DNA from: Planctomyces sp. SH-PL62
GTDB taxonomy: Bacteria > Planctomycetota > Planctomycetia > Planctomycetales > Planctomycetaceae
Assembly: GCA_945905295.1 (NCBI GenBank)
Contig: CAMDPX010000022.1
Span: forward strand, 1 to 51,409
Direction: 5' to 3'
Length of the DNA: 51,409 nt
Below, in pieces: positions 1 to 51,409 of the stretch. Position 1 is the first letter of the stretch. Each line of letters begins with the position of its first letter. The translations under genes and the position numbers were made by a program. The notes under the pieces were generated by a model, which ran no database searches, had not been told where the DNA came from, and saw only the letters and a list, made by a program, of their open reading frames with translations.

Positions 1-1
1 G

Positions 2-3000
2 GCCGAAGCGGTGCTCAAGGACGCTCTGGCCAAGAACCCGAAGTACAACGCCTACTACTTGCGACACTCGCTGGCGCTGGAAGTCTATCGCGACCGGATG
101 AAAGACGATGCCAAGTGCAAGGCGATGTGCCGCGAGTTCCTCGATCAAGTCCCTGGCAACGATGGGCACTCGTGGAACATTCTGTCGCACCTGTTGTTTC
201 AGGCGACGAATGACGCCGAGTTCCAGCAGGACGTGCAGCGATATCTAGCCGCTCGCAAACGCAATCTGCACATGGCCACCTTCGGCTCGTACTTGCAGTC
301 GTACATCGATCAGGCGAAGGCGAACAAAGATCTCAAAGACCGCGTGGCCTACGCTGTCGCGGAGCTGAAGAAGCAGAACGACGATCCGCTCGTCGCGTTG
401 TACATGAAGTGGCAGCACAACATTTATCACGGGCCGGACGCGCCGATTCGCGCGGCGTTGCGGCAGACACATCTCGCCGCGCTCCCAGAGCCGATGTGGG
501 AACAGCTCATGGCCGAGGAGGCTTATTACTTCCGTCATATTCCGCCGCAGGTCAAGAATCGTGAGGAGTCGGCGCGTACCTATTTGGAACTGACGAAGCG
601 GCTCCCCAAGAATCGGTATTACCTCGACGAGGCGCTAGGAGCGGTCAGCGACTACGGGCCGATCGACATCAGCAAACAGATCTTCGATTTGTTCGTCGCT
701 CAAGAGCCATTGCTGAACAGCTCGGATCATTGGCGGCGGCTGTTCATCATCGCCGACCAGCACAAGGATCAAAGCCTCGCCAAGCGAGCCCTCGAATACG
801 CTCAGAAATCGCAGACCAAGTTCGGCAAGGACAGTGGTTACGCTTCTGGCATCGGCGACGCATTGACTCGTCATCAATTGCTGGCGGAAGCGACCGCGTA
901 CTACCAGTTCGGCCGCACGCACGACCGCCAATCGAGCGAGTCTTCCGAGTGCGCGGCGCGGCTCTTCACAGCGCTGAAAACGCCCGATGAACGGATCGCG
1001 TTCGCCAACGAGATGCTGCAAACCAATACGCCGTACAACACGCGATACGCGCAGTGGGCGGCGATTGCCTACATGGAAAAGGGAGACATCGACAGCGTCG
1101 AACGAGTCACTCGTGACGCGCTGACGAAGCAACAAGAGAAGACCTTCCTGGCAGCGAACTGGGATGCGACCGCCTGGTACAACTTGGTGTATGGCGTGCG
1201 CGTCCAGCCGGACAAGACGAAGGAGTTGCCCCCCGCGCAGAAGCAGCGGATTTATGCGCTCGTCCGAGACGTGAATTTCGATTGGGGTTCCTCGCAGGCT
1301 CAGATTTATCACCTCGAAGGGCTGACGCCAGCCGAGCTCGCCCAAGTGCCCCCGACCAAGCGGTTGCTGATCATCGCTGACGCGACTCGCAAGCTCTACG
1401 CGGACGCCTATCGGTGGGACCAGATGATGGCCGTCGCGCAGCAGAAAGTCGCGGCCAAGGACTACATCAGCGGAGCAACTCTGCTGACCGGATTGCTGAC
1501 GAACATTCCGCAAGTCGATGAACCACGGAAGGCCGTGGCTCGCAATCTCGTCAGTCAGTGTTACACACGCATTGGCGCGGTCGGCCTGACGATTGACGAG
1601 AAATCGCCCATCGCGCCGCTGTTGCAAGCGGCCATGTATTTGCGGCTCGGTGACGAGCGGCTCGCCATCGAGTCGTACACCGCTAACAAGAAGCTGTTTG
1701 ATGACCATCGCGACGAAGTGCCGGTTGATCTGGTGATGTTTGTCTGCCAGAACCTGATGGCGGCTGGCGGCAACGACAACTTGGAGAAGGTCGAAGATAC
1801 GTTGCGCTCGTGGCTCATCAAGAATGAAATGAGCACGACCTATGACGTTCCAACGAAGGCTGGCGTGCAATTGCTGCTGGCGAAGAATTTCTTCACCGCC
1901 CAGCGTTACGACGTCGCGCGGTCAGAATACACGACGGTCATCAATCGATTCCCGAACACGCCGTACTCGACCGAGGCGGAGTTCGGAATCGGCGAGACGT
2001 TCATGGCTCAGAAGGTCTACGATCAGGCCGAAGCGGTCTTTGAAAAACTGGCGACTAGCCGTGAGGCGGACGTCGTCGTGCGTGCGGAATTCCTGCGCGG
2101 GGTGCTCGCGCATCGCCGTGGCGATCAGGATGAAGCACGGCTCATCTTCCGCAGCGTGCTCGATCGAGTGCCGAATATCGAACTTGCTAACCAGGCGTTG
2201 TTCAATCTGGCCGAGGTCTATGGCTCCGAAGAGCGATTCATGGATCAGCTCAATCTGCTGCGCACGGTCGGACGGCTGGGACGATCCAGCAAGCGGTTCC
2301 ACTCGCCGGGACAGGCGTTGTCCATCGTCGTTCAGGACAGCGACCTGGGCATCAGCCGAGGACACAACAAGATTCCGGTGATCGTCAGAACGATCCCCGG
2401 TGGCGACGAAGAAATCGTCTATCTGACCAGCGGCGGCGCGGGCAAAGGGTTGTTCCGCACCGATCTCGAAACCGCGCTCGGCTCGGTCAAGAAGCGAGAC
2501 AAGGTGCTGCAACTCACCGGCAAAGATCAGATCAAGTGCGATTACCCGGATGAGTTCAAGAAGGAGTTCAAGAGCGTCCCGCTCTCCGACGTCGAGATCA
2601 AGATCGCGTCGAACGCGCGGTTTGAAATCGCCAGCCAGAAGATCGTCGATGAAAAGGAAGAGACGTTCTCGCAGAAGCTGGCTCGTGAGGAGCAGGAGCA
2701 GGACAACGAACGCAATCGCCGAACGCAGGTTCGTCCGAAGAATCAGGTCAAGCCGGGCAATCAGGTCTTCCTCAAAGTGACCGATCCGGATCGCGACCTG
2801 ACCGACGAACCGGACACCGTCTTCGTCAAGCTGACCGCCGACAGCGGCGATCAAGTGCAGGTGGCGGTCAAAGAAACCGGCCCGCACACCGGCATCTTCG
2901 AGGGGATCGCTCAGACCGGCGAACTGCCGGCCGGGGCGCTGGCCAGCGATACGTCGATTGATCACAGCCCGCTCATGGCGATCGACAAGAAGAAGGAATC

Positions 3001-6000
3001 GTATTGGCTCAGCGAACCGGACGGAGCCGTGCCGAAGTTTCTGACCATTGACATGAAAGACCTCAACCCGGTCGATCGCGTAAAGATTTGGTCGCCGAAA
3101 CCGGACACGCAGATCCCGATTCGTGGTGAGTTGCTGGGGAGCAACGACGGTGAATTCTGGTTCCGCCTCGCGTCACACCCGGAACCTCTGAAGGCTGACA
3201 AACTGTTCGACGAATACGCCGCGATGCGTCGTCGCGTCTTTGCCGGCAACTTCACCGCTTACACGACGTGGGATCAGGTCAAGCAGCTTGCGAAGAGCAA
3301 CAAGCCCAGTGAAGAAGAAGACGTCGTCAACGGCCTGCTCTGGTCGCGAGCCGATGATGCGGAAGACTCGAAGAAGCCGTTCGGAGTGATTTGGTACGGC
3401 AAACTCGTGCAGCCGAAAGCCGGAGCGGCACGACTGCAAATTCAAGGTGTGACCACCGCGCTGGCAATTGACGGCGTGCTGGAAATGCCGCTTGGTCCGG
3501 GCAATCGCACGGTGGATGTGTGGCTCGACAAAGGATTGCACGACGTGACGATCTTCGCCGCCGTCAACCAAGCGACGCAGATCTCGCAGGCGATCTGGGC
3601 GCGAGCCGACATCAATCGGCAACAGGTCCAACTCGGCCCGTTTTTGAAGTCTGATTTTGATCTCGCCCTGGCCGCAACTCGCGAGGTCGTGCAGTCCACG
3701 AAGCCGCCCGCCACGGAGATTGTGCTTGGCATCGACACGATCAAGCTCACCAAGAAGACCGAGGCCTTTGGCGTTATCAAAGAACGGAACCCGGCACAGA
3801 TTGGTTCTTGGGTCGCACTGGAAGATTCAGCCGTGTGGGAATTCGATGGTGCTCAGCAAGGCGTTTACGACGTGTATCTGGAATGTGCTCACGGTGGCGG
3901 CGGCGGTTCGACCTTCGATCTCGAATGCGCCGGCGCGAAGCTCAAAGGGATTGTCCCGAACACCGGCAACTGGACCGTCGCGCAGCTCACGCGCTTTGGC
4001 ACGATCATCATCGACAAGCCGGGCAAGCAAACGTTGTCGATCAAGCCAACCGCCATTGCCGGCGGCGGCCTGATGGAACTGCGCTCCGCGAAGCTCGTCC
4101 CCGCGATCGACGCCCGCATTGTGCAAACTCCCGGTGCGTGGGAGTTCCGTTTCCCGTCGAACGATCTCCGTTACACGCGGTTCAAGATCAACGAGTATCT
4201 CGGCGACGCGATCGCCGTAAATCATGTCGAGATCGGCGGTCGAGGGATTGCGCACTCGAAGATCGAAGCCGGCAAAGCGGCGGATGACACCGAGCGACTT
4301 TACATCCCAACCGATTCGGATGTGCTTGAACTTTCCAACAACAACACCCTGGAGATCGCCGGCGGCGACGTTGTCTCGGCCGGCTACACCGACGAGTTCA
4401 CACAGAACGAGAACTCAAGCTCTGTGTTGCTCAGCGAGAAGCTGTTTGCCACGTACTTCAACGCGACGGTCGGAGCGATCAACTACGACTTCGTGCGGTT
4501 GGACAACGGCCAAATTCAGAACATCACGAAGACGGTCGTGCGGGCCGATCCCGGCGAACGCTTCGTCGTCGAGATCACCGACTATGACCTCGACACAACC
4601 ATCGGGCAGGACACGCTGGAATTCGAGGTCTCCGTCAATGACGGCGAGCCAATCAAGTTGTCGGCCGTCGAACGCGAGCTGACTTTCAGCGGTACGTTTA
4701 CGAAAGAAATCGACACCGTCCTGGCTGGCTCGTCCGCCGCCGAGGCGGACAACACCGATGGCAAGCTGAAGGTCAAACCGGGGGACCGCATTGTCATCCG
4801 GTATCTCGACGCGCAGAACACGTTCCCCGGTCACTCGGTCAAACGGGAATCGGTCGTGTATGTCAACAAGCCGACCACCGCGCAGATTCGGATCGTCGAG
4901 ACGCGCGTCGTTCCCGGCAACCCGAAGCAAAACACCGCCCCGCAGGCTGTGTATCTCAAAGAAGCGGACGCGAAAGATCGCAAGGACGCCGCGCACGTCG
5001 CCTTCGAAGCTCCACTGACCATCGAGGTCATCGACCCGGACATGGCCAAGGACAGCAAGTCTGAAGTACTCGTCACGCTGACCACGACCGACGGAGCGAA
5101 GATCGAAGCTCGCTGCGTCATCAGCGGAGAGCACGCTCACTTCGGCAATTTTCAGACGGTCGATGCGGAACGCTGGGCACTCGAAGAAGGCCGCTTCCTC
5201 GGTCAGGTGGTTCTCCAACTCGGCAGCAAAGCCAGTGCGGATGTGATCCCGCTCACGTCCGAAATGCCTCGCAACTTGATCGGCGGCGGCAAACTGGAAG
5301 ATTCTCAAACCAACTCGGGCAAAGACCGCAGCTTGGTCACGCGCGTTTTGAATCTCACGGGCAAAGACAAAATCATCGCGACCTACGCCGACGAACGACG
5401 TCCCGACGCGAAGCCGCGTACCACTGCCGCTGCGGCCGTGCCAAGCGGTGCTGGCGCAACGCCCGCAACGAACGGTGCGACCAAGACGGCTGCTGCGACT
5501 CCGACGACAAAGCCGGCGATGACCAAAACGGACACCACGAAGTCCGCGACCGGAACAACGAAGACGGGAACCGGCACCGCCAAAACAACAGCTCCGGCTC
5601 AGCCCGTCGCGCCGCCGAAGCCGGAGATTCCGACTGTCACCGCACAGGCTCGCTTGATCAGCAACGGCGTCCTGGGCGTGGTCGATCGCGATTACGACAA
5701 CGCGATCACCCAACTTCACGTCGGCGAGAAGCTGTATCTGCAAGTCACCGACGCCGATCAAGACTCCTCCGACGAACGCGATCGAGTCGCCGTCGAGATC
5801 ACCACCGAGTTCGGCGAGAAGGAAACAGTCCAACTGGAAGAGACGCTGGCTCACAGCGGAGTCTTTACCGGCTCGCTGCAATTGAAGGCGAACGACAAGC
5901 CGACCCCCGGCAACTTGAACGCCGATGTGCCGGTCATCGAGTGCTACTTCGGCGACACGCTGAAAGTGAAGTACGTCGATCCCGCCGCCAGCACCGAAAG

Positions 6001-6886
6001 CGGCAAGCTGGAATCGGAGAAGACGATCCCGATCGTGATCGGCACCGATGGACTCGTCGCCGCGTTCTCGAAGGCGTTCAACGACGAGCGGCTCGCAGTC
6101 GAAACCAAGTTCCATATCGCCGAGAGCTTCTTCGAGTTGTTCAAGTCTCACAAAGCACTTGCTCGCAAGGACGAGGAATTGGTCGACCTAGAAGCCGGCC
6201 GCCGCATCCTGCAAGAAGTGATGGAAGACTACCCCGATCCGAAGTACGTCCCGCGCATTCAATACTTGCTGGGCCAGTTCGCTCAGGAATTGGGACAGTG
6301 GGACGACGCGGTCGATGCCTACGAGCAGATCATCAACCACTACGCCGACCACTTGCTGGCCCCGGATGCGCAGTACAAGCTGGCTCAGTGCTACGAAGAG
6401 AAAGGTGACTTCGACGCCGCGCTGGAAGCTTACGTCACGCTCGCCGCGACGTACCCCAAGAGCCCGCTGATCTCCAGTGTGATGATCCGCATCAGCGATC
6501 ACTTCTACAAAGCCGAGGAATACACCATCGCGGCGCAAGTCGGCGAGAAGTTCATCGAGAAGTTTGAAGGCCACCAACACGCTCCGAAGATGGCGTTCCG
6601 CATCGGCCAGTGCTTCTACAAAGCGAAGAAGTACACCGACGCCGGCAAGTCATTCGACCGCTTCGGCAAGGCATTCCCAGACGACGCACTCGCTCCGGAC
6701 GCCTTGTTCTGGTCCGGTGAGAGCTACCGCATGGGTGGTGCAACTTCAGAAGCGTTCCGGCGCTACAACAATTGCCGTTGGAATCACCCGTCGAGCGAAG
6801 CCGCGAAATTCGCTCGTGGCCGATTGGCGCTACCGGAAATGTTGCAGCAGTTCGAATCGGAGGCGAACGCCATTGAGAACCAGTAA
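2..6886 (+). CDS. Giant TPR / beta-sandwich envelope protein (5' end outside window)
   Basis: The reading frame is open from the window edge, so the true start lies upstream; a GTG at 11 is only the first possible start here. About 2290 residues are visible. Residues ~1-770 form a helical TPR-type solenoid. Beta-rich modules follow with a recurring pattern (V-x-D-x-D ... D-x-V-x-V ... E-T-x-x-H-x-G-x-F) near 914, 1514, 1667 and 1905. A discoidin-like segment lies near 978-1060, and PA14/CBM-like segments near 1128 and 1267. A Thr/Ala/Lys-rich linker spans ~1797-1870. The last ~240 residues are TPRs resembling CpoB/YbgF, the periplasmic partner of TolQ-TolR. With exbB/exbD-like genes downstream, an envelope scaffold or sensor role is inferred. 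No enzymatic motif was seen. Confidence 0.85.
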   Translation, partial: AEAVLKDALAKNPKYNAYYLRHSLALEVYRDRMKDDAKCKAMCREFLDQVPGNDGHSWNILSHLLFQATNDAEFQQDVQRYLAARKRNLHMATFGSYLQSYIDQAKANKDLKDRVAYAVAELKKQNDDPLVALYMKWQHNIYHGPDAPIRAALRQTHLAALPEPMWEQLMAEEAYYFRHIPPQVKNREESARTYLELTKRLPKNRYYLDEALGAVSDYGPIDISKQIFDLFVAQEPLLNSSDHWRRLFIIADQHKDQSLAKRALEYAQKSQTKFGKDSGYASGIGDALTRHQLLAEATAYYQFGRTHDRQSSESSECAARLFTALKTPDERIAFANEMLQTNTPYNTRYAQWAAIAYMEKGDIDSVERVTRDALTKQQEKTFLAANWDATAWYNLVYGVRVQPDKTKELPPAQKQRIYALVRDVNFDWGSSQAQIYHLEGLTPAELAQVPPTKRLLIIADATRKLYADAYRWDQMMAVAQQKVAAKDYISGATLLTGLLTNIPQVDEPRKAVARNLVSQCYTRIGAVGLTIDEKSPIAPLLQAAMYLRLGDERLAIESYTANKKLFDDHRDEVPVDLVMFVCQNLMAAGGNDNLEKVEDTLRSWLIKNEMSTTYDVPTKAGVQLLLAKNFFTAQRYDVARSEYTTVINRFPNTPYSTEAEFGIGETFMAQKVYDQAEAVFEKLATSREADVVVRAEFLRGVLAHRRGDQDEARLIFRSVLDRVPNIELANQALFNLAEVYGSEERFMDQLNLLRTVGRLGRSSKRFHSPGQALSIVVQDSDLGISRGHNKIPVIVRTIPGGDEEIVYLTSGGAGKGLFRTDLETALGSVKKRDKVLQLTGKDQIKCDYPDEFKKEFKSVPLSDVEIKIASNARFEIASQKIVDEKEETFSQKLAREEQEQDNERNRRTQVRPKNQVKPGNQVFLKVTDPDRDLTDEPDTVFVKLTADSGDQVQVAVKETGPHTGIFEGIAQTGELPAGALASDTSIDHSPLMAIDKKKESYWLSEPDGAVPKFLTIDMKDLNPVDRVKIWSPKPDTQIPIRGELLGSNDGEFWFRLASHPEPLKADKLFDEYAAMRRRVFAGNFTAYTTWDQVKQLAKSNKPSEEEDVVNGLLWSRADDAEDSKKPFGVIWYGKLVQPKAGAARLQIQGVTTALAIDGVLEMPLGPGNRTVDVWLDKGLHDVTIFAAVNQATQISQAIWARADINRQQVQLGPFLKSDFDLALAATREVVQSTKPPATEIVLGIDTIKLTKKTEAFGVIKERNPAQIGSWVALEDSAVWEFDGAQQGVYDVYLECAHGGGGGSTFDLECAGAKLKGIVPNTGNWTVAQLTRFGTIIIDKPGKQTLSIKPTAIAGGGLMELRSAKLVPAIDARIVQTPGAWEFRFPSNDLRYTRFKINEYLGDAIAVNHVEIGGRGIAHSKIEAGKAADDTERLYIPTDSDVLELSNNNTLEIAGGDVVSAGYTDEFTQNENSSSVLLSEKLFATYFNATVGAINYDFVRLDNGQIQNITKTVVRADPGERFVVEITDYDLDTTIGQDTLEFEVSVNDGEPIKLSAVERELTFSGTFTKEIDTVLAGSSAAEADNTDGKLKVKPGDRIVIRYLDAQNTFPGHSVKRESVVYVNKPTTAQIRIVETRVVPGNPKQNTAPQAVYLKEADAKDRKDAAHVAFEAPLTIEVIDPDMAKDSKSEVLVTLTTTDGAKIEARCVISGEHAHFGNFQTVDAERWALEEGRFLGQVVLQLGSKASADVIPLTSEMPRNLIGGGKLEDSQTNSGKDRSLVTRVLNLTGKDKIIATYADERRPDAKPRTTAAAAVPSGAGATPATNGATKTAAATPTTKPAMTKTDTTKSATGTTKTGTGTAKTTAPAQPVAPPKPEIPTVTAQARLISNGVLGVVDRDYDNAITQLHVGEKLYLQVTDADQDSSDERDRVAVEITTEFGEKETVQLEETLAHSGVFTGSLQLKANDKPTPGNLNADVPVIECYFGDTLKVKYVDPAASTESGKLESEKTIPIVIGTDGLVAAFSKAFNDERLAVETKFHIAESFFELFKSHKALARKDEELVDLEAGRRILQEVMEDYPDPKYVPRIQYLLGQFAQELGQWDDAVDAYEQIINHYADHLLAPDAQYKLAQCYEEKGDFDAALEAYVTLAATYPKSPLISSVMIRISDHFYKAEEYTIAAQVGEKFIEKFEGHQHAPKMAFRIGQCFYKAKKYTDAGKSFDRFGKAFPDDALAPDALFWSGESYRMGGATSEAFRRYNNCRWNHPSSEAAKFARGRLALPEMLQQFESEANAIENQ

Positions 6887-6912
6887 TGAAAGTGATTGAA
6901 AAGGGAATCGAC

Positions 6913-7101
6913 ATGTCCGCAGTCAAAGAGATCGTTGAGGAAATCTTGGAACAACTCCCTGACAACACGACTTTGGAAGAAGTTCAATATCGCCTTTTTA
7001 TCCGGCAGAAGATCGAACAAGGATTGGCTGACGTCGATGCTGGCAATGTCGTTTCTCACGAGGAAGCCAAGCAGCGGATGCAGAAATGGCTTTCTCAATA
7101 G
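6913..7101 (+). CDS. Putative antitoxin of a RelE/ParE-type pair
   Basis: A 62-residue acidic helical protein (MSAVKEIVEEILEQLP...). I prefer ATG 6913 because AAGGGA at 6901-6906 is a well-placed ribosome-binding site; an in-frame ATG at 6886 overlaps the stop of the giant TPR gene and would add nine residues. The C-terminal segment (VVSHEEAKQRMQKWLSQ) resembles the toxin-wrapping tail of short RelB-like antitoxins ('sHEEvk..l.kW'). It overlaps the next gene, a RelE/ParE-fold protein, by 16 nt, the usual antitoxin-first type II arrangement. The family call rests on this context and the tail motif. It would act in the cytoplasm by neutralising the toxin and probably repressing its own promoter. 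Confidence 0.7.
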   Translation: MSAVKEIVEEILEQLPDNTTLEEVQYRLFIRQKIEQGLADVDAGNVVSHEEAKQRMQKWLSQ

Positions 7102-7394
7102 TTTGGACTAACCATTCGCTGAGCGATCTCGACCAGATCGCGAACTACATCGCCAGCGGATCCAACGCGTATGCCAGCGGCTTCGTGCGTCAGATCATGG
7201 CGAGAGCGGACTCGTTGGAATTGTTTCCAATGGCCGGAGCGATTGTCCCGGAAATCGATCGTGACGACATCCGCGAAACCTTCGTCAAAAAATACCGACT
7301 GATTTTTCAAGTCGATCAGAATGAAGTTCGTATCCTGGCGGTGATTCACGGAGCCCGTGAATTACCAACCACGATTGTTGACCGCGCCTCATAA
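7086..7394 (+). CDS. RelE/ParE-family toxin
   Basis: 102 residues with the RelE/ParE superfamily layout: an N-terminal strand (FSIVWTNHSLSDLDQIANYI), two helices, then the central 'P.aG..vpe' turn (LFPMAGAIVPEI), and a C-terminal sheet ending in YRLIFQVD and VRILAVIHGAREL. The HGAR end is typical of ParE/RelE plasmid-stabilisation proteins. Family members inhibit gyrase (ParE) or cleave ribosome-bound mRNA (RelE); sequence alone does not decide which. The gene overlaps its putative antitoxin by 16 nt and is probably translationally coupled to it. It lies inside an operon-like run between the giant TPR gene and exbB, so it may stabilise that segment. Confidence 0.85.
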   Translation: MAFSIVWTNHSLSDLDQIANYIASGSNAYASGFVRQIMARADSLELFPMAGAIVPEIDRDDIRETFVKKYRLIFQVDQNEVRILAVIHGARELPTTIVDRAS

Positions 7395-7406
7395 CCTGCC
7401 GAAATT

Positions 7407-7430
7407 AAGTCGGTCAGACTTGACTGACTT
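7407..7430 (+). other. Small inverted repeat between toxin gene and exbB
   Basis: AAGTCGGTCA and TGACTGACTT form a 10-bp stem with one mismatch around a 4-nt loop, 13 nt after the toxin stop. No T-run follows, so an intrinsic terminator is doubtful; an operator or mRNA-processing hairpin is equally possible. Confidence 0.3.
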
Positions 7431-7466
7431 CCATCCTTCGAAATCGCCCACCAAGACTCATCTACC

Positions 7467-8456
7467 ATGACACACCTGATCCTCGCCCTCGCGTTGTTGA
7501 CTCAAGACCCGCTGGACACACTCGATGCCAAGCAGGGCATCAAGAAGGCTGCGCCACCCGCTGCGGCGGCTCCAGCGCAGCCAACTCCGCCGGATGCCAA
7601 GAGCGCGAAGCCCAGCATCCCGGGCTTTTCCGATGCGGCCGGCCAGCCGGCTCCGGAAGTTGCGCCGCCCGCTGGAGCCAAATCGGAAGAGAAGCCGGCC
7701 GAGGAATCGGTTACCGATTCCGGAATCGGTTTCGGAGACTGGGTCGACAAGATGATGCACACCGGTGCGATGGGCTTGATGATCCGCGGTGGGATCTTCA
7801 TGTGGCCGATTCTCGCCTGCGGAATTCTGATGACGGGGGTCATCATCGAGCGGTATCGCACTTTGAAAATGCTGACGACCGATGCCAGCGGACTTCGGCA
7901 ACAAGTGACCGAATTACTGCACGACGACAATGTTGAAGACGCGCTCGCGAGATGTGACGCCGAGCAAGGACCGGTGGCAGCAATCCTCTCCGCGGGACTG
8001 CGGAAGTTCGTTGTGCTGAGACGACTTGGTTACGACTCCGGCAAGGTTGAGGAGCAGGTCATTAAGGCGATGGACGACTATGGAGTCCACATTGTCGCGG
8101 CGCTCGAAAAGCATCTGTCGATTTTGGCAACCGTGTCGAGCGTGGCACCGATGCTCGGCTTCCTGGGAACGGTCAGCGGCATGGTCAACGGCTTCGATCA
8201 CATCGTGGCGACGCTCGGCGAGCAGAACATCGTGAAGGCCGCGGCCGACGGTATCGCCGAAGCGTTGCTGACGACTGCCCTCGGTCTGATCGTCGGCATT
8301 CCCGCGTTCACGGCTTACAACTATTTCACGGGGGTCATCAACCAATTCGTGCTGGATGTGGAAGAGACCGCGACCGAGTTGATTGAGACGGTGACATTGC
8401 AATTGGCCATTGAAAAGCGTGAAGCCGAAACCGAGGCGGAAGCTGCCAATGCTTAA
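7467..8456 (+). CDS. exbB-like: MotA/TolQ/ExbB-family proton channel
   Basis: 329 residues. The N-terminus is a hydrophobic stretch followed by a Pro/Ala-rich linker (to ~residue 75), longer than in classical ExbB. One membrane segment lies near 105-130 (IFMWPILACGILMTGVI), then a cytoplasmic helical domain, then two segments near 215-240 (VAPMLGFLGTVSGMV) and 265-290 (IAEALLTTALGLIVG). These two carry the conserved LGTVxGM and ALxTTxxGL motifs of the TolQ/ExbB core. The family forms a pentameric inner-membrane channel that, with ExbD/TolR, turns proton motive force into work on the envelope. Two ExbD-like genes follow. Whether the partner is a TonB-like, Tol-like or planctomycete-specific device is not clear. 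Confidence 0.93.
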   Translation: MTHLILALALLTQDPLDTLDAKQGIKKAAPPAAAAPAQPTPPDAKSAKPSIPGFSDAAGQPAPEVAPPAGAKSEEKPAEESVTDSGIGFGDWVDKMMHTGAMGLMIRGGIFMWPILACGILMTGVIIERYRTLKMLTTDASGLRQQVTELLHDDNVEDALARCDAEQGPVAAILSAGLRKFVVLRRLGYDSGKVEEQVIKAMDDYGVHIVAALEKHLSILATVSSVAPMLGFLGTVSGMVNGFDHIVATLGEQNIVKAAADGIAEALLTTALGLIVGIPAFTAYNYFTGVINQFVLDVEETATELIETVTLQLAIEKREAETEAEAANA

Positions 8457-8467
8457 TCCCAGCCATT

Positions 8468-8538
8468 CGTACCGCGACCGTCAGGGAGCGGGCGAGTGCG
8501 AGTGTTCCAGCAGACCGCTCCCTAACGGCCGCGGTACG
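8468..8538. repeat. Palindromic element R1 between exbB and exbD
   Basis: Two 24-nt arms (8468-8491 and 8515-8538) are inverted copies with a few mismatches (CGTACCGCGACCGTCAGGGA and the complement of CGTACCGCGGCCGTTAGGGA). It fills most of the 102-nt gap between the channel gene and the first exbD-like gene. Its head is GTAC, not the GTAG of several other families. No T-run follows. It could act as an intercistronic mRNA stabiliser or attenuator. Confidence 0.8.
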
Positions 8539-8558
8539 GTTCCGAAGAGTGATCCAAG

Positions 8559-8990
8559 ATGAAATTCCGCCGTTCCACCAAATTGCTTGTCGACGTGCCG
8601 GCTGTGGCCAGCGGGGACATCGCGTTTAATTTGATCGTGTTCTTTCTTGTGTGTGCCTCGACACAGCCCGACACCGGGCGATCGCAGATTCTTCCGAAGA
8701 GCGAACAGACTCAACAGCAGCAGGAACCGCAGGACGAACATCTGACCGTCGACATCAAACGGACAGCCATCCTCATTAATGGCGATCCGGTGAAGATGAC
8801 GGAAATCAAAGCTCGCGTGAAAGCCAAGCTGGCGGGCAAGTCACGTCCCGAAGACCGCGTCGTGATCGTGAAGAGCGCCGATGATGTGCCGTATCACGCT
8901 TGGATCGAAGTGACTTCGCAGATCGAAGACGCGGGCGGCATCATTACTCTGCAACTTGAGGAAGAGCGCACGGTCGACGTGCCACAATAA
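8559..8990 (+). CDS. exbD-like: ExbD/TolR-family protein (first copy)
   Basis: 143 residues with ExbD/TolR architecture: a short basic N-terminus (MKFRRSTKLLVDVP), one membrane helix (residues ~18-40, AFNLIVFFLVCAST), and a periplasmic domain ending in an ExbD-type fold (VVIVKSADDVPYHAWIEVTS...). The usual proton-relay Asp lies just before or within the helix (D in SGDIAFNLIVFF). The family couples proton flow through ExbB to movement of a periplasmic partner. It sits between the channel gene and a second exbD-like gene, separated from both by palindromic elements. ATG 8559 gives the full helix and is the only sensible start. Confidence 0.9.
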   Translation: MKFRRSTKLLVDVPAVASGDIAFNLIVFFLVCASTQPDTGRSQILPKSEQTQQQQEPQDEHLTVDIKRTAILINGDPVKMTEIKARVKAKLAGKSRPEDRVVIVKSADDVPYHAWIEVTSQIEDAGGIITLQLEEERTVDVPQ

Positions 8991-9001
8991 ATTGAAACAA
9001 A

Positions 9002-9114
9002 CCCCACCGGGCTTGTCCCGGTGGCTCGCGGGCTTTTGCACGACGACTCGAATCGATGACTTTCACGAGTCGTGCAAATGCCGGAAAACCACCGGGGCAA
9101 GCCCAGTGGGGTGG
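9002..9114. repeat. Palindromic element R2, copy 1
   Basis: The left hairpin at 9004-9024 is CCACCGGG-CTTGT-CCCGGTGG, a perfect 8-bp stem. The right hairpin at 9089-9109 is its inverted counterpart (loop seen as CAAGC/GCTTG), and a third inverted pair (TGCACGAC.../...GTCGTGCA) lies between. The element ends 10 nt before the next exbD-like start. A second copy at 51119-51222 keeps the CTTGT loop while the stem bases have changed on both sides. Confidence 0.85.
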
Positions 9115-9124
9115 AAGTTGATCG

Positions 9125-9532
9125 ATGAAGATGAAACGCGGAAAACCGAAGGTCGATATCCCCAGCGTGGCGATGGGGGATATCGCTTTCAATTTGCTGA
9201 TCTTTTTCGTGATCCTGGCTCAGTCGCAGGATGACAGCCACATTCAGTGGACTCCGGCCAAGGCGGACAATCTGAAAGGGGCCGGTTACACGCGAGTCAC
9301 CGTCACGATCGACAAGGATCAGAAGGTCTATCTCAACGGACAGGAGCTGTCCGAAGGTCAGCTCGCCTCAAGAATCGAAAGCAACTTAGGGGACGCTCCG
9401 GCTGGTCAGCGAAAGGTGATGCTGAAGGCTCACAGCGAATGTACGGCGGCGAAGTTTGAGCCGGTGATCGAAGCCATCAGTCAGGCCGGGGGCGAGTTGG
9501 TCCATATTTTGGAAGACAAGAAGAACCAGTAA
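9125..9532 (+). CDS. exbD-like: ExbD/TolR-family protein (second copy)
   Basis: 135 residues. A basic start (MKMKRGKPKVDIP) precedes one membrane helix (residues ~20-40, DIAFNLLIFFVILAQ) with the Asp that ExbD/TolR uses for proton relay. A periplasmic domain follows (VTVTIDKDQKVYLNGQELS...VMLKAHSECTAAKFEPVIEA). It is a diverged paralogue of the upstream gene. Paired ExbD proteins behind one ExbB-like channel are common in planctomycetes and may form a heterodimer. The start follows directly on palindromic element R2, whose right edge borders the GGAAG ribosome-binding site at 9113-9117. Confidence 0.9.
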   Translation: MKMKRGKPKVDIPSVAMGDIAFNLLIFFVILAQSQDDSHIQWTPAKADNLKGAGYTRVTVTIDKDQKVYLNGQELSEGQLASRIESNLGDAPAGQRKVMLKAHSECTAAKFEPVIEAISQAGGELVHILEDKKNQ

Positions 9533-9581
9533 CCGTTCATCATCGACCGCCGCAGGGCGAAACACAGAACCGAGGTGCGTT

Positions 9582-10058
9582 GTGGATAAATTGCGAGAAC
9601 ATTTGACGGAAGACCTTCGGCCGAAGACGGGCATGGTGAGTGGCGTGAAACGGCTCTCAACGGACGCGGTGACAACGACGTCCGAATTGCGCGATTTCGT
9701 CCGCAGCCTGAAGGGCCGCAGTCCTCAGGAAGTCATGGGGATCGTCGCCTCGAACGCGCTGACTCAGGCGATGATTGGCTCAACGATCGCGACGGTCGTG
9801 TTGTTGGCGGTGCTGACGGTGCCGTTTGCTTTCGGTAGTCCCGCAAAGGCGAAGTCCACAAAGCCGGGCGCGGCGACGAACGCCGAGCCAGCGAAGACGG
9901 ACTCCGTTGCCTCGAAGACGACGAACTCTGACGGCACGCCATCGGAAGAAGATATCAAAAAGGCCAGCAAGGCGATGGGCTTGGACGAAACGAAAACGGC
10001 AGACCCCAAGAAGAATCCGCTCGACAGCTTTGACAATCTGTTGGACAAGGTGAAATAA
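9582..10058 (+). CDS. Single-helix membrane protein of the exb cluster
   Basis: 158 residues from GTG 9582. I do not recognise a family. The N-terminal ~60 residues are charged and helical (LREHLTEDLRPKTGMV, TTSELRDFVRSLKGR). One membrane helix lies at residues ~64-88 (AMIGSTIATVVLLAVLTVPF). The C-terminal ~70 residues are Lys/Ala/Thr-rich and probably disordered. The gene lies 49 nt after the second exbD-like gene and 4 nt before a toxin-like gene, so it is probably in the same transcript. It may be an accessory subunit of the ExbB/ExbD device; nothing in the sequence proves it. Confidence 0.75.
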   Translation: MDKLREHLTEDLRPKTGMVSGVKRLSTDAVTTTSELRDFVRSLKGRSPQEVMGIVASNALTQAMIGSTIATVVLLAVLTVPFAFGSPAKAKSTKPGAATNAEPAKTDSVASKTTNSDGTPSEEDIKKASKAMGLDETKTADPKKNPLDSFDNLLDKVK

Positions 10059-10062
10059 GATC

Positions 10063-10374
10063 GTGGCGCTGAGATTCGAGATCCGTTTTTCAGACAGTGC
10101 TGATGAGAACCTGGACTGGTTCAGCAAACGTGACAAACAATTGATTCTCGACGAACTGTTTCGGCAATTAACCTACGAACCGGACGTCGAGACCAAGCGA
10201 CGAAAGAAGTTGAAATCCAGCAAACTCGCCACATGGGAATTGCGAATCGGAGATTTTCGAGTGTTCTATGACATCACGGCCTCGGTGGCGCTGGAGCCGT
10301 ATGTCGAGATCGTGGCGATCGGCGAGAAGACGCACAACGTTCTAATGATCGCCGGAGAAGAGGTGAAACCATGA
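10063..10374 (+). CDS. RelE-family toxin (second TA pair)
   Basis: 103 residues from GTG 10063. The sequence has the RelE fold pattern: a first strand (ALRFEIRFSDSADENLDWF), helices with KRDKQLILDELFRQL, a basic stretch (KRRKKLKSSKLATW), then WELRIGDFRVFYDI and a last strand (VEIVAIGEKTHNVL). The 'W.LRigdyRv.Yd' motif is diagnostic of RelE/mRNA-interferase-type proteins. The stop overlaps the next start by 4 nt (ATGA), giving a toxin-first order, the reverse of the pair at 6913-7394. Likely action is mRNA cleavage at the ribosome, blocked by the downstream protein. GTG is used and the ribosome-binding site is weak, which may keep toxin output low. Confidence 0.85.
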   Translation: MALRFEIRFSDSADENLDWFSKRDKQLILDELFRQLTYEPDVETKRRKKLKSSKLATWELRIGDFRVFYDITASVALEPYVEIVAIGEKTHNVLMIAGEEVKP

Positions 10375-10688
10375 AAGTCGTCTCGTTGGAAGAAGCGGAT
10401 TCGAAGAAGTTGTCGCAATTCGCGCCGCGCGCAAGCACTGACACGTTGATCGTTACGAAGAACGGCGAACCACTGTTTTCCATCAAGCGTCTGTCGAAGG
10501 ACGACCGTGAGCGGATTGCGTTGGCAAACAATCCCAAGTTCATCGCGATCATTGAGGCCTCGCGAACTTCTTTGCGAGATACTGGCGGACTGACCATGGA
10601 CGAAGTCTGTCAAAAACATGGACTGAAATTGCCGTCGCCAAAGTTGCGTCGTCGTCGAGTTGCCATCGTTGGTTCCAAAAAGAACTAA
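10371..10688 (+). CDS. Putative antitoxin (Phd/YefM-like) of second TA pair
   Basis: 105 residues, overlapping the RelE-like gene by 4 nt. The N-terminal half (MKVVSLEEADSKKLSQFAPR, then DTLIVTKNGEPLFSI) resembles the Phd/YefM DNA-binding fold, where 'pv.it.ngkp.avl' is the core strand pair. The C-terminal half is basic and includes a helix (GLTMDEVCQKHGLKL). In this family the N-terminal dimer binds the operon operator and the C-terminal part covers the toxin. The toxin-first order means autoregulation would act through the upstream promoter of the whole run. Family assignment is moderate; pairing with a RelE-fold gene is the stronger argument. Confidence 0.75.
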   Translation: MKVVSLEEADSKKLSQFAPRASTDTLIVTKNGEPLFSIKRLSKDDRERIALANNPKFIAIIEASRTSLRDTGGLTMDEVCQKHGLKLPSPKLRRRRVAIVGSKKN

Positions 10689-10709
10689 TCCAGCCGGAGT
10701 TTCGCAGTC

Positions 10710-12308
10710 ATGTTCCCTCGTCTCTCCTTTCCCGCGAAGCTCATCAAGCCGACGGCCATTTACGTGGCGGTCTGGGTGTTGTGCTTGGCGGATTGGATGT
10801 GGGGACGCTCAATCGAGACGTGGTGGCGAGCGTGGCCGGAGGGATTCTGGTTTGCGCTGAGCGTGCCGCTCACTGCGTATTGGATGGCTTGGACTGGTTG
10901 GCTCTGCCGGTTGGACGATGGAGATAAGCCGATCCTCATCGCCTTGCGTCGAATTGCGGGCGAGTCGAGTTCGGTTGCTCTGGATGATCGCTCGGACGAA
11001 TCCGCGTTTTTGGTTCGCCGCAATCTGGTGTGGAGCATCTCGGCGATTCTTCTCTGGCAGGTGAGCGTCTTCTTTGCGGATGCGTTCGATCTGCCGAGCA
11101 TGCGAGTCGGTTTGGCGACGTGGGGAACCTGGAGCCTGTTCTTTCTCGGCATGGTGTGGGTCGTGTGGTTCATCGAACGAGCCTCGCAGTTCTACGAAGA
11201 GCGGCGCTACGAACGGCGACGACGAGAGCAATCGGAAGCCATCGAGTTCGCGCGGGCCGCTCATCGAGCGACACACGACGATGATGTGGATGGCGAGCGT
11301 GTCCACAATCCGCTCGATCCGCATGCTTGGTATTACGGGCAAGGGGCGCGGAAGCTGAATCAATCTCTGACTTGGATCTCGGTCTATTCGTTGTGCTTTT
11401 CGATCGCGTTCCTGCTCTTCACGCAGATCGGTGGTTGCAGCGACATCTACGAGATGCCGGCCGGCGGAGGGCAGCAAGCTCAGATCGCCCAGGCGGTGAA
11501 GATTCAGAAAGTGATCAAGAAGAAGTTCGTGGTGAATCCGTTCTCGGCGATCAGCTTCAAAGTGCCGCCGATCGACGAGATCAAGTTGCAGCTTCAAGAG
11601 ATCACGCAGCACGCCTACACGGTCGGCTATGGCGAGGGTTCGGGGGCGGGATTCGCGGGCGGCACGAGTTCCGGCAAAGTGCGGTTCTTGCGACTCGAGT
11701 ACTCCGGCGGTGACTGGGATCAGGACATGAGCGTGTACTCCGGAGACAATTTGCTCCGCGAATACGGGCTGCGAACCAAGCAGAAGGTCAGTGAAAAAGA
11801 AGAGCCACGCACGGTGGCTGCCCTCAAGGCGTTCCCGGCGGAGAAGTCTCCGCCGTTCGTCTACATGACCGGCGAAAAAAACATCTCGATCTCGGCGAAC
11901 GAAGCGAAAGTGTTGCGTGAATACCTGATCGACAAGCACGGGATGTTGTTCATCGACAACGGCGGCAGCGGCCACTTCCATAACCAAGTCATGGCGATGA
12001 TGCGTGTGGTCCTTCCGAATGTTCCCGCCAGCCGAGTCCCGCTGGACGACACGATTCATCGCATCCCCTACCCGATTCCGTTCCTGCCGTATGTCGCCCC
12101 GCACGGCGGCAAAGAGGCATTCGGCTGGCGAGTCGATGGCCGGCTCGTCGCGTACTACCATCCCGGTGACATCGGCGACGCTTGGGCCGATGGCCACGCC
12201 GGTGTGAAGCCGGAGATCACCGAGTTCTGCTATCAACTCGGCGTCAACGTGATCTTCTACGCGCACGCTGAGTACTCAAAGTGGCTACTGTCGCGGATGA
12301 AGAAGTAG
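10710..12308 (+). CDS. DUF4159-domain membrane protein
   Basis: 532 residues. Five hydrophobic segments occupy the first ~250 residues (AIYVAVWVLCLADWMWG, FWFALSVPLTAYWMAW, VWSISAILLWQVSVFF, TWSLFFLGMVWVVWFI, YSLCFSIAFLLFTQI). The C-terminal ~210 residues match the DUF4159 pattern: a start with RFLRLEYSGGDWDQDM, a central MTGEKNISISANEAKVLREY, then the DNGGSGHFHNQ segment, and an end with GVNVIFYAHAEYSKW. DUF4159 has a glutamine-amidotransferase/vWA-like fold and occurs in bacterial envelope or motility clusters; its reaction is unknown. It follows the exb genes and second TA pair with 21 nt spacing, so it probably belongs to the same machine. Confidence 0.88.
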   Translation: MFPRLSFPAKLIKPTAIYVAVWVLCLADWMWGRSIETWWRAWPEGFWFALSVPLTAYWMAWTGWLCRLDDGDKPILIALRRIAGESSSVALDDRSDESAFLVRRNLVWSISAILLWQVSVFFADAFDLPSMRVGLATWGTWSLFFLGMVWVVWFIERASQFYEERRYERRRREQSEAIEFARAAHRATHDDDVDGERVHNPLDPHAWYYGQGARKLNQSLTWISVYSLCFSIAFLLFTQIGGCSDIYEMPAGGGQQAQIAQAVKIQKVIKKKFVVNPFSAISFKVPPIDEIKLQLQEITQHAYTVGYGEGSGAGFAGGTSSGKVRFLRLEYSGGDWDQDMSVYSGDNLLREYGLRTKQKVSEKEEPRTVAALKAFPAEKSPPFVYMTGEKNISISANEAKVLREYLIDKHGMLFIDNGGSGHFHNQVMAMMRVVLPNVPASRVPLDDTIHRIPYPIPFLPYVAPHGGKEAFGWRVDGRLVAYYHPGDIGDAWADGHAGVKPEITEFCYQLGVNVIFYAHAEYSKWLLSRMKK

Positions 12309-12436
12309 CGGATGGCGACGAGACGAGAATTCGCCGAGATTCTTGCCTTCCTGGAACGCTCTGACGTTACACTCACTGCCCAGTCGCCCGCGCTGTGCGA
12401 GCCTCATTCCGGTGCTCTCGGTTTTGGAGGTTGATC

Positions 12437-13999
12437 ATGCGTCGCTCTCGTCGTGAGTTCTTGTCGGATGTCGGTTGCGGGATGTTGGTCGCTGGGGTTG
12501 GCTACAGCACGGCCCTCGATTTGGGGCTGTCCACGGCCAGAGCGGCAGAAGGTTCCGAGGCAAACGGGTTGACGTTCGGTGGTCTCGAGCCGCTCGTCGG
12601 TTTGATGCAGGACACGCCGGTCAACAAGCTGCTCTCCGCGCTGGTTGAGAAGATGCACAACGGCACCGACCTGAAGACGCTCGTCGCGGCAGCAGCGCTG
12701 GCGAATGCGAGAACCTTCGGCGGCGAGGACTACATCGGCTTCCACACCATGATGGCCATGATGCCGGCCTATCAGATGTCACAGGAGTTGCCGACCGAGA
12801 AAAAAGCTCTGCCCGTTTTGAAAGTGCTGTATCGAAACACGAACCGCATTCACGATTTCGGCGGACGCAAGAAAGAAGTGCTGCACCCAATCACCGCGGG
12901 GACATTGCCAGCCGGAGTCGTTCCGGGCGATGCAGTGCGCGAGGCGGTTCACAGCAAAGACATCGACAACGCCGAAAAGACTTTTGCGGCGGCGGCGATC
13001 TCTCCGGAAGACGCCTTCAACGCGGTGATGTACGCCGTCGATGACAACACCGAAGTACATCGCGTCGTGTTGCCGTACCGAGCTTACGCGTTGCTCGATC
13101 TGGTCGGCCCCGAGCAAGCAGTGACGATGTTGCGGCAATCGGTCCGTTACTGCGTGAAGAGCGAACGACAGGTCAACCGCAACGCCGAATTCGATCGGCC
13201 GCGCACGCTGTTGCCGAAGGTGTTCGATCAACACAAGCTCGCCGGCAAGACGCCCGGGACACGAGTGCCGGATGATGCGTGGGTGGAATCCTTCTGCCAG
13301 ACGCTGTTCAAGGCGACTCCCGATCAAGCCGCTGACTTCGCGGGAGCTGCGTTGGCCGAGGGGATCGCGCCCGACGCGATTTGCGAAGCGATCTGTCTCG
13401 CCGCGAACCAATTGGTCTTGCGCGACGTCGGTCGTCGCGAGAAGGAAGTTCAACCCGGCAAGCCGCTGGGCAGTGTGCATGGCGATTCGATCGGCGTGCA
13501 TGCGTCCGACTCGGCGAACGCGTGGCGGAACATGGTCAAGTTCAGCAACGCTCGCAATCAGTTCGCCTGCACGATCCTCGGTGCGTTCCAAGTCGCCTAC
13601 GACCGAGTCAATCGGGGCGGCGACTTCCTCAACTGGCAGCCCCGACCGCACGCCGAGCATCTCGAAAAGATCACGACGCGCGATCCCAACAAGTTGCTGG
13701 CAGAGGCCGAAGCGGCGATCCGTGCCAACGAGCAAGCTCAGGCCGCGGCGATCGTGCATCTGATCGGCGAGCTGAAGCACTCGCCGCGCCCAGTGCTCGA
13801 TCTGTTGCTGAAGTACGCGATCAGCGAAGACGGTGCTCTGCACGCCGAGAAGTATTACCGCACCGCCAGCGAGGAATTCGCCAACATGCGGCAACCGTTC
13901 CGCTGGCGACAACTCACGGCGTTGGCTCGTGTGACCGCCAGTGAATTTGGTTCTCCCGCTGCCGGTTGTGATGAGGCAATGGAGTTGTTGAAGGTGTGA
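12437..13999 (+). CDS. Tat-exported protein of unknown function
   Basis: 520 residues from ATG 12437, chosen because GGAGG (12427-12431) sits just upstream and the protein then begins with a twin-arginine signal (RRSRREFLSDVG, then a hydrophobic stretch to AARA-type cleavage near residue 35). The body is helical with conserved-looking segments (EDYIGFHTMMAMMPAYQMSQ, HKDIDNAEKTFAAAAIS-like, HGDSIGVHASDSANAW). Several His residues could bind metal or a cofactor. I do not recognise the family. The next gene, a haem-binding PSD1 protein, starts 2 nt after the stop, so the two are coupled. Tat export suggests folding with a cofactor before crossing the inner membrane. Confidence 0.85.
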   Translation: MRRSRREFLSDVGCGMLVAGVGYSTALDLGLSTARAAEGSEANGLTFGGLEPLVGLMQDTPVNKLLSALVEKMHNGTDLKTLVAAAALANARTFGGEDYIGFHTMMAMMPAYQMSQELPTEKKALPVLKVLYRNTNRIHDFGGRKKEVLHPITAGTLPAGVVPGDAVREAVHSKDIDNAEKTFAAAAISPEDAFNAVMYAVDDNTEVHRVVLPYRAYALLDLVGPEQAVTMLRQSVRYCVKSERQVNRNAEFDRPRTLLPKVFDQHKLAGKTPGTRVPDDAWVESFCQTLFKATPDQAADFAGAALAEGIAPDAICEAICLAANQLVLRDVGRREKEVQPGKPLGSVHGDSIGVHASDSANAWRNMVKFSNARNQFACTILGAFQVAYDRVNRGGDFLNWQPRPHAEHLEKITTRDPNKLLAEAEAAIRANEQAQAAAIVHLIGELKHSPRPVLDLLLKYAISEDGALHAEKYYRTASEEFANMRQPFRWRQLTALARVTASEFGSPAAGCDEAMELLKV

Positions 14000-14001
14000 G
14001 C

Positions 14002-16500
14002 ATGAAAAACTGTTTGATCGCATTCGCCGTCCTCGTTTTGGGGACGGCGAATTTTTTCGTTCTGGCACAGGACGTTTCGCCGAAAAGCGATTCCGCCGCC
14101 GATCTCGAATTCTTCGAGAAGCGAGTGCGACCGCTGCTGGTGCAACGCTGCTTTGAGTGCCATTCGGCCAAGGCGGAGAAGTTGAAGGGTGGATTGCTGC
14201 TCGATAGCCGCGAGGCGATTCTCACTGGCGGGGATAGCGGGCCAGCGGCCGTGGTCGGTGATGTCGAAAAGAGTCTGATCGTTCAGGCGATTCGGTTCGA
14301 CAATGAAAATGTGCAGATGCCTCCGGCGGGAAAGTTGCCGGAGGCAGAAATTGCCGTGCTGACCGAATGGGTGCGTCGCGGATTTCCGTTCCCGGCGGCC
14401 AGCGCGAAAAAAGCGAGCCGGCGAGCTATCGACATCGCCGAAGGGAAGAAGCATTGGGCGTTTCAGCCGCTGAGCGTAGCCCGACTCTCCGAGTCGGGTC
14501 TGAGTGTTCCGAGGCCCGACTCGGAGATTCAGGCTACGGGGCGACGAACTCGGATTGATGACTTCATTCACGCGGCACAACGAAAGCATGGGTTGTCGCC
14601 GTCTCCCGACGCATCGAAGAGAACACTGATTCGTCGGTTGTCGTTTGATCTGCTCGGCCTGCCGCCGTCGCCTGAAGACGTCCAAGAATTCTTGGCGGAC
14701 GAATCGCCCGATGCTTACGAGCAACTCGTCGAGCGATTGCTGGCCGATCCGCGATTCGGTGAACGCTGGTCGCGGACGTGGCTCGATCTGGCGCGGTATT
14801 GCGACATCGGGGAATCGTGGCGGACCGGCGACGGGCAGCCGTGGCTGTATCGCGATTGGGTCGTGCGGGCGATGAACGAAGACGTTCCGTATGACGAGTT
14901 TGTTCGCAAACAACTGGCGGCCGATCTGCTGCCCGACTTCCAACCGACTGACGCCGCGGCGCTGGGATTCCTCGGACTTAGTCCTTCATATTGGAAGGAG
15001 TTGAAGCTCGACCACAATGTGATCAAGCAAGTTGTATCGGAAGAGTGGGAAGAACGAATTGAAGCGATCGGCGGGACGTTTCTGGGACTGACGCTGGCGT
15101 GCGCGCGATGTCACGACCACAAGTTTGATCCGATCACACAGCAGGATTACTACGGGCTGGCCGGAGTGCTGGCGAGCATCAAGATCGACGACAGTCCGAT
15201 CATCGCGAAACCGCTCGCGGATCAGGCGGCAGCCGCGCGAACGCAATTGAAAGAGTCGCAGGCTCAGTTAGACAAACTGCTCAAGGAACCAAAGCTGTCT
15301 GACACCGCGACCGACGAGGAAAAAGCAAAAGCGACGGAAGTCGCGAAGCAGATCGAATCCTTGCGTGGCAAGATGGCGGCGTTGCAACAGACGCCGCAGC
15401 TCAATACGCCAGTCGCGTTCGGCGTGACCGAGGCGGCGATGATCGTGCTGCCCGATGGGCCGAATCGGACGAAGATCGAATACAAGCCGAGTGAACCGCA
15501 GAACGTGGCGATGCAGATTCGTGGCAACGCGGCGAATCCCGGAGCGGTAGTGTCGCGTCGGTTCGTGACAGTCCTTTCGCCCAATGAACCAGCTCCGTTC
15601 AAAAACGGCAGCGGGCGATTGGAGTTGGCGAATGCAATCGTCACCGATGCGGCTCCACTGGCGGCGCGAGTCATCGTCAATCGGATTTGGGCACATCACT
15701 TCGGACGCGGCCTGGTCGCGACGCCGAGCAACTTCGGCACACAGGGCGAGAAGCCGACTCATCCGGAATTGTTGGACGACCTCGCCGCTCGATTCATCGA
15801 GCATGGCTGGTCGCTGAAGTGGCTGCATCGCGAGATCGTGTTATCGGCGACGTACCGGCAGCGTTCGGCTGATGGCCGATCGCCGACAGCCGATAGCCGC
15901 GATACCGTTTTTACCGGCGAAGGAAAAACGGTACACCGGCTATCGGCTATCGGCTCACGGCATTCGGCCGATCCGGAGAATCTCTGGTTGGCTCGGATGC
16001 CGGTACGGAAGTTGGATGTTGAGGGTTGGCGGGACTCAATGCTCGTGGCAACCGGGGAGTTGGATCGACGTGTTGGTGGTGCCCCGCAGGAATTGAGCGA
16101 AGTCGCCAATGTTCGGCGAACGGTTTATGGTTTAGTCCGGCGGCGTGAGTTGTCGGACTTGCTGCGGCTGCATGATTTTCCCGATCCGGTTTCTCACAGC
16201 GGATCGCGGATGCCGACGACGACTCCGTTGCAGCAGCTCTTTGTGTTGAACAGTTCGTTTCTGCAAGTTCGCGCGGCGGCGTTGGCCAGTCGAGTGTTGC
16301 GTGAGCATCCGCAAGACACACCGGCTCAGATTCGAGCGGTGCATCGCTGGCTCTTTGCTCGTGAAGCGACGGACGAAGACATTCAATTCGGGTCCGAGTT
16401 CCTGGCGACGTCGCAGGCCGAGGGGGTAATTGCCGACCAGGCGTGGCGTCACTACGCTCAGGCCCTGCTGGCGACCAACGAGTTGCAATTCGTTGAGTGA
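14002..16500 (+). CDS. PSD1-type planctomycete cytochrome protein (PSCyt1-DUF1549-DUF1553)
   Basis: 832 residues. A signal peptide (residues 1-24) is followed by the PSCyt1 haem motif CFECH (~49-53), then DUF1549 (~186-396) containing a second haem-type motif CARCH near 366, a charged coiled-coil (~412-465) and DUF1553 (~530-812). The family is expanded in planctomycetes and is proposed to be periplasmic and redox-active; reactions are unproven. At ~832 residues it is shorter than many relatives, which carry an extra beta-sandwich between the DUFs. Two palindromic repeats are inserted in-frame (residues ~159-179 and ~622-656), both outside conserved blocks. GTG at 13996 is an alternative start; ATG 14002 gives the cleaner signal peptide. 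Its usual partner, a DUF1501 protein, is 21 kb away. Confidence 0.92.
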   Translation: MKNCLIAFAVLVLGTANFFVLAQDVSPKSDSAADLEFFEKRVRPLLVQRCFECHSAKAEKLKGGLLLDSREAILTGGDSGPAAVVGDVEKSLIVQAIRFDNENVQMPPAGKLPEAEIAVLTEWVRRGFPFPAASAKKASRRAIDIAEGKKHWAFQPLSVARLSESGLSVPRPDSEIQATGRRTRIDDFIHAAQRKHGLSPSPDASKRTLIRRLSFDLLGLPPSPEDVQEFLADESPDAYEQLVERLLADPRFGERWSRTWLDLARYCDIGESWRTGDGQPWLYRDWVVRAMNEDVPYDEFVRKQLAADLLPDFQPTDAAALGFLGLSPSYWKELKLDHNVIKQVVSEEWEERIEAIGGTFLGLTLACARCHDHKFDPITQQDYYGLAGVLASIKIDDSPIIAKPLADQAAAARTQLKESQAQLDKLLKEPKLSDTATDEEKAKATEVAKQIESLRGKMAALQQTPQLNTPVAFGVTEAAMIVLPDGPNRTKIEYKPSEPQNVAMQIRGNAANPGAVVSRRFVTVLSPNEPAPFKNGSGRLELANAIVTDAAPLAARVIVNRIWAHHFGRGLVATPSNFGTQGEKPTHPELLDDLAARFIEHGWSLKWLHREIVLSATYRQRSADGRSPTADSRDTVFTGEGKTVHRLSAIGSRHSADPENLWLARMPVRKLDVEGWRDSMLVATGELDRRVGGAPQELSEVANVRRTVYGLVRRRELSDLLRLHDFPDPVSHSGSRMPTTTPLQQLFVLNSSFLQVRAAALASRVLREHPQDTPAQIRAVHRWLFAREATDEDIQFGSEFLATSQAEGVIADQAWRHYAQALLATNELQFVE
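14476..14537. repeat. REP-like palindrome R3, in-frame in the PSD1 gene
   Basis: Left arm 14476-14498 starts GTAGCCCGACTCTCCGAGTC. Right arm 14515-14537 is the inverted copy with two mismatches. The left half alone folds as CCCGACTC-TCC-GAGTCGGG behind a GTAG head. The reading frame stays open and encodes ~21 residues (RLSESGLSVPRPDSE...) between the WAFQPL block and the IDDFI block, which are close together in relatives. Confidence 0.85.
15867..15969. repeat. Palindrome R4, copy 1, in-frame in the PSD1 gene
   Basis: The inner stem is TACCGTTTTT (15903-15912) with AAAAACGGTA (15924-15933). Outer arms of ~33 nt are built from GGCCGAT/CCGATAG-like motifs. It encodes ~34 residues between LSATYRQ and DPENLWL, two DUF1553 blocks normally separated by a short loop. 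A second copy with the same inner stem lies between genes at 39373-39463. Confidence 0.85.
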
Positions 16501-16530
16501 GCGGCGGCGAACGAGTTTGAGGCACTCGCG

Positions 16531-17424
16531 ATGTTTAATCCGGAAGAGTTTGAGAAGTGGCGTGAGATGCTCCGCAACGACGATGATCACTTCGTCGAGG
16601 AGTTGGATACCGCGTTGCACCGATTGTTCCCCGATGGCTTCGAATCACTGGAGAACATGCAGACTCTGGCTCCGGAGGGTTGGGACAAGTCGCCTTTGGT
16701 CGCCGTGTTTCATCCCTCCTTCGAGCAAGTCTACGAAGAGGCCGTGCGGATGCAGCAGAACATGTCGGCGTTCGGACGAAAGAAGGATGAGCCGCCGCCT
16801 GCTCCGCCGACTCGTGAGGATGTGGCGAAACTCTACGAGCCGTCGCCGTTGGAACCGGAACTCGAACTGCGTGAGATTGTCGGCAAGTGTCTGTGGGACA
16901 TCATCTCGGACAATCATGATGTCTTCGACGCGGATGGTCACGAAATCGATTTCGGATCGTTTCGATTCGCAGGAGGTGTGATCGCCGATCATCTCAACCG
17001 GCGGCTTGGTGATCGCCAATACGACTACATGAGCTTTTACATGGGGACGGCGTGGGGTTCTGGCCGAGCGGATTTTTCTCCCGTGTATCGGCTGATCTTC
17101 TCGCGCATGAAGGGGCTGGGTTGGGATTGGGTGTATCACTTTCCTCGGCTGCGGCTGGTGAATCTGCGGCCGCTCAAGGAAGCGTTGGACGCTGAGAAGC
17201 CGCAGGACTTCGAGCAATACGATCCGGCGGCCGCGATCGAGCAGGCTCAGCAGGACGAACAGCGCGACCAGGAAGTGGCGGAGTTTCAGGAGAAGCTCGA
17301 CGAAGACTACCGCGAGGCGATCTCTGAGTCTCTTGATCGTCGGCCGCCGGCAACGGTCCAAGCTTATTCGGACGTCTACGACAACTTCCCGCGAGGCTGG
17401 CCGCCAGTCCCCGAAGAGGACTGA
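16531..17424 (+). CDS. Hypothetical acidic protein
   Basis: 297 residues with no signal peptide or membrane helix, so probably cytoplasmic. I do not recognise a family. The N-terminus (MFNPEEFEKWREMLRNDDDH) and C-terminus (an acidic coiled-coil, DPAAAIEQAQQDEQRDQEVA) are helical. The middle has an aromatic stretch (YDYMSFYMGTAWGSGRADFS, GLGWDWVYHFPRLR). GAGGCA upstream of ATG 16531 serves as ribosome-binding site. It lies 30 nt after the PSD1 gene and 6 nt before a sigma factor gene, so it may be co-transcribed with either. Base composition and strand match the neighbours. Confidence 0.8.
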   Translation: MFNPEEFEKWREMLRNDDDHFVEELDTALHRLFPDGFESLENMQTLAPEGWDKSPLVAVFHPSFEQVYEEAVRMQQNMSAFGRKKDEPPPAPPTREDVAKLYEPSPLEPELELREIVGKCLWDIISDNHDVFDADGHEIDFGSFRFAGGVIADHLNRRLGDRQYDYMSFYMGTAWGSGRADFSPVYRLIFSRMKGLGWDWVYHFPRLRLVNLRPLKEALDAEKPQDFEQYDPAAAIEQAQQDEQRDQEVAEFQEKLDEDYREAISESLDRRPPATVQAYSDVYDNFPRGWPPVPEED

Positions 17425-17430
17425 TACGCG

Positions 17431-18015
17431 ATGCCTGAAACGTCTCTGAGTTTGCTCGACCGATTGCGTGCGTCGCCCGACGATACCGATTGGTCGCGGT
17501 TGGTCGAGGTCTACACGCCGCTGTTCCGAACATGGTTGACGCGGGCCGACGTACAGCCGACAGATGCGGACGATCTGATCCAAGAGGTCTTGTTGGTCGT
17601 GCATCGTGAGCTGCCGATGTTTCAGCACAACCAGCGGCGCGGGGCGTTTCGATGTTGGCTGAGGCAGATTGTCGTGTTTCGATTGCGCAACTTCTGGCGA
17701 TCGCGCGGGAGATTGATCTCGGCAGGGAACGACAGTCGGTTGGAAGAACAACTACGACAGTTGGAAGATGATGGCAGTCATCTCAGCCAGATTTGGGATC
17801 GCGAACACAACTTGGCGGTGGCTCGCAAGCTGATGGAAATGGTTGAGTCGCGGTTCACCGAGACGACTCGGCTGGTGTTCCGTCGGTTGGTCGTCGATGG
17901 GGCGGATGCGGACACGGTAGCAATCGAAACCGGGTTGTCGCTCAATGCGATCTTCACGGCCAAGTCGCGAGTCCTACGGGAACTGCGACGATTGGGGGCC
18001 GGATTACTGGATTGA
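17431..18015 (+). CDS. ECF-like RNA polymerase sigma factor (first)
   Basis: 194 residues. Region 2 is visible as DADDLIQEVLLVVHRELPMF with the aromatic DNA-melting stretch GAFRCWLRQIVVFRLRNFWR. Region 4 ends in a helix-turn-helix (VAIETGLSLNAIFTAKSRVL). The type is the planctomycete ECF group linked to Ser/Thr kinases. The kinase gene 130 nt downstream carries an N-terminal zinc-finger-like motif of anti-sigma type, so the kinase probably controls this sigma factor. The gene follows the acidic hypothetical protein with a 6-nt gap. It would direct core polymerase to a small regulon, possibly including its own operon. Confidence 0.92.
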   Translation: MPETSLSLLDRLRASPDDTDWSRLVEVYTPLFRTWLTRADVQPTDADDLIQEVLLVVHRELPMFQHNQRRGAFRCWLRQIVVFRLRNFWRSRGRLISAGNDSRLEEQLRQLEDDGSHLSQIWDREHNLAVARKLMEMVESRFTETTRLVFRRLVVDGADADTVAIETGLSLNAIFTAKSRVLRELRRLGAGLLD

Positions 18016-18145
18016 TTCGGAAATCTCAAATCTTTGAGAATTCGCTGCAAGAATTCGCTGCCGTCCGCACTTCTGGTTGTTAGCGTGTTGCCGCCCTTCG
18101 TAGGCCGGCATTCGCCCCGCAACTTGAGTCTCTCCCTGGTGCCGC

Positions 18146-19774
18146 ATGACGGACGGATTGTTGACACATCCGACGCACGATCAGCTTGCCGCGTTCGACA
18201 CCGGCCGGCTGGACGATGACGATTCGGCCGTCGTCGAGCAGCATTTATCTGAGTGCGAGGATTGTTGCCAGTGGCTCAAGCAGTCGCCGCGACACGACAG
18301 TTATGTGGAGTTATTGCGCGACGCCGTCTCGGCCAACGCGGCGGCGCATCAAACGGCGGTCTTGGTCGGTGGCCGTGGGACGGATTCAAAACAGGATGGA
18401 AGCCTGCCCGTTTTGTCGGAAGATTCCGGTGCTTCCATCGTTGGTCTGCCGAGCGAATTGGCGAATCATTCGCGCTACCGAGTGATCCGCTCGTTGGGTT
18501 CCGGAGGAATGGGGGCCGTGTTTGAGGCAGAGCATCGACTGATGCGGCGGCGAGTCGCTTTGAAGATCATCAAGCCGCAATGGCTGAGTAATCCGGAAGC
18601 GGTCATGCGTTTTCGGCGCGAGATGCAGGCCGCGGCGAAGCTGGTGCATCCGCACGTCGTCACCGCGTTCGACGCCGAACAAGCGGGGGACGTGCATTTC
18701 TTGGCGATGGAGTTTGTGGATGGAGTAAACCTCGCCGACTTGGTTTCGCAGCGCGGACCGTTGTCGGTTGAGAAGGCGTGCGAGTGCATTCGGCAAGCGG
18801 CATTGGGGCTGCAACACGCTTACGAGCATGGGATGGTGCATCGGGATATCAAGCCAGGGAACTTGATGGTGAGCGGCACGGCGCTAGCCGCCGGTGGCGT
18901 GAGCAGCTTCGACACCGCATTACCGGTGGCTAGCGCCATTCCGCTCAAAAAGAGCACCGGGGGGCTGACGCCCCCCGCTCGCCAATTGATGGTGGTGAAG
19001 ATCCTCGACTTTGGGCTGGCGCGGTTTGCGAGCGAAGGGACCGAAGGAAGCGACACATCGGCGGGGACGCTGCTTGGTACGCCGGACTTCATGGCTCCGG
19101 AGCAAGCGAGGAACTCGCGCGAGGCGGATGTTCGGAGCGATCTCTATAGCCTTGGGTGTACGTTGTATTTTTTGTTGACGGGTGAGGTGCCGCATCCGGG
19201 TCGGAGGACGGCGTTGGAGCGAGTGCTCGCGCATTCGGAGCGTGCTCCGCAATTGTTGGCGACGTTTCGGGGTGATGTGCCGCAGGCGCTGCAACAGGTG
19301 CTCGATCGCTTGCTGGCGAAGCGGCCGGAGGATCGGTTTCAGACTCCGGCCGAACTTGCGATAGCGTTGGAGCCGTTTGTTTCCTCGTCGCAGCTTGTCC
19401 GTCATCTCGCGGCCGGGCTGATGGCGAGCAGTCCCATTTCGCATCGTCCGTTGGCGGCGGGATTGAAGCGAGTGCTGATGGCGTTTGGATGCGTGGGGTT
19501 CGTGTTGGTGATGGCGGTCGTCGTGCAAGTGGTCACCGATAAAGGGGACTTGCGAATTCGATCTGACGTTGACGGCGTGGTACTGCTGCTCAGTCAAGAA
19601 GGTCAGGCGATGTGGAGAATCGAGGCCGGGGCGGGTGATTCGGTCAAGCGTCTGCCGGCGGGTCAGTATGCGTTGGAGTTAAAAGATTCGCCGCACGACT
19701 TGCGATTGAGCACGACTCGCGTTGTGCTTAGCCGTGGTCGCTCGGCGGATGTGATTGTTGCGAGAGTCAAATAA
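18146..19774 (+). CDS. Ser/Thr protein kinase with anti-sigma-like zinc finger and repeat-derived loop
   Basis: 542 residues. The N-terminus has an anti-sigma-like zinc motif (EQHLSECEDCCQW, residues ~31-43). The kinase domain (~110-410) has the glycine loop GSGGMGAVF, VALKI lysine, HRDIKPGN catalytic loop and DFGLA, so it should be active. One membrane helix lies near 445-468 (GCVGFVLVMAVVVQVV), followed by a small beta domain like PEGA. Between HRDIKPGNLMV and VKILDFGLA lie about 45 residues where active kinases normally have 8-12; this stretch is encoded by two palindromic elements (R5, R6). It pairs with the sigma gene at 17431. The likely role is sensing outside the membrane and releasing or phosphorylating the sigma factor. 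Confidence 0.92.
   Translation: MTDGLLTHPTHDQLAAFDTGRLDDDDSAVVEQHLSECEDCCQWLKQSPRHDSYVELLRDAVSANAAAHQTAVLVGGRGTDSKQDGSLPVLSEDSGASIVGLPSELANHSRYRVIRSLGSGGMGAVFEAEHRLMRRRVALKIIKPQWLSNPEAVMRFRREMQAAAKLVHPHVVTAFDAEQAGDVHFLAMEFVDGVNLADLVSQRGPLSVEKACECIRQAALGLQHAYEHGMVHRDIKPGNLMVSGTALAAGGVSSFDTALPVASAIPLKKSTGGLTPPARQLMVVKILDFGLARFASEGTEGSDTSAGTLLGTPDFMAPEQARNSREADVRSDLYSLGCTLYFLLTGEVPHPGRRTALERVLAHSERAPQLLATFRGDVPQALQQVLDRLLAKRPEDRFQTPAELAIALEPFVSSSQLVRHLAAGLMASSPISHRPLAAGLKRVLMAFGCVGFVLVMAVVVQVVTDKGDLRIRSDVDGVVLLLSQEGQAMWRIEAGAGDSVKRLPAGQYALELKDSPHDLRLSTTRVVLSRGRSADVIVARVK
18880..18937. repeat. Palindrome R5, in-frame in kinase gene
   Basis: Arms GGCGCTAGCCGCCGGT (18880-18895) and ACCGGTGGCTAGCGCC (18922-18937) are inverted with one mismatch. 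It lies within codons ~245-264, between the kinase catalytic loop and DFG motif, and keeps the frame open. The GCGCTAGC core is also seen in R9 at 22959-23027. Confidence 0.85.
18959..18976. repeat. GC hairpin R6, in-frame in kinase gene
   Basis: GGGGGGC (18959-18965) and GCCCCCC (18970-18976) form a perfect 7-bp stem with loop TGAC. It directly follows R5 in the same kinase loop and encodes TGGLTPP. The two elements together explain most of the extra residues in this loop. Confidence 0.75.
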
Positions 19775-19790
19775 GTCGGAGCCGCATGAT

Positions 19791-19860
19791 CGCTCGTAGT
19801 GCCCCGATTTATCGGGTCGGGGTCGCGTGTTCGACCCCATAAATGGGGTCACTACGAGCG
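19791..19860. repeat. REP-like inverted pair R7, copy 1
   Basis: Each half begins CGTAGTG and folds by itself. The right half (complement strand) is ACCCCAT-TT-ATGGGGT; the left half is CCCGAT-TT-ATCGGG. The two ~29-nt halves (19791-19819 and 19832-19860) are inverted to each other, giving a 70-nt element just after the kinase gene. A worn copy is at 46485-46554. Confidence 0.87.
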
Positions 19861-19882
19861 CAGGTGCGCCGTCGGAATAATT

Positions 19883-19950
19883 CGTAGCCGCGTTCGCCAG
19901 AACGCGGGAGTTCATTGAGGCAGGCCCGCACTCTGGCGAGTGCGGCTACG
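19883..19950. repeat. REP-like inverted pair R8, copy 1
   Basis: Left half 19883-19908 (CGTAGCC + GCGTT-CGCCAG-AACGC hairpin) and right half 19925-19950 (GCACT-CTGGCG-AGTGC + GGCTACG) are inverted. The four differences between halves compensate inside each small hairpin, showing that each half is a folding unit. Its right end abuts the GAGGAG ribosome-binding site (19950-19955) of the next gene. Confidence 0.9.
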
Positions 19951-19961
19951 AGGAGCGTTTT

Positions 19962-22949
19962 ATGTCGTCGGAACCAACAGCGATGTCTGTCGCGTGGGAA
20001 AATGTCGTCTCGACCTTCGAGCGCGCCGAAGAGTGGTTCACTCGCTGGGCCACCGAAGGGCAGATTCTGGAGGCTCAACGCGACGTGATCTTGGGGTTGC
20101 TGCGCGAACGGTTGGCGAACGCTCGCGGACTCATGGCGCAAAACGTGGATTGCCCGCCGATTCCCGGAATCCTGCCGGTGCAAGCGAACGAAGCGCCGGC
20201 GGTGCGAGCGTTGCGGCTGTGGCGATTCCTGGGGAACGAAGTCGCGCAGAACAAACAATCGGGCCGGCTGACGCTCTCGCAGGCGCATGCTCTGGCGGAA
20301 GAATGTCGTGAGCGGATTACCTCGTTGAAGCGGCGGCTCACGGATGACGGCATCACGATCGTGACTACGACGCCCCCTAGTTCTGCGCAACAGGCGGCGG
20401 GGTCGGGGGTCAGCGATGTGCTCAAGTCTTGGTCGCAGCCAGACACGGCGAGTCCGAAACAACCGGCCGCTGCGGTCGATGAAGTCCTGCCGACGTTGGA
20501 GGCGGTGAAGCCGCGACGCAACATTCTCGAAATGCTGCTCGATCCGCGCAGCATTCAGTGGTTGATGGGGATTGGCGGCGCGTTGATGGCCGTCGGCTTG
20601 GTGATCCTGTTGTGGGTCAAGAATTACTTCACGCCGCCGGTGATGGCGATGGTCATGGGGATCACGAACATCGCGGTCATGGGAGGCGGTTGGGGCATCA
20701 TCCAGAAGACTCGCTATCAACTTGCGGGCAAGGGGCTGACGTTGCTGGCGTGTCTCGTGATGCCGCTCAATCTGTGGTACTACCACTCGCAGAACTTGGT
20801 GACGCTCGACGGGCATCTGTGGGTCGTGGCGGCCATCATGTGTGCTCTGTATGGGGCATCGGCTTGGACGCTCAAAGATGAGATGTTCGTGTATGTCTTC
20901 AATGCCGGCGTGGCGATGACTGGGTTGTTGTTGCTCGCCGACATGAACAAGTTCGTGGAGATCGCGGCCCCGGCGACGCTGCTGGTGTTGCTCGGCCTGG
21001 CGGGGATTCACGCCGAGCGGGCGTTCGCCGAGAACGATGGGCCGTTCAGTCGGAAGCGATTCGGCTTGGCGTTCTTCGCGAGCGGGCATGTGTTGCTCGG
21101 CTCTGGTTTGCTGATGGTGTTTCTTGCTCAGTTGGGTGGCGACTGGCTGTATGAGGCTTGGTTCAAGTCGGTGTATCTGTCGTTCCAAGCGGTGCCGTCT
21201 CCGATCTGCGGCCCGCAGCGGTGGCTCGCGTTGGTGTTGGTGATGGCGGGGATCTACGCCTACATCTACTCGGACATCGTGGTGAGGAAGCATGGGGCGT
21301 ACATTCACTTCGCGGCGGCGCTGCTGCTGTGGGCCGAAGTGCTGGTCGTGCAGTTGCTGCACCTGACGCTCGGAGTCGACGCGATCATCGCCGTGTTGGC
21401 GGTGACGTCGCTGGCGGTGAATTTGATTCAGGCAACGATGACTCGCGATCAGAAGATGACGCGAGCGTTTCCGGTGTTCGGCTTGCTGCTGTCGCTGTTG
21501 CCGGTACTGCTGGGTGTTTTCGAGTACCTGCGATTTCTCGGCTTCCGCGCCGCGTTTGAGAAACATCCGCCGGAATGGAGCTACGTCGGCGCGATGGTGC
21601 TGACGGCTGTTGCTTCTCGGCTGGGCGCGTTCATCTATCGCAACAGCGGAAAATGGTTGCCGACAGCCTATCACTTCGCGACCGCCGCAGCCACGCTGGT
21701 CGCCGCTGTCGCCTTGTTGGCCACGCCGATGTTCGGCTTGGAACGCTGGCAAGAGCACGCTCCGATCATGATGCTGATCCCGATTGCGTACCTCGTCGCT
21801 GCGAAGCTGTACGGTGCTCGCGGTCCCGCAGAGCCGCTGACGGCGGTCGCTCATACGGCGACGGTAGTGATGTTGGCCTCGTCGCTGGCTTCGGCGTTCT
21901 ACGGGTTCACGAAGCTGGATCCAGATAAGAATCTGAACCTCGCCTTGGCCGCGTTCTTCGCGGAAGCGGCGGTGTTCTACGGACTGGCGACTTCGTTCCA
22001 GCGGAAGCCGTTCTGCGTCCATCTGGCGACGCTGATGGCGAGCGGCTCGCTGTGGCAGATGCTGATGTACTTCGGCATCACGAGTGCCAACGCCTATTTG
22101 CTGACGTTCGCGTTTCTCGGTTTGGGATTGTTGCTGGTTTACCGATTCTCGGTGTTGGAACAGACGGCCGCCGCGCCGCTGACGGAAGCAGCGTTCCAAG
22201 CGGCGAACTCGCTGCTGAGCCTCGCGTTCGTGGCCTCGGTCTGCAAAGGGTTGTCGAGTCTGGCGTCGGATGCATTCAGTTCGTCAGAGAAAGTCAATTT
22301 AGGCTTCGTCGGCTTCAGCATCACGATGCTGGTGATCGCGATGCTGTCTGTGGCGATCGTGAAGGTCGCCGGCTGGCGGCGTTGGTACGTCGTCAACGTG
22401 GTGGCTCAAGGAGCGTTGACGCTGCTCGGTCTGCATCAGTTGATCAATCTCAACGGCTGGCAACAGGTGGAGTTGTTCTCGGTCATCGTCGGCCTGCTGC
22501 TGTTGGCGGTCGGACATCTCGGCTGGTATCGCGAGCAAGGACGCGAGACCGACAGCGACCTCGTCAGCACGAGCCTGTTCTTCGGCAGTCTGCTGACGGC
22601 CGTGCCGCTGGCGATCGCGACGTGCATTCATCGTTGGAATCCGCCAATCCTGATGGTGGACGAGGCGGGCTTCCTGTTCGTGAGCGTGCTGTTGCTTGGC
22701 ACGGGCCTCGTCTTCCGGCTGAAATCAACGACGTTGGTTGGCAGCCTCTCGACCGTGTTGTACTTCGTCACGTTGCTGATCTTCATTCCGTGGGGCAAGC
22801 TGGACACGATCGCCATCCTGATCATCGTCGGCGGCAGCACGCTGTTTGGGACCGGGCTGGTCTTGGCGTTTTTCCGCGATCGGCTGCTCACCCTGCCGGA
22901 GCGGATCAAGAATCGAGAGGGGATCTTCAAGGTGCTGAATTGGCGGTAA
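19962..22949 (+). CDS. Large polytopic membrane protein
   Basis: 995 residues from ATG 19962, with GAGGAG at 19950-19955. The first ~180 residues are soluble and helical (VVSTFERAEEWFTRWATEGQ). From ~190 on there are about 25 hydrophobic segments, for example WLMGIGGALMAVGLVILLW, PPVMAMVMGITNIAVMGGGW and VLLLGTGLVFRL. The pattern resembles large DUF2157/DUF2339-type bacterial membrane proteins, which have no known function; I hold that only loosely. No transporter signature, ATPase motif or catalytic residue set was seen. It stands alone between two sigma/kinase modules, bordered on both sides by palindromic elements. The long antisense frame across it is a coding shadow. Confidence 0.85.
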   Translation: MSSEPTAMSVAWENVVSTFERAEEWFTRWATEGQILEAQRDVILGLLRERLANARGLMAQNVDCPPIPGILPVQANEAPAVRALRLWRFLGNEVAQNKQSGRLTLSQAHALAEECRERITSLKRRLTDDGITIVTTTPPSSAQQAAGSGVSDVLKSWSQPDTASPKQPAAAVDEVLPTLEAVKPRRNILEMLLDPRSIQWLMGIGGALMAVGLVILLWVKNYFTPPVMAMVMGITNIAVMGGGWGIIQKTRYQLAGKGLTLLACLVMPLNLWYYHSQNLVTLDGHLWVVAAIMCALYGASAWTLKDEMFVYVFNAGVAMTGLLLLADMNKFVEIAAPATLLVLLGLAGIHAERAFAENDGPFSRKRFGLAFFASGHVLLGSGLLMVFLAQLGGDWLYEAWFKSVYLSFQAVPSPICGPQRWLALVLVMAGIYAYIYSDIVVRKHGAYIHFAAALLLWAEVLVVQLLHLTLGVDAIIAVLAVTSLAVNLIQATMTRDQKMTRAFPVFGLLLSLLPVLLGVFEYLRFLGFRAAFEKHPPEWSYVGAMVLTAVASRLGAFIYRNSGKWLPTAYHFATAAATLVAAVALLATPMFGLERWQEHAPIMMLIPIAYLVAAKLYGARGPAEPLTAVAHTATVVMLASSLASAFYGFTKLDPDKNLNLALAAFFAEAAVFYGLATSFQRKPFCVHLATLMASGSLWQMLMYFGITSANAYLLTFAFLGLGLLLVYRFSVLEQTAAAPLTEAAFQAANSLLSLAFVASVCKGLSSLASDAFSSSEKVNLGFVGFSITMLVIAMLSVAIVKVAGWRRWYVVNVVAQGALTLLGLHQLINLNGWQQVELFSVIVGLLLLAVGHLGWYREQGRETDSDLVSTSLFFGSLLTAVPLAIATCIHRWNPPILMVDEAGFLFVSVLLLGTGLVFRLKSTTLVGSLSTVLYFVTLLIFIPWGKLDTIAILIIVGGSTLFGTGLVLAFFRDRLLTLPERIKNREGIFKVLNWR

Positions 22950-22958
22950 CCGCCACAT

Positions 22959-23027
22959 ATCAGCCGGAACGCGCTAGCGTCCGGTTGGTAACGAGAAGAA
23001 ACCGGACGCTAGCGCGTTTCGGCTGAT
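22959..23027. repeat. Palindrome R9
   Basis: Arms of 28 nt (22959-22986 and 23000-23027) match as inverted copies with one mismatch; the core is ACGCGCTAGCGTCCGG. The spacer is 13 nt. It starts 9 nt after the membrane-protein stop and lies before a sigma factor gene. A terminator function is possible from stem strength, but no T-run follows. Confidence 0.88.
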
Positions 23028-23114
23028 GGGATCTCACGATCATTTTCACAATCTTCGGATTTTCTCTGCCCCGATGCGGCTGCGGTTGGCGGCTATGAAT
23101 GGAGACGGACTGCG

Positions 23115-23681
23115 ATGAGTTCCGAGTCCGAACCGTTTCGACCGCAGGTGGAGCGATACCGTGAGTACTTGCTGTTGTTGGCGAGGCTGCATGTCGGGGA
23201 GCAACTGCGCGGGAAGCTCGATGCGTCCGACGTCGTGCAGCAGACGTTGCTCGATGCGCATCGGCAGCTAAGGCAGTTTCGAGGGAAGAGCGATGAAGAG
23301 TTGGCGGCCTGGTTGCGGCAGATGCTGGCGTGCAACGCAGCAGATGCGGTGCGAGCGCTCGGTCGAGCCAAGCGGGATGTCTCGCGCGAGCGGTCGCTCG
23401 ATCAGGCGATCGAAGAGTCTTCCAGCCGCATCGAGCAGTGGTTGGCGGCGGAGCAGTCGTCTCCAAGCCAGCAAATGCAGCGGCACGAGCGGGCGGCTCA
23501 ACTAGCGGAGGCGTTGGCGAAGTTGCCGGAGCCGCAGCGTGAGGCGCTCGTGTTGCGGCATTGCCAGGGCTGTTCGCTCGACGAGATTTGTCAGCGGTTG
23601 GATCGGAGTCCGTCGGCGGTTGCCTCGTTATTGAAACGCGGGACCAGAAGGTTGCGCGAGTTGCTTCACGAGTTGGAGTGA
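23115..23681 (+). CDS. ECF-like RNA polymerase sigma factor (second)
   Basis: 188 residues. Region 2 reads LDASDVVQQTLLDAHRQLRQ followed by the AAWLRQMLACNAADAVRAL stretch. Region 4 is LPEPQREALVLRHCQGCSLD followed by a helix-turn-helix (EICQRLDRSPSAVASLLKRG). GGAG at 23101 is the ribosome-binding site. The stop is 3 nt before the start of a kinase-WD40 gene, the standard planctomycete sigma-kinase pairing, so co-translation is likely and the kinase probably governs sigma activity. It is not a close copy of the sigma factor at 17431: the region 2 and region 4 sequences differ throughout. Confidence 0.93.
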   Translation: MSSESEPFRPQVERYREYLLLLARLHVGEQLRGKLDASDVVQQTLLDAHRQLRQFRGKSDEELAAWLRQMLACNAADAVRALGRAKRDVSRERSLDQAIEESSSRIEQWLAAEQSSPSQQMQRHERAAQLAEALAKLPEPQREALVLRHCQGCSLDEICQRLDRSPSAVASLLKRGTRRLRELLHELE

Positions 23682-23684
23682 GTG

Positions 23685-26600
23685 ATGTCGCAGTCATCGG
23701 CGGAAGATTCGGCGGATCGCGAACGGCGATTGGACGAAATTCTCGTCGCCTATTTGCGAGCCGAGGATGCCGGACTGCGTCCCGACAAGAATGAGTTCAT
23801 CGCGCGGCATCCCGATCTCGCGGCCGAATTGGAGGAATACTTTCGTGATCAAGCGGAGTTGAACGATCGCGTTGAGCCGATTCGGCCAACAGGACAGTCC
23901 GCCACCGATCCGGCAGCGGACTTTGTGGGCGAGCCGACGATCGTGCCGAGTCCCACGGTGCTGACGGATGTGGTCGATTCCGACTCATCGGCGGATTCAT
24001 CAATGTCGGAAGACGATCTGCTGCAAGCGGCGCTGCCGGGTGCTCGTCTGCGTTATTTCGGCAACTATGAATTATTGGCCGAGATTGCTCGCGGCGGCAT
24101 GGGAGTCGTGTTCAAAGCGCGGCAGGTGAAGCTCAACCGCATCGTCGCCGTGAAGATGATCCTCGCGGGGCAATTGGCCAGCAGCGAGGAAGTGCGGCGG
24201 TTCCGCTCCGAGGCCGAAGCGGCCGCGCAGCTTCAGCACCCGAACATCGTCGGCATTCACGAAGTCGGCGATCATCAAGGTCAGCAATACTTCTCGATGG
24301 ACTTCGTGGAGGGAACGAACCTCGCGGCGCAGCTCCGAGAACACCCGCTGTCGGAGAAGCAAGCGGCGGAGTCTTTGCGGACGATTGCCGCGGCGATTCA
24401 GTACGCACACTCGAAGGGCGTGTTGCATCGCGACCTCAAACCGAGCAACGTGCTGATCGACGCGAACCAGCAACCGAAAGTGACTGACTTCGGGCTGGCC
24501 AAACGCATCGAGGGAGGTTCCGAGCTCACGAGGAGCGGCCAGATTCTGGGCACTCCCAGCTACATGCCGCCGGAGCAAGCGGGAGCCAATCACGGAGCGA
24601 TCGGTCCGGCCAGCGATGTCTATTCGTTGGGAGCGATCTTGTACGAAGCGGTCGCCGGCCGTCCGCCGTTCCGAGCCGAGACGGCGTTGGAAACGGTGAT
24701 GCAGGTCTTGAAGGCGGAACCGGTCGCTCCGCGGCTGTTGAATCCGAAACTGTCGCGAGACCTGGAGACGATCATTCTCAAGTGTCTGCAGAAAGCGCCG
24801 AGTTCCCGCTACCGAACCGCTCAAGAATTGGCGGACGATCTGCAACGCTTCTTGAATGGCGAACCGATTCTGGCTCGTCCGGTCTCGGCCGCGGAACGGG
24901 CGTGGCGCTGGTGTCGGCGGAATCCGGTTGTGGCGAGTCTGTCGGCCGCGGTGGCCGTGGCGTTGATCACGGTCACCTGCGTCTCGTTGGTGGCGTACGC
25001 ACTGACCAAGGACGCGCTGGGCAAGATGACGGTCGCCAAGTCCGATGCGCAAGAACAACGAGGCAAAGCCGTCCGACTCGCCGCGGACAAAGTGAAGCTC
25101 GCCGATCAAGAAAAGACCGCACGAGAGACCAGCGAACGTGCGTTGAAGGCGACTCGGCATCAACTGGCGCTCAATTATCTGCAACGCGGAGTCGCACTGT
25201 CGGAAGCGAAGAAACCTTGGACGGGTTTGTCTTGGATGCACCGTGCTCTTGGGACCGCTGAGCCGGACGATTCGCTCCGCGCGAGCATCCTCAAAGTAAT
25301 GGCGGGGTGGGATCCGTCGCTGGGGATTTGCCTGCCGCATACGAACCCGGTGCGGTTCGTCAGGTTCAGTCCGGATGGAAAAACCATCGTCACGGGTGGT
25401 GATGACCCGATCGCTCGGTTGTGGGATGCAGAGACCGGAGCGCCCCGCGGCGCTCCCATGCGGCATGACAAGAAGATCACGGTCTTGGCGCTGAGTCCCA
25501 ACGGCGAGCATGTGCTCACGGCAAGCGACGACAAAACGGCTCGCATGTGGGACGCCAAGACGGGCGAGCCGCGCGGAGAACCGCTGGTGCATGATCGCCT
25601 CGTCAACCAGTTGGCATTCAGTCCTGATAGTCGAACCTTTGTCACAGGCAGTCATCTGCCGATGTCCGCGCGTCTTTGGGAGACCGCGACTCGTCGCCCG
25701 CTGGGAGTGCCACTGCAGCACCAGATCGGATTTCATGGTGTGGCCTTCAGCCCTGACGGACGATTGCTGCTCACCTTGGCGTACACATCGGTGATTTTTT
25801 GGGACGCGACAACTGGCGAACCGAATGGCGCGCCGTTACGTCACGATTCGCGAGTGACCGCCGCCGCCATCAGTCCCGATGGCAAGACGGTGGTCACGGG
25901 GCATGATGACCGGTCAACCCGGCGGTGGGATTTGGCGACGCGTCAGCTCATCGGATCGCCGCTGACTTTATCGGCCGCTCCGAGACTTGTGGTGTTTGCG
26001 CCGGATGGACAGCACGCGCTGGTGACGGCCGGACAATTTGGCCATCTCTGGAATATGGGCACCAGCAAAATACGCGGCGTTCGTCATGAGTTAGACATCT
26101 TCGCGGCGAACTTCAGTGCCGATAGCACGCTGTTGGTCACGGGGAGTTCTGATGGCACGGCGAAAGTCACGGACCTCCGGAACTTCGAGACGCGCGGAGT
26201 CCCTTTGCGCCATGATCGCAGCGTGCTCTCGGTGGCTGTCAGCCCAGACGGACAGCGCATTCTCACCGGCAGCGTGGATTGCACCGCAAGACTGTGGAAC
26301 GCTTCCGCCGGCGAGTCGCGCACCGTGTGCCGCCATCCCAACCTCGAATTCGGTTGGATCGCGGCGCTGAGTCCCGATGGCCAGACCGTCGCCGCCCCCG
26401 GCCCCATCAACAATCTCCTCTTCTGGGACGCGGCCACCGGTGAACGACGCGAAACTTCCATCCGTCAGGAAGTCTCGGACTTTTGCCTCAGCTATGGCTC
26501 GGACTCGCGGACAATCATGACCGGGTCTGGCACCGTCGCCCAATGTTGGGATGTCTCCACCGGCGATCCGCGCGGCGCTCCACTGCGCCATGAGAAGCCG

Positions 26601-27956
26601 TTGAACGATATCGAACTCAGCGCGAACAACAGCCGAGTGCTCGCCGGCAGCGTGGATGCAGGATGGCTCTGGAACCTCTCCGCCGACAAGCCCACGGCGA
26701 TGCGCTTGGACCATCCTGGCAGCGTGATCGCTGTGGCGCTGAGTCCGAATGGAAAGCTGGCGGCGACAGGTGGTGATGACGGCTTGGTACGGCTTTGGGA
26801 GACGGCCACCGGCAATGCGGTCGGCGGCCCCTTGGTTCACGAAAGCAAGGTGGATGCCGTGGTCTTCAGTCCGGACAGTCGCACCCTCTTGACCGGCACT
26901 GAGCACGGATACGCACAGCTTTGGGACGTTGCCTCCGGCCATCCGAGCGACATCACGGTGCGGCATGACTTCGCGGTCAATTCCGTCGCGTTCTTGTCGG
27001 ACGGAAAAACTTTTCTGACGGGCAGCAACGACCGAACGTCGCGGCTTTGGGACGCTGTGACCGGCGAAGCTCGCGGCCCCGCCATTTTGTACGAAGTATC
27101 GGGCGTTGTTCGTTCGATCGCCGCCAGTTCGGATGGGCGGACGCTGATGACGGCCAGCCGCGAACCTGGCGTCGCCGCGCGGTTGTGGGACATCGCCCCT
27201 CCATTCCCCGATGAACCCGAACGGATTCGATGCTATGTCGAAGTCCAAACGGGACAGACGTGGGACGCCAACGGCGTGTTGCGAACGCTGACTATTGAGG
27301 CATGGTTTGCACGCCGTGAACGGCTTGAGCAACTCGGGGGTCCGCCGGTGCCGGAACGGGCAGCACGTCGCATGACACGACCGATCATTGCACGAACCAC
27401 TCCGTCTGTCAGACAACCCGTTTGGACTCCGCTGGCGCTCACGAAGTCTTCGTCGAAAGGGGGCGCGACTTTTCAAAAGCTCGACAACGGCTCGCTTCTG
27501 GCCAGCGGTCAGAACCCGGACAAGGACACGTATGTGATCGTCGCGGACACGGAGCACCGAACGATCAGCGGCGTGCGCCTGGAAGTGCTCAAACACGACA
27601 GCCTGCCCGGCGGCGGACCGGGCCGCTTGGAAAACGGCACATTCATCCTGAGTCGCGTGGAGATCAATGCCGCTCCAATTGGCAGCAGTGAACCCACTAA
27701 GGCGGTGGCAGTGTCCAAGGTCTCCGCCGACTTCTCGCAACCGGGATATGGCGCGATCAGCCTGATCGACGGCAAACCCGGCCCCGGCTGGGCCATCTTC
27801 AACAATGGCACGGCCAACCATCACGTCGATTTCCAATTCGACAAACCGTTCAAGTCGGAAACAGGAGTGAAGCTGATCATCACCTTGAAACACGAATCAC
27901 CATCGGCGGCAGCAAACCTCGGTTGCTTTCGACTCTTCGTCGATTCCGGTGAGTGA
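23685..27956 (+). CDS. Ser/Thr protein kinase with WD40 propeller and discoidin-like C-terminal module
   Basis: 1423 residues from ATG 23685 (a GTG at 23682 would add one residue). An N-terminal planctomycete kinase leader (DEILVAYLRAEDAG...) precedes the kinase domain (~125-390), with GGMGVVF, VAVKM, HRDLKPSN and DFGLA all intact. One membrane helix lies at ~418-440 (VALITVTCVSLVAYAL), then a coiled-coil. WD40-type repeats fill ~548-1172 (FSPDGKTIVTGGDDPIARLW and about fourteen relatives), enough for two seven-bladed propellers. The last ~180 residues are a beta-sandwich module (RLEVLKHDSLPGGGPGRLEN, LIDGKPGPGWAIFNNGT) that recurs in the next gene. The kinase faces the cytoplasm; the rest is probably periplasmic and senses a protein or polysaccharide. 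Confidence 0.94.
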   Translation: MSQSSAEDSADRERRLDEILVAYLRAEDAGLRPDKNEFIARHPDLAAELEEYFRDQAELNDRVEPIRPTGQSATDPAADFVGEPTIVPSPTVLTDVVDSDSSADSSMSEDDLLQAALPGARLRYFGNYELLAEIARGGMGVVFKARQVKLNRIVAVKMILAGQLASSEEVRRFRSEAEAAAQLQHPNIVGIHEVGDHQGQQYFSMDFVEGTNLAAQLREHPLSEKQAAESLRTIAAAIQYAHSKGVLHRDLKPSNVLIDANQQPKVTDFGLAKRIEGGSELTRSGQILGTPSYMPPEQAGANHGAIGPASDVYSLGAILYEAVAGRPPFRAETALETVMQVLKAEPVAPRLLNPKLSRDLETIILKCLQKAPSSRYRTAQELADDLQRFLNGEPILARPVSAAERAWRWCRRNPVVASLSAAVAVALITVTCVSLVAYALTKDALGKMTVAKSDAQEQRGKAVRLAADKVKLADQEKTARETSERALKATRHQLALNYLQRGVALSEAKKPWTGLSWMHRALGTAEPDDSLRASILKVMAGWDPSLGICLPHTNPVRFVRFSPDGKTIVTGGDDPIARLWDAETGAPRGAPMRHDKKITVLALSPNGEHVLTASDDKTARMWDAKTGEPRGEPLVHDRLVNQLAFSPDSRTFVTGSHLPMSARLWETATRRPLGVPLQHQIGFHGVAFSPDGRLLLTLAYTSVIFWDATTGEPNGAPLRHDSRVTAAAISPDGKTVVTGHDDRSTRRWDLATRQLIGSPLTLSAAPRLVVFAPDGQHALVTAGQFGHLWNMGTSKIRGVRHELDIFAANFSADSTLLVTGSSDGTAKVTDLRNFETRGVPLRHDRSVLSVAVSPDGQRILTGSVDCTARLWNASAGESRTVCRHPNLEFGWIAALSPDGQTVAAPGPINNLLFWDAATGERRETSIRQEVSDFCLSYGSDSRTIMTGSGTVAQCWDVSTGDPRGAPLRHEKPLNDIELSANNSRVLAGSVDAGWLWNLSADKPTAMRLDHPGSVIAVALSPNGKLAATGGDDGLVRLWETATGNAVGGPLVHESKVDAVVFSPDSRTLLTGTEHGYAQLWDVASGHPSDITVRHDFAVNSVAFLSDGKTFLTGSNDRTSRLWDAVTGEARGPAILYEVSGVVRSIAASSDGRTLMTASREPGVAARLWDIAPPFPDEPERIRCYVEVQTGQTWDANGVLRTLTIEAWFARRERLEQLGGPPVPERAARRMTRPIIARTTPSVRQPVWTPLALTKSSSKGGATFQKLDNGSLLASGQNPDKDTYVIVADTEHRTISGVRLEVLKHDSLPGGGPGRLENGTFILSRVEINAAPIGSSEPTKAVAVSKVSADFSQPGYGAISLIDGKPGPGWAIFNNGTANHHVDFQFDKPFKSETGVKLIITLKHESPSAAANLGCFRLFVDSGE

Positions 27957-28022
27957 ATCCCGTTGGCGCATTTGAAATGCGCTGGCGGCCCCACGTCCTC
28001 CCATTCGTGAAAGGCGTTTGCC

Positions 28023-31000
28023 ATGACATCGTCGCCGTTGTTCTTCCGAATTGCATTTGCCGTCGCGATGTTGGCGTCACTGCCGTGTGTGGCGGATGAC
28101 GGGCCGATGTTTCAGAGCAACAACTCTGAGGCTTGGATCACTCAGCTCAAGTCGCCGGATCCGGCTGTGAGACTGGAGGCGGTGAAAGCTCTGGCGCACA
28201 AGGACGCCGTGCCGGTGTTGATCGCGGCGTTGAAGTCGGACACGGTCGAGGTTCGAGCGCAGGCGGCGCAGTGTCTGTCGCGGATCGGTCCCGACGCGCG
28301 GGACGCTGCGCCGGCTTTGATCGCGGTGCTCAAGACGAAAACCGGTAACGATCTCGGCGAGGCCGCGAAGACGCTGGCCTTCATGGGGCCGGAAGTGCTG
28401 CCGCAGATCATCGCGCTGTTGCGCGAGGTGCTTGACGATCCGGTCTATCGGAAAGTCAAACGAGCCGTCGCGGCGGATCCGACGGTTCTGGATGACCCGA
28501 GTCGCTGGCAAGAGATTGGTGGCGGTTCCCCGGAATACATCGCGTCGATGAATCGTGTCTCGAATGTGATCGCGGTCGTGTCGTTGCAAGCGGGGCGCAA
28601 GTCGGATGCGAAGGCGGCGATTCCGTTGTTGATCGAAGCCGCCCGTTGGGATCGCGCCGGTGTCGGTGCCAACGCGAGGTCGGCGTTGTCTCAGATTGGC
28701 GATAACGCGGTGCAACCGCTGTTGGACGCACTTCGCGATTGTCCGCCGTTTGTGTTCGACAACTTGATTCACGCGCTGGGACCAGTGTCATGGTCGGCGA
28801 AGTCCGTCGTCCCCGCGTTGGTGAAGCAACTGCAAGCGAAAGACGTCCGGTCGCGCCTGATCGGGGCCAGCGGTCTCGCAGCTTGTGCGAATTCTGCTCG
28901 CCTCCAGATGATCGGCCAAACGCAGCGCGACTCCAAGGATCTGGTCGAGGCGGGCGTGGTCCGGTTGATGGCGGCGGAGTTGGCGAATCCGAAGGTCGAG
29001 ATGCGACGTGCGGCCGCTCGGACGTTGAACGGTTTGCAACACTTGTCGGCGGCCGCGCTGCCAGAGCTGTTGCAGGCATCCGCTGATGCGGACGGCCAGG
29101 TCCGTCAGCAGGCGGCATTGGCGCTCCAACATTTGGTCCGAGTCGCAGAGGCGAGAGATCGCATCGTCGCCGCGATGCTGCGCCGGCTGAAAGACACAGA
29201 ACCGATCCCGTTGCAGGCCGCGATTAACACGCTGGTTTACGCGGTCGGCCTCGGCGGAGCGTCGGCTCCAGAGGCAATTCCTGATTTACTGCCGCTGCTG
29301 AATGCAGGCCATCCGTTCGTCCGTTCGAGCGCGTGCATGGCCCTGAGCGTCCTCTTGCCAGACGACGATCCGCGCCGCGACGAGATCGTGCAGACACTCC
29401 TCACGCGGATTCAAGGAACCAAGAATCAGCAGGATCGAATCGCGGCCGTGGAGTCCTTGATGGTGATGCGAACGTCCGCGGAACCGGCGCTGCCCGTATT
29501 GCTGAAACTGGCGGAGGGGGAGGATCAGTTCCTGACCCCGCGAGCGATCGCGGCCTTGGGGTCGATCGTCATGGAGAAAAGCGCTACCGCCGGTGACGTG
29601 GTTGCGATGCTCCAAAAACAGGCGCAGAACAAGAATGCAAACATCGGCAATGCGGCGACAACGGCACTCAAAGAACTTCAAGTACGGCAACCCAAACTCG
29701 TCCCGGCGAACCTCAGCCCGAAACCGGAACCGCCGCTGACTACCAGTTGGGTGGAAGGCTTGAAGCCGGTCGCCCCCGTGCAGTTATTGTCGGCCGGCGG
29801 AGCGACGCTGACGAAACAAGAGGACCATTCGGTGCTGGCCAGCGGCACGAACCCAGCCAACGACACGTATGTCATCACCGCCGAATCTGATCTCCGTAAG
29901 ATTGCCGGACTGCGATTGGAAGTGCTCAAACACGACAGCTTGCCGGCCAGCGGGCCGGGCCGATTGTTCAACGGCACGTTCATTCTGACTCGTGTCGAAA
30001 TCGCCGCGGCCTCGAAGGACGGCGGTGCATCGCAGTCCGTCGCGTTGAAAAACGCGGTGGCCAATTTCACTCAGCAGGGACACAGCGCGCAGAACTTGAT
30101 CGACGGCAAGCCCGGCCCCGGCTGGGCGATCTGGAATAACGGCACCGAGAATCGACACGTCGATTTTCAGTTCGAGAAACCGCTCGCGTTTGAGTCCGGC
30201 GCGAAATTGTCCATCACGTTGAAGCACGGCTCCGGCTGGGCCGATGGCAATCTGGGCCGCTTCCGGATTTCGGCAATCGGCAGCTTCCACGACGGCATTG
30301 ATCCGCGCGCGGTTGTCACCAAAGCCGATGTCGAAGCCGTGATGGGTCGAGCCGTCGATGCGCCGACCATGCAGGGTCAGACGACGTGCATCTATCGCAC
30401 GCTCCCGCAGCACTACAACGTCGAATTCAGCATCGTGCGCAGTTTCGACCGCGCGGCGTTTCTGCGCCTGCGCGAATCCGGCTCGCGAGCGGCTGGCTTT
30501 CAAGACGTGGCCGGCATCGGCGACGAAGCCTTTTGGGTTCCGGGCAACGACCGCCTCTCTGTCCGCACGGGTGAGTTTCAACTGCACATCACGACGATTC
30601 TGCCGGTCAAGGAACAAACGAAAGCGGGTCAAGACGCCGCACGCGTGCAACGACTCGAAGCCGCGAAAACGCTGGCTCGCAAAGCGGTCGAGCGAATGGT
30701 CAAGTCGCCCGAAGCGGAAGCGCGGTCGATCTTGCCAACGGACAGAGCCGCCATTGAATACTGGGTCCGGCAAATCTTCGAGGCTCCGTCGAAGGACAAC
30801 GTGGACGAGGTGGAGCGAGAGATCGCTCCCAAAGCGATCGCGACTTTGCCGACGTTGATGGCGATGCTCAAGGAGAATGATCGCTCGCCAAGAATCACGG
30901 CCCTCATGGTTCTGTCAGCGATCGGGCCAGAGGCGAAGGAAGCGGCAACGCTGATTCGTCCACTGCTTCCCGGCAACGAGTTGGCGGCCGTCGCGCTGGC

Positions 31001-31895
31001 GCGAGTCACGGGCGACGTCCAAACGGTGATGCCGATGTTGCTCGCGGCCGTGAAAGGAACGGAGCTCGAATCACGCAAGGCCAGCATCTGGGCCTTGGGC
31101 GCGATCGGCCCCGATGCCAAAGAAGCGCTGCCCGTACTGATCGAGTTACTCAAATCCGACGATCGGGATTTGCGATGGTACGCCGTAGTTGCCCTGGGCC
31201 GATTCGGTTCGGTCGCGCAAAGCGCAATCCCCGCGCTGACCAAAGTCGCGGAAGAGAGCGGAGTCTGGCTGAAAGGTTCGCTCAAGGTGTCTGTGCAGAA
31301 GGCTCTCGCGCAAATCACCGGCAAGCCCGACGCCTACCCGACGTCGGATTACGAACTCTTTTATCGCGGCTCGCAACTCACCGCCGAACGCGCCGCCGAG
31401 TTGGAAGCCAAGCTGCAACAGAACCCCAAAGACCTCGACAGCCGGTTGCAGTTGATCGGCTACCACATCGCGATCGTCGTGCGCTTCGAGGCTCCACCCG
31501 CGGCCGTCATCCAGTCGGCCCGTCAGAAACAAGAGGCCCTCGTCGCTGAACTCACCCAGCATCACTCGAAACAGCAGAGCGAAGCGATCGCCGTCCGCCG
31601 CGACCTGTACTTCGCCGAACAAATCTTCCGCCGAGGCGACCTCGACCCCGCCGAGGTCGCGATGGAGCTAGCTCTCAAACGTTTTGATGGGCTGCTGAAG
31701 ACGTCTCCGGATCTCGCCAAAGACGCGAAGACGCTGCACGAAGGACTGTGGGGCATCATGGTTTGGCAGAAGATTTATCAACTCAAGAATCAAATCCCCG
31801 CGAAAGAGTTTCCCCTGAAACCGCTCTGGGAAAAAGAAGCCGCCCGCGTTCCGAGAATCCAGCAGGACTTCAACCAAGTGTATGGAGCACCGTAA
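28023..31895 (+). CDS. Secreted HEAT-repeat protein with discoidin-like module
   Basis: 1290 residues. A signal peptide (1-25, ending near CVADD) is followed by HEAT repeats (~35-560; PVLIAALKSDTVEVRAQAAQ is typical). A beta-sandwich module (~575-760) shares long stretches with the C-terminus of the kinase-WD40 protein upstream. A segment ~765-905 resembles DUF3558-type lipoprotein domains (TTCIYRTLP ... GIGDEAFWVPGNDRL). More HEAT repeats lie at ~930-1110, and a helical C-terminus. No enzymatic motif was found, so a protein-binding scaffold at the cell surface is the likeliest role. The gene starts 66 nt after the kinase gene and may be its ligand or partner, given the shared module. Confidence 0.87.
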   Translation: MTSSPLFFRIAFAVAMLASLPCVADDGPMFQSNNSEAWITQLKSPDPAVRLEAVKALAHKDAVPVLIAALKSDTVEVRAQAAQCLSRIGPDARDAAPALIAVLKTKTGNDLGEAAKTLAFMGPEVLPQIIALLREVLDDPVYRKVKRAVAADPTVLDDPSRWQEIGGGSPEYIASMNRVSNVIAVVSLQAGRKSDAKAAIPLLIEAARWDRAGVGANARSALSQIGDNAVQPLLDALRDCPPFVFDNLIHALGPVSWSAKSVVPALVKQLQAKDVRSRLIGASGLAACANSARLQMIGQTQRDSKDLVEAGVVRLMAAELANPKVEMRRAAARTLNGLQHLSAAALPELLQASADADGQVRQQAALALQHLVRVAEARDRIVAAMLRRLKDTEPIPLQAAINTLVYAVGLGGASAPEAIPDLLPLLNAGHPFVRSSACMALSVLLPDDDPRRDEIVQTLLTRIQGTKNQQDRIAAVESLMVMRTSAEPALPVLLKLAEGEDQFLTPRAIAALGSIVMEKSATAGDVVAMLQKQAQNKNANIGNAATTALKELQVRQPKLVPANLSPKPEPPLTTSWVEGLKPVAPVQLLSAGGATLTKQEDHSVLASGTNPANDTYVITAESDLRKIAGLRLEVLKHDSLPASGPGRLFNGTFILTRVEIAAASKDGGASQSVALKNAVANFTQQGHSAQNLIDGKPGPGWAIWNNGTENRHVDFQFEKPLAFESGAKLSITLKHGSGWADGNLGRFRISAIGSFHDGIDPRAVVTKADVEAVMGRAVDAPTMQGQTTCIYRTLPQHYNVEFSIVRSFDRAAFLRLRESGSRAAGFQDVAGIGDEAFWVPGNDRLSVRTGEFQLHITTILPVKEQTKAGQDAARVQRLEAAKTLARKAVERMVKSPEAEARSILPTDRAAIEYWVRQIFEAPSKDNVDEVEREIAPKAIATLPTLMAMLKENDRSPRITALMVLSAIGPEAKEAATLIRPLLPGNELAAVALARVTGDVQTVMPMLLAAVKGTELESRKASIWALGAIGPDAKEALPVLIELLKSDDRDLRWYAVVALGRFGSVAQSAIPALTKVAEESGVWLKGSLKVSVQKALAQITGKPDAYPTSDYELFYRGSQLTAERAAELEAKLQQNPKDLDSRLQLIGYHIAIVVRFEAPPAAVIQSARQKQEALVAELTQHHSKQQSEAIAVRRDLYFAEQIFRRGDLDPAEVAMELALKRFDGLLKTSPDLAKDAKTLHEGLWGIMVWQKIYQLKNQIPAKEFPLKPLWEKEAARVPRIQQDFNQVYGAP

Positions 31896-32016
31896 TGGCG
31901 GACGGTTGGTACGCCCAGACTATCGGGACAGGCGCGGCAACGTCGCGAACCACACGCCCTTCGATGACTCAGTGCGTGCCACCAACAAACCTCGCCAGTG
32001 AGCACAGGGAGCGAAC

Positions 32017-32409
32017 ATGAACCTCGGTCATTTTCTGACGATACCGATTGCAAGCCTCCTTGCGTTGGGCTCAATCGTGGGGACGCAAGCCATGTCAGGA
32101 CACGAAAGCAAAGCCCTGATGTTGCTCGGCTACGCGGGCGGTTCGTTTCTGCTGTTCGGTGTCGCGGCGGCGCTCCCAAAAATGTTTGACAGAGCATCGC
32201 GAAGCACTGCGATCAAAGCGTTTCTCACCTTCGGCGCTGGCGGTGGTGCCGGCCTGATCTTGTTCTCGATTCTCGCGTCGAATCCTTGGCTCCGCCGCTC
32301 GGAGGTCGCATTCATCGGCTTACTGCTCGGATTGCCCTGGCTGCTCGGCGTGGTGTTCTGGCAACTTCATCGACGACTCTGGTCAAGTTCCGACACAAGG
32401 GCCAAGTAG
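32017..32409 (+). CDS. Small membrane protein
   Basis: 130 residues with AGGGAG before ATG 32017. Four hydrophobic segments: LTIPIASLLALGSIVG, LLGYAGGSFLLFGVAAAL, AFLTFGAGGGAGLILFSIL and FIGLLLGLPWLLGVVFW. I do not recognise a family; no conserved polar residues suggest an enzyme. The stop codon TAG (32407-32409) is part of the GTAG head of palindromic element R10, so the last residues may have been altered when that element arrived. It is followed by two further small membrane proteins on the same strand. Confidence 0.75.
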   Translation: MNLGHFLTIPIASLLALGSIVGTQAMSGHESKALMLLGYAGGSFLLFGVAAALPKMFDRASRSTAIKAFLTFGAGGGAGLILFSILASNPWLRRSEVAFIGLLLGLPWLLGVVFWQLHRRLWSSSDTRAK

Positions 32410-32470
32410 GGCCGGCTCCCGCCGACCATCGCTGGCTCGAAAAGCGGCGGCAGGCGGGAGCCTGCTCTAC
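32406..32470. repeat. REP-like inverted pair R10, overlapping a stop codon
   Basis: The left half is GTAG + GGCCGGC-TCCC-GCCGACC; the right half, read on the minus strand, is GTAG + A + GCAGGC-TCCC-GCCTGC. The TCCC loop is conserved while stem bases differ on both sides. The TAG of the first GTAG is the stop codon of the preceding gene. Confidence 0.85.
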
Positions 32471-32550
32471 TCAACTCAACCGTGAGTTACAGAAGACAAA
32501 TGGGCCCGATTTTGACGGTCGCAGTTCATCCTCCATTCGATTCGGAGTGA

Positions 32551-33060
32551 ATGATGTCGGCAAAACCGCTTGATCAACCGCCGCGATCTCGATTGTCTCG
32601 GACGATTATCGCTGCCGGAGTCGTTTGCGGTTTGGTGTTGTCTTATGGCTGCATTTGGGTGGCCGATGTCATTTCAAGACTGCCGAAACCCATTCCTCAA
32701 GGGAAGTTCCCGCCGATCACGAATCGTGAGTCGATGGCCAGTGGAGGTCTCCTACTTTGCATTCCCTTTGTTTTTGCGACGGCTGTGTGTTGCGCCGTGA
32801 AGATCGCCCAACGGAAGCGAAACGCGGCCGATGGGTACACGCCACCTCCACCGCCGCCACGAACGCCCGTGCGAGTTTGGCCGCAAAACAAGTTCGCCTG
32901 GATCACTGCCACTCTCGGCGCTGGATTCATGCCAGTGCTCTTTTTGACGAGTGGCCTGCCAATGCGGCTGCCTGGAGACGTGATTGGACTCATTTGCTAC
33001 GGTGCTGTCGGCGGACTGATCGGTGGTGAATTCGGGAATCGGTGGTGCGGCCGTCGCTGA
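32551..33060 (+). CDS. Small membrane protein
   Basis: 169 residues (ATG 32551 or 32554; GGAG at 32544 fits either). Four hydrophobic segments: IIAAGVVCGLVLSYGCIW, GGLLLCIPFVFATAVCCAV, ITATLGAGFMPVLFLTSGL and VIGLICYGAVGGLIGGEFG. A Pro-rich loop (GYTPPPPPPRTPVR) lies between segments two and three. No family was recognised. It belongs to a run of three membrane protein genes with no shared sequence motif, each separated by intergenic gaps containing palindromic elements, so each may have its own promoter. Confidence 0.7.
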   Translation: MMSAKPLDQPPRSRLSRTIIAAGVVCGLVLSYGCIWVADVISRLPKPIPQGKFPPITNRESMASGGLLLCIPFVFATAVCCAVKIAQRKRNAADGYTPPPPPPRTPVRVWPQNKFAWITATLGAGFMPVLFLTSGLPMRLPGDVIGLICYGAVGGLIGGEFGNRWCGRR

Positions 33061-33113
33061 CGGTCTCAAATGACAAATGAGGATGATGATGCGGACGGGT
33101 GCTCGTGAGTTCC

Positions 33114-33139
33114 CCACACTCTTGGCGAGTGTGGCTACG
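33114..33139. repeat. Single half-unit of REP-like family R8
   Basis: Read on the minus strand it is CGTAG + CCACACT-CGCCAAG-AGTGTGG, the same head and loop as the R8 pair at 19883-19950. Only one half is present; the bases before it (33080-33113) show no partner. It lies 35 nt before the next start codon. Confidence 0.8.
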
Positions 33140-33173
33140 CTGCGATCCATGCGAATCCGCTGAGGAGACTGCG

Positions 33174-33992
33174 ATGATGTCAGAGCAAGAAGCAAAAAAC
33201 GCATTTGGTTCAGTGACCAGTTCCCGTTGGTTTGTGGCGGGTGGCGTGCTGAGCGTCGTTTCCGCGTTCGCGTTGGCGTGGTCGGGCAGAGTCTGTATCG
33301 ATGTGCTCAAGATCTTGACGTCTCGCAATCTCTCTGAGGTGACAACGCTGGGCCAGCAACTGGGTCGAGTCAGTTGGTGTCCGTTGGTTCTTGCGGTGGG
33401 GACATCGCTCATCGCGGCGGGATTTCGGAGAACGGCGCTCCGCGGACGACTTTCTCAACGATGCCTGTTGCTGGTCGGGTTGTACGGAGTGCTGGCCGCG
33501 TGCGGTGCGTTCTTCCTCTTTCAAGGAACGAGCAATGCGCAATCGCTCATGTCCGTGATCACGACGTCCAATCAAGCGATCAAGGCGGAAGAAGTCATCG
33601 CAGCGGTCTCTCAATCGGCGACAGCGGTGTCGGCCGGTTGGGTGCTACTCGCCGTGGCTCAAGTTCTATTGTCGGTCGGCGGCCTCATGCTGCACGCCGA
33701 TCAATCGAAGTCGATTGGCGAACCGCGTGCGTGGCCCAAACTCGGCAACATGGCCTTGAGCCTCTTGTGGGTTTTCGGTGCGGTCGCGACCACCGCCTGG
33801 TCTCGCCGCAGTTGGGAATTTCTCCAGTTGCGACTCAACGAGCCGATCCAAGCCTCGCTCGTCGCCGAGATGCTCAACGGCGTGGTGTCGATGAGTTGGT
33901 TCACGAGCTTATTCCTGTTCGGCCACGCGATCCTCACGACGATCGTCGTAGTGGCAACGTATCGAACTCTAGGCCGATCCCGCGCGACGTGA
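33174..33992 (+). CDS. Four-helix membrane protein
   Basis: 272 residues from ATG 33174, chosen because GAGGAG (33162-33167) precedes it and the longer frame would read through the R8 half-unit. Membrane segments: WFVAGGVLSVVSAFALAW, PLVLAVGTSLIAAGF, LLLVGLYGVLAACGAFFLF, VSAGWVLLAVAQVLLSVGGL, plus two weaker ones near the C-terminus. Family unknown. The loop between the middle segments (TTSNQAIKAEEVIAAVSQSA) is soluble and could be periplasmic. It ends 49 nt before the M48/hydrolase gene; the two may be co-transcribed. Confidence 0.75.
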   Translation: MMSEQEAKNAFGSVTSSRWFVAGGVLSVVSAFALAWSGRVCIDVLKILTSRNLSEVTTLGQQLGRVSWCPLVLAVGTSLIAAGFRRTALRGRLSQRCLLLVGLYGVLAACGAFFLFQGTSNAQSLMSVITTSNQAIKAEEVIAAVSQSATAVSAGWVLLAVAQVLLSVGGLMLHADQSKSIGEPRAWPKLGNMALSLLWVFGAVATTAWSRRSWEFLQLRLNEPIQASLVAEMLNGVVSMSWFTSLFLFGHAILTTIVVVATYRTLGRSRAT

Positions 33993-34041
33993 TGTCCGGG
34001 CGATGGTCAGTGATGAGTCCCGATTTCTAAAGGCATTCGCC

Positions 34042-35910
34042 ATGCAACAACCATTGAAGATTTTGACGTGTGCGAGCATTGTTGAAGCAATACTCGTGAT
34101 GGTCGGTTGGTGTGGCGTGAGCCTTGCCGAAGGGCTCGCGAACCCGGCGTCGTTCTCGGCGGATGCAAGAAGCCGCATCGACGACAACGCTGTGTGGGGT
34201 TCGCGCGAGCGAGTGAACAAGGCGGGAGTCGAGGCGACGGGGAGTTTGCTGGAGTGGCTCGTCGTGCATGCGCCGCTGCCGGCCGACGAAGAGCGTCGCC
34301 GTGCGGACAGCGACAGTCAGCAAACTCAGGCGAAATTCCAGACGTCGGAAACGCCGGTCGCGGCTCAGAAAGTCTATGACGATTTGATCGTCGCGCTGCC
34401 GACGCGAATGCGACCTCCGAAAGATCAATCGGGGACCGCGACCGTTGAGAATGCGGAGCGTCACGCTTGGCTGGTCGGCTTGGGGCGGGTCTATCTCGAC
34501 AAGGCTTGGCTGGAGACGGTACTCGCCGATGAGCAGACCGGCCGCGATCAACTGGCGTTCGTGATCGCCAACGAACTGGGGCACGGTTGCCTCGGACACG
34601 CGCGGCGGCGTTGGCAGCGGACGTGGCTCGAAGAGGAATTGCAAAAGGATGTCGCACGCAAGGAACTCTTGCCGAGCGAGAGGGCGAAGAAGCTCAAGAT
34701 TCTCGAAAACCTGCGGGGCGTGGGAGGGCTGCTTGAAGGCGTTTACACACGCGAGGAAGATTTTCAGGCCGACTTGTTCGCGGTTCATCTCTGCCGCAAT
34801 GCGGGCTTCGATGTCGAGAACGGCCTCGATGTCTTGCGAGCAGCGGCCGTCACGAAGGATCGAGCATTGCTCAACGAGCCTCCGCCGCGAACCGGCACAC
34901 CGCCCGTCGAACCGGAAATCCAGCCGAATACGACTCACGAGCAAATCACCTTGGCGTCACAGCCTCCGGCCGCGCATCGGTTGAGACGGTTGCGGCTGGA
35001 ACTCGACGGCTTGGTCTTCGGCGAATTCGGTTTATTCGAGTTCAATCGCGAAACGAAATCGTTCACGCGAGCCGTTGCTGCCAGTGTGCCAGCCGACGCG
35101 CGGGCCGTCGTCTGCGTTCACGGCATGGAATCCAGCCGAGAAATTTGGCTGCCGCTCCTGAACCGTGTGGCCGAGGAACCGGCGGCCGAGAAACTTCGGC
35201 TGTTCGCATTTCAATACCCGGCCGACGACAGCCTCGCACGCTCCGGCCAGTTCTTGCGGCGTGAAGTGCAGCGAGTGTTCGGCTCGGCGAAGCAGATCGA
35301 CTTCGTGGTTCACAGCGCCGGCGGATTGGTCTTCCGCTGGTACGCCGAAGTCGCGAGCGGCGAGTTTCATCTCGCAACATTCTTGGGCACGCCGCATCTC
35401 GGTTCGGACCTCTCTCACCTGCGCCGGCTGTTGGAGGTCGTGCAATTCGTGGGCGACCTTCCGTTGGGTTTCGACTCCGCGTTGCAAAACGCGATCCTCG
35501 ATGGACGAGGTCAAATCAGTTTCGACCTTCAGCCGAAGAGTTTGTTTCTGACTTACCTCAACCGCGCGCGGCCGAACCTGCATCGCGATCAATATGCCAT
35601 TCATCGCGGCAAAGCTCTGTCCCGAACTCGCGCGTTCGTCTTGCAAACATCCGTCGATGCCGGGCGAGTTGCGCTGACGCGGACATTGGACAAAGAATCC
35701 GACCCGCTGCTCACGAAGTTCAAAACTCCCGCCCTGGAAGCGTTCGTCCTGCCTCAAGAGATCGTCGATGGCGACCTGTGTGTGAGGTGTGACAGCGCGC
35801 TGCTGGACGGCGTCAAGTCGGTCGAAACTCATTCCTTGAAGCACACGTCGCTGCCACGCGATGCGGGAGTGATTGCACTTGTTGTGAAGCGGCTGACCGT
35901 GGAGCCGTGA
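34042..35910 (+). CDS. Degenerate M48-type metalloprotease fused to alpha/beta hydrolase
   Basis: 622 residues from ATG 34042, which begins a good signal peptide (AILVMVGWCGVSLAEG). Residues ~90-290 resemble M48 peptidases: LAFVIANELGHGCLGHARRR corresponds to the zinc site, and YTREEDFQADLFAVHLCRNA to the third-ligand helix. The first zinc His of HExxH is Asn here (NELGH), so proteolysis may be lost or altered. Residues ~350-600 are an alpha/beta hydrolase: VVCVHGMESSREIW provides the oxyanion region and FVVHSAGGLVFRWY the nucleophile elbow, as in PGAP1-like lipases. It may be an envelope lipase or esterase with an inactive protease domain used for binding. Confidence 0.82.
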   Translation: MQQPLKILTCASIVEAILVMVGWCGVSLAEGLANPASFSADARSRIDDNAVWGSRERVNKAGVEATGSLLEWLVVHAPLPADEERRRADSDSQQTQAKFQTSETPVAAQKVYDDLIVALPTRMRPPKDQSGTATVENAERHAWLVGLGRVYLDKAWLETVLADEQTGRDQLAFVIANELGHGCLGHARRRWQRTWLEEELQKDVARKELLPSERAKKLKILENLRGVGGLLEGVYTREEDFQADLFAVHLCRNAGFDVENGLDVLRAAAVTKDRALLNEPPPRTGTPPVEPEIQPNTTHEQITLASQPPAAHRLRRLRLELDGLVFGEFGLFEFNRETKSFTRAVAASVPADARAVVCVHGMESSREIWLPLLNRVAEEPAAEKLRLFAFQYPADDSLARSGQFLRREVQRVFGSAKQIDFVVHSAGGLVFRWYAEVASGEFHLATFLGTPHLGSDLSHLRRLLEVVQFVGDLPLGFDSALQNAILDGRGQISFDLQPKSLFLTYLNRARPNLHRDQYAIHRGKALSRTRAFVLQTSVDAGRVALTRTLDKESDPLLTKFKTPALEAFVLPQEIVDGDLCVRCDSALLDGVKSVETHSLKHTSLPRDAGVIALVVKRLTVEP

Positions 35911-35947
35911 AATCTGGGATGCGGCTGAGCCACGAAAGTGATGAGCC

Positions 35948-36538
35948 ATGAGCCACGTTGGTTCTTATGTCTTCAAGCGAGCGGACTCGGCGGCCGAGTT
36001 CGAGCAGATTTATGCGCTGAACTACGCGACGTTCGTGCGTGAGATTCCGCAGCACGACGATCCGGGGGATGGGCGGCTGATCGATAAGTTTCACGACAAG
36101 AATCTGTACTTCGTGGCACTGCGCGGCGAGCGAGTCGTCGGCATGTTGAGCCTGCACGATCAGCCTCCCTTCTCGATCACCAGCCGCTTGCCCGATCCGG
36201 CGCTGTTGTTTGGACCCGGTATTCGGCCGCTGGAAGTGCGGTTGCTGGCGATTCAACCAGACCAGCGCGCCAGCACCGTGTTCGGCGGACTGGCGTGGTC
36301 GGTGTTGCAACATGTCCGGCACAGCGGCCACACGCACTTGTTCATTTCGGGTTTCGAGGATCGCCTGTCGTTGTACGAGGGCCTGGGTTTCGAGGCGATC
36401 GGTCCGGCCGTTGGACTTCCCGGAACGAGGTTCGTGCCGATGTGTCTGCCGGTGTCGCGGATGGAATCACGTCACGCGCGGGCAGCTCGGTTGTTTGAGC
36501 GCCATCTCGAACAATCGGCAGGAGGCGCAACCACATGA
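35948..36538 (+). CDS. GNAT-fold N-acyltransferase
   Basis: 196 residues. The GNAT pattern is visible: an N-terminal helix-strand unit (EFEQIYALNYATFVREIPQH), a central strand pair (LYFVALRGERVVGMLSL), the acyl-CoA-binding segment (EVRLLAIQPDQRASTVFGGL) and a C-terminal strand with HLFISGFEDRLSLYEGLGFE. The start resembles FeeM/LuxI-type acyl-amino-acid synthases, which use acyl-ACP. The substrate cannot be told. It overlaps the next gene, a class V aminotransferase, by 4 nt (ATGA), so the two products probably act in one pathway. Confidence 0.85.
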   Translation: MSHVGSYVFKRADSAAEFEQIYALNYATFVREIPQHDDPGDGRLIDKFHDKNLYFVALRGERVVGMLSLHDQPPFSITSRLPDPALLFGPGIRPLEVRLLAIQPDQRASTVFGGLAWSVLQHVRHSGHTHLFISGFEDRLSLYEGLGFEAIGPAVGLPGTRFVPMCLPVSRMESRHARAARLFERHLEQSAGGATT

Positions 36539-37614
36539 CCGAGGTCTGCCTGCTTCCGGGACCGGTGTCGCTTTCGGCGACCGTGCGAGCCGCCATCCAC
36601 CAGCCACCGCTGTATCATCGCAGCGCGGAATTCCTGGCGCTGTTCGATTCGGTTCGCGAGCAACTCAGTGCATTGGTCGGCGGTCGCGACGTCGCGTTGT
36701 TCCTGGGAAGCGGCACGCTGGCCAACGAGGTCGTGGCCGCGACTCTCGCCGTCGCGTCTCCGAGTCGCGGTTTGATCTTGGACAACGGCGAGTTCGGCCG
36801 GCGATTGGTCGCACAGGCCGAGCGGTTCGGACTTCACCCGCGCGTGCTGACATGGCCGTGGGGCAGCCCGTGGGATTTGGATGAGATCGTTGCGGTGCTC
36901 GATGACGCACCGCCCGGCAGTTGGGTGTGGGGAGTGCATCATGAATCGAGCACCGGAATGCTCAACGACTTGCCGGGACTAATTCGTGTGGCTCGTACAC
37001 GCGGCGTACGAGTCTGCGTCGATGCCGTCAGTAGTCTCGGCGGCCAGCCACTCGATCTGAGCGAAGTCTTTCTCGCCAGCGGCACCAGCGGCAAAGCTCT
37101 GGGAGCAATCGGCGGCATCGCGATCGTGTTCGCCAATCGCGCGGAGATCAGCCAACTGGATCTGGCTCGCGTGCCGACCTATTTGGACTTGGCCGCCACA
37201 CTGGCTCATGCCGGGCCGCGATTCACGTTTCCCTCGTCGTTATTGCAAACCTTGGCGGCAGCGCTGACGGAGTACGCGGCTCCGGCTCAAGCCCAAGCAC
37301 GCTTTGAGCATTACGCTTCGCTCGGCCGTTACATCCGAGGCGAACTGATTCGCTTGGGATATCGCCCACTGGCGAACGAACCTCACGCGAGTTCGACCAT
37401 CACGACGTTTGCCATCCCGGCAGGCTGGACGTCGGAAGCATTCGTCGACTTTTGCCGACGCGGAGGATTCCTGATCGGCGGGCAGAGCGCGTATTTGTCT
37501 GAACGTCGTCTGGCCCAGATCGCCACGATGGGAGCGGTCACGCGCGAAGAATGTACCGCGTTCCTCCAGCACCTGGCGTCCTTGTCTTGGCATTCGCCGC
37601 TTTGCGGTTCATGA
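36535..37614 (+). CDS. Class V PLP-dependent aminotransferase
   Basis: 359 residues. The fold-type I features are clear: an N-terminal PGPVSLSATVRAAIHQPPLY block, ALFLGSGTLANEVVAATLA for phosphate binding, DAVSSLGG with Asp ~163 for the pyridine nitrogen, and SGTSGKALGAIGG with the Schiff-base Lys ~187. The arrangement fits the serine-glyoxylate/alanine-glyoxylate/2-aminoethylphosphonate aminotransferase group. ATG 36535 overlaps the GNAT stop, indicating translational coupling. A pathway in which the aminotransferase makes or consumes an amine handled by the acyltransferase is inferred. Cytoplasmic; no signal peptide. Confidence 0.92.
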   Translation: MTEVCLLPGPVSLSATVRAAIHQPPLYHRSAEFLALFDSVREQLSALVGGRDVALFLGSGTLANEVVAATLAVASPSRGLILDNGEFGRRLVAQAERFGLHPRVLTWPWGSPWDLDEIVAVLDDAPPGSWVWGVHHESSTGMLNDLPGLIRVARTRGVRVCVDAVSSLGGQPLDLSEVFLASGTSGKALGAIGGIAIVFANRAEISQLDLARVPTYLDLAATLAHAGPRFTFPSSLLQTLAAALTEYAAPAQAQARFEHYASLGRYIRGELIRLGYRPLANEPHASSTITTFAIPAGWTSEAFVDFCRRGGFLIGGQSAYLSERRLAQIATMGAVTREECTAFLQHLASLSWHSPLCGS

Positions 37615-37711
37615 TGTCACTGAATCGCGTGGACCGCTCGCAATCCAAGGAACGACAGATGACAGAATTCACCAGCACCGGCTTTCGGCTCGACGCTCAA
37701 AAGGGATCACC

Positions 37712-37978
37712 ATGACGAGGAATCGACCACGCCGACCAATCGAAGAAGTCTTGGATCAGATGGAACTCATCTCGGAGGAGCGTGCGGCGTATTTTCGAAG
37801 CCTGACTGTGGCGCAAAAGATCGAGATGGTTGGCGAACTCAACCGGCAAGTCAGGCGACAGGTCGCCGACCGTTTACACCGTGAAAATCCAGATTGGACC
37901 GATCAACAGATTCAAGCCGAGGTGGCGAGGAAGTTTCTCAATGAGTCGGATGAAGAAATCCTCGAATTCGTGGCCTGA
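37712..37978 (+). CDS. Small helical protein, antitoxin-like
   Basis: 88 residues with AAAGGG before ATG 37712. All-helical and charged. The stretch LTVAQKIEMVGELNRQVRRQ, followed by NPDWTDQQIQAEVARKFLN, resembles small proteins annotated as Rv0078B-related antitoxins ('s.eqk...v..l.r.ar......hPdws.eqv..ev...f'). No toxin gene is adjacent: the next gene, 1 nt after the stop, encodes a DUF1501 protein. It could be an orphan antitoxin or a protein of another function that only shares this motif. Confidence 0.7.
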   Translation: MTRNRPRRPIEEVLDQMELISEERAAYFRSLTVAQKIEMVGELNRQVRRQVADRLHRENPDWTDQQIQAEVARKFLNESDEEILEFVA

Positions 37979-37979
37979 C

Positions 37980-39368
37980 ATGAATTGTGTCTCGTCCCGT
38001 CGCGGTCTGTTTCAGCGGCTCGGAGGTGGGCTAGGAACAGTCGCGCTCGCGTCGTTGATTAGCCCGCATGAACGGATTCGGGCCGACGCTTCTCAGTCGA
38101 AGAACGCTGGCACCCATCACGTGCCACGGGCTAAGCGAGTCATTCAGCTCTTCATGAATGGTGGTCCGTTTCAAGCGGACTTCTTTGATCCAAAACCGGC
38201 GATCAATCAGTTTGCGGGGCAGCGGCCGAAGGAAGTTGAGTTTCGCACGGAGAACAAGACCGGCGGGTTGATGCCGGTGCCGTATCCGTATCGGCCGCGC
38301 GGCGAGTCGGGGTTGCCGGTCAGCGATCTGCTGCCGCAGATTGGTGCGTGTATCGACGACATCTGCGTGATCCGCTCGCTGCACTGCGACAATCCGAATC
38401 ATGGGCCGGCCCTGTTTCAGATGAATAACGGCACGATCACGCCGACTCGGCCGAGCATGGGTTCGTGGATGCTGTATGGACTCGGCAGCGAGAACGCCGA
38501 TCTGCCCGGCTATGTCGTGCTCTGTCCCGGCCGGCCGGTGCGGTTCGCGGAGCTGTGGTCCAGCGCATTTCTACCGGGTGAGAACCAAGGGACGTATATC
38601 AATCACACCGATCTCGATCCGGCGAAGTTGCTACCGAACCTGCGCAGCTCCGACACGAGCCTCACGCTGGCTCAGCAACGGCGGCAGTTGGAGTTGCTGC
38701 GGCGGATCAACGCGAAGCACCTCGAACAACATCCCGATGAGCCGGCGCTGGAGGCGCGCATCCGTTCGATGGAGACCGCGTTCCGGATGCAGTTCGCGGC
38801 GTCGGAGGCGTTCGACATCCGGCTCGAACCGGAACCGATTCGCGAGGAGTATGGCAAATCGCATTACGCTCACGGCTGCTTGATGGCTCGGCGATTGATC
38901 GAGCGGGGCGTGCGATTCGTGCAAGTCTATTACGGCAACGGCCAGCCGTGGGACACGCACAGCAATCACGACGAACAAGTCAAACGGTTGGCTCGCGACA
39001 TCGATCAGCCGACCGCCGCGCTGTTGCGCGACCTCAAGCGACGCGGGTTGCTCGAAGACACGCTGGTGATCTGGGGTGGCGAGTTCGGCCGCACCTCAAC
39101 CACCGAAGGGAGCAACGGCCGCGACCACAATCATCTCGGCTTCACAACTTGGCTGGCGGGTGGCGGCGTTCGCGGCGGCACGTCGTACGGAGCAACCGAT
39201 GATTTCGCGTTTCGCGCCGTCCAAGACAAAGTCCACGTTCACGATCTGCACGCGACGATCCTGCATTTGCTCGGCTTCGATCACGAACACCTCACTTACT
39301 GCCACGCGGGCCGCGATTACCGACTGACCGACGTGTATGGCCGAGTTGTGAGCGAGATCCTGGCGTGA
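37980..39368 (+). CDS. DUF1501 Tat-exported protein
   Basis: 462 residues from ATG 37980, chosen because it begins a twin-arginine signal (SSRRGLFQRLGGGLG); the upstream extension only overlaps the preceding gene. DUF1501 belongs to the alkaline-phosphatase/sulfatase-like superfamily. Typical blocks are present: FMNGGPFQADFFDPKP, RSLHCDNPNHGPALFQMNNG and, near the C-terminus, VIWGGEFGRTSTTEGSNGRD and HNHLGFTTWLAGGGVRGG. In planctomycetes DUF1501 genes normally follow DUF1549/DUF1553 genes directly; here the closest such gene ends at 16500. It is in the periplasm, function unproven. The start lies 1 nt after the stop of the antitoxin-like gene. Confidence 0.92.
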   Translation: MNCVSSRRGLFQRLGGGLGTVALASLISPHERIRADASQSKNAGTHHVPRAKRVIQLFMNGGPFQADFFDPKPAINQFAGQRPKEVEFRTENKTGGLMPVPYPYRPRGESGLPVSDLLPQIGACIDDICVIRSLHCDNPNHGPALFQMNNGTITPTRPSMGSWMLYGLGSENADLPGYVVLCPGRPVRFAELWSSAFLPGENQGTYINHTDLDPAKLLPNLRSSDTSLTLAQQRRQLELLRRINAKHLEQHPDEPALEARIRSMETAFRMQFAASEAFDIRLEPEPIREEYGKSHYAHGCLMARRLIERGVRFVQVYYGNGQPWDTHSNHDEQVKRLARDIDQPTAALLRDLKRRGLLEDTLVIWGGEFGRTSTTEGSNGRDHNHLGFTTWLAGGGVRGGTSYGATDDFAFRAVQDKVHVHDLHATILHLLGFDHEHLTYCHAGRDYRLTDVYGRVVSEILA

Positions 39369-39372
39369 TTCT

Positions 39373-39463
39373 TCGGCCGAATGCCGATGGCCGTGGTACC
39401 GTTTTTGACCGTTACAAAAAACGGTATCGCGGCGATCGGCCGTCGGCCCACGGCGATCGGCCG
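39373..39463. repeat. Palindrome R4, copy 2 (intergenic)
   Basis: Contains the same inner stem as the copy in the PSD1 gene (TACCGTTTTT 39397-39406, AAAAACGGTA 39417-39426) with outer GGCCGAT/ATCGGCC arms. It starts 5 nt after the DUF1501 stop and ends just before the mnmE ribosome-binding site. The A/T-rich inner stem might also work as a bidirectional terminator. Confidence 0.87.
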
Positions 39464-39477
39464 GACAAGAAGGACTC

Positions 39478-40896
39478 ATGAATCTGTTACTGAACGACAC
39501 GATTGCAGCGTTGGCCTCGGCTCCGGGTGTAGGCGGTCGCGGGATCGTGCGCGTGAGTGGCGGTGATGTGCGGCAGGTGCTTGATCAACATTTCGCGCCG
39601 CACGATGTTGAGCGTTGGACGAGAGCGACTCGCGCGGAACGGCATGTTGGGGAATGGCGATTGGACGTGGATGTGCCGTGGAATGATGCGCCGTTTCAAA
39701 ACGGATTGCGGCTGGCGGTCGAGATTGCCTTGTGGCCGACGAAGCGGAGTTACACGGGGCAGCCATTGGCTGAACTGCATTTGGTGAGCTCGCCGCCGTT
39801 GTTGGAGGCGATGCTGACGCAGTTGTGCCGCAGCGGTTGCCGAGCGGCTCGGCCGGGTGAGTTTACGTTGCGAGCGTTTCTGGCCGGGCGGCTGGATTTG
39901 TTGCAGGCCGAGGCGGTGCTCGGAGTGATCGACGCAGCGGATCATGTGGAGTTGGAGCAAGCGTTGCAGCAGTTGGCGGGTGGGATCTCGCAGCAGATGG
40001 GAAGACTCCGCGGCGACTTGCTGGAATTGTTGGCGGATTTGGAAGCGGGCTTGGACTTCGTCGATGAAGACATCGAGTTCGTTTCGCGCGAGCAACTGCT
40101 GTCGAGAGTCGCATTGGCTCAACAAGCCATCGCGGAATTGTGCGACCAAGCGTCGCGGCGGTTGCAGAGTTCGTCTCGTCCGCGAGTCGTGCTCGCCGGA
40201 TTGCCGAATGCTGGCAAGAGCACGCTGCTCAATGCGCTGACCGGGCGTTCGGCAGCGTTGGTGTCGGAGATCAGCGGGACGACGCGGGATTACCTGTGCG
40301 TCCCATTGGATCGTGGCGAACTGCACGTTGATCTGATCGACACGGCTGGCTGGGATTCAATGACCGGTGGGATTGAGGCGGTCGCTCAGCAGCGGCGGCA
40401 TGAGCAGTGGCAACAAGCCGATTTGATTGTGTGGTGCAGCGACTTGTCGGCCGACGCGGCGATGGACGAGCAATTGTTCGCGGAGTTGCGCAGCGAGGAG
40501 CGACCGGTCGTTTGGGTGGGGACGAAGGCGGATTGTGTTCCCGTAGCTTGGACGCCCACGTCCGAGCGTTCGGACGAGGGCGTCCATGCTACGGTCAGCG
40601 CGCGCGATGGTCGCGGCCTCGACGAACTGTGTTTTCAGTTGGCAAAACTGCTATCGGCAGAATCACGCGGACGTCGGCAGTGGATCGGCATGACGGCCGC
40701 TCGGTGCCAGAACAGTTTGCTCGCCGCACGAGACGCACTTGGCCAAACGTTTGAAGCAGCGAGCCTGGGGTCGAGCGACGACTTGGTGATCATCGAGTTG
40801 CGTGAGACGCTCGAACATCTCGGCCACATCGTCGGCGCGGTTTACACGGACGACGTACTGGACCGCGTCTTCAGCAAGTTCTGCATTGGAAAGTAG
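39478..40896 (+). CDS. mnmE: tRNA uridine-5-carboxymethylaminomethyl synthesis GTPase MnmE
   Basis: 472 residues. With MnmG it modifies U34 of certain tRNAs (cmnm5U) in the cytoplasm. The N-terminal folate-binding domain begins NDTIAALASAPGVGGRGIVR. The G domain shows G1 (GLPNAGKS ~240-247), G2 (EISGTTRD ~264), G3 (DTAGW ~288) and G4 (TKAD ~349). The protein ends with the catalytic FCIGK (Cys essential in the family). E. coli MnmE has 454 residues; this one is 18 longer, and an 18-codon palindromic element (R11) sits between G4 and the G5 loop at ~355-372. AAGGA at 39470 is the ribosome-binding site. The stop codon belongs to the GTAG head of element R12. Confidence 0.97.
   Translation: MNLLLNDTIAALASAPGVGGRGIVRVSGGDVRQVLDQHFAPHDVERWTRATRAERHVGEWRLDVDVPWNDAPFQNGLRLAVEIALWPTKRSYTGQPLAELHLVSSPPLLEAMLTQLCRSGCRAARPGEFTLRAFLAGRLDLLQAEAVLGVIDAADHVELEQALQQLAGGISQQMGRLRGDLLELLADLEAGLDFVDEDIEFVSREQLLSRVALAQQAIAELCDQASRRLQSSSRPRVVLAGLPNAGKSTLLNALTGRSAALVSEISGTTRDYLCVPLDRGELHVDLIDTAGWDSMTGGIEAVAQQRRHEQWQQADLIVWCSDLSADAAMDEQLFAELRSEERPVVWVGTKADCVPVAWTPTSERSDEGVHATVSARDGRGLDELCFQLAKLLSAESRGRRQWIGMTAARCQNSLLAARDALGQTFEAASLGSSDDLVIIELRETLEHLGHIVGAVYTDDVLDRVFSKFCIGK
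40541..40594. repeat. REP-like palindrome R11, in-frame in mnmE
   Basis: 54 nt, exactly 18 codons. Arms CCGTAGCTTGGACGCCC (40541-40557) and GGGCGTCCATGCTACGG (40578-40594) pair with one mismatch, and CGTCCGA-GCGT-TCGGACG (40559-40576) forms the inner stem. Each half carries a GTAG head. It encodes PVAWTPTSERSDEGVHAT-type sequence between MnmE motifs G4 and G5. Confidence 0.9.
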
Positions 40897-40973
40897 GTCT
40901 GCCTTTCCAGGCGGACCCGAGTGGTGACGACGCGGATGGAAGCGTTCGGGTCAGGCTGGAAAGCCGGACCTAC
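40893..40973. repeat. REP-like inverted pair R12 supplying both convergent stop codons
   Basis: Left half: GTAG + GTCTGCC-TTTCC-AGGCGGAC (from 40893). Right half, minus strand: GTAG + GTCCGGC-TTTCC-AGCCTGAC (from 40973). The TTTCC loop is conserved. TAG 40894-40896 is the mnmE stop, and on the minus strand TAG (40972-40970) is the stop of the opposing gene. Position between convergent genes also fits a bidirectional terminator, though T-runs are absent. Confidence 0.9.
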
Positions 40974-42106
40974 TTCGCGGATTCGCCGAATTCGGTGTCA
41001 GGAAAACGCTCCGCGATGTCTTGCAGCAAGCGGCGGGCGTCGTCGAGTTGGCCGAGGCGTTTGAGGGATTCGGCGGCTTCGACTCCGGCGCGGGCGGCGA
41101 GGCGTGGGTCGTTGTCGTCCATCAGCATCACCCACAATAGCGAAGTCGCCGCGCGGTCGTGCTCGCGGCGCATCGCCCAGCCTCGGCCGAGCAGGTACGA
41201 CGGGCCGCCGCGCTGAGTCGCGGGCATCTCGCGGATGCGAGTGTCCCAGCGGTTGAGTTCGAGGTCGCCGATCTCCAACGCTCGCAACTTGAGCCGCCAC
41301 GATTGAGCTTGCGCGAGCGTGCGAACTCGTTCGTCCGCGCCTCGCTGCAAGACTTGCAGCTCTTGTGCTGCCGAGTCGCCGAGACTGGCGTCGTCCAACA
41401 ACAGGCTTGCGCCGAGCAGTCGAGTCGTCTCCGATTCGTGCGTCAGCCAGATGCGGGCTTGCGACTTCGCCGCTCCGGGGACTTGCTCCGAAGCCCAGAC
41501 CAGTGGGATCAAGCCGAAGTGCCGTGTCGCGCGATCACTTTCGAGGAGTTTGAGGAATCGCGTTCCGGCAGAGGCACGGTCCCCCATTCGCAACGAGCAG
41601 CGAATGAGCGACGCGAGAATTTCGCGTTGAACCCAGCCACGTTTTTCGACGACCAGTGCGGACTGCAATGCCTGCGCCGCTTCATTGAGCTTGCGTTCGG
41701 CCAGCAGCTTGCGGCCGAGTTCGTGCGATTCCAGCCACGCGGTGCGGACCTCGATGACTTGCTCGGCGGGATACGTCTTCTGAGTGGGTCCGGTTTTGAA
41801 TTGCACGGTGATCCGCTCACCGGTGTATTCCACGATCTGACACGGCAACGTCAGCCGACTGCTGGTCCCTTCGGTTTGCAGAATGACGGTGTCCTGCGCG
41901 GCGAGCGAAGACGCGGCCAGCCAGAGAACGCAAAACGAAAAACGGAGAGAGACGAATTGAAAATGGCGATCGGCACGGGCCTCCTGATTCCGCCGGTTCA
42001 ATCGACCGTCGGGGTTCCGCGAGGGGAAACCAGCGGAAGCGCCAGTGGCGGGGCCAGGAGACCCTCGCCGAGCGCGGGGCGACATTTTGCATTCACCATT
42101 TCTCAT
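40970..42106 (-). CDS. Secreted helical repeat protein, start uncertain
   Basis: 378 residues if read from ATG 42106 (ATG 42085 is in the same frame). A signal peptide (FVSLRFSFCVLWLAASSLAA) begins only around residue 51; ahead of it lies an Arg/Pro/Gly-rich stretch encoded by palindromic element R13, with no ATG, GTG or TTG close to the signal peptide. The mature part starts with a small beta segment (DTVILQTEGTSSRLTLPCQI) and continues with helical TPR-like repeats (RKLNEAAQALQSALVVEKRG; RLGQLDDARRLLQDIAERF). A protein-protein interaction role outside the inner membrane is likely. The stop is provided by R12. Either R13 was inserted between start and signal peptide, or the original start was lost. 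Confidence 0.78.
   Translation of the reverse strand: MRNGECKMSPRARRGSPGPATGASAGFPSRNPDGRLNRRNQEARADRHFQFVSLRFSFCVLWLAASSLAAQDTVILQTEGTSSRLTLPCQIVEYTGERITVQFKTGPTQKTYPAEQVIEVRTAWLESHELGRKLLAERKLNEAAQALQSALVVEKRGWVQREILASLIRCSLRMGDRASAGTRFLKLLESDRATRHFGLIPLVWASEQVPGAAKSQARIWLTHESETTRLLGASLLLDDASLGDSAAQELQVLQRGADERVRTLAQAQSWRLKLRALEIGDLELNRWDTRIREMPATQRGGPSYLLGRGWAMRREHDRAATSLLWVMLMDDNDPRLAARAGVEAAESLKRLGQLDDARRLLQDIAERFPDTEFGESAK
41981..42060. repeat. Palindrome R13 in the 5' part of the minus-strand secreted gene
   Basis: CTCCTGATTCCGCC (41981-41994) and GGCGGGGCCAGGAG (42047-42060) are inverted with three mismatches. The inner stem is TTCCGC (42015-42020) with GCGGAA (42033-42038). It lies between the only available ATG codons and the signal peptide of the gene. 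Confidence 0.65.
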
Positions 42107-42122
42107 TTCTCATTTTCCATTT
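42086..42122. repeat. A/T-rich short tandem pattern
   Basis: Repeats of TTTCTCA and TTTTCCA-like heptamers (CATTTCTCATTTCTCATTTT), on the minus strand GAGAAATG repeats. The composition differs sharply from the GC-rich surroundings. On the minus strand the purine-rich run precedes the ATG codons at 42106 and 42085 and could act as a weak ribosome-binding region. Confidence 0.6.
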
Positions 42123-42153
42123 CCTTCTTCTTCGCCTTCGGCTTCTCCGGCAT

Positions 42154-43398
42154 CTACTCGTCAATGGCCGACGGGTCGTTGAGAGCGGGCTTGCCGAAGG
42201 ATTTCGTTTTCATGTCGCCCTCTCCCTCCTCGGACATCTCTGTCTCGTCGTCGGTCTTCTTTTTGGAAGGCTTTCTGACCGGGGCGGCCGATTCGACTTC
42301 GACAACAAAATGGCCGGGGAAGACGACGTTGTTCTTGCCGTGCTCGCGACCTTGCAACTCGAAGCGATCGGTGCCGGACGGTAAGAGGAAGTAGAGCATG
42401 CCTTGCTGCTCGGCGACGCAGCCGTGCATGGTCTTTCCGACGATGGCGACCACTTCGGCTCCCAGGCCCATCGTCAACGCCGCCAGACCAAGCTCATCGT
42501 GAAAGTGTCCGAAGCTATGGGTGGTGTCGCGCGCGGCTTCGGCTCGAGTCCATTCTTGGACAAACCTCTTCGCGGCATGAGCGACATCCTTTTGACACTG
42601 ATCGCTCAACTTGGCGGCATGCTTTTGATGCCATTTGTCGAGCGACTTGTTGCTCGATAGATCGACCGCGATCAACTCCGCGCTCGGTCCCGCAGCGGCC
42701 AAGACCTTGATCCCTTCGGGCGATCCTTGAAAGGTCATGCTGATCAGCTCATTACTGCTTCGAAACTTGATTGTGCGTTTCTCCATTTGCTTCAGCACAT
42801 TGGCGAGCGTCTCCTCGTCGATTCCGTCGATCCATTCGCGATGTACGAGCGCCGGTTCCAGCTTCCCCTTGGCGAGTCGCGTTCCTGTCAGCTTGCCGGA
42901 CAGCAGGTCAGGTTTTGCACCCGGCTTCAGGAAGTAGAATGCCGGCCCAGCAACGATGACCAGAACAGCCACGAGCGGCCCCCAGATCGCCGGTCCACTG
43001 CGCCGCTTCAGCTTCTGTTTGTATTTCTTCGCGACCGAAGAAGGCTCATCCGATGTCGGCGCGGAGGGTGCCGGGACAAAGGTCGGCATCGGAGCGAAGC
43101 CGGCAGGGGCCGGGTATCCCGGTGGCATCGCCGCTTGATTCGGATCAAAGCCGTATGGCATTCCCGGAGCGGGAGGATAACCCGGAAAGGGCATCGCCGG
43201 TTGCGGCGCGAACACCGGCGCCGGCGGTGGCGGCACGAACGCCGGAGGCGCAGGAGTGACCTCGGCAGGAGGCGCGTTCTTGGGCATCGGCACGACGACC
43301 TTCGTGCCGCATTGCGGACAAGTCCCCTTCTTACCGGCGGCTTGGTCCGGAACTTGGATCGTGACCGTGCAGTACGGGCAGTTGAATTGAATGGCCAT
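42154..43398 (-). CDS. Zinc-ribbon, single-helix membrane protein
   Basis: 414 residues. Cys7, Cys10, Cys27 and Cys30 (CPYC ... CPQC) form a zinc ribbon of the type common at the N-terminus of planctomycete proteins. A long Pro/Ala-rich linker (~40-125) follows, then a membrane helix (~143-165, IWGPLVAVLVIVAGPAFYFL). The periplasmic part (~180-390) has no recognised fold; it contains helical segments (HRSNELISMTFQGS-like and AKLSDQCQKDVAHAAKRFVQ). The C-terminus is acidic and charged. No clear ribosome-binding site precedes ATG 43398; palindromic element R14 lies directly upstream. Orientation suggests co-transcription with the spermidine-synthase-like gene. Confidence 0.82.
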   Translation of the reverse strand: MAIQFNCPYCTVTIQVPDQAAGKKGTCPQCGTKVVVPMPKNAPPAEVTPAPPAFVPPPPAPVFAPQPAMPFPGYPPAPGMPYGFDPNQAAMPPGYPAPAGFAPMPTFVPAPSAPTSDEPSSVAKKYKQKLKRRSGPAIWGPLVAVLVIVAGPAFYFLKPGAKPDLLSGKLTGTRLAKGKLEPALVHREWIDGIDEETLANVLKQMEKRTIKFRSSNELISMTFQGSPEGIKVLAAAGPSAELIAVDLSSNKSLDKWHQKHAAKLSDQCQKDVAHAAKRFVQEWTRAEAARDTTHSFGHFHDELGLAALTMGLGAEVVAIVGKTMHGCVAEQQGMLYFLLPSGTDRFELQGREHGKNNVVFPGHFVVEVESAAPVRKPSKKKTDDETEMSEEGEGDMKTKSFGKPALNDPSAIDE

Positions 43399-43407
43399 TG
43401 GAGGAGG

Positions 43408-43484
43408 GGTTGGGGGTTAGGGGTTTGGGATTAGTGAGTGAGGAAGGACGGTCGGCGTGTTTTCGCTAACCCCTAGCCCCCAGC
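43408..43484. repeat. Palindrome R14 between two minus-strand genes
   Basis: The arm near 43408-43424 (GGTTGGGGGTTAGGGGT) and its inverted partner near 43468-43484 (AACCCCTAGCCCCCAGCC) pair with a few transitions. The G-rich strand, with runs of 4-5 G, could form a G-quadruplex. It lies in the leader of the zinc-ribbon gene, just after the preceding gene's stop. Confidence 0.75.
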
Positions 43485-43499
43485 CTCAATCCCTCTGAA

Positions 43500-46382
43500 T
43501 CAGCGTTCGTCGAAGACCGCACTGAGCAGGTTGTCCACGGGAGCATAGTTGTCGGTCAAGACGATGCCGTGAGCGTTGGCGAGGATCTGACCCATCTGGC
43601 CACGAGCTTGAGGGAGCTTGCCGTTGGTGCCTGGCTCCAGACTGGCGAAGGGAGCACCGCTCCAGTGCTGGCTGGCTTGCCGAAGTTCAGTCAGATCCAG
43701 TTTCCGTTTCGAAGCCACGATCACAAACGTGTCGCGGTTGGCGTGCGGCAAATCAATCTCGCTGCTGAAGACGTAAACGTACGGAAAGACCAACGAGATC
43801 GTGTTGACGTAACTTCCTAGAAACCGGCCGGTGCGCTGCTTGCGCGACTTGTCGAAGAGCTTCCCGACAGCCTCGGCAAACCCCGGCTTGTTGGCGGCCA
43901 ATTTGAGCAGGCGATCGCGCAACGGTTCAGACATCACACCCCGCACGGCCATGCGAAAGCCGGCATAGTCGGCAGTTCGCGAAACCTCCAGCCCTTCATA
44001 CGGAGCCGGCACCGAGGCCCATACTTCGGCTTCGTCGACTTTCCGAGTCAACACCTCCGGCAGATCGCCCTCGATCTGGCAATACAAGCCATTCGGCATC
44101 TTTTGATCCGCTGGGAACTCGGTGCGCGGGTAAATGTCGATCAGATTGACGAGGTAAACCCCTTCGGTCGGGTGCAGCAGCGAAGCGATCTTCTCAGAGA
44201 ATTCTCTGGTTGTCAGATGCCAAGGAACACTGAAGTCATTGAAAGCATCGCCATAGACGAAATCATAAAGCACCGGTTTTTCGCCCCGTTTGGTCGCCGT
44301 GTTATTCAACCGCACGCGATCATCGACGAAGTTGCGAGCATCCCCGATCGTCGTCTGAATCCGAGTTTGATCGTCGGGAAGCAAACCCATGCGAGCCTGC
44401 ACCGCCGCTTTTACTGCGGGGTCGAGTTCAGCGACGTGAATCAACGGCTCGTGCGGGAAGAGCGATTCGATCCAACGCGGAAAGACGAACCCGCCCCCTC
44501 CCAAGAACAACGTGCCGACGTGGCGTGACTGGCGATACAGCCGCTCGACCGCCTCGAGGTACGTCACCGCTTCGATGTCTCCGAGCCGCAACAGCGTCTG
44601 CACGTCACCAGCATCGAGCGTGCGGTAGACATTCAACGCCTGCAAGTGCCGGTCATAGAGGACTTGTTGTTTGAGCTCCTCCGGAATCTCGATGCCGCTC
44701 GGAAAGCTGGCGAGCGGCACCGATCCGAAGTCCCCCCAATCGGCACGCCGAGTCATTTCAGCCAAGCGCTCGACCGCTTGCCAATAGTTCGAGTACGGAT
44801 GCCGGCGCAGTAACTCATCTCGGAGTCCCGGAGTCATACCGCCGCGCAACGACAACGTCCGCTTCTCCGCATCGAACGTCACCCACGATGGCAATTGCTG
44901 GAATACATCCACCGCTTTGGAAGCGTTCTCGTCCGAATCCGGCTTCGTCTCGTTCGTGATCCCGTCGAGCAGTTTGCGCGCATCCTGATCCAACGCATCG
45001 AGTCCACCATTCCGCCCCTCTTCTGGAGGAAGCGGACGGACCACGGTTCGCGCTTGCCGCCACTGCGTGATTTCGTCCCGCACTTCCCCCAGCGACACGC
45101 TCGTCGCGCGATCCCAGGTGGCGACCGATTGCTCGGTAACGGCCGCGTAGACCTTCTCGTAGTCGTAGTTCAACTGCGTGGGATCGTCGGACACGTAGTA
45201 GCTGTGAATCAGCTTATCGAGTTTGAGGACCGCGACCCGCTGACCATTTTCCGTCTGCTGCGTGACGTTGATGTACGAGTAATTGCTCTCGTCGTGATAC
45301 TCGCCGAGGCCGTCTTCGCGCAGGCCGAGCGTCAGACCCATCTCGTGCAACTGCCGGCCAAAGCGTTCGCCGAAACTCGTCCAGCGAGAAATCTTCAGAG
45401 AGCGATCGAAGTCATCGTCAGTGAGCGTCGCCACAGTTCCATACCACTCGGCGAAATCTCTCATGCCGACTTCCGTAATCGCCGCCGAGAGACCAATCCA
45501 CGTCACAAGCTGCATCCATCCGAACAACACCGCCGACCGAAACGCCCACTGGCCTCCCGCTGAGAGAATCCCCATGACTGCGAGCGTGCCAGCCACCAGC
45601 GCGACGATCGCGCGCGTTCCAAACGTGTCGATCAAGATGAACCCGCCCAGGAACGTCCCGACAATCGAACCGAACGCACCCCAGGCGTAAACGTTGCCAA
45701 CCGTCCTTCCGACTTTGCGGCTATGAGACAACGCCAAACTGGCCACCACCGGCGAGATCGTCCCCAATGCCATCGACGGCAGGAAGAACACCATCGCCAC
45801 GACGCACAACACCCACGCCGGCCAACTCCAACCGTCAGGCCGATCTTGGCCGGAGGCCACGCCGTCCAACCACAACACGCTCAGACACAGAATGCTCGCG
45901 GTCAAAAACAGCCAGTTGAGCAACTTGCTGGGCGGAGCTTTGTCCGCCAGCCAACCGCCGAGAAAGTTTCCAATCGTGATGCCAGCCAGCACCACGCCGA
46001 TGACCGAGGTCCAAGTGTAGAGCGAACTGCCGACATGCTTCGCGATCAATCGTGACGCGGTCAATTCGAGCACCATCACGCACACGCTCGACATGAACAC
46101 CAGCACGTTGCAGCCGATCAACACCCACAGCGAGTTCTTCGCCAGCCGCTTGCCGGTTTGCACGCCGACCTCCGAAGTCGTTGGCCCAGTCACCGCAGCC
46201 TTCATCGAGTTCCCGTCAAACTCGGACGGAGCTTTCGCGGACGGGCCGGTGAGCGAATAGGTCTCACCAGGATTCGCCGATGCGGCCACCGGCTGTTGAC
46301 TCGAAGCACTCGCTGGACTGAGTGCTGGAAAAGAACCGCCGGTGGAATTGTTCGCGTCATTCGCGTTAGGAGAATTCGGCAT
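43500..46382 (-). CDS. Membrane-bound spermidine synthase-like protein
   Basis: 960 residues from ATG 46382, preferred because AAGGA lies 8-9 nt upstream; ATG 46397 is an alternative. A low-complexity leader (~1-60) is followed by about ten membrane segments (~75-420; WVLIGCNVLVFMSSVCVMVL, TSVIGVVLAGITIGNFLGGW), similar to MFS-like spermidine synthases. A soluble insertion follows, then a SAM-binding methyltransferase fold (~620-800) with VGTLFLGGGGFVFPRWI, the acidic AELDPAVKAAVQ and DFVYGDAFNDFSVPWHLTTR. The family transfers aminopropyl groups in soluble members; membrane-bound bacterial forms have unknown substrates. The C-terminal ~150 residues are not recognised. Confidence 0.9.
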   Translation of the reverse strand: MPNSPNANDANNSTGGSFPALSPASASSQQPVAASANPGETYSLTGPSAKAPSEFDGNSMKAAVTGPTTSEVGVQTGKRLAKNSLWVLIGCNVLVFMSSVCVMVLELTASRLIAKHVGSSLYTWTSVIGVVLAGITIGNFLGGWLADKAPPSKLLNWLFLTASILCLSVLWLDGVASGQDRPDGWSWPAWVLCVVAMVFFLPSMALGTISPVVASLALSHSRKVGRTVGNVYAWGAFGSIVGTFLGGFILIDTFGTRAIVALVAGTLAVMGILSAGGQWAFRSAVLFGWMQLVTWIGLSAAITEVGMRDFAEWYGTVATLTDDDFDRSLKISRWTSFGERFGRQLHEMGLTLGLREDGLGEYHDESNYSYINVTQQTENGQRVAVLKLDKLIHSYYVSDDPTQLNYDYEKVYAAVTEQSVATWDRATSVSLGEVRDEITQWRQARTVVRPLPPEEGRNGGLDALDQDARKLLDGITNETKPDSDENASKAVDVFQQLPSWVTFDAEKRTLSLRGGMTPGLRDELLRRHPYSNYWQAVERLAEMTRRADWGDFGSVPLASFPSGIEIPEELKQQVLYDRHLQALNVYRTLDAGDVQTLLRLGDIEAVTYLEAVERLYRQSRHVGTLFLGGGGFVFPRWIESLFPHEPLIHVAELDPAVKAAVQARMGLLPDDQTRIQTTIGDARNFVDDRVRLNNTATKRGEKPVLYDFVYGDAFNDFSVPWHLTTREFSEKIASLLHPTEGVYLVNLIDIYPRTEFPADQKMPNGLYCQIEGDLPEVLTRKVDEAEVWASVPAPYEGLEVSRTADYAGFRMAVRGVMSEPLRDRLLKLAANKPGFAEAVGKLFDKSRKQRTGRFLGSYVNTISLVFPYVYVFSSEIDLPHANRDTFVIVASKRKLDLTELRQASQHWSGAPFASLEPGTNGKLPQARGQMGQILANAHGIVLTDNYAPVDNLLSAVFDER

Positions 46383-46798
46383 CAGGTTGTCCTTCATGGA
46401 AGCGGCTGCGGATCGAGCAGCATGATAGCCGTCGAGGCCACTCCACCGCAGCGTGCCACGACCAATTCGTCCGGCTTTGCACCTGCGCTTGTAGTGCCCC
46501 ATTGATGGGGGCGAGCGTGCGATCACGACCCGATCAATCGCGTCACGACAAGCGAAGACACTCTCAAATTGGCGTGCTTGACACAAAAAATGAGCACTCC
46601 TAACATCGCCTCGCCTTCGCTGAACCTTGGAAGTTGCTCACTTGGCAAGGCAAGAAATCTCTTCGATTGGCGAGGAGAAGACTGTGGCTGAACGATGCGG
46701 CAGCCGATCAACAGTCTGTGAAAAAGGATTGCATCCTGATTGCCGATTCGGCGGGATCGACTCGCGGCGAAACAATCTGACCGTGAAGAAGGGAAACC
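46383..46798. other. Divergent intergenic region
   Basis: About 416 nt between the divergent spermidine-synthase-like gene and the ferredoxin gene. It must hold promoters for both, but I could not identify convincing -35/-10 pairs. It contains a worn REP-like pair (R7 copy 2, 46485-46554). The short open frames across it do not look like genes. Confidence 0.6.
46485..46554. repeat. REP-like inverted pair R7, copy 2 (degenerate)
   Basis: Left half GCGCTTGTAGTGCCCCATTG... and right half ...CGATCAATCGCGTCACGACA correspond to the R7 pair at 19791-19860: same GTAGTG head, same CCCCAT/ATGGGG and CCCGAT/ATCG hairpin ideas, similar 70-nt length. Several stem pairs are broken and the right-hand GTAG reads GTCG, so this copy appears to be decaying. 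Confidence 0.7.
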
Positions 46799-47092
46799 AT
46801 GGCTCACATCGTTGCGGAACCCTGTTTCAACTGCAAATACACCGACTGCGTGGTGGTTTGCCCCGTCGAATGCTTCTACGAAGGGGAGTCGATGCTGTTC
46901 ATCCACCCCGACGAGTGCATCGACTGCGAAGCCTGCGTCCCGGAATGCCCGGTCGAGGCGATCTTCCACGAAGACAACCTGCCGGAGCAGTGGAAGGATT
47001 ACATTCAGCTCAACAAAGAAATGTGCAGCCCGGAGATGGACCCGCCCTGCCCGGTCATCACCGAGAAGAAAGAACCGCTGGCCGGCAAGTAA
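46799..47092 (+). CDS. fdxA: Seven-iron ferredoxin
   Basis: 97 residues with AAGGGA before ATG 46799. The cysteine pattern matches Azotobacter-type ferredoxin I shifted by one: Cys9, Cys17 and Cys50 for the [3Fe-4S] cluster, and Cys21, Cys40, Cys43 and Cys46 for the [4Fe-4S] cluster, plus the extra Cys12 and Cys25 also found in that protein. The FYEG and HPDECIDC motifs are typical. It carries single electrons in the cytoplasm; the partner cannot be told from the neighbours. It is a single-gene unit followed by a strong terminator. The C-terminal tail (EKKEPLAGK) is charged and short. Confidence 0.95.
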
Positions 47093-47121
47093 CGCTGGCC
47101 GTGGCCGTTGAATGACTCTGA

Positions 47122-47160
47122 AACCCCGCGCGGGCAATTGTTGGCGCGGGGTTTTTCGTT
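47122..47160 (+). terminator. Rho-independent terminator after the ferredoxin gene
   Basis: AACCCCGCGC (47122-47131) pairs perfectly with GCGCGGGGTT (47144-47153) around a 12-nt loop and runs into TTTTT (47152-47156). It lies 30 nt after the fdxA stop. This is the clearest intrinsic terminator in the window. Confidence 0.9.
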
Positions 47161-47190
47161 TTGCTCGCGAGCCGATGACTCCCGACGTTG

Positions 47191-47332
47191 TGGCCGGTCT
47201 CCCGACCGAGCCACCTCATTTCGACCGAAGGTCTCCCCGAATGACCTGCGATGTCGAAGAGGAATCACCTCCAGCCTCTCGAACCAGGAGACCTTCGGTC
47301 AGCAAACAATGGCTCGGTCGGGAGACCGGCCA
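47191..47332. repeat. Nested palindrome R15
   Basis: Outer arms of 23 nt (47191-47213 and 47310-47332) are perfect inverted copies (TGGCCGGTCTCCCGACCGAG...). Inner arms ACCGAAGGTCTCC (47224-47236) and GGAGACCTTCGGT (47287-47299) are also perfect. Each outer arm can fold alone (CGGTC-TCCC-GACCG). The 142-nt element fills much of the gap between the ferredoxin terminator and the next kinase gene. Confidence 0.9.
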
Positions 47333-47442
47333 TAACCATACGGCCATCGCCGCGTCTGGAGTCCTCAGGCTTGCAGTTGCCGAGCCTCGCGCTTGTGATG
47401 TCCGCGCAGTGGGATCGAAGTCTGTAGCGGTTGAGGCAATTC

Positions 47443-50400
47443 ATGTCGGCATCGCAGTCTGATCGCAATGTGTTGTTCGGCGTCTTGGCGTTGCAGATGG
47501 AATTCATCACGCAGGCGGGGCTGATCGCGGCGTTGCAGGCCTGGACGTTGCAGAAGTCGCGGCTGTTGGGGGAATTGCTGGTCGAGTTGGGGCACATGTC
47601 GGCCGAGGATCGCGCCGCGCTGGAGCCGATGGTGGATCGGCATGTTGCGCGGCACGGTGGCAGTGCCGAGCAAAGTCTCGCCGCGATCAGTTCTGTGTCG
47701 GAGATCGCCGCCGAGTTGCGGGAGCTGCACGACGCCGATGTCCAACACAGTTTGCAGCATGTCGAGGGGCAGGCGTCTCGGCAGGCGGGGAGCTTGTCGG
47801 GCGTGGTGGCGGACGAAGATCCGCCGCAGCTTCAGCCGACGATGCTGGAGACGATGCAGGAAGAGGCGCAACCGGCGATGCGGTTTCAGTTGTTGCGGCC
47901 CCATGCCGAGGGGGGTTTAGGGAAGGTCTGGATTGCACGGGATCGGGAGTTGAATCGCGAGGTCGCGTTCAAGGAGATCAAGTCGAAGCGTGCTCAGGAC
48001 ACCAACAGTCGCGCCCGGTTCGTCCTGGAAGCGGAGATCACCGGCGGGCTGGAGCATCCGGGGATCGTGCCGGTGTATGGGCTGGGACATTTCGAGGATG
48101 GCCGCCCGTTTTATGCGATGCGGTTCATTCGAGGCCGCAGTTTGAAGGAGGCGATCGAGCAGTTTCATCAGAGCCAAATTCATCGTAGCCGAAGTCGCCA
48201 GACTTCGGATGCCGCGCGTTCCACGGATACCCCTGTAGCATCCGGCACTCCGAAGTCTGGCGACTTCGGCTACGACTCTCACGACTTCGGCTACGACTCG
48301 GTGGAGTTCCGCAAACTGATTCAGCGGTTGATCGACGTCTGCAACGCCATCGCGTATGCCCACAGTCGCGGCGTGCTGCACCGAGACTTAAAGCCGGGCA
48401 ACATCATGCTGGGCAAGTACGGCGAGACGTTGGTGGTGGATTGGGGCTTGGCGAAGGCGAAGGGCCAATCGTTCGATTCGGCCGCGAGCGTTTCGGCGGA
48501 GAGCATCGACCACGAACCAATGCTCTCGACCACCGGCAGCGAGGACGTCGCCTCGACGCAGATGGGCAGCGCGATCGGCACGCCTAAGTTCATGAGTCCC
48601 GAACAAGCGGCCGGTCGGTTGGATCTGCTCGGCCCGCCGGCCGACGTGTACAGCCTGGGAGCCACGCTGTACGAGCTGCTGACGGGCCAGGCTCCGATCG
48701 GTGCATTGCCGGGTGGCGGGAGCGAACGGCTGACGATTCCCGAAGTGCTGCGGCGTGTCGAGCAGGGTGCGTTTCCCGCGCCGCGCTCCGTCCTGCCGCT
48801 GGTTCCCGCCGCGTTGGAAGCGGTTTGCCTGAAGGCGATGTCGCGCGATCCGCAGGCCCGCTATGCGACGGCTCAAGCGCTGGCCGAGGACTTGGAGCGT
48901 TGGCTGGCGGGCGACCCGGTCTCGGTTTATCGCGAGCCGCTACCGGTGCGGGTGCGGCGGTTCGTGCGGCGTCGTCAAGTGGCGGCGACGAGCCTGGCAG
49001 CCGCGCTCCTCGTGGGGCTGATCGGTTTGGGCGTGTTGTCCGCCGTCGTGAGCGGTTCGAACCAGCGACTGAAGTCCGCCAACGCCTCGGAGCGACTCGC
49101 CAAAACCGACGCCGAAACCAAACGCGCCGAAGCTGAAGCTGAACGCAACAAAGCCGAGACGGCGTTGGAAGAGCGAGATTCCATTGAAAAGCAGCGAGTC
49201 GAGACTCAGCGTCAGTTGGACGCGGCTCTCGAACGGGCTGGCAGAGCAGAAGACCTCATCGCAAAGGTGAACCCAGAAGATCCGCAACGCCAATTGTTGG
49301 TAGCACCAGCCTTGTTGCGCGAGCTTGAGCAGGCAACTTCTGACGTGGACTCCGAGAAACGCATGGCTCTGATCGCCGCGTTCAAAACGAAAAAGTGGCT
49401 TGGAGTCCGCAGTTGTTTCCCTTGCCACACTGGTGGGCGACCGGCGGCTAATGATCCAAATTTTGAGGCTTTTTTGGCGATCTTTCCTGATGCGAGTTTT
49501 CGTGTGCTTCTTGATGAGGCAAAAACCTGGTCACGACACGATCAACACTCGAAAGCCTATTTTGCTTTGACGAGCAAACATGGTCGGTCGATTGGACAGT
49601 TACTCGGCGTCGATGCTTCGAAGGATCAGCGCTGTCTAAGCTGTCATGCCTGCGACGTCCCCGATCAATACCGCGGTGATCACAAAAAAGAGCCAAAGCA
49701 TGAATCATTTCGAATTGAAGAAGGGGTCAATTGTGACGCCTGTCATGGCCCGTCGTCGGAATGGCTTCAACCGCACGCGGTCGGAGACGTATGGCAAAAA
49801 AAATCACGAAAGGAAAAGGCCGCACTGGGAATGATCGACTTGAGCGATCCGGTCGGGCGGACTCAGTTGTGTCTCTCTTGTCACTTGGGCAGTCCCGCGG
49901 AGGGTAAAGTCATCACCCACACGATGTATGCAGCGGGACATCCTCCCTTATTCCCCTTCGAGCTAGAGACGTTCTGCAACCAGATGCCTCGGCATTGGCG
50001 ACGTCCAAAGGATTTGCCTCCAAAAATTCGAGAATCGCTGCCTATGGACGGCGGACTCATCGAGACAAAGTCTGTCGTCCTGGGTGGCCTCGTCACTTTG
50101 AGGGAGTCCATGGCCCTGCTATCCAAGCAGGCTTACAAGGGCTTTCATGAAGAGCAGTGGCCTGATCTGGCACAGTTTGATTGCGCCGCTTGTCACACGG
50201 CCTTGGAAGTCCCCAGTTGGAAGCGAGTCCGAGACTCTCGAAGTTCGAAGCTGGGACAACCTCGCTTGCCGCAATGGCCGCGGGTCTTTGGGCAACTCGG
50301 AGGCCGCTGGCTGCCGAAGGACGAGCAACTGCCTGACATTCTCACGCGACTGGATGAGAGCATTTCCCGAGGAGGAGGCTTTGGAGAACCCAAAGCGATT

Positions 50401-50808
50401 GTGCTCGATTCGCGGAATGTGGTGACTCACTTGGACCGGGCAATCGCCACGCTTCAAGCAACAAAGTTCACTCCAGCGGATGCAATCGCACTGCTAAAAC
50501 TTTTGAGTGCGCTCGACGCCGACGATTACGACTCGGCGAGGATTCTTGTGCAGGCATTCCAAAGCATTTACGCAGAGCTAGAACCAAAGCCTTCCAAACA
50601 GAAGGAAATCGACTCGGCTCTCGTCGAACTGCAGAACAACCTAAGGCTCGATTTGCGGGGTGGTGAAAACGAGAGCCTCGAATTGCCGACCGGTGGGCGA
50701 GTGACTCTGGAGTATCTTCCCCGAACACTTGAGGCAAGGCACAACTACGATCCTTCTCGGTTCAAACAACAACTTCAAAAACTCTCTCAATTGCTGGAGC
50801 CGATGTAG
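47443..50808 (+). CDS. Ser/Thr kinase fused to a five-haem cytochrome c module
   Basis: 1121 residues from ATG 47443, with a GAGG ribosome-binding site. An N-terminal planctomycete kinase leader (~1-130) precedes a kinase domain (~150-490) with AEGGLGKVW, VAFKEI, HRDLKPGN and DWG in place of DFG, a variant common in planctomycete kinases. A membrane helix lies at ~517-540 (AAALLVGLIGLGVLSAVVSG), then a Lys/Glu/Arg coiled-coil. The periplasmic part has five CxxCH haem motifs: CFPCH ~658, CLSCH ~730, CDACH ~764, CLSCH ~810 and CAACH ~914, resembling cytochrome c554-type proteins. Domain order suggests haem redox state or a bound ligand controls the kinase. Palindrome R8 copy 2 is inserted in-frame (~248-278) in the N-lobe/C-lobe hinge region. 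Confidence 0.93.
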   Translation: MSASQSDRNVLFGVLALQMEFITQAGLIAALQAWTLQKSRLLGELLVELGHMSAEDRAALEPMVDRHVARHGGSAEQSLAAISSVSEIAAELRELHDADVQHSLQHVEGQASRQAGSLSGVVADEDPPQLQPTMLETMQEEAQPAMRFQLLRPHAEGGLGKVWIARDRELNREVAFKEIKSKRAQDTNSRARFVLEAEITGGLEHPGIVPVYGLGHFEDGRPFYAMRFIRGRSLKEAIEQFHQSQIHRSRSRQTSDAARSTDTPVASGTPKSGDFGYDSHDFGYDSVEFRKLIQRLIDVCNAIAYAHSRGVLHRDLKPGNIMLGKYGETLVVDWGLAKAKGQSFDSAASVSAESIDHEPMLSTTGSEDVASTQMGSAIGTPKFMSPEQAAGRLDLLGPPADVYSLGATLYELLTGQAPIGALPGGGSERLTIPEVLRRVEQGAFPAPRSVLPLVPAALEAVCLKAMSRDPQARYATAQALAEDLERWLAGDPVSVYREPLPVRVRRFVRRRQVAATSLAAALLVGLIGLGVLSAVVSGSNQRLKSANASERLAKTDAETKRAEAEAERNKAETALEERDSIEKQRVETQRQLDAALERAGRAEDLIAKVNPEDPQRQLLVAPALLRELEQATSDVDSEKRMALIAAFKTKKWLGVRSCFPCHTGGRPAANDPNFEAFLAIFPDASFRVLLDEAKTWSRHDQHSKAYFALTSKHGRSIGQLLGVDASKDQRCLSCHACDVPDQYRGDHKKEPKHESFRIEEGVNCDACHGPSSEWLQPHAVGDVWQKKSRKEKAALGMIDLSDPVGRTQLCLSCHLGSPAEGKVITHTMYAAGHPPLFPFELETFCNQMPRHWRRPKDLPPKIRESLPMDGGLIETKSVVLGGLVTLRESMALLSKQAYKGFHEEQWPDLAQFDCAACHTALEVPSWKRVRDSRSSKLGQPRLPQWPRVFGQLGGRWLPKDEQLPDILTRLDESISRGGGFGEPKAIVLDSRNVVTHLDRAIATLQATKFTPADAIALLKLLSALDADDYDSARILVQAFQSIYAELEPKPSKQKEIDSALVELQNNLRLDLRGGENESLELPTGGRVTLEYLPRTLEARHNYDPSRFKQQLQKLSQLLEPM
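48184..48299. repeat. REP-like inverted pair R8, copy 2, in-frame in the kinase-cytochrome gene
   Basis: Two 25-nt arms (48184-48208 and 48250-48274) are perfect inverted copies: CGTAGCCGAAGTCGCCAGAC... Each arm folds alone (CCGAAGTC-GCCA-GACTTCGG). An inner stem CGGATGC/GCATCCG (48207-48213, 48237-48243) is nested. An 18-nt direct repeat (48261-48278, 48282-48299) follows and encodes FGYDS twice. The frame stays open. Confidence 0.92.
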
Positions 50809-50826
50809 GGAGTGATCGGGGTCGCG

Positions 50827-51108
50827 ATGCTAGAGGACTCCATAAGCAGTCAGGAGACGCTCACTTTGAGAGGGCACACTAGCTATGTCCATAGCGTGGC
50901 GTTTAGCGCGGATGGGAAACGGCTGGCGTCGGCAAGCCAGGATCAGACGGTGAAGGTGTGGGACGCGACGAGCGGTCAGGAGACGCTCACGTTGAAAGGG
51001 CACACCGGCTATGTCACGAGCGTGGCGTTTAGCGCGGACGGAAACCGGTTGGCGTCGGCCAGCCACGATGGGACGGTGAAGGTCTGGGACGCGACGCCGC
51101 GTCCGTGA
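50827..51108 (+). CDS. Two-repeat WD40 fragment
   Basis: 93 residues from ATG 50827 (GTG 50812 would add five). It consists of two near-identical 42-residue WD40 units (QETLTLRGHTSYVHSVAFSA and QETLTLKGHTGYVTSVAFSA; both end VKVWDAT), repeated with a 126-nt period at DNA level. Two units cannot close a propeller, so this is probably a fragment of a larger WD40 gene or a domain captured next to the kinase-cytochrome gene, whose stop is only 18 nt upstream. A frameshift separating it from that kinase is possible but there is no sequence sign of one. Function unlikely on its own. Confidence 0.65.
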   Translation: MLEDSISSQETLTLRGHTSYVHSVAFSADGKRLASASQDQTVKVWDATSGQETLTLKGHTGYVTSVAFSADGNRLASASHDGTVKVWDATPRP

Positions 51109-51118
51109 AAGAATCCCG

Positions 51119-51222
51119 CCACCCCGCTTGTCGGGGTGGTTCCCGCGCTTTTGCCCTACGCAATTCCTCGGAGTCATCGGGTCGCGCAGAAGCGCGGGAC
51201 CCACTGGGACAAGCCCAAGTGG
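51119..51222. repeat. Palindromic element R2, copy 2
   Basis: Left hairpin CCACCCCG-CTTGT-CGGGGTGG (51119-51139) is perfect. The right hairpin (51201-51222), on the minus strand, is CCACTTGGG-CTTGT-CCCAGTGG. An inner pair TCCCGCGCT/AGCGCGGGA (51140-51148, 51191-51199) is nested. Versus copy 1 at 9002-9114 the loop is the same while stem bases changed on both strands. Confidence 0.87.
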
Positions 51223-51356
51223 CGTGATGTCTTCCCAAGCTCGCCGCGTCCATGAGCCAGCACGATTGCCAGGAAGTCACAACCGGTGTTCAGGTTGGAA
51301 TCGCTGATTGACGGAATTTAGCTGACGAGACCGGTTGCTTTTGTTGTGTGGCTTTA

Positions 51357-51401
51357 GCCCCAAAGGGGCGGGACTCGATAGCCCAGGGCGCTAGCCCTGG
51401 G
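51357..51401. repeat. Palindromic element R16
   Basis: Two hairpins in tandem: GCCCC-AAA-GGGGC (51357-51369) and CCCAGGGC-GCTA-GCCCTGGG (51382-51401). It lies 8 nt from the window end and may extend beyond it. Confidence 0.8.
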
Positions 51402-51409
51402 TGCGGCCC

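Follow-up and report, generated by a model that had tools for sequence, protein, structure and literature searches.

The GTAG ends of a REPIN-like repeat family coincide with stop codons in a planctomycete genome

The mnmE locus

The window, by which we mean the whole stretch of DNA analysed (51,409 nucleotides), is an entire contig of a draft genome (8.6 Mb, 476 contigs), and it holds an inverted pair of short repeats between the converging ends of mnmE and a gene on the opposite strand (Table 1). We call the repeat family A. The original prediction was that the left GTAG head ends mnmE, that the right one ends the opposing gene and that both do so in the context AAGTAG, and all of this can be read directly in the two ORFs: mnmE closes with GGA AAG TAG GTCTGCC, giving the protein tail FCIGK, while the minus strand closes the opposing ORF with GCG AAG TAG GTCCGGC. 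The C-terminal tail of MnmE is essential, and the product matches MnmE_helical, TrmE_N and MMR_HSR1 in Pfam. The opposing protein has, by eye, a signal-peptide-like N-terminus and two TPR matches below the Pfam cut-off; a codon-usage gene caller sets the start of its gene lower, near 42001.

Table 1. Features at the converging gene ends (positions in the window)
Feature	Position	Strand	Remarks
mnmE, 472 aa	39478..40896	+	last codon AAG; stop TAG 40894-40896 inside left head; basis ORF, Pfam and orthologues
81-bp inverted pair of GTAG-headed REPs (REPIN-like unit, family A)	40893..40973	none	basis sequence and RNA fold
Left REP	40893..40916	+	head GTAG 40893-40896 includes the mnmE stop
Right REP	40950..40973	-	head GTAG (minus strand, 40973-40970) includes the stop of the opposing gene
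Opposing gene, 378-aa ORF	40970..42106	-	last codon AAG; stop TAG 40972-40970

Both heads are exact copies of GTAGGTCNGNCTTTCCAG, and the window has no other match to it at up to three mismatches; in shuffled windows the same tolerance gives a mean of 0.29 matches, and two are reached in 4 of 100 shuffles. As RNA, the 81-bp unit is predicted to fold into one long hairpin (-47.1 kcal/mol, z -5.8). Further inverted-repeat pairs lie in the window at 14475-14538, 19791-19860, 22959-23027, 47187-47336 and 48183-48275, three of them with GTAG in an outer end.

The same site in related genomes

A full-length mnmE was found in 10 of 11 genomes of the same genus. The original prediction had the element arriving while both protein ends were exactly preserved, and the relatives agree with this: all ten MnmE proteins end in FCIGK at the same residue (stop TAG in nine, TGA in one), and the opposing gene, whose end could be aligned in eight of the ten, stops at the same residue in 8/8 (TAG 5, TAA 2, TGA 1), with a nearly empty slot of 2-10 bases among them. 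What fills the space between the stops varies a good deal. G010 has a family A pair there, and G007 has family A on at least the left side. G002, G006, G005 and G003 carry inverted repeats that contain TGGAGTGCG close to the start, G009 carries a CCCTGTCGC palindrome, and G011 and G004 have just 10 and 2 bases. The frame AAGTAG..CTACTT thus houses different inserts among relatives. The near-empty loci L071 and L070 already read AAG TAG at mnmE, and L070 also has CTAC on the other side; since G011 has GTAG at both stops without a long insert, the TAG stops of this site may be older than the present insert. The nine closest matches in the named collection, which are metagenome-assembled and have MnmE identities of 82-90%, repeat the site sequences of these relatives and were not counted again.

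Family A across the genome

Genome-wide (8.6 Mb) there are 250 exact GTAGGTCNGNCTTTCCAG heads, against none for the reversed control pattern. Among 61 genomes of the bacterial family (58 genera) the distribution is patchy, with any exact head in six and more than 60 heads in four of those. Positions relative to genes were read in a sample of 61 sequences (60 stretches and the window; 1,169,774 bases), of which 51 of the 60 stretches were picked, from the first 100 of the 250 places, because they held listed copies and 9 were not, so that the sample is biased to the repeat; gene calls came from a simple codon-usage script run on draft contigs. This sample contains 127 repeat bodies at up to one mismatch, GTAG being present in 122, and in 34 of these 122 heads the TAG is exactly the called stop, while every other single distance between 90 bases before and 60 after the stop accounts for at most three heads. 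Counted over heads that lie behind a neighbour's 3' end, family A is exactly at the stop in 35 of 66. Comparison with chance, which had been proposed as the test that could refute a link between GTAG heads and stops, therefore goes strongly in favour of the link, the overlap being far above expectation.

The copies are arranged as 59 inverted pairs and 9 singles, with a regular spacing (a script value of 77 or 78 in 34 of the 59 pairs); both ends lie at stops in 6 pairs, one end in 21 and neither in 32. Most heads are extragenic, though not all, 30 of 122 being inside another called gene. GTAG is the leading four-base stop context, at 152 of 776 called stops in stretches mostly chosen for holding the repeat, and among the 557 genes whose stop has no inverted repeat it is found at 64. 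In tandem gene pairs the median distance from the element to the next called start is 22 bases (n=18); the median intergenic gap of repeat-free tandem pairs is 52 (n=224). Presence or absence of family A at orthologous sites varies among relatives. Among copies with up to three mismatches, 25/36 at stops and 20/30 elsewhere are free of any mismatch, the chance matches with 5-10 mismatches that the loose pattern also caught having been set aside. Trimming with age was accordingly dropped as a candidate, copies at stops being not visibly more diverged than others.

REPs may be mobilised in trans, and a genome-wide transposase search gave 13 Y1_Tnp matches, with family A heads at none of the 13 loci within up to about 1.5 kb on each side. 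A different family, I (GTAGGTTGGGACTC), has eight and six heads around two Y1_Tnp ORFs in L011 and L012, which is likely a transposase-repeat pairing. Eight family A copies in called genes (pieces 1, 7, 9, 13, 15, 16, 21 and 26; for example L061:16906-16971, L111:17710-17808 and L119:8164-8241) have mutually similar flanks, so that a single gene family, DUF1553-like by eye, carries several copies at a like place. A second repeat, with the core TGTTTCAAAAC, adjoins the family A copies of pieces 6, 17, 18 and 25 (in L107, for instance, just left of 6032), and in pieces 6 and 25 it is an inverted repeat.

Repeat families with and without TAG in the head

Repeat families were drawn from over-represented 14-mers, and ten were tested (families L and M of the list were not used). 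Among these ten, exact coincidence with the stop is confined to the ones headed by TAG. The five GTAG-headed families other than A have heads exactly at the stop in 5/22 (D), 4/20 (E), 4/16 (F), 3/12 (H) and 4/25 (I) cases, 20/95 when pooled, whereas palindromic families with no TAG in the head give 0/28 (C), 0/16 (G), 0/28 (K) and 0/27 (B), or 0/99 together; 55 of these 99 TAG-less heads begin between 3 bases before and 60 behind a stop, yet none begins at it. By Fisher's test family A differs from the TAG-less families with p = 8e-18 and families D, E, F, H and I together with p = 2e-7, and family A itself is at stops more than the other GTAG families (p = 4e-5). The habit extends to two other genera, where, in 20 stretches each taken around listed copies, family A is at the stop in 10/19 and 20/27.

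Orthologous gene ends

We searched five relatives for the tails of 28 genes that have family A at the stop, and 27 gave orthologues; with mnmE and its ten relatives included, 120 distinct orthologue tails were read, some of which may be paralogues (L170 for gene 17 and L233 for gene 19, for example). Family A lies at the stop in 38 of the 120, another inverted repeat in 37 and none in 45, where 'another inverted repeat' means one starting within 10 bases of the stop, a definition that 77 of 2400 shuffles also satisfy, and where the 37 include at least one family A relative with an indel (L152). The gene ends at the same codon as in this genome in 38/38 orthologues with family A as against 55/82 without it (p = 9e-6). 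Excluding family A, 30 of 82 orthologues have another inverted repeat behind a GTAG stop, compared with a background of 21 in 211 non-A genes from the fetched loci of the relatives (p = 5e-7); with all inverted repeats pooled the enrichment is mild (37/82 against 63/211, p = 0.02).

For a control we took 22 repeat-free genes with GTAG stops, 18 of which yielded 65 orthologues; family A lies at the stop of 3, another repeat at that of 9, and 53 have none. Of 62 control orthologues, 2 have some other inverted repeat following a GTAG stop, a figure biased low by the choice of genes that are repeat-free in G000. The 53 repeat-free control orthologues keep GTAG in 17 cases and protein length in 37, and so the turnover of GTAG stops is fast. 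With GTAG retained in just 17/53 controls, the kind of stop found at an empty site says little. The 45 orthologues with no inverted repeat stop with TGA (20), TAA (10) or TAG (15), and GTAG occurs in 11/45 of them (p = 0.50 against the control); once six with relics seen by eye are removed this becomes 5/39 (p = 0.047). Beside the control we regard stop type as uninformative about a pre-existing GTAG. In one orthologue of gene 5 (L165, G002) the junction GTGTAGATCAG occurs twice before the family A copy, possibly a local duplication at the stop.

Empty and filled junctions

Gene 17 is the clearest insertion. Here family A (L104:2413-2492) entered a coding sequence that is empty in three relatives (L211, L227 and L229), none of which has GTAG or CTAC at the site; the protein was ended five codons before the old stop, the ATG of the next gene was kept, and the filled flanks exceed the empty site by 4 bases. 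The picture is similar at genes 23 and 24, with flanks 5 and 10 bases longer. At the stops of genes 5, 8, 10 and 14 the element alone occupies, in the filled locus, a place where the empty relative has 15-44 bases including its stop.

Away from stops, 30 pairs were searched in three relatives and the best 30 matching loci compared, giving seven sites with an empty counterpart (pieces 9, 14, 18, 20, 21, 23 and 27) and 14 empty alleles, of which those of piece 21, a member of a gene family, may be paralogues. Pieces 7, 13 and 26 were excluded, since the only loci they matched belong to their paralogue, piece 21, and a relative holding a shortened family A copy at piece 3 was counted as filled. 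The flanks of these sites were often changed by 7 to 36 bases. GTAG is at the junction in 0/14 alleles and CTAC in 1/14, the single case (L298, piece 23) lying exactly at the right end of the filled site, where its sisters read CGAC and CGAA; for 14 stretches of about 20 bases or more, we estimate that one CTAC is about the chance level. GTAG as a required target therefore finds no support at non-stop sites, and the IS608-like trait of a fixed tetranucleotide in the empty target is absent from these seven sites. Since empty sites mostly lack the ends of the element, family A seems to bring its own ends, and with them its own stop.

In convergent gene pairs with family A between them (13 pairs), both stops are GTAG in 7 and one is in 5; the corresponding figures are 1 and 11 for 32 pairs with other listed families, 4 and 7 for 44 pairs with some other inverted repeat, and 0 and 3 for 32 pairs with no inverted repeat. 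At gene 25 one empty relative reads TGA at both stops, with a distance of 39 bases between the two.

Why do heads and stops coincide?

We think that the coincidence is probably best explained by a stop that the element itself supplies, combined with selection on where copies survive. With TAG in each of its GTAG ends, the unit is a REPIN-like element that is non-coding and present in many copies. In a gene-dense genome such an element would survive where it harms no gene, and one ending in TAG would also be tolerated inside the stop or the last codons, since it would close the frame at once. A stop within each end would make the last codons a safe landing, and therefore only TAG families would reach the stop. 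The old stop and spacer would then be dispensable and could disappear, whether during insertion or afterwards, until in the end the element filled all the space from the stop to the next start region or to the opposing stop. At mnmE, with constrained protein ends and a space of 2-10 bases, the only fit may have been a unit whose ends serve as both stops. Of the two alternatives originally put forward, selection or the choice of stop codons as targets, it is thus the selection half that fares well, as only TAG-headed families behave in this way and the inserts appear to carry their TAG, and targeting of a pre-existing GTAG does badly at the 14 empty alleles.

Selection is favoured over targeting, and it does not fully explain how exact the arrangement is. 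A self-supplied stop leaves partly unexplained why protein ends were rarely changed, when 55/82 orthologues without family A and 37/53 controls have the same length, as well as the excess of family A over other GTAG families and the simultaneous replacement of both convergent stops at gene 25. Most arrivals changed nothing, which random landing with selection predicts only if the ends are very constrained, so the exactness of the preserved protein ends exceeds what plain selection predicts. The spacer may have been replaced at insertion or trimmed later, or inserts may have been exchanged, slow trimming having no support from copy age, and there may be a sequence-independent preference for the very end of a gene. 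Precise targeting or spacer replacement as the main cause is, to our minds, unlikely, and we are just as doubtful of the bolder idea that family A inserts at gene ends, or replaces the spacer there, with single-codon precision whatever the old stop, leaving the protein unchanged and making the stop a standing slot for successive GTAG palindromes.

A related proposal is that the ends persist as stops while other GTAG palindromes are swapped inside by recombination or template switching, so that families turn over. The different inserts in one frame at mnmE are what this would give, as is the excess of other repeats behind GTAG stops over both the background and the control (30/82 against 21/211 and 2/62), but tolerant sites should also take several families independently, pooled inverted repeats are just mildly enriched, the control figure is biased low and L152 is a family A relative with an indel; we rate such exchange as improbable. 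Insertion by a transposase beside a target GTAG, with G-preceded TAG stops as the available sites, is very unlikely. IS608 requires its target tetranucleotide, and the near-empty mnmE sites already have AAG TAG (L070 with CTAC opposite), L298 shows CTAC at a junction, and GTAG in the repeat-free targets (11/45) is not clearly below the control. Against these stand the 0/14 GTAG and roughly chance 1/14 CTAC at the seven non-stop sites, the gene 17 insertion into a site with no GTAG, and the convergent pairs, where GTAG on both sides is seen in 0/32 without an inverted repeat and 7/13 with family A. The hairpin might instead be kept at the stop for an effect on translation of the upstream gene or on mRNA ends, given that the unit is predicted to fold strongly and that PMC12306157 cites ribosome stalling by E. 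coli REPs within 15 nt of the stop; yet 45/120 orthologues have no inverted repeat at the same stop and can evidently dispense with it, and we find this role quite unlikely. A gene-calling artefact or chance has next to no probability: the caller was indeed a simple script applied to draft contigs, but protein ends agree in 38/38 family A orthologues and the TAG-less families, put through the same caller, give 0/99.

The analysis adds numbers and controls to what had been a printed remark, and shows that the coincidence depends on TAG in the repeat end. Sister species offer a natural experiment in which the same stops are empty or hold different palindromes. The frequency of the GTAG context (152/776 stops) suggests that a repeat family shapes stop-codon usage, and, should the exactness be due to more than selection, it would be a sign of some process able to edit the ends of genes to the exact codon.

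Comparison with known systems

The use of a repeat as a stop is already in print, and the mnmE case belongs to this known kind. Di Nocera et al. (2013; PMC3733652) write that the termini of GTAG REPs 'often provide' the stop of flanking ORFs (with 'opal' for TAG), name Planctomycetes among the hosts and report that, in the two species they diagram, repeats between convergent genes mostly lie no more than 20 bp from either gene. Family A is like their GTAG REPs (24 families), by description only, in its terminal GTAG, short palindrome, inverted dimers, position near 3' ends and TAG serving as stop. The section of that paper on stops offers no stop-codon count and describes no empty sites (the word 'empty' has 0 occurrences in the paper's text), both of which are given here, and in the open-licence full-text literature, as far as its searchable text extends, we found no treatment of empty sites or of a family control for REPs as stops (see also PMC2817692, PMC3390384 and PMC8049555). 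Bertels and Rainey (2011; PMC3116915) define REPINs as inverted REP doublets with regular spacing that can fold into a single hairpin, and family A shares all three traits; it differs in that no cognate RAYT lies beside it at the 13 Y1_Tnp loci, and 'stop codon' occurs 0 times in the available text of that paper. The REPs of E. coli, as described in PMC12306157, likewise sit just behind stops, 1-20 nt from the gene end, whereas in family A the stop lies inside the repeat.
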